DNA of 59,647 nt from an uncultured Bacteroidota bacterium (GTDB taxonomy: Bacteria > Bacteroidota > Bacteroidia > Chitinophagales > Chitinophagaceae): NCBI GenBank assembly GCA_903887005.1, contig CAISOH010000007.1:1-59647 (forward strand), in the 5' to 3' direction. Below, piece after piece: positions 1-59,647 of this stretch. Below the pieces are notes generated by a model that did no database searches, was not told the origin of the DNA, and saw only the letters and a program-made list of their open reading frames with translations. Position 1 is the stretch's first letter, and each line of letters begins with the position of its first letter. The position numbers were made by a program, and so were the translations under genes.

Positions 1-81
1 GGAAACGAAGCAATAATAACAGCTTTGAAACTGAAAAATATCGTAATCATTCCCCAATTAAACTATGCCTTAGCAGCTTAA
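1..81 (+). mobile_element. 3' end of a mobile-element-like ORF (partial; ...GNEAIITALKLKNIVIIPQLNYALAA*)
   Basis: Open frame from base 1 to TAA at 79-81; nearly identical to the reverse complement of the other window end, encoding the same C-terminus. Confidence 0.55.
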
Positions 82-123
82 GTCTTGCCAGTTATGGCTA
101 AGATTTGAGGAGTTAGCTACTAA
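1..123. repeat. Terminal inverted repeat of the window (partner 59468..59590)
   Basis: Direct comparison: 123 bp, one mismatch (position 63 vs 59528, synonymous AAC/AAT). Confidence 0.95.
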
Positions 124-283
124 GGAACGATGACAAAATAAAATCCACCAATTTAAATGTTCTTTTCCATTTCTGCTTCGTTGCAAAAGTCTTTAAATAG
201 CTCGCAATTCGCAGATTTTGCGCCTTGCATAAAAGAAAAATAACTATCCAACTTAGTGGATTTTATTTTGTCAACGTTCCTAA
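121..283. mobile_element. MITE-like element with about 25 bp terminal inverted repeats and TAA flanks
   Basis: TAAGGAACGATGACAAAATAAAATCCAC at the left end vs reverse complement of right end TTAGGAACGTTGACAAAATAAAATCCAC; about 163 bp, no ORF. Confidence 0.7.
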
Positions 284-370
284 ATTTTATTTATGATATT
301 ATAACTGTGTTATCAATAATAAATATCTTTGAATCCTCCCGCACACATTGGGATCCAGGTATCAGCAAAT

Positions 371-1069
371 ATGCTCCTGAAAGAATTACATACCGGTATT
401 GTTCACCTGTTTTACCCTCGGCTTTGCGAGGGCTGCAGCAAGCCGCTGGTAGCTGCCGAAAAAATAGTGTGCATCAGTTGCAGTTTGCAAATCCCGGAAA
501 CAGGATATTATAATATAGAGGACAATGAAACGGCGCTCCGTTTTGCCGGGCGGATACCATTTGAACATGCTGTTTCTTATGCCTACTTTACTAATGATGG
601 CTTATTGCAGCATCTGCTTCATGGAATGAAATACAAGGACAAAAAAGAAATTGGTTATTTCCTTGGGCGTCAGTTTGCAGGTTGCCTCCAAAAAACAGAT
701 TGGGTTTCATCTATTGATTTGATCATCCCTGTTCCGCTGCATCCGGTCAAAAGGGCAAAACGCGGCTATAACCAAAGTATGCTGATCGCGGAAGGAATGA
801 GCGAAGTTTTAAAAATACCTGCTTCCGATAAAATATTAGAGCGGGTAAGAGACACAGAAAGCCAGACACACAAAACGCGGGCCGAGCGGGTCAGCAATAT
901 GTCGGACGCTTTCAGAATAAAAGAAAAGGCCCCTTTGCAGGGCAAACATATTTTATTATGCGATGATGTTTTGACCACCGGGGCCACTTTGGAGGCCTGC
1001 GCTTTGGCCCTTATGAAGGAAAAAAGTATAAAAATAAGCATCACAACCATTGGTATTGCCGTATCTTAA
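371..1069 (+). CDS. ComF/ComFC family protein (phosphoribosyltransferase-like)
   Basis: N-terminal CxxC pairs (CEGC, CISC), IPVPLHPVKRAKRGYNQS and LLCDDVLTTGATLEAC PRPP-binding loop; start at ATG 371 preferred over 329. Confidence 0.9.
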   Translation: MLLKELHTGIVHLFYPRLCEGCSKPLVAAEKIVCISCSLQIPETGYYNIEDNETALRFAGRIPFEHAVSYAYFTNDGLLQHLLHGMKYKDKKEIGYFLGRQFAGCLQKTDWVSSIDLIIPVPLHPVKRAKRGYNQSMLIAEGMSEVLKIPASDKILERVRDTESQTHKTRAERVSNMSDAFRIKEKAPLQGKHILLCDDVLTTGATLEACALALMKEKSIKISITTIGIAVS

Positions 1070-1073
1070 CACT

Positions 1074-1081
1074 TATATTTG
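1074..1081 (+). promoter_or_regulatory. Candidate Bacteroidetes -7 element TATATTTG upstream of FadL-like gene
   Basis: Matches TAnnTTTG. Confidence 0.35.
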
Positions 1082-1187
1082 CACTGAATTTTAGCATAGG
1101 TATTGTTTTTAAGGATATTTCACCATACCTTAACCGATTAATTATTGACTTGATTCGATCAATTGATTTTTTAACAACAAAGTTTTT

Positions 1188-2435
1188 ATGAAGAAACACT
1201 TATTAGCAGCATCATTTTTATTGTCAGCAATAACATCATTTGGTGCGGGCTACCAGCTTAATTTGCAAGGCCTGCGGCAGCTTGCAATGGGAGGTACCGG
1301 CACTGCGTGGCCATGGGATGCTTCAACTATTTTTTATAATCCGGGAGGGCTTGCCAGGCTTCATGGCATACAGGCTTATGTAAGCGGGCTGTACATTATG
1401 CCAGCCACAGCATTTGGCAACCAGTTGAATTCCGGCAACTTAGGTACATCCTTATCAGCAGAGTCCCGGACGTTCATGCCATTCAATATATATATTGGCG
1501 GCCCCATACAGGAAGAAAGCAAATTCGCTATAGGATTGGGTATCTATAGTGTTGCAGGCCTGGGCCTTACCTGGGATAATAACTGGCTTGGAAGGACCAT
1601 TGTTCAGTCAATTGACCTGCAATCCGTTTGTTTTCAGCCTACATTAAGTTTTCGCGTCAGCGAATTCTTATCTGTTGGCGCCGGCTTTGTACATACTATC
1701 GGCACTTTCGATTTCAGGCAGGCATTACCTCCGCATGGTTTCCAGGGCCCTGGCTATGACGATGTGGAAGCGCATCTGCATGGCTCCGCAACAGGAGAAG
1801 GATTTAACCTTGGTGTACAAATGAAATTGAATGAGCGTTTGCAATTGGGCGTTACTTACCGCTCACAAATAAATATGGACATTAGCAGCGGCACAGCGTT
1901 ATTTACTACTCCACAATCTTTGAGAAGCTCTTTCCCGAATACACATTTTGACTCGCAGCTTCCTTTGCCACAGGTTGCTTCCGTAGGTATCGGATACCGC
2001 CCGGCTGAAAGGCTTACACTCGAATTCAACCTGAACTATACCGGCTGGAATTCATTTGATTCTTTGAGGATCAATTTTACTGACCATACTTCATCTCTGC
2101 AAAATATGCATGCGCCAAGGCACTACAGAAATACACTTACGCCGCGCATAGGTGCAAATTATAAAATAAGCAAGATAGTATCTGTAATGATGGGTGGAGC
2201 ATTCGACCCTACCCCTGTTACCAACGGATTTGTTTCTCCTGATCTTCCTGATGCCGACCGCGCTGTATTTACATGTGGCGCTGCTCTTAAACCATTAAGG
2301 AGGTTTACCATCCTTGTAGCTTTTGAAGGTATGAGTTCAACAAAACGCGCCGGAACTTATGATTACGGCAATTTCAATGGTACTTATAAAACAGAGGCTT
2401 TTACTACAGGACTTGGCATTTATTATAATTTCTAA
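1188..2435 (+). CDS. OmpP1/FadL-like outer membrane transport protein
   Basis: Signal peptide, GYQLNLQGLRQLAMGGTGTAWPWDASTIFYNPGGLA N-terminus typical of FadL, C-terminal YYNF. Confidence 0.85.
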   Translation: MKKHLLAASFLLSAITSFGAGYQLNLQGLRQLAMGGTGTAWPWDASTIFYNPGGLARLHGIQAYVSGLYIMPATAFGNQLNSGNLGTSLSAESRTFMPFNIYIGGPIQEESKFAIGLGIYSVAGLGLTWDNNWLGRTIVQSIDLQSVCFQPTLSFRVSEFLSVGAGFVHTIGTFDFRQALPPHGFQGPGYDDVEAHLHGSATGEGFNLGVQMKLNERLQLGVTYRSQINMDISSGTALFTTPQSLRSSFPNTHFDSQLPLPQVASVGIGYRPAERLTLEFNLNYTGWNSFDSLRINFTDHTSSLQNMHAPRHYRNTLTPRIGANYKISKIVSVMMGGAFDPTPVTNGFVSPDLPDADRAVFTCGAALKPLRRFTILVAFEGMSSTKRAGTYDYGNFNGTYKTEAFTTGLGIYYNF

Positions 2436-2453
2436 ACGTTTAAAATAACATAA

Positions 2454-3821
2454 ATGAGAAAAATATATATCATTGGCGCTATGGCATGTCTGTTTGCCGC
2501 ATGTAAGCCCAATGTAAGCATTACAACAAAACTAACCCAGGGAAACGCTGACTTCTCCAATTATCTCGCAATAGGCAATTCGCTCACCGCGGGATATGCC
2601 GATAACAGCCTCACGGTTTCCGGGCAATTGAATTCTTATCCGCAAAGGCTATTTGAACAGTTTCAGTTGGTAACCAATGTAAAAGGTACATTCGTGCAAC
2701 CATTAGTGAACGGTAACAGCGGGTATCCCGGCCCTAAAATGGTATTGGGAATGACCCATAGCCTGTGTACTACCGATTCTTCACTGGGGCCGGTAAACTA
2801 TACCGGGCCTATTGATTCTATGGGCAGTTATCGTTATATCAGTACTGTAAATAACGGGCAGATAAACAATATAGGTGTGCCTGGTATCCGTGCGGTTGAT
2901 TACCTCGTGGGAAATTATGCATTGATGAATTCATATGCCGCACGGTTTTATAATAGTATGATTGGTACGCCATTGGATGAGCTGGCTTACAGGGTACATA
3001 CCCTACATCCAACTTTCTTTACAATGTGGCTTGGAGCTAATGATGTATTAGGTTACGCAACAAACGGCGGCAAAGGTGACGGCAGCGGCGCTGTTGCGCC
3101 CATCGTTCCTGGTACGTATTTATTTAACACCTTTGACATCAGTCCTTACACTCAGTTTGATACAGCCTATGACAGAGCATTGAATATGGCAATTAGTACC
3201 GGCGCCCAGGGAGCGCTGATTAATATTCCGGATATTACAAGCCTTCCATTCTTTAACACTATTCCAATGGATGGTTTAATATTAACCCGCCAAACCCAGG
3301 TTGACAGCCTTCAAAAAAAATGGGGAACTGTTTTGCATAAAGTTGCCCAGCTTGGCAATAATGATTATATCGTAGAACAACACGATGGCCTGGTAAGGCA
3401 GGCTGTACCAGGAGAACTTTTGTTGCTTACTGTACCATTGGATTCAATCCGATGTGCGGGATGGGGCATCACAAAAGCGATCCCAAGGGACTATGTAATT
3501 ACTACTGAAGAGCTCCAGCATATAAGACTTGCTACTACTAACTTTAATAACTTTATTCAGTATGAGGCAACAAGGCATAAATTAGCGTATGTGGACATGA
3601 ATGCTTTTATGTCGCAGATAGCTTCAGGTTATACATACAACGGCATCACCTACAGCACCCAATATATCAGCGGCGGCGCCTTCTCTCTTGATGGTGTTCA
3701 CCCTACCCCACGCGGGTATGCACTTATAGCTAACCAGATACTAAGTACAATTAACAGCTACTACAAGTCTAATATGCCAATGCTTGATGTGAATAAATAT
3801 CATGGTATTGATTTCCCATAA
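2454..3821 (+). CDS. SGNH/GDSL-hydrolase family lipoprotein
   Basis: Lipobox LFAACK, AIGNSLTAGYADN block, GANDVLG, C-terminal DGVHPTPRGY. Confidence 0.8.
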   Translation: MRKIYIIGAMACLFAACKPNVSITTKLTQGNADFSNYLAIGNSLTAGYADNSLTVSGQLNSYPQRLFEQFQLVTNVKGTFVQPLVNGNSGYPGPKMVLGMTHSLCTTDSSLGPVNYTGPIDSMGSYRYISTVNNGQINNIGVPGIRAVDYLVGNYALMNSYAARFYNSMIGTPLDELAYRVHTLHPTFFTMWLGANDVLGYATNGGKGDGSGAVAPIVPGTYLFNTFDISPYTQFDTAYDRALNMAISTGAQGALINIPDITSLPFFNTIPMDGLILTRQTQVDSLQKKWGTVLHKVAQLGNNDYIVEQHDGLVRQAVPGELLLLTVPLDSIRCAGWGITKAIPRDYVITTEELQHIRLATTNFNNFIQYEATRHKLAYVDMNAFMSQIASGYTYNGITYSTQYISGGAFSLDGVHPTPRGYALIANQILSTINSYYKSNMPMLDVNKYHGIDFP

Positions 3822-3843
3822 CAGACAGGATGAATAAATCATA

Positions 3844-3876
3844 AAAAATGCCCCGGATTTCCGGGGCATTTTTTTA
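3844..3876. terminator. Rho-independent terminator between convergent genes
   Basis: AAAAATGCCCCGGA-TT-TCCGGGGCATTTTTTT. Confidence 0.85.
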
Positions 3877-3913
3877 TGAAAATTATCAGGAACAAGAATA
3901 CATTTCCGGTAAA

Positions 3914-5038
3914 TTACTCAACGCACTTCATCATAGTATCCCACAGTTTCTTAGCGGAGTTATTCCAGTCGAATTTCTTTATCTGCTTCCTCGCATTAAT
4001 GATAAGCTTTGCACGCAGGGCCTCATCTTTATAAATCTGATGCATTTTATCAGCAATATCCTCCGGATCTGAAGGATTTACCAACAGTGCGGCATCGCCC
4101 GCAACCTCTGGCATGGAAGATGTGTCGCTTACTATGGCAGGCACATCACATTGCAGCGCTTCCAGTATCGGGATACCGAATCCTTCAAAAAGGGATGCAT
4201 ATACTAATGTATAGGCGCCTCCAATGAGTTTGGAAAGTGCATCTACATTCATATATCCTACCCATTTCACATCTTCTTTAAAAGGCATTTCAGCACGCAT
4301 CTGTTCTACTTCCTCGTACTTCCACGCCGGCCGGCCGGCAATAACGAGTTTCATATTGGTGTGCTGGCGCTTTTTGAACAGGATGAATGCTTTCAGCAGG
4401 TTCACGATATTTTTTCGGGGATGCAGGGCGCCGGCAAATACAAAATATTCACAGCCGTCCGCATATTGTTTCTTTACAGCTTCACGTTCTGCAAAATCCA
4501 GTGGTTTATATTCATCATGCGCACCGTTATATACCACATCTATTTTATCCGGAGATATACCGTAGCTTTTTATTATATCGTTTTTAGAAAAAGTGGAAAC
4601 GGTGGCAATACGTTTGGCCTTTTTTGCGAATAATGGTGAGTAATGCCGCCAGTAAAGCCGGTGGCTGATCACAAAGTGATCCGGGTAGTGCTCAAAAGCA
4701 AGATCATGTATCACCAGGCAAGTAGGCACCTTTGTGCTCAGCGACATATAACTGTCGGGCGACAAAAACAGGTCTATCTTATACTTGCGCAGCATATAAG
4801 GTATGCTCCACTCAAACCAGATATAGAACAATATGGGGTGCCGCGCCTGCGGATGAACTACCACAGCCGTGACATTGGGGGCAAAAATAAATAAAGGATT
4901 GTATGGCCTGTCGAAAAAGAAGAAGAACTCATGCTCGGGGTGATCCCGTACAATTCTTTCCAGAGTCTGATAAGTAAACCAACCTATACCTTCCAGCTTT
5001 CCTTTTAACAGTAACCGTGTATTTACACCTATTCGCAT
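3914..5038 (-). CDS. Glycosyltransferase family 4 (GT-B) protein
   Basis: FVFAGALHPRKNIVNLLKAF, SLFEGFGIPILEALQCDVPAIVSDTSSMPEVAGDAALLVNP. Confidence 0.9.
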   Translation of the reverse strand: MRIGVNTRLLLKGKLEGIGWFTYQTLERIVRDHPEHEFFFFFDRPYNPLFIFAPNVTAVVVHPQARHPILFYIWFEWSIPYMLRKYKIDLFLSPDSYMSLSTKVPTCLVIHDLAFEHYPDHFVISHRLYWRHYSPLFAKKAKRIATVSTFSKNDIIKSYGISPDKIDVVYNGAHDEYKPLDFAEREAVKKQYADGCEYFVFAGALHPRKNIVNLLKAFILFKKRQHTNMKLVIAGRPAWKYEEVEQMRAEMPFKEDVKWVGYMNVDALSKLIGGAYTLVYASLFEGFGIPILEALQCDVPAIVSDTSSMPEVAGDAALLVNPSDPEDIADKMHQIYKDEALRAKLIINARKQIKKFDWNNSAKKLWDTMMKCVE

Positions 5039-5093
5039 ACCTTATGGCAACAAAAATATACTTTTACTGCTTTATTACCCGTTAAATATACAG

Positions 5094-6575
5094 ATGCGGC
5101 GTTTTTTTGTTAAAAATATCCTTTTTGTCATTGCTGTAAACGTATTGGTAAAGCCTATATGGGTATTATTTATTGACCGTAATGTACAAAATACGGTGGA
5201 GGGCGGGGCATATGGTACTTACCAGGCATTACTGAGCGTCAGCATCATCTTCCAGACCATACTTGATTTTGGCCTTAGCAGCTACAACAGCAGGATGATA
5301 GCCCGGAATCCTGATAAATTACCGGAGCTTTTTCCATCTATGCTATCAGCCAGGCTGATACTTATACTTGTTTATATGATGCTTGCCTGCACCTGGGGCT
5401 ATGCAATAGGGTACAGAGGATGGGAGTTGAATTTGCTGGTAGGTGTGCTGCTGATACAATCGCTGAATGCATTGGTGTCATTTATACGCAGTAACATAGC
5501 CGCTCTTCATAAATTTAAAACAGATGGCATACTGTCTATTACAGATAGGTTACTGATGATATTGATATGCGGCTTCCTGCTCACATACCCGCCAACGGCA
5601 CACCATTTTAAAATAGAATGGTTTGTGATAACACAGGTAGTATGCTACTTTATTTCTGCCTGCATAGGCTATCTTATTTTACGCAGGATAGGGAAAGTGA
5701 AATTAAAATTCTCTTTTCATGGCCCTACTCTTTTCAAAATTGTCTGGCAAAGTTTTCCATACGCCCTGCTCATTTTCCAGATGTCGGTATATAACAGGGC
5801 AGATGTAATGATAATGGAGCGTATATGCACCGATGGCAAGGACCAGGCAGGCATATGGGCTGCTGCCTTCCGCTGGCTGGATATGGCCAATATACTCGGG
5901 CTTATGTTTGCCACAATGCTGCTGCCTCTTTTCGGACGGATGCTGTCACAAAAAAATGATGTTCAGCCTATTGTAAAACTGTGTGTGAACCTGTTGCTGC
6001 CTTTTTCCTGCATGGTGGCAATAGCAGGTGTTTTTTTCAGCGGAGATATCATGCAGCTGTTATACCATAAAAGCGCATTGTATAATCAACCAGGCATGGC
6101 GCGCAATTATGAACTGGTATTTGCCTGCCTGATTGCATCTTTCCCTGCATGGTGCCTGATGTATGTTTACTCCACACTACTTACCGCCAATGGCAGCCTG
6201 AAAACACTTAATATAATAGCATTCATAGGGGTTATAGTAAACCTGTCGCTCAATTTTTACCTGATACCCCGGCATAAAGCAATAGGCGGGGCTATCACGT
6301 CGTTTATTACACAAACCGGACTTGCGCTTACTTTCATAGTATTTGCTTCAAGGACAATAAAGCTACCGATAAATATCAGATGGGCGTTAGCCCATGTTGG
6401 CTACCTGGCGCTTATTTTAATACTGGCTTATGGAGTCATCAGTGTATTACATCAGACTTCATGGATATTCCAGTTGGGTGTATTCGGCGTTATCTGTCTT
6501 GCGCTGATGTTTGTTTTCAGGTTTATTTCCATACAGGGGATACGGCAACTGGCAGGTGGTAAAGGGCTGCCCTAA
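5094..6575 (+). CDS. Oligosaccharide flippase / polysaccharide biosynthesis (Wzx/MATE-like) membrane protein
   Basis: Polytopic membrane protein with RNVQNTVEGGAYGTYQALLS N-terminus; divergent from the GT4 gene. Confidence 0.75.
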   Translation: MRRFFVKNILFVIAVNVLVKPIWVLFIDRNVQNTVEGGAYGTYQALLSVSIIFQTILDFGLSSYNSRMIARNPDKLPELFPSMLSARLILILVYMMLACTWGYAIGYRGWELNLLVGVLLIQSLNALVSFIRSNIAALHKFKTDGILSITDRLLMILICGFLLTYPPTAHHFKIEWFVITQVVCYFISACIGYLILRRIGKVKLKFSFHGPTLFKIVWQSFPYALLIFQMSVYNRADVMIMERICTDGKDQAGIWAAAFRWLDMANILGLMFATMLLPLFGRMLSQKNDVQPIVKLCVNLLLPFSCMVAIAGVFFSGDIMQLLYHKSALYNQPGMARNYELVFACLIASFPAWCLMYVYSTLLTANGSLKTLNIIAFIGVIVNLSLNFYLIPRHKAIGGAITSFITQTGLALTFIVFASRTIKLPINIRWALAHVGYLALILILAYGVISVLHQTSWIFQLGVFGVICLALMFVFRFISIQGIRQLAGGKGLP

Positions 6576-6950
6576 AAATTAAGCCTAAAACTGAGGCAAA
6601 ATACTGCATGTTAGTTAGTGAATACATATTTCCAAGGTATTCACATTACCGGTTTTACTTACCGCTGTTAAAAAAATACTTATTTCTAATAATTGACAAT
6701 CCGGATTTATTTACAGGGGTCTAAAAATACTTGTTTTTAAGTATTGTCCCCTAAAAATCCTGCCTGTATTATTACACGAAGAAAATTATTAGAAAAATTT
6801 AGACCGATAATGCCTGCCCTTTACCATTTTCTCATTTATTTATGCGCGTTCATAAAGCGGTGCAACGGGATACAGTGAACGGCTACGGGAGAATCTGGCC
6901 GCACAATATGAAAATAAATAAATATAATTAAAAAAATAAATGACTATTTT

Positions 6951-8783
6951 ATGAAAAACAAACTTTTAAAATCCGGCCTCGCACTGCTTGCGGGCCTTAT
7001 GCTGCAAAGCGCAGCCTTTGCACAAACACTGATACCGCCGTTTATGGCTGATATGCCCTGGGTTACACCTGCCGGTGTAGGATGCGGTATCAATACGGCA
7101 GTTATTGATTACCCGGTGACTGGTGATCCCAATTTTCCTTTTGGCAGGCTTGGCGCTTGTGCCTATGGCGGCCCGGGAGGTGTGGTAGTTACTGATCTTA
7201 ACCTGCCTGGGTTCAGTGTAAACACCACTTACCCCGTTTTTGGCCCGGGAGCTTCCGGTAATACTATGGCCGGATGTCCGGATGTGATACTCGGCAACGA
7301 TCTTTCCTCTCCTACCCCCGCCCAGGATTTTATTATGGCCGTAGCGTTCGTAGTTAATGTTGTTTTTCGTGCCCCACCTCTGGTGGAAATAGATTATTAT
7401 AATATTCACTACCTCGTTCCAGGCCCTGGTCCATTTACGGTCACGCCCAATTCATTCCAGATAATACCGGTGTTACCGCCGTGGACGCCTATCGGGACAG
7501 TGCACCTCGACGTGGTGGCGCAAAGCAGTATGCTGATACCTTACGGCATGCCCTTGTGCGACCAGTTTTTTGTTACTTATGATGCAACAACCCCGCGCCT
7601 GTTTACAATGTGTTTGCAACGTTTGGCAGGCTGAACCTATATAATGCCTTGCTTGCAGGGCCGCAAAACATAAGCTTTGGCGCACTACCTACTGTAGATA
7701 GCTGGCAGCCTGACGTAGCCGGTGTAGAAAGGCCGGTAGCCGGTGGCGGCACACACCCTGTTGCAAGTATTGTGCATGTATGCCAATGTAATAATATGAT
7801 GTGGTACCAGGAATGGGACCCCATAGCCGCAATTGTTACGCCGCCTAATCCAATAGGCCCGTTGGTGCCCTGTCTTACACCGGGTGTTTATGTACAATAT
7901 AGCCGTCCGCGTATTGACGCCAACGATGACTACCTTACCAATACCAATCCCATAACATTAATTCCATACCCTTGCCAGTAACAGGCAGTCTGGCTGTGAA
8001 TACCTGGACACTACTCCTGTAAATAATAATGATGTACGGGTGTATGGGCCTGCTGGCGGCACTATGGAATCAAATTGGATAGATTTGTGGTGGCTTCCGC
8101 CGTTTGGTACTTATCCTCATCCTCTTCCTGCCTTTGGCGGCACTATTTACAATCATTTTTGCCCGACAGTGGCTTTTGGACCAAATGCAGCAAACGAGTA
8201 CATAGTTACAGAATGTGCTAATCTATCATTAATACCAGGCCCAAATCATGACTTTTTTATGATGAGCCCGATGGATATTTGTGGCCTCGGTGTGGCTCCA
8301 TCTCCAGGTGGTCCCCCGGATTATTTCCTCGTCAATAGCGCTTATCCGGCAACATCCTCCAACTATGCCAATTCCTCCAGCACCCCATGCAATAATGTAG
8401 CTGATATAAGCTTAGTAGCTTGGACAGATGCAGGGAACATTAACTACAAAATGACACAATTTATTGGCCCCAATGGTTATAATTTCCGAACAACGCATGG
8501 AGGAACGACGGCCTCTCCCGGCCTCTCCCCTTCGACTACCGCTCAGGACAGGCTCGACATCTATCCTAATCCTGCCAATGATTACATTACAGTTGATAAT
8601 CCGGCAAGCAATAGCGCAGATAGATACAGCATCAAAAATGTATTGGGACAAATTGTAGCTGATGGCAGTTTGATGCCTGGCAAACAGAACATTAATGTAA
8701 GCAGCCTAATTGATGGTAATTACATTATCAGTGTGTTTAGGGAAGGTGTGCCAGCGGGAAATACCATGTTTGTAAAAAAATAA
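6951..8783 (+). pseudogene. T9SS-sorted secreted protein, interrupted by at least two compensating frameshifts (ORFs 6951-7634, 7610-7981, ~7977-8783)
   Basis: Signal peptide in first ORF; C-terminal LDIYPNPANDYITVDN...FVKK sorting domain in last; frames 0-2-0. Confidence 0.6.
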
Positions 8784-8793
8784 TTATCTTTAG

Positions 8794-8826
8794 AGGTATG
8801 CTGCACTTTAAAAGTGTAGCATACCT
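8794..8826. terminator. 15-bp stem hairpin after the interrupted T9SS gene
   Basis: AGGTATGCTGCACTT-taa-AAGTGTAGCATACCT (one G-T pair), weak U-tract. Confidence 0.5.
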
Positions 8827-8847
8827 TGATTTATTAAAATCAATATT

Positions 8848-10234
8848 ATGAAAATGCGTTCATTAGTTTTCTCGATACTGAGAAGCCTCGGAACATGGTC
8901 CCGCTTTTTTTGCGGGAGGGGTTTGGGGTTTTTGTTTTTCATGTTTTCCAGCGTTCATGCACAAATCATTACTACTATTGCAGGCTGCAGTACAGGTGGA
9001 TACAGCGGTGACGGCGGCCCGGCAACTTCTGCCAAACTAAGAGGGCCTGTTAATATTGCTGTGGATATGAATGGCAATTTGTATATAAGTGATTCACCTA
9101 ATGAGGTGGTGCGAAAAGTAAATACTGCAGGCATCATCAGTACTTTTGCAGGTATAGGAACAGCGGGCTTTAGCGGAGATAATAGTCCGGCAACTGCCGC
9201 TAAAATTTATTGGCCTCAAAGTTTTGCTTTTGATAAAAAAGGCAATGTATATTTTTTAGATCAAGGAAATCACCGTGTTCGTAAAGTGGATGCTGCTGGG
9301 ATTATTACCACTTTTGCAGGCAATGGCGCTTCCTATTCAGGCAGTGGTGTGCCCGCAACTGCAACAGGAATAACCGAAGGGGGGGGCTGGTATTTGCAGT
9401 GATGCAGCAGGGAATATTTATATTGCATCTGGTCTTCATATCCTCAAGGTTGACACTTTCGGGATGCTAACTATTTATGCAGGTAATGGTAGTAGCAGCT
9501 ATTCTGGCGATGGAGGACCCGCAATTGCTGCAGGACTGCCTTGCATGGGTATGATAGCAATGGATCCCTTAGGAAATTTGTATATTTCCGATGGGGCTAA
9601 TCGCATTCGAAAAATAAATACTGCAGGTATTATTAATACTATCGCTGGTACTGACTTAGTAGGTTTTAGCGGGGATGGAGGCCCGGCAACTGCCGCCCAA
9701 CTTAATGCAGCTGCAACCGTATTCCCGGATAATTGCGGCAATTTTTATATTGGAGATGGATATAACAACCGTATACGTAAGGTGGATGGGCATGGTATCA
9801 TTACCACTTTTGCAGGGAATGGTACACAAGGATTTACCGGGGATGGTGGTCAGGCAATCGCTGCTGAATTCTATCATCCGGGTGTTTATCTTGATAAGAA
9901 CGGCAATATATATATAGGTGATGCTGGTAATTATAGTGTGCGCTACATAAAGATGGATAGCTGCAAGAGCGTGATGGAAGCCCCTACCATCCACCAAGGG
10001 GAGGAGGTGGTATCTGTGTTTCCTAATCCTGTAAATGATGAATTGCATATAACTGGGGTTACAGAGAATGTAAAATACAGTATTCTTAATGTGGCGGGAA
10101 TGTGCCTGCAGCAGGGATCACTGAAAAAAGGGGAGAATATTTTGTCTTTGCGATATTTCGCACAGGGAATTTATATTCTTGAAGTGATTTCTGCTGATGG
10201 TGTGAGGAGTATGCATAGGGTAGTAAAGGAGTAA
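8848..10234 (+). pseudogene. NHL-repeat, T9SS-sorted secreted protein interrupted at a G8 tract (ORFs 8848-9402 and 9464-10234)
   Basis: AQIITTIAGCSTGGYSGDGGPATSAKL repeats continue in the +1 frame after GGGGGGGG at 9379-9386; C-terminal VFPNPVNDELHITG sorting domain. Confidence 0.75.
8885..8935. repeat. REP-like palindromic repeat inside coding sequence
   Basis: Reverse complement resembles 43866..43918 (CCCCTCCCG..CGGGACNANGTTCCGNGG). Confidence 0.55.
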
Positions 10235-10253
10235 TGGCTGAATTGTGCAGCGA

Positions 10254-10293
10254 AACCCCGTCAGTACACCTTTTTCTGGTGTCAGACGGGGTT
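10254..10293. repeat. Imperfect palindrome / hairpin
   Basis: AACCCCGTC-AGTACACC-ttttt-CTGGTGTCA-GACGGGGTT. Confidence 0.6.
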
Positions 10294-10428
10294 GTGCGGT
10301 GGGGAATGTTAAGCTTTCTATCCATGCTCCAGCAGCCCACGCTACATATCTGTAAGCAGCATTCAACAGTTGGTGAGTAAACGAATACCGGAATAATAAA
10401 CCCCGGTTTCCCTGTTTTTCCGCATTCC

Positions 10429-11379
10429 CTAACTGCCATTTTTAATTTGTTTTTCCGAAGGAATTTCTTTAACGGGCAACTCTTTGGCTTCCCGCTTTAT
10501 GATATATACAGCCGTTTCATAAATAGTAATCCCCTTACCAAATTTCATGGCATATACTTTTGTAAACTCCGCACCAAAGTAGAGGATTATGGAAGAATAG
10601 TAAACCCACGACAAAAGAATAATAATGGAAGTGGCGGCGCCATAAGTATTAAAACTCGCAGAACTACCGAGATAATATCCAATAAGAAATTTGCCACCCA
10701 GAAATAGTAAACCCGTGAAGCCGGCTCCTGCAAAAGTATCTTTCCATGATATTTTTGCATCAGGCAATACTTTATATATAACCGCAAAGAGAAATGTTAC
10801 TACAGCAAAAAGCAATAGGAGATTGATGTCTTTTATAAGCAGGATATTGGCAAAGCCCAGATAATGCTGTAAGCGGCCTGTAAGAGCGTCAATAAGCACA
10901 TTAACAAACAATGTTACTAACAGCAAAAAACCAATACCAATAATAATGGAAAAAGATAACAGCCGGTCTGTAATATATTTCAGCCAGCCTCTTTTGGGTT
11001 TAGCTTTAATGGACCAGATATAGTTAATGGAACCTTGTATCTCTGTAAATATACCGGTAGCGCCAAACACCAGTACAACAACCCCAATGATACCAAACAT
11101 AGTAGTATTATTTTGTTTGCCGATATTATCCAATATATTCCTTAATTCTTTTGCTCCCGACTGCCCTACGAGATTGCCAAGCTGGTAAAATACCTTTGTG
11201 GTTACATCAGCTTTTTTTAAAAAAAGCCCAAGTAAGGTGGTTACCACCAGCAAAAGAGGCCCAATGGAAAATATAGTATAATAGGCGAGTGATGCGCTGA
11301 GTTTGGTTGCATTATCATCAGAGAACTCATTTCCTGCATCTTTTATCAGATTGAAGTATTCACGTAGTTTGGATGCCAT
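10429..11379 (-). CDS. YihY/virulence factor BrkB family membrane protein
   Basis: ATKLSASLAYYTIFSIGPLLLVV, GATGIFTEIQGSINYIWSIKAKPKRGW, YILLSWVYYSSIILYFGAEFT. Confidence 0.9.
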   Translation of the reverse strand: MASKLREYFNLIKDAGNEFSDDNATKLSASLAYYTIFSIGPLLLVVTTLLGLFLKKADVTTKVFYQLGNLVGQSGAKELRNILDNIGKQNNTTMFGIIGVVVLVFGATGIFTEIQGSINYIWSIKAKPKRGWLKYITDRLLSFSIIIGIGFLLLVTLFVNVLIDALTGRLQHYLGFANILLIKDINLLLLFAVVTFLFAVIYKVLPDAKISWKDTFAGAGFTGLLFLGGKFLIGYYLGSSASFNTYGAATSIIILLSWVYYSSIILYFGAEFTKVYAMKFGKGITIYETAVYIIKREAKELPVKEIPSEKQIKNGS

Positions 11380-11549
11380 TGGTCATTTTAATTAATGCAC
11401 TGCAACCATAGTGCCACCAAAACGCTAATCCTTTTTTTCGTTGGTTTGGGACGACGTTTCCTTTCTTTCTTTAGTTCCTGCATTTGAGTAAGGGGTTATA
11501 GTTGTGTAAAGGATTCATCAGGAACACTATTATAGAGCATATGTATATT

Positions 11550-12488
11550 TTATACCTCGTCATCTACAGGAATAATAACAATGGGCAAATGCTTTACTTC
11601 GTGTTTAATTATATGTACAGCATTGTTTTTTACGGTAATGCCCTTTCCCCATTTCTTGGCATACACCTCTGTAAACTCAGCCCCAAAATAGAGTATCATG
11701 GCAGAATAATATATCCATGATAAAAGAAGAATTATAGAAGCCGCCGCACCATAAGCGCTGATACTCTTCGACATATTAAGGTAATAAGTAATCAGGAATT
11801 TACCGATAAGAAATAATATTCCTGTGAAAACTGCGCCTATGAGGGCGTCTTTCCAATGTATCCGGGCGTCGGGCAGTACTTTGAAGATAATCCAGAAAAG
11901 AAAAGTTACCACAACAAACAGCAAGCCGATATTTGCCCCTTTTAAGAGAAAAATATCTGCATCTCCCAGAAAGCTGCGTAAACGGCCGGAAAGCAGGTCA
12001 ATAAGTACGTTGGCAAGTAATGTTACCGTCATCAAAAGGCCTAAGCCTAATATGAGCAGGAAAGAAAGCAGGCGGTCGGTAATATATTTGAGCCAGCTTC
12101 TTTTGGGTTTGGCCTTTATAGACCAGATATAATTAATAGAGCTTTGTATCTCTGTAAATATACCGGTAGCGCCAAACACCAACACGATACCCCCGATTAT
12201 ACCAAATAAAGTAGAATGGTTCTGATGGCTGATATTTTCGAGTATGCTTTGTAATTCTGCTGCTCCTGATTTTCCAATTATTGCACCCAACTGATCAAAT
12301 ACCTGAGTGGTAACATATGGCTTTTTATATAAAAACCCCAAAAGGGTTATGACTACCAATAACAGCGGCCCGACGGAAAATATAGTATAGTATGCCAGTG
12401 AAGCGCTTAACTTGGTAGCATGGTCTTCTGAAAATTCATCAGCTGATTCCATCAGCGTATCATACATTTTGCGAACCTTAGATGCCAT
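11550..12488 (-). CDS. YihY/BrkB family membrane protein (tandem paralog)
   Basis: Near-identical motif set to 10429-11379. Confidence 0.9.
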   Translation of the reverse strand: MASKVRKMYDTLMESADEFSEDHATKLSASLAYYTIFSVGPLLLVVITLLGFLYKKPYVTTQVFDQLGAIIGKSGAAELQSILENISHQNHSTLFGIIGGIVLVFGATGIFTEIQSSINYIWSIKAKPKRSWLKYITDRLLSFLLILGLGLLMTVTLLANVLIDLLSGRLRSFLGDADIFLLKGANIGLLFVVVTFLFWIIFKVLPDARIHWKDALIGAVFTGILFLIGKFLITYYLNMSKSISAYGAAASIILLLSWIYYSAMILYFGAEFTEVYAKKWGKGITVKNNAVHIIKHEVKHLPIVIIPVDDEV

Positions 12489-12866
12489 TTGCTTATTCTT
12501 TTATCCTTCTGTTCAGGCGGATTTTTAATCCATTATTACAATGATCTGCTTTGACAGGAGCTTAATTATATATTATTAAAAACTCATTACTCACAATTTA
12601 ACATCATTTATTTAACCGTCAAAGATTGTTCTTATTTTTTGTAAATGGAATATAAATTATTTATTTCTGTTTTTTTGTCAATTTCGTTAATATTCCAACC
12701 CACATTACATAATTGTGCCAGCAGAAGGCCAATCAAATATCCCAATTAAAACTGTTCAGAACTAACGTTTATTTGCATATAGTTGAGTTTTAAATGTTTC
12801 TATGGCATGGTTATTAAAGATATCTTTTGTGATTGTGAAAATTAATTTGCAATATAATAACATAAT

Positions 12867-15800
12867 ATGAAACATAAATTACTTAATGCATTAACGGCAG
12901 TTATTCTGTTATTAATACCAAATGTGAATTTTGCACAGGCGCCTACCTTAGGAACTGCTGCAAATTTTGTCCTTTTTTCCAGTGCAGGTGCAGTAACCAA
13001 TTCAGGAATTTCGCTTGTTACCGGTAATGTGGGCACTAACAGCGGTTCCAGCACCGGCTTCGGTAATGTAAACGGCCAGATGCATGATAATGATGGTGTA
13101 ACCGGTTCTTGTACAGCAGATTTGCTGATAGCTTATGGCCAGCTGAATACCGCAATACCAACTTTCTTCCCATCACCTTTACTTGGAAACGGGGATACCC
13201 TTATAGCAGGTGTTTATTACATACCTGCAGCCGCAACAATGAACCTGAACCTTTTTTTAGATGCAAAAGGAAATCCCAGCGCTGTATTTATATTTCAAAT
13301 CCAGGGCGCCTTTTCAACGGGAGCATCTTCCAAGGTCAAATTGATTAATGGCGCACAGGCATGTAATGTATTCTGGAAAGTGGAAGGCCTGGTAAGCATG
13401 GCTGCAGGAACCACGATGAGGGGAACTGTTGTTGCCCATAACGCTGCCATTAATATGAACGCGAAAGATACGCTGGAAGGCAGAGCTCTTTCTATTGCAG
13501 GGGCCGTTACGGTCAATGGAGTTCTTGCATATACCCCAACTGGTTGCGGAAGTCCGACACTTACAGGGCCCGCCGCTCCGGCACTTGCTTCAACAGCCTG
13601 TTATGCACTATTTTCTGCTGACGGGCCGGTTTCAAACTCGGGCGTAACGAATATTACAGGTGATATCGGAACGAATGTAGGGTTAACTACCGGCTTCAAT
13701 CCTTTATTTGTAGCAGGCACCATTCATCCTATACCTGATGGCTCTACAGTAACATGTGCAGCCGATTTGCATAATGTATATACTTATCTCAACACACTGC
13801 CTTCCGATATTGAGTTACTGTACCCTGCCCAGTTTGGGCACAACCTGGTACTTACACCCCATACTTACATCATGAAAGCGGCCACAACATTTACTGATAC
13901 ATTATACCTCGATGGAGAAGGTAATGCCGGCGTTGTATTTGTTATCCAGATAAACGGCGCCATTTCTACAAGTACTTTTTCAAGGGTTATGCTGATAAAC
14001 GGAACCCAGGCAAAAAATGTGTTCTGGAAAGTTGATGGTGCGGTAAACATTAATGATTACTCTGTTTTCAACGGAACCATCATTTGCAATAATGCCGCCA
14101 TCAGCATAAATACAGGCGCTACAATTAACGGCAGGGCGCTTACAACTACAGGCGCTTTAACGACTATGGCAATAAATGTAATCATGACTCCCGGCTGCGG
14201 CGGCACATGTATCGCTCCGGCTATAGGCGGTTCACCGCATGTATGTATCGGTTTAACAACTACATTATCCAATACTAGCACAGGTGGTACCTGGAGCAGC
14301 AGCAACACGGCAACTGCTTCCATTGGTACTTCTTCAGGCGTGGTTACCGGTAAAATAGCGGGAACAGCTACTATTACTTATACATTGCCGGCAGGTTGTA
14401 CAAGTACACTTACCTTCACAGTCAATCCGTTACCATCAGCTATTACAGGACCAGCCAGCGTATGTGCAGGGGCTACAACGACCTTAAGTGATGCTATGAC
14501 AGGAGGTACCTGGAGCAGCAGTAATACATTGCTTGCAACAGCAGGCACAGGCTTTGGTACTGTAACAGGAGTAGCAGCAGGTACGCCAACTATTACTTAT
14601 TCTTTGGCACCGGGTTGCTCTGTAACAAAAACCATAACAGTAAGCCCGTTACCTAATGCAGGCAGCATAACCGGCGTTTCCAATGTATGTGCTGGCTCTG
14701 CCATTACATTAACGGATGTTGTGTCTGGCGGTTTGTGGAGCACCAGCAATGCCAAGGCTACAGTGACCGGCGGTGTTGTTACAGGAGTTGCAGCAGGTAC
14801 GGATACAATCAGATATACTGTTACCACCTCAGGCTGTTCAGCAACAGCAACAAAAACTGTAGCAGTGAGTTCATTTCCGCTTCCTGGTAGTATAACCGGT
14901 GCATCAGGTGTATGTGTTGGCGCAGCTATAACATTAACAGATATTGTAACCGGCGGCGTATGGAATACCAGCAATGCAAAAGCTACAGTGTCAGGTGGTG
15001 TTGTTACAGGAATTACAGCAGGTACCGATACAATTATTTATTCTGTTACCAATGTATGCGGCACAGCGAATACGACAAAAACAGTTACTATAAATCCATT
15101 ACCAGGTCCCGGCAGTATAACCGGCGCATCAGATGTGTGTGTTGGTTTGGCCATCCTGTTAAGTGATGGTATAGCTGGCGGAGTATGGAGCAGCAGTAAT
15201 ACAAAAGCCAAAGTGGCAAGCGGCCTTGTGACCGGAATTACAGCAGGTGCGGATACGATTATTTATACAGTTATCAATGGTTGCGGCACAGCAACTGCAA
15301 CAAAAGCGATTACTGTAAGTTCATTTCCTGTAGCAGGCAGTATAACAGGTTTGCCAGGTGTATGTGTCGGTGCTGCAATCACATTAACAGATGGTATAAC
15401 AGGCGGTATTTGGAGCAGCAGCAATGCGAATGCCTCAGTTCTGGCAGGAGTTGTTACCGGCGTTTCAGCAGGTATGGCGACTATAAGTTATTCAGTTATC
15501 AACGCATGTGGAACAGCTAACGCAACTTTAGTAATAACTATTAATCCGTTACCAAATGCAGGCACTATAACGGGTGAAGACAGTGTTTGTGTTGGAAATA
15601 CAATTATCCTAACGGATCTTGCCGGCGGCGGAATATGGAACAGCAGTAATACTTCCATCTCCGTTATTTCAGGTTCCGGGTTAGTTTCAGGTATTTCAGC
15701 AGGTATTATTACGATTGTTTATAGTGTATCCAATAGTTGCGGTATTGATGTTGCGGTATTTCCTGTAAAAGTTATTTCATCCCTGGTATGCAGCACTTTG

Positions 15801-16097
15801 ATGAATGCGGATCTTAATACAGCATTTACAGATTTGAACCTATACCCGAATCCGAACCAGGGAACGTTTACAGTTAATGGTACACTGGGAACTCCTGTAA
15901 CTACCGGAGATGCAGAAGTATCTCTGGAGATAACAAATATGCTGGGCCAGGTTGTATATAACAATAAGGTAATGGCACGGGATGGTATCATTAATGAAAA
16001 AATACAGTTCGGCGCCAGCCTTGCAAATGGCATCTATATACTGAATGTAAAAACTGCTACTGAACATAAAGTGTTCCACTTTGCGCTGAAACAATAA
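12867..16097 (+). CDS. Giant secreted protein: two tandem DUF3494 (ice-binding-like) domains, about 7 Ig-like (Big2-type) repeats, T9SS C-terminus
   Basis: GTAANFVLFSSAGAVTNSGISLVTGNVGTNSGSSTGF / CYALFSADGPVSNSGVTNITGDIGTNVGLTTGF; repeated GSITGxSxVCVGxAITLTDxxxGGxWSSSN; C-terminal LNLYPNPNQGTFTVNG. Confidence 0.85.
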   Translation: MKHKLLNALTAVILLLIPNVNFAQAPTLGTAANFVLFSSAGAVTNSGISLVTGNVGTNSGSSTGFGNVNGQMHDNDGVTGSCTADLLIAYGQLNTAIPTFFPSPLLGNGDTLIAGVYYIPAAATMNLNLFLDAKGNPSAVFIFQIQGAFSTGASSKVKLINGAQACNVFWKVEGLVSMAAGTTMRGTVVAHNAAINMNAKDTLEGRALSIAGAVTVNGVLAYTPTGCGSPTLTGPAAPALASTACYALFSADGPVSNSGVTNITGDIGTNVGLTTGFNPLFVAGTIHPIPDGSTVTCAADLHNVYTYLNTLPSDIELLYPAQFGHNLVLTPHTYIMKAATTFTDTLYLDGEGNAGVVFVIQINGAISTSTFSRVMLINGTQAKNVFWKVDGAVNINDYSVFNGTIICNNAAISINTGATINGRALTTTGALTTMAINVIMTPGCGGTCIAPAIGGSPHVCIGLTTTLSNTSTGGTWSSSNTATASIGTSSGVVTGKIAGTATITYTLPAGCTSTLTFTVNPLPSAITGPASVCAGATTTLSDAMTGGTWSSSNTLLATAGTGFGTVTGVAAGTPTITYSLAPGCSVTKTITVSPLPNAGSITGVSNVCAGSAITLTDVVSGGLWSTSNAKATVTGGVVTGVAAGTDTIRYTVTTSGCSATATKTVAVSSFPLPGSITGASGVCVGAAITLTDIVTGGVWNTSNAKATVSGGVVTGITAGTDTIIYSVTNVCGTANTTKTVTINPLPGPGSITGASDVCVGLAILLSDGIAGGVWSSSNTKAKVASGLVTGITAGADTIIYTVINGCGTATATKAITVSSFPVAGSITGLPGVCVGAAITLTDGITGGIWSSSNANASVLAGVVTGVSAGMATISYSVINACGTANATLVITINPLPNAGTITGEDSVCVGNTIILTDLAGGGIWNSSNTSISVISGSGLVSGISAGIITIVYSVSNSCGIDVAVFPVKVISSLVCSTLMNADLNTAFTDLNLYPNPNQGTFTVNGTLGTPVTTGDAEVSLEITNMLGQVVYNNKVMARDGIINEKIQFGASLANGIYILNVKTATEHKVFHFALKQ
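14431..15780 (+). repeat. In-gene tandem repeats of about 220 bp encoding Ig-like modules
   Basis: Recurring ATAACCGGCGCATCAG..TGTGTTGG..ATAACATTAACAGATGGTATAACAGGCGGT..TGGAGCAGCAGCAAT. Confidence 0.8.
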
Positions 16098-16120
16098 TAA
16101 CAGATAGTATTGAACTATAT

Positions 16121-16153
16121 ACAGAGCGTCTCAAAAAGGCGCTCTGTTTTTTT
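16121..16153 (+). terminator. Rho-independent terminator
   Basis: ACAGAGCG-tctcaaaaagg-CGCTCTGTTTTTTT. Confidence 0.8.
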
Positions 16154-16311
16154 ATGAATAAACCAGAAATAATTTCTTTCTTCAAACCTGTAGAATTAAG
16201 TGAACACTGGCGGGCTCCATCCGATACTAAATTACAGATGCGCCCCAGATGGATTACATTATTCCGGGTATCAAATATGGCATTGTAAATAACATCTTAT
16301 CCGTTCTTTAC

Positions 16312-16330
16312 ATTTTGTCATCGTTCCTTA
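16312..16330. repeat. Solo remnant of the MITE-like terminus
   Basis: ATTTTGTCATCGTTCCTTA is the exact reverse complement of 121..139. Confidence 0.6.
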
Positions 16331-16404
16331 ACTAATTCCGTGGCATAGTTTTTACCTGTATCATTGAAATGCAAAATAAAAGATAAAAATATCTTTTATT
16401 ATTA

Positions 16405-16434
16405 TTGACATTTTAGTCTTTAATCATATCTTTG
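16405..16434 (+). promoter_or_regulatory. Candidate Bacteroidetes promoter (TTG ... TATCTTTG) for the electron-transfer cluster
   Basis: TAnnTTTG at 16427-16434 with an upstream TTG at 16405. Confidence 0.5.
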
Positions 16435-16528
16435 ATTTTTTATTTCAATTTAATCGTAATGAATTGCCGGAATAGCTGAATTTACTGTTGTATCTAATTA
16501 TTTAATGTTTAATAAAAACACAATTTCT

Positions 16529-17782
16529 ATGAAGAAAAGGAAATTATTGATTGCAATTGGGTTATTTGTTATACCCGCAACACTCCTAACGTTCTGCACC
16601 AAAAACAACCAGTTGGTTGACACATCAGCAGGACTGAATACCAGTAACTTATATTCAGTAAAGGGCACAGCAATCCTTAAACCAATCAGCGGTTCCGCAT
16701 GGGATGGTACTATTGAAACAGTATGGAATAACGCTCCAAAACTTACAGTACATGCCGTAGTTCCCGATTTGGGGAATAACACTTTTAGCGGATTTATTGG
16801 TAATGCTACTGATGTAACGATGCGCTCCTTATACGATGCCAATAACATCTATTTCCTGGTAGAATGGAATTGTGCTCAAAAGAACCTTGCATCATCACCA
16901 TGGTACTTTAACCCCAATACGCATCTTTGGGCGCAGGAAAGCGGCGCTCCGGTAAAGAATGCAGACAGCACAACATACAGGCCCGCTTTTATCCAGGACC
17001 AGTTTACGATGATTTTTAACATTGCTAATTCATGCCCGTCATTTAATACACAATCCTGCTATGGCGTCTGCCATGCAAACTCGTCCTTCGGTGGCGTCAC
17101 CTCACCTTCAGGAGGGGTAATGCACACCAGCGGCCCGGGTGAATTCCTGGATTGCTGGAGGGCCCGCATGCTGCAGGTAGTCAATGTTAACCAGGCCAAT
17201 GATGTTTATATAGACTGGGGCGGCGGCACATTAGATCAGAATGAAATTCATAATGATCTCCAATTATCAACAACAGACGGTGGATTCAATAATAAACAAA
17301 GCTTAAAAATTACCGGGACCGGAACCAAAGTAAACGTACCAATGTATGTTGTACCAGCCGGAGGTTATTCTAATGGTGCGCTTTTACAAAGCGATACACT
17401 AGCAGGTGGAAAAGCAGTAAAAGTTATCGCAGTTGACTCCACTGGGGTTCTTACCCTTGCCAATTCAACTACTATTGATCCACGCACTGCAACATCGGGC
17501 ACGATATACCAGCAAGTGGGTAGCGGCGACGGGCCTAACTGTATTCCCGGAAGTTTTGTATCTCCATATACCGGCAGCCGCGGTGACATTACGGCCAACG
17601 CCTTTTGGACAGGAACAGGATGGAGACTACTTCTGAAGCGGGCATTGAAAACAACTGATGCAGCCTATGATGTTGACTTATCTTCATTGGTCAATCAACC
17701 ATTTGGTATTGGCGTCATGTTTAACGGCGCAGATAATGAACATGCAATTGTTAGCGGCATGACATTGCATTTCAATAAATAA
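16529..17782 (+). CDS. Ethylbenzene-dehydrogenase-like haem-binding lipoprotein with CYGVCH motif
   Basis: Lipobox LLTFC; SLYDANNIYFLVEWNCAQKN and CYGVCHANSSFGG blocks typical of EBDH-related cytochrome proteins. Confidence 0.65.
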   Translation: MKKRKLLIAIGLFVIPATLLTFCTKNNQLVDTSAGLNTSNLYSVKGTAILKPISGSAWDGTIETVWNNAPKLTVHAVVPDLGNNTFSGFIGNATDVTMRSLYDANNIYFLVEWNCAQKNLASSPWYFNPNTHLWAQESGAPVKNADSTTYRPAFIQDQFTMIFNIANSCPSFNTQSCYGVCHANSSFGGVTSPSGGVMHTSGPGEFLDCWRARMLQVVNVNQANDVYIDWGGGTLDQNEIHNDLQLSTTDGGFNNKQSLKITGTGTKVNVPMYVVPAGGYSNGALLQSDTLAGGKAVKVIAVDSTGVLTLANSTTIDPRTATSGTIYQQVGSGDGPNCIPGSFVSPYTGSRGDITANAFWTGTGWRLLLKRALKTTDAAYDVDLSSLVNQPFGIGVMFNGADNEHAIVSGMTLHFNK

Positions 17783-17809
17783 TCCACGATTCACCATAAT
17801 TTTTTCTTC

Positions 17810-18205
17810 ATGAAAAAAATAATTGCAATAACTGCATTTTGTGCGCTGGTTTTACTTATTGCGCCGGGTTGTTATAAGGTAGCTACCGTTCGTTTAGACA
17901 ATTCACCTGCTATAACAAAATCAGTTAGCCTAAGTAAAGATATAGTTCCAATATTCAGCAAAAACTGCGCATTATCAGGTTGCCATAGTTCTGGCGGGCA
18001 TGTACCGGACTTATCTGTAAATGATGCGTATAATTCGTTGATTAAGGGTAAATATATTGATATATCCAGCCCTTCGAATAGTGCACTTTATTTATGGTTA
18101 ACCGGTAAAAAGGCGGAATCCATGCCCCTGGGCTCCAGTAATAATCCATCAGACATAAATGCACTTACCCTTGCATGGATAACACAAGGTGCAAACAATA
18201 ACTAA
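17810..18205 (+). CDS. Small lipoprotein with cytochrome-c-like CX4CH motif
   Basis: Lipobox LLIAPGC; KDIVPIFSKNCALSGCHSSGGH. Confidence 0.65.
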   Translation: MKKIIAITAFCALVLLIAPGCYKVATVRLDNSPAITKSVSLSKDIVPIFSKNCALSGCHSSGGHVPDLSVNDAYNSLIKGKYIDISSPSNSALYLWLTGKKAESMPLGSSNNPSDINALTLAWITQGANNN

Positions 18206-18216
18206 AACTATTAAAA

Positions 18217-19143
18217 ATGAAAAAAATAAAAATAAATTTCACCGGATTTATTAGCCATACCAGCCTGGGCATTCTCACTATTTTGCTGATGATTAGCAGT
18301 GCGGCAATAGCTCAGACAGAAGGTACACAGGATACTCCTGATAATGTAAGCAAGGCAAAGAAAAGCCCGGTAAAAAATACTTTTGAAAGTAACTGGATTA
18401 TAGAGAACCAAACCGTAATGGTGCCTTCAAAAGGTACTTTGGAATTTGATATACAACATCGTTTTGGCATTGTAAACAATGGGTTTAACGATTTTTACGG
18501 AATGTTTGCACCTGCCAATATCCGGTTAGGTCTTGAATATGTGCCGGTTAAAAATCTGCAATTAGGAACAGGCCTTTGCAAAGACAGGAACCAGCTGGAT
18601 TTCAATGGTAAATATGCTATTGCAAAACAGACAACAGGAGCTATGCCCGTCAGCATCACCTATTATGCCAATATGGTAATAGACCTGCGTGATAAATCAA
18701 ATTTCGTTAAATATGGAGACAGAATATCTTATTTTAACCAGTTGATGATTGCAAGAAAGGTAACCGATAAATTTTCTGTCCAGGCTGCCATCAGTGTGTC
18801 GCATTTCAATAATGTTCAGGGATATATAGATTCAGAAGGCGTTGTAAGGAATACAGTAAAAAATGATCAGTTTACTTTGTCATTCATGGGTAGGTATAAG
18901 TTGTCGGAAAAAATGGCAATTCTTGCGGATTACGATCAGCCGCTGACCCAGAATGTAACCAACAATCCACATCCGAACCTTTCACTTGCCCTCGAAATCA
19001 CTACCAGCTCACATTGCTTCCAGGTACTTGCAGGAAACAGCCAGTTCATACTTCCGCAGAACAATGCGTTGTACAACCAGAATGATTATAAAAAAGGGCA
19101 ATTCCTGATAGGGTTTAACATGACCAAATTGTGGAGTTTTTAA
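18217..19143 (+). CDS. Outer-membrane beta-barrel protein (DUF5777-like)
   Basis: Signal peptide, FDIQHRFGIVNNGFNDFYGMFAPANIRLGLEYVP, alternating aromatic/polar strands. Confidence 0.7.
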   Translation: MKKIKINFTGFISHTSLGILTILLMISSAAIAQTEGTQDTPDNVSKAKKSPVKNTFESNWIIENQTVMVPSKGTLEFDIQHRFGIVNNGFNDFYGMFAPANIRLGLEYVPVKNLQLGTGLCKDRNQLDFNGKYAIAKQTTGAMPVSITYYANMVIDLRDKSNFVKYGDRISYFNQLMIARKVTDKFSVQAAISVSHFNNVQGYIDSEGVVRNTVKNDQFTLSFMGRYKLSEKMAILADYDQPLTQNVTNNPHPNLSLALEITTSSHCFQVLAGNSQFILPQNNALYNQNDYKKGQFLIGFNMTKLWSF

Positions 19144-19187
19144 TACGGAAATACCTTTCTTGATTTTTAACCAAAAAACAAATAAAC

Positions 19188-19583
19188 ATGAGAAAAACAA
19201 TTTTCTTAAGCGCTATAACAGGTGTTGCTGTGTTGTGCTTTGCCTTTGTGCCGGATAAAAAACCATGGAATGCTCCGGCAGCCGCCGCTTCCAAAGCCAA
19301 CCCGCAAAAAGGCGCAGAGTCCATCAGCAATGGTAAAGCTTTGTATGCAAAACATTGCCAGTCGTGCCACGGTAAGACCGGCATGGGCGATGGTACAAAA
19401 GCTTCCGAACTAAAAACGGAGCCGGGCGATTTTTCTAAAGCAGCATTTCAATCCCAATCGGACGGTTCTGTTTTTTATAAAATATCAGAAGGCAGGGATG
19501 ATATGCCAAGTTTTAAGAAAAAAATGCCTGATGCCAACGATATCTGGGATGTAGTGAACTTTGTAAGAACATTGAAAAAATAA
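19188..19583 (+). CDS. c-type cytochrome (single CXXCH)
   Basis: GKALYAKHCQSCHGKTGMGDG ... ISEGRDDMPSFKKKM ... DVVNFVRTL. Confidence 0.9.
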   Translation: MRKTIFLSAITGVAVLCFAFVPDKKPWNAPAAAASKANPQKGAESISNGKALYAKHCQSCHGKTGMGDGTKASELKTEPGDFSKAAFQSQSDGSVFYKISEGRDDMPSFKKKMPDANDIWDVVNFVRTLKK

Positions 19584-19609
19584 TGCCCGGTAACTTGTAT
19601 TTAATAGAT

Positions 19610-19654
19610 GTCCCCAGATGTCCCACACCTTGAAGGTGTGGGACATCTGGGGAC
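19610..19654. repeat. Perfect 21-bp-stem palindrome with 3-nt loop (REP-like)
   Basis: GTCCCCAGATGTCCCACACCT-tga-AGGTGTGGGACATCTGGGGAC. Confidence 0.95.
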
Positions 19655-19725
19655 GCTGCTATCTGAACTAATCCATCCCCGGGTGCAAAATATATGTTGC
19701 CAAAACAAACAAAATCAAGGCTATT

Positions 19726-19959
19726 ATGCAAGACAAAGAACATAAAGTAACGCGCAGAAAATTTGCAGGCTGGTTAGGCGTTTTATCACTGTTTACCATG
19801 GCAGGCGCCGCATTGATGCCATGGAAAAATAAAAAAACCAAAACGGTAAAGATGCTTACCTGGGACGGAAAACTGGTAGAAATTGATGCATCTTTATTAG
19901 CCTCCGGCAGTAAGAAAATATCTGATAAGGACCTTCAGAATTGGGTAAAAACCAAATAG
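19726..19959 (+). CDS. 77-aa Tat-signal protein, putative small subunit
   Basis: TRRKFAGWLGV signal; C-terminal KTVKMLTWDGKLVEIDASLL matches a segment of the following FeS protein. Confidence 0.65.
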   Translation: MQDKEHKVTRRKFAGWLGVLSLFTMAGAALMPWKNKKTKTVKMLTWDGKLVEIDASLLASGSKKISDKDLQNWVKTK

Positions 19960-19989
19960 CTATTTGTTCTGTTTTAATAAAATTTATCC

Positions 19990-20919
19990 ATGGATACGAC
20001 CAGCACTTCACGGAAAGCGTTTCTTTCCTCAATAATAACAACCGGCCTGGCCCTTGCAGGATGTGCTCCCAAAAAGGATCCATTTGAACTGGCGGCAGGT
20101 GAGCATGCAAAGGCAAGCGGTGAAAAGGTAAAACTTTTATCGGTGGACGGAGAAGTGATTGAAGTGGACAAGGCTTTTCTAAGGCCGGTCCCGGAAATGC
20201 CAGCCGTTTCAAACAGCGAAGAAAGACGTGGTATTCCCGGGAAAAAGTTTGTGATGGTCATAGACCTTTCCAGGTGTAAAAATCTCAGGTTTTGCGAGAA
20301 AGCCTGCAATCATGCGCATCATTTGCACACCGGCCTCAACTGGTTAAAAGTGTATCCGATGGATGAGGCGGAGCATACAGCCCCTTACTGGGAGCCTACT
20401 ATGTGTATGCACTGCGATGAACCGCCCTGTGTAAAAGTTTGCCCTGTTGACGCAACCTTTAAAAGACAGGACGGATTAGTGCTTATTGACAGCGACCGCT
20501 GTATAGGGTGCAGGTTTTGTATGGCTGCCTGTCCATATTCAGCAAGGGTTTTTAACTGGGAAAAACCAGATACACTTACAGCTGAAGAGGTGTGCCAGCC
20601 CTATTCCTGTGAAACCAGTGTGCCGCAAAAGGTTGGTACCGTAGGCAAGTGTGATTTTTGTCCGGACATGGCCCGTAAAGGAGAATTACCTCATTGCGTA
20701 TCAGCCTGCCCTAACGGGGTTTACTTTTTCGGGGATTTGAATGAAGACAGCGTTACCAATGGCGCAGAAACATTCCGGTTCAGCGAACTGATAAGGGACA
20801 AGGCAGGATACCGGCTAATGGACGACCTTGGCACAAAACCAAGCGTATATTATCTGCCGCCGGTAGCCAGGAATTTCCCGTTTGAGAAAGGACTTGAAAA
20901 TGATAATGAAAAAAGTTGA
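19990..20919 (+). CDS. 4Fe-4S dicluster electron-transfer subunit (NrfC/PsrB-like), lipoprotein-type signal
   Basis: CKNLRFCEKACNHAHH, CMHCDEPPCVKVCPVDA, CIGCRFCMAACPYSAR, CDFCPDMARKGELPHCVSACPNG; signal SRKAFLSSIITTGLALAGC. Confidence 0.9.
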   Translation: MDTTSTSRKAFLSSIITTGLALAGCAPKKDPFELAAGEHAKASGEKVKLLSVDGEVIEVDKAFLRPVPEMPAVSNSEERRGIPGKKFVMVIDLSRCKNLRFCEKACNHAHHLHTGLNWLKVYPMDEAEHTAPYWEPTMCMHCDEPPCVKVCPVDATFKRQDGLVLIDSDRCIGCRFCMAACPYSARVFNWEKPDTLTAEEVCQPYSCETSVPQKVGTVGKCDFCPDMARKGELPHCVSACPNGVYFFGDLNEDSVTNGAETFRFSELIRDKAGYRLMDDLGTKPSVYYLPPVARNFPFEKGLENDNEKS

Positions 20920-20969
20920 TCATTTGAATGAAATATGATTGTAGCTTAGCATTGCTAAAGTGATGGGAA

Positions 20970-22274
20970 ATGAAAAAAACAGTTTTAACAGACGAACAGA
21001 TTATCAGCGACCTCCTGCCTAAAAAATTCGGGAAATGGGGAATGGCATGGACAGGTGTATTGGTGGTTATTTGCCTCCTAGGCATGTTTGCTTATTATCG
21101 TCAGTTAAGATATGGATTGATAGTAACATCCATGAGGGATTATGCCTCCTGGGGAATATACATTTCCAATTTCGTTTTTTTTGTGGCTATCAGCCTCGTA
21201 GGCTCTCTGATCACTGCGGTGTTGCGGTTAACCGGTGTGCGCTGGAGTACGCCATTAACGCGTATCGCAGAGATAATAGCAGTTTCTGCAATTACTTTTG
21301 GCGCCATCATTATTATTGTTGATATGGGCCGTCCTGAACGGTTTTACTATTTATTTTTATATGGCCGTCTCCAGTCGCCGATTATCTGGGATGTAACGGT
21401 TATTACTACGTACTTTTTTATCAGTGTGTTGCTGCTCTATATACCGCTATTGCCGGATATGAAAATATTGCTGGCCGGTAAAGAAAAAAAAGGAATTTAC
21501 AGATTTTACAGTTTCTTAGGTTCTTTCTGGAAAGGGACCCATATGCAATACCGGATCAGCAAAAGGGCCATCAATATTCTCTGTATCACCATTGTTCCGG
21601 TAGCGTTTAGTATCCATACGGTTACCTCCTGGTTATTTGCGACAACCTACCGGCCGGGATGGGATAGTTCCAATTTTGGCGCATATTTCATTTCCGGTGC
21701 ATTTTTAGTAGGCGCGGGCGCCGTGAGCGCTGCCATGTATGTATTCCGCCGGTTTTATAAGCTGGAGAATTACATTACCCCTGAGCACTTTGATAAAATG
21801 GGCAAAATAGTAGTGATGTTAGGTCTGTTATACCTTTACTTTAATGTGAATGAATACCTCATCCCCTATTTTAAAATGAAGAAGTCTGAAGAAGCTTTTC
21901 TGAATGGTTTATTTGTCGGGGAATTTGCACCGCTTTTCTGGTCGGCCATTTTTGGCGGAATGATCATTCCCATGATCATATTGTTGTTTCCCCGCGGACG
22001 GACTCCATATCCTATGTTTATTTGCGGAACAATGATCGTGGTAGGTGCATGGTTTAAAAGATACCTGATCGTAACTCCTACATTACTGCACCCGTTTTTA
22101 CCCATGCATAATGTTCCGGAAAGTTACAAGCATTATTTCCCAAGCTGGGAGGAGTGGGCAATTGCCTTCGGCTCGCTTGCCGGTGCGCTTTTGGTGATCA
22201 CAATTTTCGTAAGGATTTTCCCGATAATACCCATCCAGGAAACTTTAACAGAGCACCATCAAAAGGAACTTTGA
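20970..22274 (+). CDS. NrfD/PsrC-family membrane subunit
   Basis: Polytopic; SMRDYASWGIYISNFVFFVAISL, VDMGRPERFYYLFLYGRLQSPIIWDV. Confidence 0.9.
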   Translation: MKKTVLTDEQIISDLLPKKFGKWGMAWTGVLVVICLLGMFAYYRQLRYGLIVTSMRDYASWGIYISNFVFFVAISLVGSLITAVLRLTGVRWSTPLTRIAEIIAVSAITFGAIIIIVDMGRPERFYYLFLYGRLQSPIIWDVTVITTYFFISVLLLYIPLLPDMKILLAGKEKKGIYRFYSFLGSFWKGTHMQYRISKRAINILCITIVPVAFSIHTVTSWLFATTYRPGWDSSNFGAYFISGAFLVGAGAVSAAMYVFRRFYKLENYITPEHFDKMGKIVVMLGLLYLYFNVNEYLIPYFKMKKSEEAFLNGLFVGEFAPLFWSAIFGGMIIPMIILLFPRGRTPYPMFICGTMIVVGAWFKRYLIVTPTLLHPFLPMHNVPESYKHYFPSWEEWAIAFGSLAGALLVITIFVRIFPIIPIQETLTEHHQKEL

Positions 22275-22617
22275 CGGCTCCCCGAGCTACGATTTTTTAT
22301 TTTTTCAGAATAATACGGTCAACAGGGAGGCGTTTAAAATATAGGCTTTAGTACTTTGAAAGCCGTCGGTGACGGAGTTTCATTATTGCTTTCGGATGCC
22401 CTTCCGGAACATCCGGAAGAACGGGGCTTTGATTGAGCTGTGCTTTGATAAGGATGAGTGCATGTGCTCAGGGGATTTCTCCGTTTCTTCGCTCTCACCT
22501 TTTACCTCCCGGCCATATCTCTTACCCGGGACATAGTGTTAATAGCCTTGATAAAAGTTCATTATTAGTGGCTATTGCTGCCTTGGTATGAGTTTTGTAG
22601 TTTAATTCGATACGAAA

Positions 22618-23538
22618 GTGAAATATTTTATATGCATAATATGGTTCTTTTTTGAAGCGTTTATCGCCGGGGCTCAGAATGTTGTTGACCAGGACGCCAT
22701 ACGGAAGGTTGTGGAGCACCAGCAGGGGGACATCAGCAGCGTGCAAAAAGTAAGCTGGCAACGCTACACATTCATGGGCGACGGAAAGCGGCGCAATAAA
22801 CAGGCTATAGCGCAATTTCAACAACATTTAGATTCCATAACGGGGGCTTATGAACCGGAACAAAAAATGCAAATCGTGGAATTAGCCAACAGGCAACGCC
22901 TGAACGCGCTCGATAAACAAATGGAGATATTGGTTCCAACCTCTTTCCCCGAAGATTACAGAGCGTATTCGCCCTATCCATATTATTATTCCACCGCGGC
23001 TACTATGCCAAAGTTGTTTGTGATTGACAAATACACACAGACCTTCGGGGCCTATGAATATGGCAAATTAGTTCATTGGGGTCTCCTTTCTACAGGGCGG
23101 CATAATGAAGCCACTCCGCCGGGCCGCTACAATTTCAACTGGAAAACCTATTTCAAGTTATCGAACGCGGCCCCTGCAGGGGAAGAATGGAGGCTGTTCT
23201 GGGTTTATAATTTTTACGCCAAAATAGGAATTCACGTCCATCAGTACCGGTTGCCGATTAATGTTCCGGCGTCTCACGGTTGCGTGAGGACTGCCAGGCC
23301 AGACGCGGAATGGAATTACAATTGGGCGAATGGCTGGATAAAGGATAAGCGCGGCAAACTGATCAGGAACGGCACGCCGGTAATGGTCATTCGGGAAAAT
23401 CCTCCTGGCCACGCTGCACACTGGGAGTTTCAACCTGCCGGAGAAGTCCGTTCTCTCGTTAAGTTGCCTGAAAATTTTGAACAAATACGGCTGGGAAGCG
23501 CCGAACAACAGGCAGCGCCCTGGGCAAGCGGGTGGTGA
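22618..23538 (+). CDS. L,D-transpeptidase (YkuD) family protein
   Basis: VIDKYTQTFGAYEYGKLVHWGLLSTG, IHVHQYRLPINVPASHGCVRTARPDAEW; GTG start. Confidence 0.85.
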   Translation: MKYFICIIWFFFEAFIAGAQNVVDQDAIRKVVEHQQGDISSVQKVSWQRYTFMGDGKRRNKQAIAQFQQHLDSITGAYEPEQKMQIVELANRQRLNALDKQMEILVPTSFPEDYRAYSPYPYYYSTAATMPKLFVIDKYTQTFGAYEYGKLVHWGLLSTGRHNEATPPGRYNFNWKTYFKLSNAAPAGEEWRLFWVYNFYAKIGIHVHQYRLPINVPASHGCVRTARPDAEWNYNWANGWIKDKRGKLIRNGTPVMVIRENPPGHAAHWEFQPAGEVRSLVKLPENFEQIRLGSAEQQAAPWASGW

Positions 23539-23583
23539 CTGTGAGAATTGAGTAGCATTATTTCATCTATTCACTCTTTTGGC

Positions 23584-23591
23584 TACCTTTG
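23584..23591 (+). promoter_or_regulatory. Candidate -7 element TACCTTTG
   Basis: Matches TAnnTTTG upstream of the NHL gene. Confidence 0.35.
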
Positions 23592-23661
23592 TGTTGATTG
23601 ATTCGGAAAGCCTCAGTACGAGCGGGGTTTGTGCTTGTGTATTACTCACGCATTAACTTAT

Positions 23662-25641
23662 ATGAAAAGCATATTCCTTTTTTTGTTCCTTTTGCCGTTT
23701 GCAGCACAGGCCCAGATCATTACTACTATAGCCGGCGGCACTGCAACCGGGTTTGCCGGAGATGGCGGCCCTGCCTCATCCGCATTATTTTCGGCATTAA
23801 GAGGCATCGCCATTGACGGAAGGGGAAACGTCTTTGTGGCCGATGCAGGTAACCATCGTGTCCGCAGGATCGACGCCAATGGGATAGTAACCACTGTTGC
23901 AGGTAATGGCACTGTCGGCTACGGCGGTGACTGGGGTCCGGCAACAGCTGCACAGTTGAACTACCCCGCCAGCCTTGCTGCAGACAGCATAGGAAATTTG
24001 TTCATCTGGGACTCTATGAGCTACATAATAAGAAGGGTAGATACTGCGGGAGTGATCAACACGGTTGCCGGGAATGGACTTTTTGGCGATACCGGAGATG
24101 GGGGCTATGCGTTCTGGGCAGCTATAGTACCGAATGGAATGGCAGTGGATAATGCAGGTAACGTGTTTATGTGCATCGGGTCCAATCACCGTCTTCGCAT
24201 GATGGATGCCGGTTTATACATTTATCACTATGCAGGTATCAACCTTGTGTCAGGCAACTCAGGAGATGGCGGCCCGGCCAATGTGGCGAAAATGTATCAT
24301 CCTATGCGCGTCGCCACCTGCCATGACGGAACGGTGCTGATAGGCGACACTTACAATAATACGGTCAGGATGGTAGATACATCAGGGAACATTCAAACCA
24401 TAGCAGGGATAGTGCCCACATATACGGGAGGTTATGACGGGGATTTCGTATGGGCTACCTCAACGAGGCTGAATATGCCGTATGGCATTGCCAAAGACCT
24501 TGCAGGCAATGTATATATAGCCGACAATGGCAATAACCGTATCCGTAAAGTAGATGGCTATGGGATAATCAGTACCATATGCGGCAATGGCACGCCATCT
24601 TTCTCGGGAGATGGCAATGCTGCAACTGACGCTACCATTAATGCCCCGACGGATGTCGCTGTTGATGCCGCCAACAACATTTATTTTTTTGACGCAGGCA
24701 ACAGCCGTGTCAGGAAAATAAGTGGAATCACCGGCAACCTGAATATTTGTACCGGTACAACGGCCACTCTAATTGATGAAGCCGTTGGCGGTATTTGGAG
24801 CAGCAGTAATACGGTCGTAGCAATTATAGGCTCAGCTACAGGAATAGTAACTGCAGCAGCAACGGGCACTACAACAATAACGTATTCAAATGCAGGTGTA
24901 ATAGCTATCGGGCAAATGACCGTCAATCCATCGCCGGGAGCCATAACCGGGGCGCACACCCTATGCGCCGGGCAAACTGATACGCTGGCCGATACGGCGG
25001 CGGGCGGCATATGGACGAGCGGAACCATCCCGGTCGCTTCCATAGACGCCGCATCAGGGATTGTTACCGGCGTCTCGGCAGGTATTGCTTTCCTGACCTA
25101 CACATTGCCTGCCGGATGCAATGCATGGGTATCTGTAACCGTCAAAACATTGCCAGCGGCAGGTACGATACACGGCACTGACATAGTATGTCCGGGAGAT
25201 TCCGTATTACTGTCCGACGCGGTGGGTGGTGGCGTGTGGAGCAGTGACGATGACCTGATAGCAACGATATCCGGCCCGGGGAATATAATTGGTGTATCGC
25301 CGGGTATTACTACCATCTCCTATACAGTAACAAATAGTTGCGGCAGTTCATCTTCCGGGATGCCGGTTACTGTGCTTGATGCCGGGTGCTTTGTTGGTGT
25401 ACCGGTTACCGCCAATAAAAATGAGCCTCCTATCATTTTCCCTGATCCGGCTGCAAATGAAATTACGGTTATCTCAAAAAATAAGATCGGGCAACTGGTA
25501 ATAAAAAACCTCCTGGGCCAAACCGTGTATTGCCATAACCACGACAGCAATAAGGCAGCAGCCTATGTAGCCGCATTGCCCGCAGGGGTTTACATTATAT
25601 TAATCAACGGCGGTATTGCTGGTAAATTTGTAAAGGAATAA
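23662..25641 (+). CDS. NHL-repeat propeller + Ig-like (Big2-type) domains, T9SS-sorted
   Basis: QIITTIAGGTATGFAGDGGPASSALF repeats, ITGAHTLCAGQTDTLADTAAGGIWTSG modules, C-terminal IFPDPAANEITVISK. Confidence 0.85.
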   Translation: MKSIFLFLFLLPFAAQAQIITTIAGGTATGFAGDGGPASSALFSALRGIAIDGRGNVFVADAGNHRVRRIDANGIVTTVAGNGTVGYGGDWGPATAAQLNYPASLAADSIGNLFIWDSMSYIIRRVDTAGVINTVAGNGLFGDTGDGGYAFWAAIVPNGMAVDNAGNVFMCIGSNHRLRMMDAGLYIYHYAGINLVSGNSGDGGPANVAKMYHPMRVATCHDGTVLIGDTYNNTVRMVDTSGNIQTIAGIVPTYTGGYDGDFVWATSTRLNMPYGIAKDLAGNVYIADNGNNRIRKVDGYGIISTICGNGTPSFSGDGNAATDATINAPTDVAVDAANNIYFFDAGNSRVRKISGITGNLNICTGTTATLIDEAVGGIWSSSNTVVAIIGSATGIVTAAATGTTTITYSNAGVIAIGQMTVNPSPGAITGAHTLCAGQTDTLADTAAGGIWTSGTIPVASIDAASGIVTGVSAGIAFLTYTLPAGCNAWVSVTVKTLPAAGTIHGTDIVCPGDSVLLSDAVGGGVWSSDDDLIATISGPGNIIGVSPGITTISYTVTNSCGSSSSGMPVTVLDAGCFVGVPVTANKNEPPIIFPDPAANEITVISKNKIGQLVIKNLLGQTVYCHNHDSNKAAAYVAALPAGVYIILINGGIAGKFVKE

Positions 25642-25706
25642 AAATCTTTAGGTGCGTTTAAGGATATCATTTATGCATGATAGGCTCGGCGGGGCAAGCT
25701 TCATCA

Positions 25707-25749
25707 TAACTATCCAACTTAGTGGATTTTATTTTGTCAACGTTCCTAA
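25707..25749. repeat. Solo MITE-like terminus
   Basis: 43 bp identical to 241..283. Confidence 0.9.
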
Positions 25750-25777
25750 CAAATTATTAATAAAGTTTAGTAAATTG

Positions 25778-25785
25778 TACTTTTG
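25778..25785 (+). promoter_or_regulatory. Candidate -7 element TACTTTTG for the FIST gene
   Basis: Matches TAnnTTTG; about 30 bp downstream of the solo MITE terminus. Confidence 0.4.
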
Positions 25786-25905
25786 CATGGAAATCAAAGA
25801 TTTATTGTATTTATTCATAAAAGCGCAATAAATTGGGTGGTGATACTCCGGGATTTGCGAGAGGAAAGCCCGCGAAATTAGTTTATTTGTAAACGATTAA
25901 TTTTG

Positions 25906-27048
25906 ATGAGAACAGCACTTTACCATTATCGTAATTCAACATTACTGAAGCATCAGATCAGCGACATTTTTGAAGAGGAAAAGGCACAATTAGTACTTTG
26001 TTTCGGAGCGAAAAAACTATTGGAGAATCCTGACTTGTTCATTAATCTGAAAGGGAAATTCCCGGTAGCTGATATTGTTACCTGCTCAACAGCCGGTGAA
26101 ATTTTCAATACCGAGGTTTTTGATGATTCCGCTTCCATAGCGGTAATAGAATTTGCTAAGACCCAAATAAAAGCGGAAGCTGTAAATATCGCGGCATATG
26201 ACAGCAGCTATGCAGCCGGAACAAGTTTAATTGAAAAATTCAGCAAGGAAGGACTTACCTATTTATTGGTGTTGTCTGATGGCAGTAAAGTAAACGGCAG
26301 CGAACTGGTAAGGGGATTAAACGACGCATCTCATCAAACGCTGCTGGTCACGGGCGGGCTTGCAGGCGATGGCAGCAACTTCATTTCCACATTGGTGGGC
26401 CTGAACGCACAACCAAAGGAAGGAGTCATTGCTGGGGTAGGTTTTTATGGTGATCATTTACAAGTCCAGCATGGGTCGCAGGGCGGCTGGGAGATGTTCG
26501 GCCTTGAAAAAACAGTGACCCGGTCAACAAGCAATGTGCTGTATGAAATAGACCATAAAAACGCACTGGAACTGTACAAAAAATACCTGGGGCATGAAGC
26601 GGATTCACTGCCTGGTTCCGCTTTATTATTTCCGCTATCCGTGACGCTGCCCGATACCGGGGAGCAGGTAGTACGTACCATTTTATCTATCAATGAAGCG
26701 GAAGGCAGTATGACGTTTGCCGGAGATATACCCGAAGGTTCACAGGTACGGTTTATGAAAGCCAATTTTGATAAAATAACCAATGCCGCTTCCGGGGCTG
26801 CGATACAATCACTTCCTGAAAATAGTTTGCCGCCAAAATTAGCCATACTGATAAGTTGCATCGGCAGAAAACTTATATTGCATTCGAGAATTGATGAGGA
26901 AGTGGAAGCGGTTGACGAAATATTTAATCATAAGACTTTATTAACCGGCTTTTATTCATACGGAGAAATATCACCAAATGTACAAGGAGGAAATTGCCAG
27001 TTGCATAACCAGACCATGACCATAACTACATTTAATGAAACTGAATAA
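25906..27048 (+). CDS. FIST-domain signal transduction protein
   Basis: VADIVTCSTAGEIFN, LVTGGLAGDGSNF, FYGDHLQVQHGSQGGWEMFG, LLTGFYSYGEISP. Confidence 0.85.
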   Translation: MRTALYHYRNSTLLKHQISDIFEEEKAQLVLCFGAKKLLENPDLFINLKGKFPVADIVTCSTAGEIFNTEVFDDSASIAVIEFAKTQIKAEAVNIAAYDSSYAAGTSLIEKFSKEGLTYLLVLSDGSKVNGSELVRGLNDASHQTLLVTGGLAGDGSNFISTLVGLNAQPKEGVIAGVGFYGDHLQVQHGSQGGWEMFGLEKTVTRSTSNVLYEIDHKNALELYKKYLGHEADSLPGSALLFPLSVTLPDTGEQVVRTILSINEAEGSMTFAGDIPEGSQVRFMKANFDKITNAASGAAIQSLPENSLPPKLAILISCIGRKLILHSRIDEEVEAVDEIFNHKTLLTGFYSYGEISPNVQGGNCQLHNQTMTITTFNETE

Positions 27049-30000
27049 ATTACTGGATAAGCAATTAAAAAAATTCCTTCCGGAAGAATACAGGAATAAA
27101 GAAGAGTTGCAGTTATTTTTAAATGCAGTGAGTGATTCATACAATGCGTATGAAAGGGATATAGAATTGTCTGAACATGCGTTCAGGATGAGTGAGGATG
27201 AATACAGGGAAATCAATAGCCGGTTAAATAAACAAATAGCACTAAAAAAAGCATCCATAAATAAGCTGAAGGAAGCTGTTACAGAAACCGGGGAGAATTC
27301 ACTAACGGAAAGTAATGATGAGGACGAACTGTTACATATAGCCGCATACCTGAAAAGACAAATCGGGGCGCTGCGGCTGACAGAAAAAAAACTTCATGAT
27401 CAGAAGGCGTTTTATGAGCACATACTCAATCATATACCTGCCGATATAGCGATTATTGATAAACATCACAGGTACCTGTTTGTCAATCCTCATGCTTTCA
27501 GAAACCCTGAAATAAGAGCATGGATCATTGGGAAAACCGAAGAGGAATATGGAATTTACAGAGGAAAACCGATGGGTTTTACAGTGGAAAGGCGTAAGCA
27601 TTTTGATGAGGCCGTTCTTACAAAAGCACAAGTAGAGTGGGAGGAGAAGATTGTAACTCCGAAAGGTAATACGGAATATCATCTCCGTGTGCTATATCCT
27701 GTTTTTGACGAGCATGATGAGCTGGATATTATGGTCATTTATGGTGTAAATATTACAGAAAGGAAATAGATTGATGAAAAGGTAAGATTAAGTGAGGCGC
27801 GTTACAAAAGTATATTCAATAACAGCCAGGCATTGATTTGTACCCATGATATGAGCGGTACAGTTCTTGAAGTAAATAATGCTGCTATAACCACTCTAGG
27901 GTTCGGTGCGGATGAAATGATAGGTGCCAAAATATATAAATTGCTCCCACCCGACAAACAGCCTGAATTTGAAAGCGGTTATTTAAAGGAGATCAAAAAT
28001 TATGGGAAGGCGTCGGGTATTATGATTGCGCTTAATAAAGCAGGTAAGAAAATATATCTGTTATACCAGAATTATCTTGTGTTTGATGAAACAGATGAGC
28101 CATATGTAATTGGTTTTTCGCAAGATATAACAGCAAGAATTGAGGCAGAACGTGCGTTAAAAATCAGTGAAGAGAAATACCGGAGCATCATAGCTAATAT
28201 GAACCTTGGGTTGCTGGAGGTGGACAAGGACGAGCAAATAGTTTATGCAAATAACAGCTTTTGCGAAATGAGCGGTTATGAGCCCGAAGAACTGAAAGGC
28301 AAAAAGGCGACGTCTGTCTTTTTCATAGATGAAAATTACAAAGAAGGGGAAGATGTAATAAACAGAAGGCGGGAAGGCAGGAGCGATGCATATGAGATGA
28401 TGGTAAAAAATAAAAACGGTGAATCGAAATGGTGGCTGATAAGCGGGGCCCCTTCTTATGATAACAACGGCAAATTAATAGGATCAATCGGGATACACCT
28501 TGATATTACTGTTCAAAAAAATCTTGAGTATGACCTGAGAAGGGCTAAATCTGAAGCAGAGCGTTCTGCTCATGCAAAGGAACTTTTCCTTGCCAATATG
28601 AGCCATGAGATCCGCACGCCGATGAATGCAATATTGGGTATCGGGCGATTACTTAGTATGACAAACCTGGAGACCCAGCAAAAGTTTTATCTTACTACCA
28701 TTCAAAGTGCAGCCAATAACCTTTTGGTATTAATCAATGACCTGCTGGACTTTTCAAAAATTGAAGCCGGCAAAATTTCTCTTGAGTTCATAGGCTTTGA
28801 GCTGAATTCAATTATCCAGAATGCAATACAGGTACTTAAATACAAAGCAGAAGAAAAGGGTTTGGCCATAAGCTATTCTTATTCACCAGGTATAGTTCCC
28901 GTTCTCATCGGAGACCCTTATCGTATAAACCAGGTGCTGATAAACTTATTGAGCAATTCAATAAAATTTACAGAAAAAGGAGAGGTGAGAATTGAATGTA
29001 TGCTTCTGGCAGAAGACAGCAGTTCGCAGGAGATCCGGTTTAAGGTAATTGATACAGGTATCGGAATCAGTAAAGATTTCGTTGGACATTTATTCGATAA
29101 GTTTACGCAGGAGGATGAAAGTGTAACCCGGAAATTCGGAGGCACCGGATTGGGAATGAGTATCTGCAAACAACTGATAGACCTGATGGGCGGCGATATA
29201 AAAGTGAAAAGCAGGAAAAATGAAGGTACCGTCATAACGTTTGTTTTAAAATTCTCCAAAGGTTCGATTGAGCAACTGCCGGTCAACAAGCAGATCAACA
29301 TTGATACACAAATTCTGAAGGGCAAGCGCATTTTATTAGTAGAAGATAATGAGACCAACCGTTTACTTGCCAATACGATATTATCCCAGTTCGGGGCAGA
29401 GGTAGTGGAAGCTGAAAACGGCAGTGAGGCCATCAAAAAGTTTCAAAAGAGTACGTTTAATCTTATCTTGATGGATGTAATGATGCCTGTGAAAGATGGC
29501 CTTGAAACTACCCGTTATATCCGCAGCCATATTGACAGCAGCATTCCGATAATTGCTTTAACCGCCAATGCAATGAAAAAGGAAGAAGAGCGGTGCATAA
29601 AGGCAGGAATGAACGACTTTATTTCAAAACCATTTGATGAAAACAGAATGGTGCAACTTGTGGCGCAATGGCTGGGCAAGGAAGTTAAAATTTCTTCCTA
29701 TTCAACTGCAGATTTGATTGACAAACCGATTGACAGCGCCCAACTATTCAGCCTGAATAAGATAAAATCAATAGGGCGGGGAGATACTGCTTTTGTAAAT
29801 AGAATGGTGAAGTTGTTCATAGAAACGATTCCCGAGGCGGTTGATCAAATGGAAGATGCTTATTATAAGGGTGATTTGAAAACCAGCGCTGCCCTTGCCC
29901 ACAGGATAAGACCTTCCATTGATAATATGTGCATCACAGTACTGATAAACGACATCAGGGCAATTGAAAATATAAAAACCACATCCAAAGAAGAAGTACC

Positions 30001-30085
30001 GGCAAAACTAAAGCTTATTAAATCTGTATTGGATGAAGTTATTCAACAGCTAAAAATTATTTTGCCGGAATACGATAAGGTGTGA
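27035..30085 (+). pseudogene. PAS-PAS-PAS hybrid histidine kinase with receiver/Hpt-like C-terminus, split by in-frame TAG at about 27767
   Basis: ORFs 27035-27769 and 27833-30085 are in one frame; NITERK*IDEKVRLSEARYKSIFNNSQ spans the stop; HEIRTPMNAILG H-box, FGGTGLGMSICKQL, RILLVEDNETNRLLA. Confidence 0.7.
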
Positions 30086-30451
30086 TTTCAGCGAAAGACT
30101 GGAATTTGGATTAGGTTGGATGCGGTGATTTTTTTCATTCAGTAAAACATTAGCGAATACATTTTTAGTTCATTTCTTTTTTCAGCTTTGTCCGGCATTA
30201 TCTAGTTTTTTCTTTGTTTCTCCAATGGGAGGACGAAGCGAGACACTGAGACCAGTGAGCGATATATTATAACCATTCTGACGGGTATTCATTTCTATTG
30301 ATCTGCATTTTGTGGAGCGTCTTTATTTTTACACGTCATCTATTTCCACTACTTTATCTTTCGCAGGGTATTTCATTTCAGCTTGGTATATGGACGGATT
30401 AAATTATTAACTTCACATTTCAGGAAACAAATAACTAACTGGTATCATCTT

Positions 30452-31690
30452 ATGAAAGTATTGCATACTGCCGATTGGCATTTAGGGAAACGTTTCGACC
30501 AGATGGAACTTTCTAAAGAACACCAGTATTTCTTAGATTGGCTAATTGAAACTATTAACAATCGCCATATTGACCTGTTGTTAATAGCTGGGGATATTTT
30601 TGATAGCGGTAATCCCTCAAATACAGCGTTGAAACAATATTATGATTTCCTTTGGAAGGTTAAAACTACGTGTTGCAAATCGGTAGTGATTATCGGAGGC
30701 AACCATGATTCGGTTTCTACACTTAACGCTCCTAAAGATTTGCTGAAACATTTGCAGGTTTACGTGGTGGGAGGAGCGCCGGATGATTTCAAGGAAGAAA
30801 TAATACCCATAAAAAACCAGGTAGGAGCTACCGAAATAATAGTATGCGCCATACCATTTCTGCGTGATAAAGACATACGGCTTTCAGTTTCGGGGGAAAC
30901 ATCCGCTGAACGTGAGACTAGGATTAAGGAAGGGATAGCCAGCCATTACCGGCAACTGGTTTCCCACATCCTCAATTTTAAACAGCAAAATATACCCGTT
31001 ATCGCTACCGGGCATTTGTATGCGGCAGGGGCAATAACCACCGACAGTGAAAAAGACATACATGTGGGGAACCTGGGGCAGATAGGGAGTGAAGAATTTC
31101 CGGACGAATATGATTATATCGCTTTAGGCCATTTGCATCGCCCACAATTGGTAAATAAAAAAGAACATATCCGGTATTCCGGCTCACCCGTTGCTTTAAG
31201 CTTTTCTGAAACAGACCATGCAAAAATAGTATTGCTTTTGGATTTCAATGACGGCATTTTATCGGCAGTTGAAGAAATAGAAGTGCCTTGCACACGAAAA
31301 TTATACAGGATAAAAGGGGATGAAGCTGCGGTTAAAAAAGCAATAGCTGCATTGCCTGATGATAGCTACGAATTGCCAGCATGGGTGGATATAGAAGTAG
31401 AGACAGACAATTACTTACCAGTGATTGAAGAACAACTCAACCAATTGTTAATTGATAAACACAATATAGAGTACTTGTTTATCAGGCAAAAGCGAATCAA
31501 TAAGATTAAAAATCTGAACGAACAGATGGTGGAAGCATTATCGCTTAATCAGCTGAATCCAAAAACTGTTTTTCAGAAACGGTGCGAATCCATGTTCCCT
31601 AGTGGGGATTTTACAGAATTGATGTTAACTTTTGATGAAGCAATAGAAAAAATGGGTCAGCAGGATACTGCCGGAGAAACGGCACTTTAA
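30452..31690 (+). CDS. sbcD: Exonuclease SbcCD subunit D
   Basis: MKVLHTADWHLGKRFDQ, AGDIFDSGNPSN, GGNHDSVSTL, ATGHLYAAG, ALGHLHRPQ. Confidence 0.92.
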   Translation: MKVLHTADWHLGKRFDQMELSKEHQYFLDWLIETINNRHIDLLLIAGDIFDSGNPSNTALKQYYDFLWKVKTTCCKSVVIIGGNHDSVSTLNAPKDLLKHLQVYVVGGAPDDFKEEIIPIKNQVGATEIIVCAIPFLRDKDIRLSVSGETSAERETRIKEGIASHYRQLVSHILNFKQQNIPVIATGHLYAAGAITTDSEKDIHVGNLGQIGSEEFPDEYDYIALGHLHRPQLVNKKEHIRYSGSPVALSFSETDHAKIVLLLDFNDGILSAVEEIEVPCTRKLYRIKGDEAAVKKAIAALPDDSYELPAWVDIEVETDNYLPVIEEQLNQLLIDKHNIEYLFIRQKRINKIKNLNEQMVEALSLNQLNPKTVFQKRCESMFPSGDFTELMLTFDEAIEKMGQQDTAGETAL

Positions 31691-31717
31691 TCATTTACAC
31701 TAACCACAAAAAAATCA

Positions 31718-34700
31718 ATGAAAATACTTAGTATAAAATTTCTGAACCTTAATTCATTAAAAGGCGCACATGAAATAAGGTTTGATGAAAGCCCTATAGC
31801 GGATAGCTGCCTGTTTGCTATAACCGGGCCTACAGGAGCAGGCAAAACCACTATTCTTGACGCTATATGTGTGGCGCTATACGGGCAGGTACACCGGCAT
31901 GGAAAAAATGCAGAAGAGATGATGACGCGCCATACGGGCGAGGCGTATTCGGAAGCGGAATTTGAGGTAAAGGGAGCAATATACCGGGCTAAATGGAGCA
32001 TTGCCCGGAGCAGGGGTAAACATGATGGTAATCTGCAAACAGCCAAAAGGGAACTTGCGGAAAAAACAAGTATCGGGGAATGGAAAATAATAAGTGGGCA
32101 AAGGCTGGCGGAAGTGCAAAACAAAATAACAGAATTGTGCGGGCTTGATTACGAACAGTTCCTGCGGTCGGTAATATTGTCGCAGGGCGATTTTACAAGG
32201 TTTTTGAAAGCGAGCGAGAATGAGCGTGGCGAGCTGTTGGAAAAAATAACGGACACCGGGGTTTATTCCAAAATATCCGCCTTTGTTTTCCAAGAAGCAA
32301 AAAGCAAAAACGTGGAGCTTAGTAATCTTAGAGAGAAACTTGAAAATGTGGATTTGCTTACCGAAGAACAACTGGACGGTTTTATAAAAGAAATTGCGAC
32401 TTTGCAGGAAACCGAGGCTGCGCATAAAAAAAGCCGAGAATCATTTACCATGCAGCTCGCATGGTTAAAGAATCTTGAAAAATCAAGAAACAGGATTGCG
32501 CAATTATCTGCTATTTTAAATGATTTGCAAAACAAATACAATCAAAGTTTGCCAGAGTTTGAAAAGCTGCAAATACATAAAAAAGCAAATTTTTGTAAAC
32601 CGGCGCTGAACCTGGTAAATAATGCGAATGAACGGGTTAAAAACATATCTGGACAACTGGAAATTTTAGAGCAGGAAATTCCTTTTGTAACAGAACAATT
32701 GAAAGAGGCTGAAACGCAAAAAGCGGAGACCGGTGAACAATTTACTATAGCCCAACAAACGTATGAAAATGCAGTACCCGTAATTGAAGAAGTAATAAAA
32801 CAGGATGAAGGAATTAAGAATGAACAACAACAATACGAGAGACTAAAAAATGAAAATAAAGCAGCGCAAAAAGAACTAGAAGAAACTACTACTAAAGCAG
32901 CGCAAAAAGGCAGAGAAGTAAAACTGTTGAAAGAAGAAATAGCCTTGTTAAGCGACTGGATAAAGGAGAACGCATCCGGGGCGGGATTGCCGGAAGATAT
33001 TATAAGGCTGCAATCAGCTTTAGTGGCATTGGAACAGATTGGACTAAAAACTAAAACTGTAAAGGGAGATATAAAAAAAGACGAAGACATAAAGAGCAAA
33101 ACAATAAACGATCTTACATCATTAAAGGATAAAATAGAAGCAATTAATAAAGAGCTTGGATTACTTACCAACAAGCAAGAGCTGTTTTTTAAAGAAAAAG
33201 AAGATATTCTTGTCGGACATACCATAGAGATGATTGAAGAAAGCATGGCAACATTGCCGTTGCTTATAAGAAGCTGTGAAGAACAGGTAAAACTTGCACA
33301 TCTATTTACAGAACTTAATAACGAAATAAATAAACTTGCTTTAAGAAAGGATGAAGGTTACGAAGAAATTGAAAAAGAAACGGTTTTGCTGCGATTGCTG
33401 AAAAAGGATTCAGACAATGAAAAAAATATTTTGCTGCACCTGGAGCAGATTGTATATCTGGAAAGAATGGTGAAAAAATATGAAGATGACCGGGCAAAGA
33501 TACAAGATGGAGCAGAATGTCCGCTTTGCGGAAGTACCAACCACCCATACATAGAAGAAAATCGAAACAACAACTATAGCGAAGAAGAACAAAAGCTGGA
33601 CAAACAGAAAAATAAGATACAGGAGTTGGTAACGGATATACAGCAAAAAGAGTTAAAAATAAATACGCGTGAACATGAGATTAAATCAATAGAAGGAACC
33701 CTGGTGCAAAGCACAACTGCCTTACAAAAAACGGTCAGCAGCTTTCAGCAATACAATAATCAACTACCGCATCAATTCAACATAGAAGATATTGACGCTA
33801 TTAATGCATTTATAGCCGGTAAAAAAAAGGAAAATGAAACATTGAAGGAAACCTCAAAAAAATGGAAGGCGTTAGAAAAACAAATCAGTGATACAAGAGA
33901 TAAAAAAGAAGAGCATGAAAAGTCAGTGATAAAACTGGATGGACAGATTCAGGTAGCGGAAGGAAACATAAATAGCTTGCAGTATGCGATACAAAACAGC
34001 ACCAAGATATTAAACGAATTGACCGAGCAAAAAGTCGTCCTCGTTGATAATGCCATAAGCACTATTGCGCAATATGGTATAAGGTTCGATTTTGAAAACA
34101 GGAAAAACATGGAAAGCGAATTGCAGAGCAAGCGCAAACGCTACCAAGACAATTCGCAAAAACTACAGCAATGCCAGGTAAACCTCGGGCCTGCGGAAAC
34201 AGACTGGGAAAATACTATTCATAGTATGAATGAAAAAACCAGACAGTTAGAAGAAGGTAAAAAAGTCTTGCTCGAAAAAGAAGCAGCGCTCAACGTATTA
34301 ATAATGGAGCGAAACACCCTGTTTGGAGATAAAAATCCAAAATCAGAACGTGAACGGTTGAGCAATGAAATGGAAATAACCAGAACAGAAGCGGATAAAG
34401 CCGCAACACATTTTAGCAATATATCGCATGAGCTTGCGCTCAAAAAGGACAGACACAGCCAGTTTTTGAAAGACAGAACAAATGAAGAACAAAATGCAGC
34501 GCAATATGTCTTAGAATTAGCGGAAAAAATAAAGGAACAGGGTTTTGAGCATATTGATTCAGTGATAGCAGCATTTATAGATGAACATGAAGCCCAACAG
34601 ATAGCAGCCCAGGAAAATGAACTGAAACAAAACATACATACAGGCAGCGAAGCATTGCAAAGCGCCTCGCGCGAACTGGAAAGTGAACAAATGAAAAACT

Positions 34701-35395
34701 TAACTGTAGAGATGGAAGAAAATATTGAAGCGCAAATATCGGAAGCAGAAAACCTAATATCAGGAATAAATCAGCAGGTAGGCAGCATAAGTGCAAGAAT
34801 TCAGGCTGACAAGGCGCAAAAAGTCCGGTTTGCAGATATAATGGCTCAGGTGGAGCTAAAGAAAACAGAAACTGAGCGATGGGACAATTTGTCAAGGCTG
34901 ATAGGTTCTGCAGATGGGACTAAATTCAGGAAATTTGCACAGGGGCTTACATTAGAACGGCTAACGGAACTCGCCAACCGCCACCTTGAGAAACTTAACG
35001 ACCGCTACACTATTTTTAAACCGGCAGAAAAAGACATGGAATTGCAAATAATGGATGCTTACCAAGCCGATGTGGCGCGCCCGGTAAATACGCTTTCGGG
35101 TGGGGAGAGTTTTTTGGTGAGCCTGGCATTAGCATTGGGACTTTCTGATATGGCAGGACGCAAAGCGCAGATAAATTCCCTTTTTATAGACGAAGGCTTT
35201 GGCACCCTTGATGCGGATAACCTTGATATGGTTATTAATGCACTTGAAAACTTACAAGCCAATGGAAAAACAATAGGCATAATATCACACGTGCAGGCGT
35301 TAAAGGAGCGGATAAGCACTCAAATACAGGTAACCAAACTTTCGGGTGGACATAGCAGAATAAAGGTAGTTTCGGGAGGTGTAGGGGTAATATAG
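31718..35395 (+). CDS. sbcC: Exonuclease SbcCD subunit C
   Basis: Walker A GPTGAGKTTILD, coiled coil, zinc hook CPLCGSTNHPY, signature LSGGESFLVSLALALGLSD, IDEGFGTLD. Confidence 0.92.
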   Translation: MKILSIKFLNLNSLKGAHEIRFDESPIADSCLFAITGPTGAGKTTILDAICVALYGQVHRHGKNAEEMMTRHTGEAYSEAEFEVKGAIYRAKWSIARSRGKHDGNLQTAKRELAEKTSIGEWKIISGQRLAEVQNKITELCGLDYEQFLRSVILSQGDFTRFLKASENERGELLEKITDTGVYSKISAFVFQEAKSKNVELSNLREKLENVDLLTEEQLDGFIKEIATLQETEAAHKKSRESFTMQLAWLKNLEKSRNRIAQLSAILNDLQNKYNQSLPEFEKLQIHKKANFCKPALNLVNNANERVKNISGQLEILEQEIPFVTEQLKEAETQKAETGEQFTIAQQTYENAVPVIEEVIKQDEGIKNEQQQYERLKNENKAAQKELEETTTKAAQKGREVKLLKEEIALLSDWIKENASGAGLPEDIIRLQSALVALEQIGLKTKTVKGDIKKDEDIKSKTINDLTSLKDKIEAINKELGLLTNKQELFFKEKEDILVGHTIEMIEESMATLPLLIRSCEEQVKLAHLFTELNNEINKLALRKDEGYEEIEKETVLLRLLKKDSDNEKNILLHLEQIVYLERMVKKYEDDRAKIQDGAECPLCGSTNHPYIEENRNNNYSEEEQKLDKQKNKIQELVTDIQQKELKINTREHEIKSIEGTLVQSTTALQKTVSSFQQYNNQLPHQFNIEDIDAINAFIAGKKKENETLKETSKKWKALEKQISDTRDKKEEHEKSVIKLDGQIQVAEGNINSLQYAIQNSTKILNELTEQKVVLVDNAISTIAQYGIRFDFENRKNMESELQSKRKRYQDNSQKLQQCQVNLGPAETDWENTIHSMNEKTRQLEEGKKVLLEKEAALNVLIMERNTLFGDKNPKSERERLSNEMEITRTEADKAATHFSNISHELALKKDRHSQFLKDRTNEEQNAAQYVLELAEKIKEQGFEHIDSVIAAFIDEHEAQQIAAQENELKQNIHTGSEALQSASRELESEQMKNLTVEMEENIEAQISEAENLISGINQQVGSISARIQADKAQKVRFADIMAQVELKKTETERWDNLSRLIGSADGTKFRKFAQGLTLERLTELANRHLEKLNDRYTIFKPAEKDMELQIMDAYQADVARPVNTLSGGESFLVSLALALGLSDMAGRKAQINSLFIDEGFGTLDADNLDMVINALENLQANGKTIGIISHVQALKERISTQIQVTKLSGGHSRIKVVSGGVGVI

Positions 35396-35406
35396 GTGGC
35401 GTACAT

Positions 35407-38400
35407 TTACACCTCAATCTCTACCACATCATCCTTCCCCGGCCGGATCAATTCATATCGTTTTGCAAAATTGCACCAGTGGCAGGTTTCTTTGCCGCAG
35501 CCTTTGTCAAATTCATGATTCATTATACGGCCGTAGGTGTCCTTTATTTGCCCGCGCACTATTTCTTCGTCATTTGCGAATACGGGTACCACTATTTGTT
35601 TGTATTCACCGGTTTTACTTTTTTGTATATAGTCGAACATGCCGAGGGTCACCTTCCAGCTTTTTTCTTCGTAATTCTCGAGCAGCAGTTTATAAAATAC
35701 CATTTGACGCCAGTAGTCGCCGCCTAATGGCTCTTTCTCATTTGGCGGGGCAGTATTTGCATTGGCTGATTTGTCGGGGTCGCCGGTTTTATAGTCCACT
35801 ACTTTGCAGCTATTCCCGTTTAGTTCTATCTTATCAATTTTCCCGGTCACAGGTACGCCATCCAGAATGTAGCGGGGAACTTTAAACTCTATCTCTACAT
35901 TTTTTTGAAAGCTGTTCAGATAGTGATTGTAATATTCTGTAAGCAAGGTATGGCCCTGCTCCATCCTGCGCTCAAACTGAACCGGTGTAAAACAGGAAGC
36001 TTCGGAATACAATGCGGAATTAAATGCCCCCAATACATGGTCTTTACCGGGAAATTCCCCATTCTTTTCTTTCATATCCAGGAACATACGTTCCAGCGCA
36101 TAATGCACCGCACTGCCGAAAGCGAGCGCATCATTTTTCTGAAAGGGCACTTTAAGGATTGTTTCATAATAGAACGCCAGCGGGCACCGCAGGAATTTAG
36201 ACAATGCCGTATAGCTCATAATGAACTGCTGCAATACCCGTTCAATCCATTCGGCATTGGCCATTTTTATGCGCACCTCCGGCACCGGCTGCAGCGCCCA
36301 TTCAATGTGTTTAATAATTTCTTCTGTGGGTAAAGTCAGAGATACCCTTTCTTCCGGCGTTGATATTTCTTCTATGAATACCGATGTTTCTAATGGCTTG
36401 CCTGCATTATCAGCGGCAGCATACGAAACCTGCAAATGTTTTTTCGCGCGGGTCAGGGCCACATAAAACAAGCGGCGCGCAACTTCCACTTTATATGTTT
36501 TCTCCGGGTCTTCATCAGTAGCGGTAATAGTATCCGGCATACGGTATTCATTGCCGCCGCCACGCTTTCCCTCCCAGAAATTTTTGGTGCAGCCAATTAC
36601 AAACACATACTCAAATTCATTGCCTTTGGCGCTGTGAGCAGTATAGAAATGAACGCCGTTTTCATTTTGTGTCACTTTTTGAAGTGGTACCGGTATCTTT
36701 TCATCATTCATCCGGCCTATCATTTGCAAAAACTCCGCTAGTTTTATTTTTGGATTGCGCGCAAAGGAATCTTTTACAAATTCAAAAAAGGTATGCAACG
36801 CCTGGATATTCCATACATGATCGGTAGTTCTTATTAAGTGGGCTACTATGCCACTCTCATGTACTATCTTTTCTACTAGGAGAGGCAAAGGCAGGCTTAG
36901 CTGGTGTTTTTCCCATTCATCCAGATTTTTGCCCAGCCGGTGCATAGCCTTTGCCGATCTCAATTCCAGCGACTCAATAAGCAGCGGATTGGAAAGCAGT
37001 AACCGCCAGCGAACCGGGCCTCTTTCTTTTTTGTTGGTTTGCATGTAAAGCGATAGCAACGCAATGTCGGTGGGCTCTATTCCAAAGTAGGACGCATGCA
37101 TGATCTCGAATAAAGTCTCTTCACCGTCAAAGGTTTTTTTGCGTTCTTCATCGAGGTAGCGGAGCACATTGAGTATTTGCTCCACGAGTGGCAATTCGAG
37201 AATGTTTACCGGCTTCTTTACATTGTAGGGTATGCCCTTGCGCTCCATGAGGGCAATGATATTGTCAGCCTGTTTGTGCTGGGCATACAATATCGCCACC
37301 TCCCGCAGGGATATGCCTGATTCCTGCAGCCGTTCTATTTGCATAACTATATCCGCTTCCTCATGAAGGACATTACTGTATGCTGTAACAACAGGAGTAA
37401 CTGAATTGCTGCCATCCTTAAAACGTTCTGCCGAAGAGATTATATTTTTATCAAGGTCAAGCTCCTTCAATTGGTTGATGAGCCGTTTCTCGTTGTTTTG
37501 GATGGTTGCCATGGCCCGGTCTAAAATGGGCTGTGAGGAACGGTAGTTGTGCGGCAGTACTATGATCTTTATATGCTCCTTGTATCGCTCATAAAAATCA
37601 ACGATGTTGCGGATGCGCGCCCCCTGGAATTCGTAAATACCCTGGTCGTCATCGCCCACAACAAAAATGTTAGGGTCTTCCCAGAAGGAAGAAAGGAAGT
37701 TGAGGATTTCATTCTGGGAGCCATTGGTATCCTGAAATTCATCTACCAAAATAAACTGGTAACGCTCCTGGTAACTTTGCAATAAGGAGGGGTGTTTGCC
37801 GAAAGCATCGAGCACCCAAAGAATCATGTCATTGAAGTCATACCGCCCTGCTTCATTCATTCTTGACTGGTAATTATCATATAGCAAGGCAGCGGCGCGG
37901 GTATCTTCCATTTTCCTTATTTCTTCATCGAGCTGGTTTTGTTTGAGGTCGCCTTTTTTATATCCTTTGCCGTTTCTCTGGTAAATGTATTCAGGCCTTT
38001 CCGGCAGGCTGTCAATATATTCGTCAATAGATGTAGATACAAATTCAGGGGTAAGGTGTTCGCGTTTCATGAGATCGAACAGGCGGGATAGCTTGCCGGC
38101 ATCGAAGTAAATATTGCCGCTGAGCTTGCGGAGTAAATGGCCTTGTGGCAATTCCTCCAGCATTTTATATAATAGTTCGGTTCGTTCCAGGTCGCTTATG
38201 GGTTGTAAAGCCCACTGTCCGAAGTAACCGCTGAAATTCTGAATAACGTTGTTGCAAAAAGCATGAAAGGTGAAGATATTCACCTTATGCGCGGCAGGGC
38301 CAATGATCTGTACCAGCCTGCGCCGCATGGAGTTGGTGGCTTCATCGGTATAAGTAAGGCATAGTATTTCCTGCGGCTGTACCTGCGCCTCGCTGCGAAG

Positions 38401-38553
38401 CAGGTAAGCAATACGCATAGACAGTACCTCTGTTTTACCCGTGCCCGGCCCGGCTATCACCATCACAGGGCCATAGATAGTATCAACGGCTTCGCGCTGG
38501 CGGTCGTTGAGGTTGTTGTAACGGTCGAGGAAGATATCTTCTTTGGTGGACAT
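35407..38553 (-). CDS. UvrD/Rep-family helicase fused to a RecB-type (Fe-S) nuclease
   Basis: IAGPGTGKTEVLSMRIAYLL, VDEFQDTN, VALTRAKKHLQVSYA; C-terminal FLRCPLAFYYE, KIDKIEL..VVDYKTG, RQMVFYKLLL, CGKETCHWC. Confidence 0.9.
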   Translation of the reverse strand: MSTKEDIFLDRYNNLNDRQREAVDTIYGPVMVIAGPGTGKTEVLSMRIAYLLRSEAQVQPQEILCLTYTDEATNSMRRRLVQIIGPAAHKVNIFTFHAFCNNVIQNFSGYFGQWALQPISDLERTELLYKMLEELPQGHLLRKLSGNIYFDAGKLSRLFDLMKREHLTPEFVSTSIDEYIDSLPERPEYIYQRNGKGYKKGDLKQNQLDEEIRKMEDTRAAALLYDNYQSRMNEAGRYDFNDMILWVLDAFGKHPSLLQSYQERYQFILVDEFQDTNGSQNEILNFLSSFWEDPNIFVVGDDDQGIYEFQGARIRNIVDFYERYKEHIKIIVLPHNYRSSQPILDRAMATIQNNEKRLINQLKELDLDKNIISSAERFKDGSNSVTPVVTAYSNVLHEEADIVMQIERLQESGISLREVAILYAQHKQADNIIALMERKGIPYNVKKPVNILELPLVEQILNVLRYLDEERKKTFDGEETLFEIMHASYFGIEPTDIALLSLYMQTNKKERGPVRWRLLLSNPLLIESLELRSAKAMHRLGKNLDEWEKHQLSLPLPLLVEKIVHESGIVAHLIRTTDHVWNIQALHTFFEFVKDSFARNPKIKLAEFLQMIGRMNDEKIPVPLQKVTQNENGVHFYTAHSAKGNEFEYVFVIGCTKNFWEGKRGGGNEYRMPDTITATDEDPEKTYKVEVARRLFYVALTRAKKHLQVSYAAADNAGKPLETSVFIEEISTPEERVSLTLPTEEIIKHIEWALQPVPEVRIKMANAEWIERVLQQFIMSYTALSKFLRCPLAFYYETILKVPFQKNDALAFGSAVHYALERMFLDMKEKNGEFPGKDHVLGAFNSALYSEASCFTPVQFERRMEQGHTLLTEYYNHYLNSFQKNVEIEFKVPRYILDGVPVTGKIDKIELNGNSCKVVDYKTGDPDKSANANTAPPNEKEPLGGDYWRQMVFYKLLLENYEEKSWKVTLGMFDYIQKSKTGEYKQIVVPVFANDEEIVRGQIKDTYGRIMNHEFDKGCGKETCHWCNFAKRYELIRPGKDDVVEIEV

Positions 38554-38667
38554 TAATTTTTAATTGGATGAATAAAGGTAGTTAGTAAATGGAAAAAGGA
38601 AAATGATATTAAAGGAATGCAATAAGGGCAACACAAACTTTCATATATTCATTTATTTCATTCCGAC

Positions 38668-38711
38668 TTAACATTAAGTTAATATGGCGGTAATGTGGAG
38701 GTAACATTGAG
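38668..38711 (+). promoter_or_regulatory. Candidate Pho box: four 11-bp direct repeats (TTAACATTAAG TTAATATGGCG GTAATGTGGAG GTAACATTGAG)
   Basis: TTAACA-like hexamers spaced exactly 11 bp, directly upstream of the pst locus. Confidence 0.65.
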
Positions 38712-38749
38712 TTGCGTCCTTTGCATTCAAATTAAAACACGTACACACA

Positions 38750-40123
38750 ATGAGAAAATCAATTACAAAAATCAGTCTTATCTGCTCATTATTATTGATG
38801 GCAGCGGCAGCACACGCACAAACAGACACAGCAGCGGAATTTAAGCCAAGTGGCAAAATCTGGGGATACGCTTTCGGGGATTACGCATGGAAAGGCGCTA
38901 CCGATGAATTAAAACGCGGCGGTTCTAACCAATACACTAATATTCCGCTTAACGCAAATCTCTTTCAATGGCGCCGGGTTTATTTAGGCTATGATTACAA
39001 TATCAGTGCAAAATTTTCCACTGAACTTTTATTAGCTGCGGAAGATGACTGGGCTGGTAACGTTTTAGGCCAACCTGCCGCTTCAGTTACAGTTAGTACG
39101 GTAACAGGAACTAGTACTGCCGTGGGATTGGGCAATAATGGCGATGTGCTGATGAACAACAAATTTGCACCTTATATTAAACTGGCAAACGTCCGCTGGA
39201 AGAACATCTTTAAAAATTCAGATCTTGTTTTCGGCCAACAGAATACTCCTGCATACGCAAAAACAGGCAGGAACAACCAGACTGCAGAGGAATTGTGGGG
39301 TTACCGCTCCATAGAAAGGACCATTACGGATATACGCCGTACCAGTTCTTATGACTTTGGTGCGTCATTGCAAGGCTGGTTTGATAACAAAGGCAATTTT
39401 GGTTACGATGTATTGATTGCAAATGGCCAGGGAGCAAAACCTGAAAATGATCCATACAAATGGGTATATGGGGATATATATGCCAAGTTCCTGAACAAAA
39501 AATTGATTGTTCAACTTTACCAGGATTATGCAAAACTCAACTGGGGCGTATGGGCAAATGGCGCTAAAACAGGAATTGAAAGCCCGAACGGGCCAAGGTA
39601 TCAGGACCGTAATATGACGAAATTATTTGTTTGTTATACTGATCCAAAATTCACCATCGGTTTTGAAGGATATATGAATACATTAATGGGTGATGTGGTA
39701 GTAACAGGAGTTGATAAAAACACTTATTACCGTACGACGAAAGCTATGGGAGAGGAAATATTTGTTAAAGGCCGCATTACAAAGAGTGAACTTGGTTTTT
39801 TCGCCATGTTTGATAATTTAGATCCAAGCACTAATCTCAAGAATATCGTAAATGAAGCTAATACTGCAAAGTATTCTGTAGGCACTTCCCAATACGACCC
39901 GACTACAAAAGAAATGTTCGTAACATTCGGATTAGATTATACTCCTGTTAAGAATGTGCACATTATGCCAAATATCTGGATGAATACGTATAATTCATCC
40001 CTTGACGCAACTCAATCTAACACAGCTACTAAACCGGTAGCATATACTGCTATGAATGGAAACGTGACTACAGTTAAGGGTACAGATGCAGTTTACCGTA
40101 TCACTTTATACTATAGGTTTTAA
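38750..40123 (+). CDS. Outer-membrane porin, likely phosphate-associated
   Basis: Signal peptide; GYAFGDYAWKGATDELKRGG; beta-barrel with C-terminal ITLYYRF; upstream of pstS. Confidence 0.65.
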   Translation: MRKSITKISLICSLLLMAAAAHAQTDTAAEFKPSGKIWGYAFGDYAWKGATDELKRGGSNQYTNIPLNANLFQWRRVYLGYDYNISAKFSTELLLAAEDDWAGNVLGQPAASVTVSTVTGTSTAVGLGNNGDVLMNNKFAPYIKLANVRWKNIFKNSDLVFGQQNTPAYAKTGRNNQTAEELWGYRSIERTITDIRRTSSYDFGASLQGWFDNKGNFGYDVLIANGQGAKPENDPYKWVYGDIYAKFLNKKLIVQLYQDYAKLNWGVWANGAKTGIESPNGPRYQDRNMTKLFVCYTDPKFTIGFEGYMNTLMGDVVVTGVDKNTYYRTTKAMGEEIFVKGRITKSELGFFAMFDNLDPSTNLKNIVNEANTAKYSVGTSQYDPTTKEMFVTFGLDYTPVKNVHIMPNIWMNTYNSSLDATQSNTATKPVAYTAMNGNVTTVKGTDAVYRITLYYRF

Positions 40124-40161
40124 TAACAACCAGGCTAAATAATTTTTAAAATAAATTTTAT

Positions 40162-41268
40162 ATGAAAGCATTAAAAAGTTTAGCATTAGCCGGCCTTGCA
40201 ATTGCAATTACAGGCGGTATGATGCTCACAAGCTGCGGTGGCGGCGGTACAGCCTCCAAATCAGACAGCACAGCAAATAAGGCAGGCGGTGAAGATAATA
40301 CGATACTGGGTGCGGGAGCAACATTCCCTAACCCACTGTATTCTAAAATGTTTTCAGAATACAACAAGACAACAGGCCTGAAAGTTAACTACCAGTCCAT
40401 AGGATCAGGCGGCGGTATCCAGCAGCTTACCAGCAAGACGGTTGACTTTGGCGCTTCTGACGCTCCGCTGAACGGCAAACAGGATTCTGCATTATCTGCT
40501 CCGGCAGTGCATATCCCTATAACCGCAGGCGCAGTTGTGATCAGTTATAATATACCTGATCTTAAGGATACGCTGAAATTAACTCCCGATGTTTTGGCTA
40601 AGATATTCCTTGGGGAAATCAAAAAATGGAATGATCCGAAGATTGCGGCTGTTAATAAAGGAGTTAAGCTTCCATCAACAGACATACTTGTGGCACACCG
40701 TTCTGATGGCAGTGGTACATCAAATATCTTTACTACATACCTGAGCAAAGTAAGCAAGGATTGGGAAACTAAAGTAGGTAAGGGTTCTTCCGTTAACTGG
40801 CCTGTAGGTCTTGGAGGAAAAGGTAATGAAGGTGTTGCCGGTTCCGTGAAACAAACTCCTGGTGCAATAGGATATGTAGAGCTTGCTTATGCTATCCAGA
40901 ACAATATGGCTTTTGCCAAAATGCAGAATAAAGCGGGCAATTTTATTACACCATCTATTGCTAGTATTACTGCCGCAGCAAATATAACCATTCCTGCGGA
41001 TGCAAAAGTATCTCTTACAAATACGGAAGCTGCAGATGGCTATCCGATATCCGGCTTAACCTGGATACTTGTTTACAAAGAGCAGAAATATGGAGACCGT
41101 TCGGCAGGCCGTGCAGCAAATATGCTGAAGATGATACAGTGGATGATACATGACGGACAGCAATATTGCGCTCCGCTGAATTATGCGCCGCTTTCTGCAA
41201 ATGCAGTAGCAATAGGTGACGCCCAGTTGAAGACGATTACCTATGATGGCAAGCCGGTATTGCAATAA
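40162..41268 (+). CDS. pstS: Phosphate ABC transporter substrate-binding lipoprotein
   Basis: GAGATFPNPLYSKMFSEYNK, NYQSIGSGGGIQQ, VDFGASDAPL, RSDGSGTSNIF. Confidence 0.95.
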   Translation: MKALKSLALAGLAIAITGGMMLTSCGGGGTASKSDSTANKAGGEDNTILGAGATFPNPLYSKMFSEYNKTTGLKVNYQSIGSGGGIQQLTSKTVDFGASDAPLNGKQDSALSAPAVHIPITAGAVVISYNIPDLKDTLKLTPDVLAKIFLGEIKKWNDPKIAAVNKGVKLPSTDILVAHRSDGSGTSNIFTTYLSKVSKDWETKVGKGSSVNWPVGLGGKGNEGVAGSVKQTPGAIGYVELAYAIQNNMAFAKMQNKAGNFITPSIASITAAANITIPADAKVSLTNTEAADGYPISGLTWILVYKEQKYGDRSAGRAANMLKMIQWMIHDGQQYCAPLNYAPLSANAVAIGDAQLKTITYDGKPVLQ

Positions 41269-41283
41269 GCTGGTACAATTTTT

Positions 41284-42276
41284 ATGGAAAGTTTAGTTAA
41301 AAATGATCTGATTACCCGTCCCGATATTAGTTCAGGACGGGTAATTAAATCTGTAAATACACCGGATACATTGAGTACCACCAAGCGGTTAAAGCGGTCA
41401 CATCGTCATATTCGAGCTGAAAATGTTTTCAGGCGCATCCTAATTATCGTAGGGTGGGCCACTGTAGTTTTGGTAGCAGGAATCATGGTAACGCTGATAT
41501 TCCAGTCAACGCTATCCATTAAGGCATCAGGATTTGGTTATCTCTGGGGAAAAACATGGGATCCTGTCAGGGATATTTTTGGTGTTTATCCTTTTCTGTT
41601 GGGTACACTGCTTACCTCTTTTCTGGCATTATTAATATCCATTCCATTTTCTTTTGCCGTAGCCATTTTTCTTGGTGAATATTATCCTACAGGATGGGTA
41701 TCTAACCTGTTGAAAAATACCGTGGAACTGATAGCCGCCGTTCCATCTGTAATATATGGTTTCTGGGGGCTTGCAGTACTGGTGCCTATAGTAAGAAGCT
41801 TTGAATCAAAAATCGGTGTAGAACCAGTTGGATTAGGCATTTTTACTTCATCGCTTATCCTCGCAATAATGATTGTTCCTTATGCGGCTTCTCTTGGCAG
41901 ATCAATGATCCAAATGGTGCCATCCACTTTAAAAGAAGCGGCTTATTCACTTGGCGCTACCAGGTGGGAGGTGATAAGAAGTGTGGTGCTTCCTTATACA
42001 AAATCCGGCATGTTCGCGGGCATTATGTTATCCCTTGGCCGCGCGCTGGGAGAAACAATGGCGGTAACCATGGTAATTGGTAATACAAGCCTTATTCCGA
42101 AAAACATATTTGCTCCAGGAAATACAATGGCGAGTGTTATAGCAAACGAATTTACGGAAGCAGATCACCCGGTATATCTTTCAGCGCTGATTGAATTGGG
42201 TTTGGTGCTGTTCGTAGTGACGGTTCTCATTAATATGGTTGGGAAAAGATTGATAAAAGGGTTTTCAAAAGAATAA
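41284..42276 (+). CDS. pstC: Phosphate ABC transporter permease PstC
   Basis: Permease EAAYSLGATRWEVIRSVVLPYTKSGM; gene order. Confidence 0.93.
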   Translation: MESLVKNDLITRPDISSGRVIKSVNTPDTLSTTKRLKRSHRHIRAENVFRRILIIVGWATVVLVAGIMVTLIFQSTLSIKASGFGYLWGKTWDPVRDIFGVYPFLLGTLLTSFLALLISIPFSFAVAIFLGEYYPTGWVSNLLKNTVELIAAVPSVIYGFWGLAVLVPIVRSFESKIGVEPVGLGIFTSSLILAIMIVPYAASLGRSMIQMVPSTLKEAAYSLGATRWEVIRSVVLPYTKSGMFAGIMLSLGRALGETMAVTMVIGNTSLIPKNIFAPGNTMASVIANEFTEADHPVYLSALIELGLVLFVVTVLINMVGKRLIKGFSKE

Positions 42277-42279
42277 TTT

Positions 42280-43125
42280 ATGAACGTCCAGGTAAAATAC
42301 AGGATCGGCAAAAGTATCGGCTTCCAGGCGTTGGTAATTTTATTATCAGCAGCCTGTGTCGTTCCGCTGATCTTTATCCTGATATACATTATACAGGCGG
42401 GTATCACAAAAATCAACTGGCATTTTCTTACGAATCTTCCAAAACCTGTAGGGGAAACAGGCGGTGGCATTGCGAACGCTTTATTGGGCAGTACCATAAT
42501 TATCCTGGTTGCTTCTGTTATTGCTATTCCTTTTGGAATTCTTTGCGGTATTTACCTGAGTGAAAATAAGAACAGCAAACTGGCATACTGGAGCAGGTTA
42601 TGCATAGATATACTACAGGGGATCCCGTCCATAGTAATTGGTATTGTCGCCTATTTCTGGCTGGTGAAGCCACTGGGCGGGTTCTCGGCCTTATCAGGAA
42701 GTGTGGCGCTGGCAATAATGATGCTGCCGATCGTAGTCCGCTCTACAGAAGAAACATTATTGTTGCTGCCAGATTCGCTCCGGGAGGCGGCCTTTGCTTT
42801 AGGAATGCCTTTTCACCGGGTTATATTAAAAGTATTAATTCCCTGCGGTATCAGCGGCATACTTTCCGGCGTTATGCTTTCCATAGCGAGGATCACCGGA
42901 GAAACGGCCCCGCTTTTGTTTACTGCATTTGGCAATCCTTATTTATCCACCAACGTCTTAAAACCCATGCAAAGCCTGCCATTGCTTATCTTTAATTACG
43001 CTACCAGCCCTTATAACGAATGGCACGATCTGGCATGGGGCGCATCATGTATATTACTCATCTGGGTATTATCATTAAACATTTTTACAAAGCTGATAAC
43101 GAGAAAATGGAAAGTACAATTGTAA
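42280..43125 (+). CDS. pstA: Phosphate ABC transporter permease PstA
   Basis: REAAFALGMPFHRVILKVLIPCGISGI; RITGETAPLLFTAFGN. Confidence 0.93.
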   Translation: MNVQVKYRIGKSIGFQALVILLSAACVVPLIFILIYIIQAGITKINWHFLTNLPKPVGETGGGIANALLGSTIIILVASVIAIPFGILCGIYLSENKNSKLAYWSRLCIDILQGIPSIVIGIVAYFWLVKPLGGFSALSGSVALAIMMLPIVVRSTEETLLLLPDSLREAAFALGMPFHRVILKVLIPCGISGILSGVMLSIARITGETAPLLFTAFGNPYLSTNVLKPMQSLPLLIFNYATSPYNEWHDLAWGASCILLIWVLSLNIFTKLITRKWKVQL

Positions 43126-43865
43126 AAGCAGTTAATTACAATGCATATTTTGGCGATAACCACGTTGTAAAGAATGTGAATATTGAAATTCCCCGGAATA
43201 ATGTAGTAGCTGTTATGGGCCCTTCAGGCTGCGGTAAAACCACTTTTCTGCGGGGTATAAACCGTATGCATGAGTTAATACCCGGAGCAACATCCACTGG
43301 CCAGATATTCCTGAATAATGAAGATGTTTATGAAATGCATCCCATTTTTGTGCGCCTGAAAATAGGCATGGTATTCCAGCGCCCTAATCCTTTCCCCAAT
43401 CTCAGCATTTATGACAATGTGATTGCGGGCTATAAGCTCAATGGTATTAAACTGCCAAAGGCGGAGAAAGATAAGATAGTAGAGCAATCTCTTACACGGG
43501 TGGCTTTATGGAATGAAGTAAAAGATTCACTCACTAAAAAAGGCTCCTTTCTCTCCGGCGGCCAGCAGCAGCGTTTGTGCATTGCACGTGCAGTAGCTAT
43601 GGAACCTGAAGTATTGCTGTTTGACGAACCTACATCAGCACTTGACCCTATCTCCACTTCTACTGTTGAGGAATTGTTTCATGAACTAAAGAAAAATTAT
43701 ACCTTGATCATTGTTACACATAATATGCAGCAGGCTGCCCGCGTTAGTGATAAAACGGCTTTCTTCTATATGGGTGAATTGGTGGAATATGATGAGACGA
43801 AGCAAATGTTTACTAATCCAAGTGATATCCGTACTCAAAATTATATTACCGGAAGATTCAGTTAA
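43107..43865 (+). CDS. pstB: Phosphate ABC transporter ATPase PstB
   Basis: Walker A GPSGCGKTTFLRGINRM, LSGGQQQRLCIARAVAMEPEVLLFDEPTSALDP; starts inside pstA. Confidence 0.95.
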   Translation: MESTIVKAVNYNAYFGDNHVVKNVNIEIPRNNVVAVMGPSGCGKTTFLRGINRMHELIPGATSTGQIFLNNEDVYEMHPIFVRLKIGMVFQRPNPFPNLSIYDNVIAGYKLNGIKLPKAEKDKIVEQSLTRVALWNEVKDSLTKKGSFLSGGQQQRLCIARAVAMEPEVLLFDEPTSALDPISTSTVEELFHELKKNYTLIIVTHNMQQAARVSDKTAFFYMGELVEYDETKQMFTNPSDIRTQNYITGRFS

Positions 43866-43918
43866 AAACCCACAAACCCCCGGCCCCTCCCGATGAAAAA
43901 TCGGGACAAGTTCCGGGG
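43866..43918. repeat. REP-like palindromic repeat
   Basis: CCCCTCCCGATgaaaaATCGGGACAAGTTCCGGGG; related to 8885..8935. Confidence 0.6.
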
Positions 43919-43980
43919 AGATGTTATTTGTAGGTGTTATGTAAAATAGAAATTTGAAAATTTTTTAAAATAGTATTGTA

Positions 43981-44652
43981 ATGACACAGTTGGAAAATGA
44001 AATACTGGCAATAAAGATTGAGGTGGTAAGTATGTGGACCTTGGTGGAATCGCAATTACAAAAAGCAAGGGCCGCTATGATGCACTTCGACAGGGACCTT
44101 GCCAGGGAAGTCGTATTGAAAGAGAAGCGTGTGAACGCCTTTGAATTAAAGCTCGACAGGGATTGTGAAAATATCTTTGCGCTTTATTGCCCCGTGGCTG
44201 TGGACCTTCGTTTTTTGCTGGCCGTACTTAAAATAAATACCAATCTCGAACGCATAGGAGATATAGCGGAAGGAATTGCCAAATACGTAATTGAATCTAT
44301 CGGTGATTTTGACCAGTCCATATTTAAGAAGACGCAGCTGATCACGATGTTCGATGACTCTATCAGCATATTGGCAGATACGCGAATAGCCTTTGAAAAG
44401 GAGGATACCATTCTTGCACGCAGTATTTTTAAACGTGACGAAGCGCTTGATAAGATCAACGGCGACGCAATTGACCGGGTAAGCGAATGTATAAAAGACG
44501 ATATGAGCGTAATGAAAGACGCATTATATGTACTTTCTATTATCCGCAAGCTGGAGCGGGTAGGGGACCAGGCCAAGAACATGGCCGAAGAGATCATATT
44601 CTACGTAGAAGCCAAGGTACTCAAGCACCAGAAGGATACGGCTAAAAGTTAA
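43981..44652 (+). CDS. phoU: Phosphate transport system regulator PhoU
   Basis: CPVAVDLRFLLAVLKINTNLERIGDIAEGIAKY; RKLERVGDQAKNMAEEIIFYVEAKVLKH. Confidence 0.95.
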   Translation: MTQLENEILAIKIEVVSMWTLVESQLQKARAAMMHFDRDLAREVVLKEKRVNAFELKLDRDCENIFALYCPVAVDLRFLLAVLKINTNLERIGDIAEGIAKYVIESIGDFDQSIFKKTQLITMFDDSISILADTRIAFEKEDTILARSIFKRDEALDKINGDAIDRVSECIKDDMSVMKDALYVLSIIRKLERVGDQAKNMAEEIIFYVEAKVLKHQKDTAKS

Positions 44653-44715
44653 TCCTCTTACCCTTTGAAGTGTCGGCAGGCATTGAGTGTGTTCATGTCT
44701 GATGCTTTATGAGTG

Positions 44716-44740
44716 ACTCCGGCAAAGCCGGAGTTTTTTA
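44716..44740 (+). terminator. Rho-independent terminator
   Basis: ACTCCGGC-aaa-GCCGGAGTTTTTT. Confidence 0.85.
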
Positions 44741-44791
44741 ATCCCAATACCTCCAATAATCCAATCCCTCAAAAGTTTTGTATGCTTCACC

Positions 44792-44799
44792 TACCTTTG
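44792..44799 (+). promoter_or_regulatory. Candidate -7 element TACCTTTG
   Basis: Matches TAnnTTTG; supports translation start at 44834 instead of 44801. Confidence 0.4.
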
Positions 44800-44833
44800 C
44801 ATGATTGTTATAAATAATTTCCAGATTATCAGC

Positions 44834-45121
44834 ATGGAGTTCAGAAATAATAAGAAGGAGTTCCGGTTTGAAGCGGTATTGGAGGATGGTGCATACGCTA
44901 CACTTACGTATCGCTGGCTTAAAGGCAATATGGTAATAATGCAAACTTTAGTACCGGCTGCTTACCGGGGTAAGGGTGCAGGCTCCGCATTGGCAGCTCA
45001 TGTATTAGGCTATGCCCGTGAGCAACACCTGAAAGTGATAATTTACTGCCCGTTTACAGAAATGTATGTGAAGGAACACCCTGAATACAATGATTTAATA
45101 TTGGAAAAGCCAAAAAGATAA
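44834..45121 (+). CDS. GNAT-like N-acetyltransferase domain protein
   Basis: QTLVPAAYRGKGAGSALAAHVLGYAREQHLKVIIYCPFTEMYVKEHPEY. Confidence 0.85.
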   Translation: MEFRNNKKEFRFEAVLEDGAYATLTYRWLKGNMVIMQTLVPAAYRGKGAGSALAAHVLGYAREQHLKVIIYCPFTEMYVKEHPEYNDLILEKPKR

Positions 45122-45140
45122 ATCCCGTAGTATTTTACCC

Positions 45141-46082
45141 TTAACGTTTGAAATATTTTTTATCATCGGTTATCATTTCGCTGTGCCTGCGGCCTTTTTT
45201 ATCTGATAGCCTGATAGATATGCCAATGTTGATGCCCACATTACTGAATGGCAGTGTGTAAGAAGGTGCAGTAGTGCCATTTGAATCAATGGTTGCTGTC
45301 TTACTGTACTTTACAACCGGCGGAAGGCCAACCTGGGACACCTGGTAAGAGATACCATTTTCCGTGAAATGATTAAAATCAGATTCTTTTACATTCAATG
45401 ACATTGACAGTAAACTCACCTCGCCCCAAACACTGAAACGGTCATTTAGTTTATACTGCAGTCCTGCGGCGGCGCTGAATCCTAATGAAAAACTGCTTTT
45501 TACCTGGAATGTAAAATCATCTGCTGTTAATGCGCCGGTGCCGGGTGCATTGGTGATAATGAGATCCTGGTCTATTTTTGAAATTAAAGGTAATGCAAGG
45601 CCAAAACGGGTATATAAGTTCCAGGGATCACCACCTGTTTGCAGAACCAATGAAGGCATTAAGATTACGGGAGTATTTGCCCTTTGTGTCATACTTACAT
45701 TGCTGAGTATAGGGCCTACGGTATAATTTATGGTTGTGTTGTTATCCTTAAAAGTGTATTTATTGGTTGATATGCCAATACTGCCGTCCAGCTGAATACC
45801 GACATGATCATTAAACATATACCCCAAACCAAGAATACCCTGGAAACCGGATGAGAAGGATGCGTTTTTGATGTTGTAGCTCATTGTATTGGCAGTACTG
45901 CTGCGCGATCCGTTTAAAGGCATTATCATACCGTTATACAGAGAAGTAACGCCATCCATTGTTTGCCCGGCCTGCGGGACTGCATAACCGGCGCCCGCCC
46001 TGAAATAGAATTGTGCATTCGAGGTATTTACTATCATTGAAAGGACAAATGCCAGCAGCGATACTTTTTTCATGTTTTTCAT
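45141..46082 (-). CDS. Outer-membrane beta-barrel protein
   Basis: Signal peptide ending SNAQ, FYFRAGAGYAVPQAGQ, repeated amphipathic strands. Confidence 0.7.
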   Translation of the reverse strand: MKNMKKVSLLAFVLSMIVNTSNAQFYFRAGAGYAVPQAGQTMDGVTSLYNGMIMPLNGSRSSTANTMSYNIKNASFSSGFQGILGLGYMFNDHVGIQLDGSIGISTNKYTFKDNNTTINYTVGPILSNVSMTQRANTPVILMPSLVLQTGGDPWNLYTRFGLALPLISKIDQDLIITNAPGTGALTADDFTFQVKSSFSLGFSAAAGLQYKLNDRFSVWGEVSLLSMSLNVKESDFNHFTENGISYQVSQVGLPPVVKYSKTATIDSNGTTAPSYTLPFSNVGINIGISIRLSDKKGRRHSEMITDDKKYFKR

Positions 46083-46193
46083 TTAGCTGCAAAGTTAGGG
46101 TTTTATCTTACTACGATTCATACTACACGAAACAATAAGGACCATTTTCAATCGAATATATAGTGTACTTTTATATCATTATTAGTACCTCTC

Positions 46194-47798
46194 ATGAAAA
46201 AATTCCTGTCATTGCTCTTAATTGTTTTTGCCTGCGTGCATCCTGCATACAGCCAGCAATTGCATGTGGACTCTACAAGGTTTATTACTGGTTATAAGCC
46301 GGGTACTCAAATTAATTATGCTATTCCTACGATAGATAAGGGAATTTTATTTGTAGGGTATGATATTAATAACCCAGGAGGTATTATTCCTAACTTTCCT
46401 TTAGATACAGTTTTATATAACGTACTTATCGGAAATATAGATAGTAACCAGAAAATTAGCTGGATAAAAGTATATGGTGGAAGCCAAAACGACCAAGCTA
46501 TGAGTGCATGCCAAACACCAGATGGCGGTTATGCAGTGCTAGCAACATCTTCATCAGCCGATGGTGATGTATCCGGGTTTAAAGGAGCTAATGATTTATG
46601 GTTATTAAGAATAGATAATTCAGGGAACCTGCTATGGGAAAAAACATATGGGGGCCCCGCGGGAGACCAGGCAACATCAATTGCTAATACTCCAGACCAT
46701 GGGTTTATATTACTTGGAACTAGCAATGGCAGCGGTGGTGACGTTCCCTTCCATTATGGCGATGGCTGGACCAATGATTGGATATTGATAAAAACGGATA
46801 GTAGCGGTAATAAAGAATGGTGCAAGGATATTGGCGGTACGAGTGATGAGCAGTATTATGGCTCTATACTTGCTGTTGATAATAGCTATTATTTAATAGG
46901 TAGTTCGGCCTCAATAGATCATGACTGTATTGGAGACGCATGGCATAGCTGGACAGCATTAAATTACGATTATCATTTGCTTAATCTGGATGCGGCGGGA
47001 AATGTCTTGTGGGACAGCACTTACGGTGGCAGTGCTGATGATATTGCAGTGAATGCATTATACGATACAAAGGATAGCACAATAGTTATAACTGGAAGTT
47101 CAATGTCATTAGATTATATGGTGACAAATAATCATGGAAATAAAGATATTTGGGGGGTGAAAGTAAATAAAAATGGTACGATGAAATGGGAAAAGTCATT
47201 AGGTAGTCAAAATGAAGAAGTAGGCACTGGAATATGTGAGACTTCTAATGATGGTTATATATTTTATGGCAATACTCATAATGGAACTATAGGATTAGAA
47301 AATTTATGGTTGTTCATTTTAGACAATGAAGGAAATGAAATTACTAATAAAACTTTTGGTGGTATACCTAAAGTTGTTGAAATTTCCTATTCTATTGTTC
47401 CATATTTAGGTGGATATGCTACTACAGGTTTGAGTGGTGCTGATGCATTTACGGAAGGCACAACATATGGGAATTTTGATCATGGTGGTTCATTTATTAC
47501 TTACATTGATTATTGGCCATTAGGTGTGAATAATGTTCCAAGCTCTAAAGGCATAACCATTACTATTTATCCAAATCCCACGTCCCTCTATGTAAAGATA
47601 AATTTACCATCTCAAATTAATGAACAAGGCATACTTACCATCACAAACTCCATTGGCCAGAAATTTTATGAAAAACAAATAAGCCAAAAGGAACAGTCTA
47701 TAGATATCAATACCGATAGTTGGGCGAAGGGGTTTTATATAGTGCGGTGGCAGGGAGCAGATGGGCAGTTACTCACGGCTAAGCTGGTAAATAACTAA
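46194..47798 (+). CDS. T9SS-sorted secreted protein with beta-propeller-like repeats
   Basis: DLWLLRIDNSGNLLWEKTYGGPAGDQATSIANTPDHGFILLGTS repeats; C-terminal ITIYPNPTSLYVKINLP. Confidence 0.75.
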   Translation: MKKFLSLLLIVFACVHPAYSQQLHVDSTRFITGYKPGTQINYAIPTIDKGILFVGYDINNPGGIIPNFPLDTVLYNVLIGNIDSNQKISWIKVYGGSQNDQAMSACQTPDGGYAVLATSSSADGDVSGFKGANDLWLLRIDNSGNLLWEKTYGGPAGDQATSIANTPDHGFILLGTSNGSGGDVPFHYGDGWTNDWILIKTDSSGNKEWCKDIGGTSDEQYYGSILAVDNSYYLIGSSASIDHDCIGDAWHSWTALNYDYHLLNLDAAGNVLWDSTYGGSADDIAVNALYDTKDSTIVITGSSMSLDYMVTNNHGNKDIWGVKVNKNGTMKWEKSLGSQNEEVGTGICETSNDGYIFYGNTHNGTIGLENLWLFILDNEGNEITNKTFGGIPKVVEISYSIVPYLGGYATTGLSGADAFTEGTTYGNFDHGGSFITYIDYWPLGVNNVPSSKGITITIYPNPTSLYVKINLPSQINEQGILTITNSIGQKFYEKQISQKEQSIDINTDSWAKGFYIVRWQGADGQLLTAKLVNN

Positions 47799-47847
47799 CC
47801 GCATTTGAAATAGCAAAATAGGTTGCTTATTTTGGTGAGTGAAGCGG

Positions 47848-48183
47848 TCAGGGGGTTTCATAGCATACCTGTGCATAAGCTACATTTCCCGGCATAGGAG
47901 GATGTAACTTTCTTACTGCTACTTTAATTTTTTCAGCAGCAGGTATTTTTTCCATTAGCGAGGTATGGATGTTGAACACGAATGTTTCCAGCAGTTGCCC
48001 CGGCTTCTGAAAAACCGAAGCGACAATTTTTTGAATGAGCGTATAATCTGCAAAAGGCCATGGCTGTTTATCATTCAGCCATATGTCCACATCTATCTCA
48101 AACGTATTGCCAAGTATATGCTCCTCCTTATAAAGCCCGTGTGGCGCTATTATTTTTATTCCATGCAGGGATACTGTCAGCAT
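47848..48183 (-). CDS. folB: Dihydroneopterin aldolase
   Basis: MLTVSLHGIKIIAPHGLYKEEHILGNTFEIDVDIW; LLETFVFNIHTSL. Confidence 0.88.
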   Translation of the reverse strand: MLTVSLHGIKIIAPHGLYKEEHILGNTFEIDVDIWLNDKQPWPFADYTLIQKIVASVFQKPGQLLETFVFNIHTSLMEKIPAAEKIKVAVRKLHPPMPGNVAYAQVCYETP

Positions 48184-48188
48184 TGGCT

Positions 48189-48230
48189 AAATGGTTAATT
48201 GGTTAAAAAGTCAACAGGTTAATCAGTTGC
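48189..48230. repeat. Degenerate octamer micro-array (NNGGTTAA)
   Basis: ATGGTTAA TTGGTTAA AAAGTCAA CAGGTTAA TCAGTTGC. Confidence 0.55.
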
Positions 48231-48256
48231 GGCAAAAGTACTTTTTGTTTGGCTGA

Positions 48257-48300
48257 CTGCCAATTGCCAATTGTAAAACTGCGAACTGTCAACTGCCAAC
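48257..48300. repeat. Degenerate heptamer micro-array (YTGYSAA)
   Basis: CTGCCAA TTGCCAA TTGTAAAA CTGCGAA CTGTCAA CTGCCAA C. Confidence 0.65.
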
Positions 48301-48301
48301 T

Positions 48302-49831
48302 TTATTTGAACCTTGCTGAAATAGCATAGGGGTCAACTGTTGCATCATACCGCTTATTGTCGGCTGGCTCCAGTGTGTTCAGATCATATACCGAATACCA
48401 TCCTGCACGGCCATTGCAGGCGGTAGCATGATGAGGCGCAGGGCCTGCCGGATTAGCATTCCTGCTGGGTATGAATACCAGGCCATCCTGCTCATCCACA
48501 GCTATATCATGCGGCTGATAGAAATCGCCGTAAATTTTCTTTACTACCTGCAGGTTGCCAATGTCAATTACATAAACGGAGCCATGGCATCCCGGCCGTG
48601 GGTTTGCGACGTCTTCCATGCAAGCTACAAACAGGTAGTTCTTTGATGTTGATATGTCCATTTCCTGCGGAAATGTACCAACAGGTATTACTGTTATCAA
48701 GGTATCCATGTATGTATCCATAACCCTTACCTCATTGGTGTTCTGGCATGTGACAAAGTACCTCGAATAGTCTGGCGACATTTCTATCTGGTGCGGGTCG
48801 GGGGTAGTGGCGTTATTGGTAGTTACGGGGCTGCTGTTATTAAGGCTCACATATTTATACCAGAAAACCGGTTTAAAAGTAAACTTATTAACCACATTTC
48901 CTAATTGCAGTGTTGCATAAAAAGTATCAAAAGCCGCATTGCCTGCGAGTCCATGGGGATATACAAATTTGTCCGTGCCGCCGCTGAAAATGTCCACCGA
49001 CAAGTTCGGGTTTATCTGCATCGTACCGGTATTGATAGTAACCACATATCCGTTAGGCATATACCCGCTTACCATAAGGGCTGTATCCATTGGAGACAGG
49101 CTGATAACACTCCATGCGCCACCCGTGCCGCCAGCTACAACGCTTCCCAGATTTACAGTACTTACAACCGTATCTTTCCGGGTATCTATTTTCTGTACAT
49201 AGCTGCCATTGTAAAAATTCACATAAGCATATATTCCGTCAGCAGATACCTCTACATCATGCGGCGCCTTGTCTGATGCATCTCCAATCGGTATATACCG
49301 CATTATCAGCCTGCTTTTAGCGTCTATTACTGCAACCAGGTCGCACCCCTGGTTGGTCAGGTATATTTTTTGCCTCGTAGCTGTATTTGTCGCAAAGGGG
49401 ATATTCCCGTTCTTATCCGGGGCGCCACCCGCTATCCAGTTAAATAAAGCCAGGTATTCATCGCGGGTAATGGGAGCATCTAAATGCCCGGGATCTTTTG
49501 CAACTGTGCCTAAAGCGGAATCAGGATTACAATAATAAAGAAACGGGCTGTACAATGGGCTGAAAGCTACCACTTCAGCACCGCTCGCGCTGCCTAGCAA
49601 CAAATGGTCCCAGGTATCTAATAACAGGTTGGCAGCATTCTGATAACTGGCGGCATTATGACAGCCGGAGGTAGCGCACTTGTTAAGGATGATTTTTGCA
49701 ATAGCAGGCGGATAATTGCCATCCGTATTGGTTACTGGCGTTACAGGAGTCCGGGGCTTGTGAACACATGCGGTTATGCTTAAAACCAGGGTTAGTACAG
49801 CCGGTAGAATTATTAAAAGGAACCGCCTCAT
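48302..49831 (-). CDS. YncE-like beta-propeller lipoprotein with N-terminal CX4CH motif
   Basis: Lipobox LSITAC, ILNKCATSGCHNAA, YLTNQGCDLVAVIDAKSRLIMRYIPIG repeats. Confidence 0.75.
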   Translation of the reverse strand: MRRFLLIILPAVLTLVLSITACVHKPRTPVTPVTNTDGNYPPAIAKIILNKCATSGCHNAASYQNAANLLLDTWDHLLLGSASGAEVVAFSPLYSPFLYYCNPDSALGTVAKDPGHLDAPITRDEYLALFNWIAGGAPDKNGNIPFATNTATRQKIYLTNQGCDLVAVIDAKSRLIMRYIPIGDASDKAPHDVEVSADGIYAYVNFYNGSYVQKIDTRKDTVVSTVNLGSVVAGGTGGAWSVISLSPMDTALMVSGYMPNGYVVTINTGTMQINPNLSVDIFSGGTDKFVYPHGLAGNAAFDTFYATLQLGNVVNKFTFKPVFWYKYVSLNNSSPVTTNNATTPDPHQIEMSPDYSRYFVTCQNTNEVRVMDTYMDTLITVIPVGTFPQEMDISTSKNYLFVACMEDVANPRPGCHGSVYVIDIGNLQVVKKIYGDFYQPHDIAVDEQDGLVFIPSRNANPAGPAPHHATACNGRAGWYSVYDLNTLEPADNKRYDATVDPYAISARFK

Positions 49832-50006
49832 TTATTGTTTCTTTGCGATAAAGTTATGCTATTTTGTAAATCAGGCTACTGACGGCCGACAGGCATGTTG
49901 GTAAACAAAAATTGAGCCCGATAACTGTAACCCGGGAAGTTGCAATTGCCAGGATATTATTTTCTCACTTTTTCACACACCAAACTATTATCTTGCGATA
50001 GTTTTT

Positions 50007-51419
50007 ATGAAACATTTTTCGCCGTTTGTTTTATTGTTCCTGTTCATTTATTCCGGCGCCTGGTGCCAGGAAAAGAAAAATACAGGTACAAGTGAAAAAA
50101 CGCAGCAAAAAGTTACGCTTCACAAAATAATTATTGATGGCAACCCTATTACCCGCAGCGCAGTCATCAAAAGGGAGTTAAGCATACATGAAGGGGATAT
50201 ATTAGCGGCAGATTCCATCTCTGTACTTACGGAACAAAATAAATTAAGGCTTTTCAATTTGCAGCTTTTTAATGAAGTAATTCAGCATACAGAACCCCGT
50301 CCTGGCGGGGAGAATGAAATAGACTGGCACATCACTGTTAAGGAGCGCTGGCCAATTATACCCAGTGTCATTTTACAGTTTGCAGACAGGAATTTCAATA
50401 CCTGGTGGGTGGATGAAAACCACGACCTGCGCAGAGTAGCGGCAGGTTTAACACTTACAGATAAAAATTTCCGCGGCGATCTCGAAACCCTTGCCGTTAC
50501 TGCGGAAGCAGGATATACGCAGGAACTGGGCATTGGGTATATGAGGCCATACGCCAACAAGGGGCAAACGAAAGGAATTGGCTTTTGGCTGAGCGCAACT
50601 CAAAGCAGGCAAACCTGGTATGCTACCGATTCTGATAAATTAATTTATACAGGCAGTTATTCCGGACCGGTAATCTCCAGGCAACTGGAAGGTGGCATTA
50701 TTTATCTGTTCCGCCCCGGCTATGCCTCCAAACATATTTTCCAGATCAACTATAAACACTATAGCGTCAGTGATACTATATTAAAACTTAACCCGGACTA
50801 TTACGCCAATAAAAATGACAGGGCACGTTTTATAGAGTTTTTTTACCGGTATCAATACAACGGAGTGGACAACTGGAACTATTCACTGGAGGGGTTTAAA
50901 ATAGTTACTTATGCAGTGGTCCGCAATGGATTTGAAGGAATAAATTTTCAAAGCTTTGCCAATGTGGAAGCGGGGATTTTCCGCAACCCTTTGCCTAAGT
51001 GGTTTATTTCTGCAATTTTTCGTGGCAGGCTAATGTACCCGCAGGAGCAGCCATACTTTTTCAGAGGTGGCCTGGGTACACAGACGGATTATGTAAGGGG
51101 ATATGAATATTATGTAACAGATGGCAGCAATTACGGATTGCTGCGCATTGATCTCAAACGGGAAATTTTCAATAACACTTATTCCATCCCTGTCAAATAT
51201 TTTACAGCTATACCGCTACGCATATATCCGAAAATATTTGCGGATGCTGGTTATATAAACAGCCCATCACCAGGCAACAGCTTTTTGTCCAACCGGCTAC
51301 TTTACAGTTTTGGTGCAGGCCTCGATATTGTTACACTTTACGATATTAAGATACGTTTGGAGTTTGCATATAACCATTTAAAGCAAAATGGATTATATTT
51401 ACATTTTAACAGTGAGTAA
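50007..51419 (+). CDS. BamA/TamA-like POTRA + beta-barrel protein
   Basis: KVTLHKIIIDGNPITRSAVIKRELSIHEGDIL POTRA; barrel ending IKIRLEFAYNHLKQNGLYLHFNSE. Confidence 0.75.
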   Translation: MKHFSPFVLLFLFIYSGAWCQEKKNTGTSEKTQQKVTLHKIIIDGNPITRSAVIKRELSIHEGDILAADSISVLTEQNKLRLFNLQLFNEVIQHTEPRPGGENEIDWHITVKERWPIIPSVILQFADRNFNTWWVDENHDLRRVAAGLTLTDKNFRGDLETLAVTAEAGYTQELGIGYMRPYANKGQTKGIGFWLSATQSRQTWYATDSDKLIYTGSYSGPVISRQLEGGIIYLFRPGYASKHIFQINYKHYSVSDTILKLNPDYYANKNDRARFIEFFYRYQYNGVDNWNYSLEGFKIVTYAVVRNGFEGINFQSFANVEAGIFRNPLPKWFISAIFRGRLMYPQEQPYFFRGGLGTQTDYVRGYEYYVTDGSNYGLLRIDLKREIFNNTYSIPVKYFTAIPLRIYPKIFADAGYINSPSPGNSFLSNRLLYSFGAGLDIVTLYDIKIRLEFAYNHLKQNGLYLHFNSE

Positions 51420-51512
51420 AACTCAGGCAGAGAAGTGTAAGCGTATAGGTACAGGAGATTTTCTGACCCTGTTTACGGGCCGGTTTTGAATTTTGAATTT
51501 TGACTTGATATC

Positions 51513-52391
51513 ATGACAGTAGCATTATACAACAGAACATTTGACGAACTGGATGTACCTATCCTGCTCCGCATTTTGAATTTGCTTGAATACCATAATC
51601 TGCAACTGGTTTTCTATAAAGAATTTTATGAAAGGCTGCAACCCTATATCCCTTCTGTTCCTGCACCCCGTTTTTTTACAGGTAAGAGAGATCTTCCTCC
51701 TCATACAGACATGCTTTTCAGCCTTGGCGGAGATGGTACCATGCTGGATGCTGTGTGCTTCGTTGGGAATACCAGCATTCCGCTCATTGGTGTGAACCTG
51801 GGGAGGCTTGGATTTTTAGCCGCTATACCTGAAGAAGAAGTGGAAGACGCCATATTATCGCTCGTTCGCGGGTCTTATACATTAGAGAAAAGGACCTTGC
51901 TGCATCTTGATTCAAGCATTCCCCTGTTCAATGGGTCCCCCTTTGCCCTGAATGAGTTTACCATTCACCGCCAGGATACTTCATCGATGATTAAGATACA
52001 TACCTATCTGAACGGTGAGTTTTTGAATACTTACTGGGCCGATGGCCTTATTGTGGCTACACCTACCGGTTCCACCGGCTATTCACTCAGTTGCGGCGGG
52101 CCGGTGGTCTTCCCGCAAACTTCCAGTTTTGTAATAACGCCGGTTGCTCCGCATAACCTCAATACCAGGCCAATAGTAGTGCCGGACAATAATGTTATTT
52201 CCTTTGAAATAGAAGGGCGCACGGAACAGTTTCTCTGTACGCTCGATGCCCGTACAGAGGTCATTAGAAGCAATGTACAACTTGCGGTAAAAAAAGAGAG
52301 TTTTTTAGTTTCCCTGGTCAGGCCTGATGAACATAATTTTCTCAAAACTATCCGGCAAAAATTGTATTGGGGGATTGACCGGAGGAATTAA
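51513..52391 (+). CDS. nadK: NAD kinase
   Basis: LFSLGGDGTMLDAV, GVNLGRLGFLAAI, ALNEFTIHR, DGLIVATPTGSTGYSLSCGGPVV. Confidence 0.95.
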   Translation: MTVALYNRTFDELDVPILLRILNLLEYHNLQLVFYKEFYERLQPYIPSVPAPRFFTGKRDLPPHTDMLFSLGGDGTMLDAVCFVGNTSIPLIGVNLGRLGFLAAIPEEEVEDAILSLVRGSYTLEKRTLLHLDSSIPLFNGSPFALNEFTIHRQDTSSMIKIHTYLNGEFLNTYWADGLIVATPTGSTGYSLSCGGPVVFPQTSSFVITPVAPHNLNTRPIVVPDNNVISFEIEGRTEQFLCTLDARTEVIRSNVQLAVKKESFLVSLVRPDEHNFLKTIRQKLYWGIDRRN

Positions 52392-52610
52392 ACAATAAAT
52401 AAAATGCAAATTCCATAAAAATAATTTGTCTTGATTTGTTTTTTTAACAAAAAAATCATAATTTTCGTGTCCAATGGAATATTATTTTTTTACTAATTAA
52501 GAGTTAATATTTTTGCTTGTTTTTAAGATAAATACAGTTGCTGATTAAGTAATATTTGAGTCGTTTTTGGGTTGCTAACATTTTCTTTCTTTTTTAATAA
52601 TCAAATTTGT

Positions 52611-55535
52611 ATGAAAAAAATCTATCTTTTATCCTTAATCTCTTTTCTCTGCTGTTTGAGTATTGCATCTTTTGCAGCGTCATCTGTCTCAACAATTTAT
52701 TCTACCGGTGCAGCCCTCTCCTATATTACCGGTAATTCTACTGCCGCTGTACGGACAGATGGGAATATTATGTCAACCACAGGTGCGCAATATGGTTATG
52801 CCGTATTTGATCTTACCGGTATTCCTGCAGGTGCAATAATCGAGGGTTGTACTGTAGGCTACAATGTTGCTGTTTTTGGTGGTGCGGGCGTACCCTCCGC
52901 TTGTAACCTGTATGGTTATGCCGGCGACCTTTCCACGGTTACCGTCCCTGCTACCCTTTATGCAGATATGACAAGCGGATCATTATTATTTTCCGGGTCT
53001 TTTGGACCTGGCGCAGGTAACCAGACATTAGTGCCAGCCCCAATTATTGCTTTTCTTCAGGCAAATATTGGCAGCAAAGTTTCTGTTTGCTGGACTGGCG
53101 GAGGAACACGGACCTACACAATAACAGGCGAAACCGGTACTGCTACAATAGGCGGTGTACATGCCCCTTATCTGCAAATTAATTATTGCGCAAAGCCAAC
53201 CGGGGTTACAGCAACTGCCAACCCAAATCCGGTTTGTACGGGTACCAACCTTACACTTGGCGGTACTGCTACAATACCAGGCCTCGCCTCTTATTTGTGG
53301 ACAGGGCCTGGTGGATATACCGGCGCCGGATTGCCAACTACTACAGTTGCAACTCTGGCTTCGGCAGGTATTTATACACTTACAGCTGTTAATATGTGTA
53401 CTACCACTACTTATAGCGTGACAGCCGCTACAACCACTGTTTCTGTTAATCCGTCTCCGGCGGCTATTACCGGATCAAATGCTGTATGCTTTCCAGGCAC
53501 TACTCCATTGTCAGACGCTACACCGGGTGGTACCTGGAGCCCGGCTGCAAGCACAATAGCAACTGTTGGCTCTACTACCGGAATTGTGTCCGCAGTTGCG
53601 GTAGGAGCCACAACAATTTCATACATTTTACCTCCCGTAGCGCCTGCTGTTACCGGCTGTTTTGCTGTTATACCGATGGCAGTAAATGCTCCGCCAGCCA
53701 GTATTACCGGCCCCGGCACAAAACTTTGCCAGGGCCAGACCATGTCACTAACTGAAACTGTGGGAGGCGGTGTATGGTCCAGCTCTTCCACATTACTGGC
53801 TACTGTGGTGCCACCGGGCACTGTTTCTGCGGTAGCAGGCGGCCCTGTAACAATAAATTATACCATTGCAGGTTGCGCCCCGAAATCATACCCGATGACT
53901 ATAAATGATACACCTTCAGCTATTATTGCTCCCGCAGGTATGTGTACAGGAAATTCCATTACTTTAAGCGATGCTGCCGGCGGCGGTACATGGGGGGAAT
54001 CCGGCGGTTTAGCTGGATTTTTTCCACCTTTTACCAGCGGTGTATTAATTGCCGGAATGACAACCGGTACTGATATAATATCTTATACTTTCCCGGGGAC
54101 ATTATGCTATACCACTGTTTCAATGACAATCAGCGCTGCTCCGGCAACGCCCACTGGTCCAACCCCATTACAGGTTTGCGCAGGCCAGACCATTGCATTG
54201 TCTGATGCTACACCTGCCGGCAGCTGGACTACCGCCAATACTTTGCAGGCGTCAGTTGATGCGTTTGGAGTTGTTACCGGCATCTCTGGCGGCAATCCCA
54301 AAATTTCATATAGTACAGGAGTAGGTTGTTATGCCTCGATTACAGTTAAGATACTTGCTGCGCCATCAGCAATAATTGGCCCGGCATCGTTATGCCAGAA
54401 TGATTCTGTGTTTTTAAGTGACGCTACTTCAGGTGGGGTATGGTCAAGTGCAAATACGACAATGGCAAAGCTTGGCTCAACTTCCGGTTTTGTAAAAGCC
54501 TTAACCTCAGGCCCATACAATGTTACCTATACCAATCCTGCTTCAGGCTGTTACAGTACGCTGAACATAACATTCAATCCTTCCCCTTCTGCGGTTATTT
54601 CCGGAGGGCCAACTACCTTCTGTACGGGGGGATCTGTTACTTTGACTGTGCCGCCGGCAGGCGTCGGAGGCTCTTACCAATGGTACGACGGAGGAGTTCC
54701 GATAGGGCCCCCGATGGGAACGACGCCAACCTATTCTACCAATACCACTCAAACAGTAACTATAAGAGTTATTAATGGCATTGCCTGTACTACTTATTCT
54801 GCACCGGTACTTGTTATTTCAGGAATATCACCCACGCTCAATGCTTCCGGCCCTGTTCATTTCTGCTTAGGCAGCAATGTAGTCTTTACCGCCAATACAG
54901 GCGCCACCGTTGGCAGTATTACTTACCAGTGGCAGAAAAACGGAGGTAACATACCTTCCGCTACTGCAGTTAATTATGTGGCAACTACGGCCGGCATTTA
55001 CAACTGTGTAGTGAGTGTTTCGGGAAGCTCCGGCACCTGTACGGTACCTACCTCCGCCGATACGGTCACAACAAGTACTCCTCCAACTCCGGCCATCGCT
55101 TATTCAGGGCACACGCTCTCTACCGGCAAAACCTATACAAGCTATCAATGGTTTTTAAATACACTTGGAATTACCGGGGCAGTATCTGCTACGTATGTTC
55201 CGGTCCAGACCGGCAGTTACCGGGTATTGGTTTATGATAATACCGGTTGCGGTGGTTATTCAACCGCTATACAGATAAATAGTATCAGCGCAGGCCTTGA
55301 ACAAGTTAATAAACCCGAAGTGAAAATATATCCAAATCCTGCAAGTTCAGTTATTCATATAGAATCAACTGTTAGTGTCCGGGCTGTTATTACCGGAATT
55401 GAAGGAAAAACTTTGTTAGAGGAAGCAAATGCTAAAGACATTAACATAAGCAACCTCGCCAGCGGATTATATATCATCATGCTTTTTGATGGAAACGGAG
55501 AAAGGCTCATGGTTCAAAAACTGATAAAAGAATAA
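52611..55535 (+). CDS. Large multi-Ig-like (Big2/PKD-type) T9SS-sorted secreted protein
   Basis: Signal peptide; repeated ITGPxxxLCQGQTMSLTETVGGGVWSSSS modules; C-terminal VKIYPNPASSVIHIEST. Confidence 0.85.
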   Translation: MKKIYLLSLISFLCCLSIASFAASSVSTIYSTGAALSYITGNSTAAVRTDGNIMSTTGAQYGYAVFDLTGIPAGAIIEGCTVGYNVAVFGGAGVPSACNLYGYAGDLSTVTVPATLYADMTSGSLLFSGSFGPGAGNQTLVPAPIIAFLQANIGSKVSVCWTGGGTRTYTITGETGTATIGGVHAPYLQINYCAKPTGVTATANPNPVCTGTNLTLGGTATIPGLASYLWTGPGGYTGAGLPTTTVATLASAGIYTLTAVNMCTTTTYSVTAATTTVSVNPSPAAITGSNAVCFPGTTPLSDATPGGTWSPAASTIATVGSTTGIVSAVAVGATTISYILPPVAPAVTGCFAVIPMAVNAPPASITGPGTKLCQGQTMSLTETVGGGVWSSSSTLLATVVPPGTVSAVAGGPVTINYTIAGCAPKSYPMTINDTPSAIIAPAGMCTGNSITLSDAAGGGTWGESGGLAGFFPPFTSGVLIAGMTTGTDIISYTFPGTLCYTTVSMTISAAPATPTGPTPLQVCAGQTIALSDATPAGSWTTANTLQASVDAFGVVTGISGGNPKISYSTGVGCYASITVKILAAPSAIIGPASLCQNDSVFLSDATSGGVWSSANTTMAKLGSTSGFVKALTSGPYNVTYTNPASGCYSTLNITFNPSPSAVISGGPTTFCTGGSVTLTVPPAGVGGSYQWYDGGVPIGPPMGTTPTYSTNTTQTVTIRVINGIACTTYSAPVLVISGISPTLNASGPVHFCLGSNVVFTANTGATVGSITYQWQKNGGNIPSATAVNYVATTAGIYNCVVSVSGSSGTCTVPTSADTVTTSTPPTPAIAYSGHTLSTGKTYTSYQWFLNTLGITGAVSATYVPVQTGSYRVLVYDNTGCGGYSTAIQINSISAGLEQVNKPEVKIYPNPASSVIHIESTVSVRAVITGIEGKTLLEEANAKDINISNLASGLYIIMLFDGNGERLMVQKLIKE

Positions 55536-55565
55536 GACCAAACGAAATCTAAGATAAAACGTTTT

Positions 55566-55595
55566 AAAGCATACCCGAAAAGGTATGCTTTTTTT
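55566..55595 (+). terminator. Rho-independent terminator
   Basis: AAAGCATACC-cgaaaa-GGTATGCTTTTTTT. Confidence 0.8.
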
Positions 55596-55689
55596 GTCTG
55601 GCATGGTTATGAGCAATAGGGTGCAAGTCAATGTCATTAACTTATAATCAACAGCTATCAATTTTATTAAAATAGCTAAATTAGGATTC

Positions 55690-56308
55690 TGTCATAGTGA
55701 GCCGCGCCGAACTATGACACGCTGAATTAGGAATGGCGCTAAATAGCATTTTTGATAGCGGTTCATTATTAAGCCCTTCAGGGCAATGTCATTGACATAA
55801 GCAAAATAATCCCGATAGGGATGGCATTATTATAGTAAAATCAATAATTTAGAGTTGCAAAACCCCGGAGTGGGCGACATTATTTCACGTTAAATCAATG
55901 ACATGCCCTGAAGGGGCAAAATATGAATAGCGATGGGCAACGCCCATCGGAACAAAACAAACAATGGCAACCCGCAAAACCTGATTGGGATAACTGATAA
56001 AACAGTTATAAAAGAATATGGCCGGGGATAAATGCTTCTATTTCGCTTTAGTGGAGCCTGTCCTGAGGAATCGAAGGAATAGCACCATTCACCGGCAGGA
56101 TTTCTATTGTCCATAGCGCCACTCGTTGCAAAGACCTGATTTTTTCATCAGGACGAAGTGAAGAAATCCCCTGAGCATTTGCAGCCTGCAAAATCAAAGA
56201 TCTGATACCCTTTGCAGCAGCAATCGCACAATAACATGTCATAACCCCATCGGGGTTACAATCTTTGTAGCCCGCCGAACACCCCACCGCACACATCCCA
56301 TCGGGATG
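55690..56308. repeat. Cluster of REP-like palindromes
   Basis: TGTCATAGT..ACTATGACA (55690-55719), GCCCTTCAGGGC, CCCGATAGGG, GCCCTGAAGGGGC, CGATGGGC-aac-GCCCATCG (55931-55949), TAACCCC-atc-GGGGTTA (56242-56258), CATCCC-atc-GGGATG (56294-56308). Confidence 0.75.
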
Positions 56309-56399
56309 CAACAATTCGTGTTGGATATACATTTTGTAATTTTTTACTTTCCAAAACGTATTGCCAATAAATTGAAAGTACAACATTGATAGTATCCCG

Positions 56400-59311
56400 C
56401 TACTTTCTTATTAGTAGCGGATAGTTATCTACATAGCCATTACTATTTATTCTGAGAAAATATACTCCTGGCTTCAACTGATTTGACAAAACAATTTCTT
56501 TATTTAAATAACCGCCCGCTGCAATTTTGTTTTCACTATAGACACTCGTTCCCATCAAATTGGTTATTGTTATCATTACATGGTTTGAACCATTAAACCT
56601 GCCCTTAATTGTGAAGCTGCCATTGTTAGGATTAGGGTACATGTCAATATTATTCGTATTGCCTGTTAATTGCGGAATGCCGGTTGTGAACGCACCTGTA
56701 GCAGAATCAGGGATAGCACAGGTATTGCTGGTGAATACCGTGACTGAAACAACATCTCCATTTGAAACAGCGCTTGTGACAAAGGGATTAGTAGTAGCAC
56801 CCGGAACTAATACGCCATTTACATACCATTGAAAAGATGGTGTAGTGCCTCCATTTACATAAGTGGCTGTATAGGTTATTGTTTCACCGGGATAATCTAC
56901 ACTACCAGGGCTGGCTGTAACTGCAACCGACGAAGGCGGCGGAAAAACAGGATTAACGGTCATGGTTATACTGTTGCTTAACGCAGTGCCTGAGGCCGCA
57001 CAGGGAGCAGGATTAGGCGCTATTTCGCAACTGATAATGTCTCCGCTGGCAAGGGAAGCTGTAGCATAAAAATTATTGGTAGCGCCTGGTATGGCCGTAC
57101 TGTTGAGCTTCCACTGATACGTGGGCAGATAGCCGTATGTGGCCGTTGCAGTAAAGGTAACATAGTCGCCTGCGCATATGGTATTTCCAGCCGGTGAGGT
57201 GATTGAAATTGTATCGGCAGTAAAAATACTGTCACTGGCACAGACAAAACTGATGCGGCCATTTACATTGTCGGCTATAAGTACATTGCCGTTTTTGTCA
57301 ACTAATACGCCCCTGGGCCCATTAAGCTGAGCAGTAACTGCCGGCCCGCCATCTCCGCTGAACCCCGCAAAGCTGTTTCCTGCAATGGTGCTGATAATGC
57401 CAAAGGTATCTACTTTGCGCACTACATTGGTATCTATATCAGAAAAATACAGGTTGCCGGTGCGGTCAACAGCAATGCCATGCACCCCGCCTATCTGCGC
57501 AGCAATTGCCGGGCCGCCATCTCCTGAATAGCCGAAAACACCTGTGCCAATTACCGTGGAAATAATACCTGCCGTATTTATCTTTCGTATGCGGTAATTA
57601 AAATAATCGGCTACATAAATATTTCCCGCTTTATCTATCCCAAGCTCTCCGGGAAGATTGAGCTTTGCGGCAGTGGCAGGGCCGCCATCGCCGGTGAACC
57701 CGCTGGTGCCAGTGCCTGCAATTGTATGAATAATCCCTGCTGTATCAATTTGTCTTACGACGTGATTGCTGGCATCAGCAAAATAAACGTTACCTGCCTT
57801 ATCAACCACTATACCACTTGGATAATTTAAACGGGCATTTGTAGCAGCTCCGCCATCGCCGACATAACCCGTCCATCCATTTCCTGCTATGGTGTGCAAA
57901 ATACCATCCAAAGTAACCTTGTGGATTTTGTTATCATTATGATCGGAAAAATAAATATTGCCAGCCTTATCAACAGTCATGAACGGGTGGTTGTCCAAAT
58001 TATACAGCTTTGCAGGGTAGCCATCGCTTGTATAATCATAACCGAGATAACTATTACGCCCCGCTACCCGACTGATAATACCTGATGTTGTTATTTTTCG
58101 AATACATTTATTGAAAGTGTCACTTATATAAATGTTACCGCTGCTATCGGATGCTATTGACTCAGGGTACATAGTGGCGTGGCTTAGCGAATCATTGTCG
58201 CCGGTATAAGAAGGAAAGTTATTGCCTGCAACTGTTGTCACAGTGCCGGAGGGATCAATTTTTCGAATCACATAATTATCAGCATCGGTAACATACAAGC
58301 TGTTTAATTTATCTCTTGCTATTCCCCACATTTCGCTAAATAGTGCAGAAGTTGCAACTCCGCCATCACCAGAATATCCAGGTGTTCCAACCAAGTCACC
58401 CGCATAATGAATAATAGAGCCTGACGTGTCTCTTTTGTACATTATATTACTAGATGTAAAAAAAAATTTCCAGCGGAATCCATTGCCATTGCATCAGCAG
58501 TAACTGAATCGTTCATCAAAGTAATAATTCCACTTGTGTCAATTTTTCTAAGTTTTTTATTACCCTGATCAAAGAAAATAATATTCCCAATTTTGTCCAC
58601 AGAAATAACATTTGGATGATCTAACTTTGCTGAAGAAGATGGTCCTCCATCTCCACTATATCCTGCTATCGCTCCGCCTGCAATGGTTGTAATAACTCCT
58701 GCCGAAATTTTACGTATTCTATTATTACCAAAATCTGCAATAAAAATGTTTCCGTGTTTATCAAGCGCTACACATCGCGGCCAAAACCCAGCATTTGTTG
58801 CAGGCCCACCATCTCCTGAATAGGTTGTAGTACCATTACCACCTATTGTATTAATGATTCCCGCAGTGCTTATCATTCGTATCCTGGAGTTTCCTTCATC
58901 AGAAAAATAAATATTGCCCAGCAGATCTAATGCGAGGCTGGTTGGATATTTTATACTTGCAAGTTCGACACGACCTCCGTCGCCGCTGAAACCACATCCT
59001 AACTGTCCAACAATTGTTGACATTAAATCAATGCTAAAGTCGACCTTTTTTATTTTACAATTATCATCACCAATGTAAATATTTCCTAAAGGATCTGTAG
59101 CCAGTGAAATAGGATGAATATAGCCTGCCAGGACAGGGGCAGTATCTCCTGTAAAACTGCTATGCCCTGCTATTGTTGTTATGTTTTGGGCAGGTGAGAA
59201 ATGCGCCTGGAAGATTAGTAAAAACAGGAGTGGGTAGAGACGCCTTTTATTGGTTGGGCATTTGCAAACAGTACCAATATGAAATTGCCTGTTTATTAAA
59301 AATTTTTCCAT
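56400..59311 (-). pseudogene. NHL-repeat, T9SS-sorted secreted protein interrupted at an A9/T9 tract (ORFs 58442-59311 and 56400-58442)
   Basis: QNITTIAGHSSFTGD start; one extra T at 58460-58468 gives DSAGNFFFTSSNIMYKRDTSGSIIHYAG continuous reading; C-terminal IDMYPNPNNGSFTIKG. Confidence 0.75.
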
Positions 59312-59467
59312 GACAGCAGTTTTGTACCTAAAATTACGAATAGTGCCAATATAAAATAACACTTTTCTTAAGAAAGTTTCCCTATACAATATATTCTGTC
59401 ACAATCCCATCTCTTTTTTCCTGTGTTTACTTTAATGTTCTGAAAAAAACGGTTTGGCGTACTCTGT

Positions 59468-59590
59468 TTAGTAGCTAACTCCTCAAATCTTAGCCATAAC
59501 TGGCAAGACTTAAGCTGCTAAGGCATAATTTAATTGGGGAATGATTACGATATTTTTCAGTTTCAAAGCTGTTATTATTGCTTCGTTTCC
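59468..59590. repeat. Right partner of the window-spanning inverted repeat
   Basis: Reverse complement of 1..123 with one mismatch. Confidence 0.95.
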
Positions 59591-59647
59591 CAAAGATGTG
59601 ATGTAATATTTGTAGGTTTTGCCTATTCGTTTTATCAGCCCGATTAC
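59510..59647 (-). mobile_element. 3' end of the same mobile-element-like ORF (VIGLIKRIGKTYKYYITSLGNEAIITALKLKNIVIIPQLNYALAA*)
   Basis: Continuous open frame on minus strand from the window edge. Confidence 0.55.

Follow-up and report, generated by a model that had tools for sequence, protein, structure and literature searches.

A conserved Bacteroidota gene cluster predicted to encode a molybdoenzyme-free, quinone-linked redox complex of the cell envelope

Alternative complex III (ActABCDEF) combines a NrfD-type quinol subunit with a periplasmic Fe-S protein and a monohaem cytochrome c. NrfD/Fe-S pairs that lack a Mo catalytic subunit have also been described before, e.g., DsrOP in DsrMKJOP. 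MtrCAB and other porin-cytochrome conduits comprise an inner-membrane quinone module, a periplasmic cytochrome, a barrel and haem lipoproteins, while the gamma subunits of ethylbenzene dehydrogenase and NXR have the EB_dh fold. The gene cluster described here shares these features with the respective systems, and has a barrel family and a small haem lipoprotein in common with a triad of Bacteroidota genes encoding a DUF5777 barrel, a YceI protein and a haem lipoprotein. It differs from each of these systems in other parts.

The window, i.e., the whole 59,647-nucleotide stretch of DNA analyzed, contains a same-strand run of seven genes at 16529-22274 (+), separated by 27, 11, 44, 142, 30 and 50 bases (Table 1). 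All seven open reading frames were found in the order reported in an earlier note on this DNA, and Pfam provides family matches for five of the products but none for the CX4CH lipoprotein or for the 77-aa protein (Tat77). A KxLxxDGxxxExD segment, compared by eye, is common to Tat77 and the N-terminal region of the Fe-S protein. The neighbors of the cluster, an ice-binding-like adhesin before it and an L,D-transpeptidase after it, are apparently unrelated. On either side of the region lie large secreted proteins (window 12867-16097 and 23629-25641) that combine Ice_binding or NHL/Big_2 domains with T9SS sorting tails.

Table 1. Genes of the cluster, in window coordinates.
Feature	Coordinates	Strand	Evidence
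EB_dh-fold lipoprotein, 417 aa	16529..17782	+	Pfam EB_dh 7e-17; lipobox LLTFC23; CX3CH (CYGVCH), predicted c-type haem
Small CX4CH (CALSGCH) monohaem-type lipoprotein, 131 aa	17810..18205	+	Lipobox IAPGC21; CX4CH across family
DUF5777 outer-membrane beta-barrel	18217..19143	+	Pfam DUF5777 9e-75; 12 predicted strands
Soluble monohaem cytochrome c (CX2CH), 131 aa	19188..19583	+	Pfam Cytochrome_CBB3 3e-12
77-aa protein (Tat77), Tat-like N-terminus (TRRKF)	19726..19959	+	Sequence; present in 40/48 loci
Periplasmic four-cluster-type Fe-S protein (DsrO/PsrB/ActB C-terminal type), Tat-like signal (SRKAF)	19990..20919	+	Pfam Fer4_11 7e-20
NrfD-family membrane subunit, predicted quinone site	20970..22274	+	Pfam NrfD 2.5e-30

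Judging from sequence, we consider the product of the cluster to be, with a probability of about 0.58, a redox complex of the envelope that is linked to quinone and has no molybdoenzyme. The module is conserved in a minority of Bacteroidota. The reading is supported by the presence of the module in 48 loci, by a barrel adjacent to the Fe-S/NrfD genes in all 7 genomes of a phylum-wide draw that carry them, and by invariant quinone-site residues.

A scan of GTDB genomes yielded at least 562 related stretches, of which the best 80 were kept; parts were then counted in the 48 of these loci, all in other genomes, that have full flanks. NrfD was present in 48, cytochrome c in 47, the barrel in 44, the CX4CH protein in 43, EB_dh or YceI in 42 (EB_dh only in 19, YceI only in 14, both in 9) and Tat77 in 40. 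Isolates of Mucilaginibacter, Niastella, Flavihumibacter and Ferruginibacter are among the best 80 of the at least 562 stretches. The conservation of gene neighborhood across Bacteroidetes that the earlier note had asked about is thus evident: a matching gene order in further species and families takes it far beyond chance. All 48 loci also encode a membrane subunit of ~300 aa (TM300), located after NrfD in nearly all relatives and missing from the window copy, where six-frame translation of window 22275-22617, 3' of NrfD, contains no detectable TM300 remnant. Without TM300, the window copy might rely on a paralogue or be non-functional. A second set in the same genome (contig C208) has the order Fe-S protein, NrfD, TM300, cytochrome c, EB_dh protein, CX4CH protein and barrel, and a third (contig C325) consists of cytochrome c, Tat77, Fe-S protein, NrfD and TM300, beside multihaem and OmpA-cytochrome genes.

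Co-occurrence of Fe-S/NrfD and the barrel was assessed in an even draw of 248 genomes across the phylum. Fe-S/NrfD was found in 7 of these, and a DUF5777 barrel was adjacent in 7/7, another class included. Haem lipoproteins likewise occur with NrfD in all 7, so the lack of co-occurrence that the earlier note named as refuting its reading is not borne out. The barrel alone is far from restricted to such loci, being present in 94/248 genomes. When NrfD is absent, it usually lies with a small haem lipoprotein and YceI, and in some genomes with Rieske, cupredoxin or DOMON neighbors. That is, the known triad mostly lacks NrfD/Fe-S, and has YceI in place of EB_dh. The NrfD core and the triad of the outer membrane thus constitute separate modules, which only a minority of genomes combine. 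A recurrent triad of a small CX2-4CH lipoprotein, YceI and a DUF5777 barrel without NrfD was observed in many Bacteroidota genomes (loci L138-L154).

Quinone-interacting NrfD proteins, ActF not among them, have an acid, His or Ser in TMH2 and a pocket Ser (Calisto and Pereira, PMC8076601). The window protein matches the NrfD family and carries both a TMH2 acid and the pocket serine; since its Asp118 and Ser136 correspond to the published quinone residues, a quinone site is predicted. Asp118, Ser136 and Asp141 are invariant in 97/97 sequences. The best NCBIfam matches, DsrO for the Fe-S protein (181.9 bits, cut-off 200) and DsrP for NrfD (126.5 bits, cut-off 350), both fall below the curated cut-offs for DsrMKJOP membership, and no DsrM, DsrK or DsrJ was recognized among the neighbors. 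The pair described in the earlier note as NrfC/NrfD-type is thus indeed a NrfD/Fe-S pair, but one closest to DsrOP and ActC rather than to NrfCD. Likewise, its "dicluster" protein is an Fe-S protein, but of the four-cluster NrfC/PsrB type, with 15/16 Cys invariant in 102/102 sequences. In most of them, Leu or Val takes the place of the second group I Cys. In CISM proteins, this Cys is a ligand of the cluster that lies closest to the catalytic subunit; by analogy, its replacement makes a [3Fe-4S] exit cluster possible.

These components could also make up a reduced version of alternative complex III, i.e., a quinol:cytochrome c oxidoreductase in which the soluble cytochrome c, reduced by NrfD and the Fe-S protein, passes electrons to a terminal oxidase, the outer-membrane triad being separate and only co-transcribed. 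The closest solved NrfD structures are ActC subunits of that complex (9e-45), and the soluble cytochrome c, with CX2CH in 106/106 family members, is the most constant soluble partner (47/48). Moreover, the host carries haem-copper oxidases and an ACIII-type ActC, which would allow the cytochrome c to donate electrons to an oxidase. That ActC, however, also counts against this reading, as the host is already provided with one. In the NrfD tree the window family forms its own clade, apart from ActC, with 100/100 support. ActC has His139 and Asp253 at two positions (PMC5928083); the window family has Asp at the first and Leu/Ile at the second, and the ActC residues are missing in 22/22 rows. Pentahaem ActA and the fused Mo-like ActB were not among the neighbors in the window or its relatives, nor was ActD or ActF recognized beside NrfD, and the triad accompanies NrfD across classes. 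We therefore regard an ACIII-like oxidoreductase as unlikely.

NrfC/NrfD-type pairs often serve CISM enzymes, and the cluster could in principle supply the electron-transfer subunits for a Mo enzyme with its catalytic subunit encoded at a distant site of the genome. The earlier note had taken service to a catalytic subunit as the norm for such pairs, which is often so in CISM enzymes but overlooks Mo-less pairs such as DsrOP. It had also noted that no molybdopterin subunit is visible nearby, and this holds both locally and genome-wide. In the window genome (99.8% complete), the single match to PF00384 plus PF01568 is an FdhF-like ORF on another contig, the only result of the search for an orphan Mo-bisMGD subunit. 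ORFs resembling this FdhF are absent from all flanks of the relatives' loci, so homologous clusters in the flanks surveyed do not routinely include an adjacent molybdopterin subunit. Among 40 cluster-bearing genomes, PF00384 has no match in 6 and weak matches alone in 14 more; these weak matches, mostly frames of ~1,050 aa, would by their size be ActB of alternative complex III. PF02335, representing a NrfA-type nitrite reductase partner, has zero matches in the window genome. A displaced Mo subunit was rejected, with a lone Fdh-like gene on another contig and none in the flanks, and the Mo-enzyme explanation, already largely refuted, is very improbable.

On the predicted outer-membrane side, the EB_dh protein scores 62.6 bits against a Pfam cut-off of 33.3, placing it in the EB_dh haem-binding family. 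A search of its sequence against the PDB gave nothing at E 1; Foldseek comparison of its model, which is of modest quality (mean pLDDT 71), gave NXR gamma (1e-7) and EbdC (6e-6). Unlike the gamma subunits of ethylbenzene dehydrogenase and NXR, it is a lipoprotein with a CX3CH c-haem motif, without alpha or beta subunits. The motif is present in 46/48 family members, and covalent haem is thus to be expected. The small lipoprotein has CX4CH in 87/90 family members and CX2CH in 3. No obvious surface-export signal was seen by eye after the lipoprotein cysteines. The EB_dh slot is interchangeable with a YceI lipoprotein, and a dihaem variant also occurs. EB_dh is therefore not invariant, and of the surface-type haem lipoproteins and barrel that were proposed, what stands is their co-occurrence with NrfD. 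An exchangeable slot suggests that the lipoprotein side is where substrate is met.

Structure prediction of the barrel, as a single-chain AF2 model (pLDDT 82.7), gave 12 strands, with Foldseek matches to the small porins NanC, OmpG and COG4313. The known Mtr-type barrel is far wider, with 26 strands, and encloses a multihaem cytochrome; the window cluster has single-haem motifs only. An MtrCAB-like wire through the barrel is thus unlikely, the predicted structure being too narrow for MtrAB-type haems, and the barrel more likely would admit a small substrate or anchor the lipoproteins than enclose a haem wire. The conduit between quinone pool and outer membrane proposed earlier is partly upheld: its quinone link, missing Mo subunit and outer-membrane partners stand in outline, while a wire across the outer membrane is doubtful.

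The likeliest electron route would run from menaquinol through NrfD, the Fe-S protein and cytochrome c to the outer-membrane haem lipoproteins; assembly of the complex, its docking at the outer membrane and any extracellular acceptor would be further putative elements of this reading. We favor this outward direction over the inward one by about 60:40. In the inward case, the haem lipoproteins would oxidize an extracellular or periplasmic donor that enters by way of the barrel, with electrons then passing via cytochrome c and the Fe-S protein to NrfD for quinone reduction. NrfD subunits work both ways, the EB_dh fold resembles gamma subunits of oxidizing enzymes (NXR, EBDH), and a porin-like barrel suits substrate uptake. 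Haem would, however, be the sole catalytic cofactor, and monohaem cytochromes c of this kind generally have potentials too high for menaquinone reduction. As a full account of the cluster, the inward scheme is improbable, slightly more so than the ACIII-like one.

The assembly is novel and built from known parts. Returning to the quinone-linked complex, we suggest tentatively, at somewhat less than even odds, that it represents a new class of respiratory complex, a menaquinol:outer-membrane haem-lipoprotein oxidoreductase whose outer-membrane cassettes are interchangeable: EB_dh, YceI or a dihaem lipoprotein, in every case together with a small haem lipoprotein and a narrow DUF5777 barrel. If so, some members of the phylum, cultured Mucilaginibacter, Niastella and Ferruginibacter species among them, link their quinone pool to outer-membrane haem lipoproteins by a route absent from the NrfD catalogue of PMC8076601. 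DUF5777, a barrel family in more than one-third of the sampled genomes of the phylum, would gain its first functional frame. Literature searches turned up no paper on DUF5777, on NrfD in Chitinophagaceae, or on YceI in connection with either NrfD or electron transfer in Bacteroidetes.

The position of the third set of the window genome, adjoining multihaem (MtrC-like) and OmpA-cytochrome genes, ties the module to outer-membrane redox chemistry. On that contig (L032, 1-20000), the set adjoins an OmpA/Paired_CXXCH protein with 5 CXXCH motifs, a 13-CXXCH MtrC-like protein, an NHL propeller and CcsBA. Relatives have comparable multihaem neighbors (L034/L134, L037 and L038), and this type of neighborhood is possibly a Bacteroidota multihaem outer-membrane system. 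MarR-like and Cys-rich Crp/FNR-like regulators lie near several clusters (L036, upstream of a C208-type cluster; L093, L121 and L122), which suggests oxygen or redox control. At another locus (L128, 3519-15089), tandem NrfD sets (8901-14065) lie behind a hexahaem lipoprotein that contains a collagen-like segment (3519-4601).
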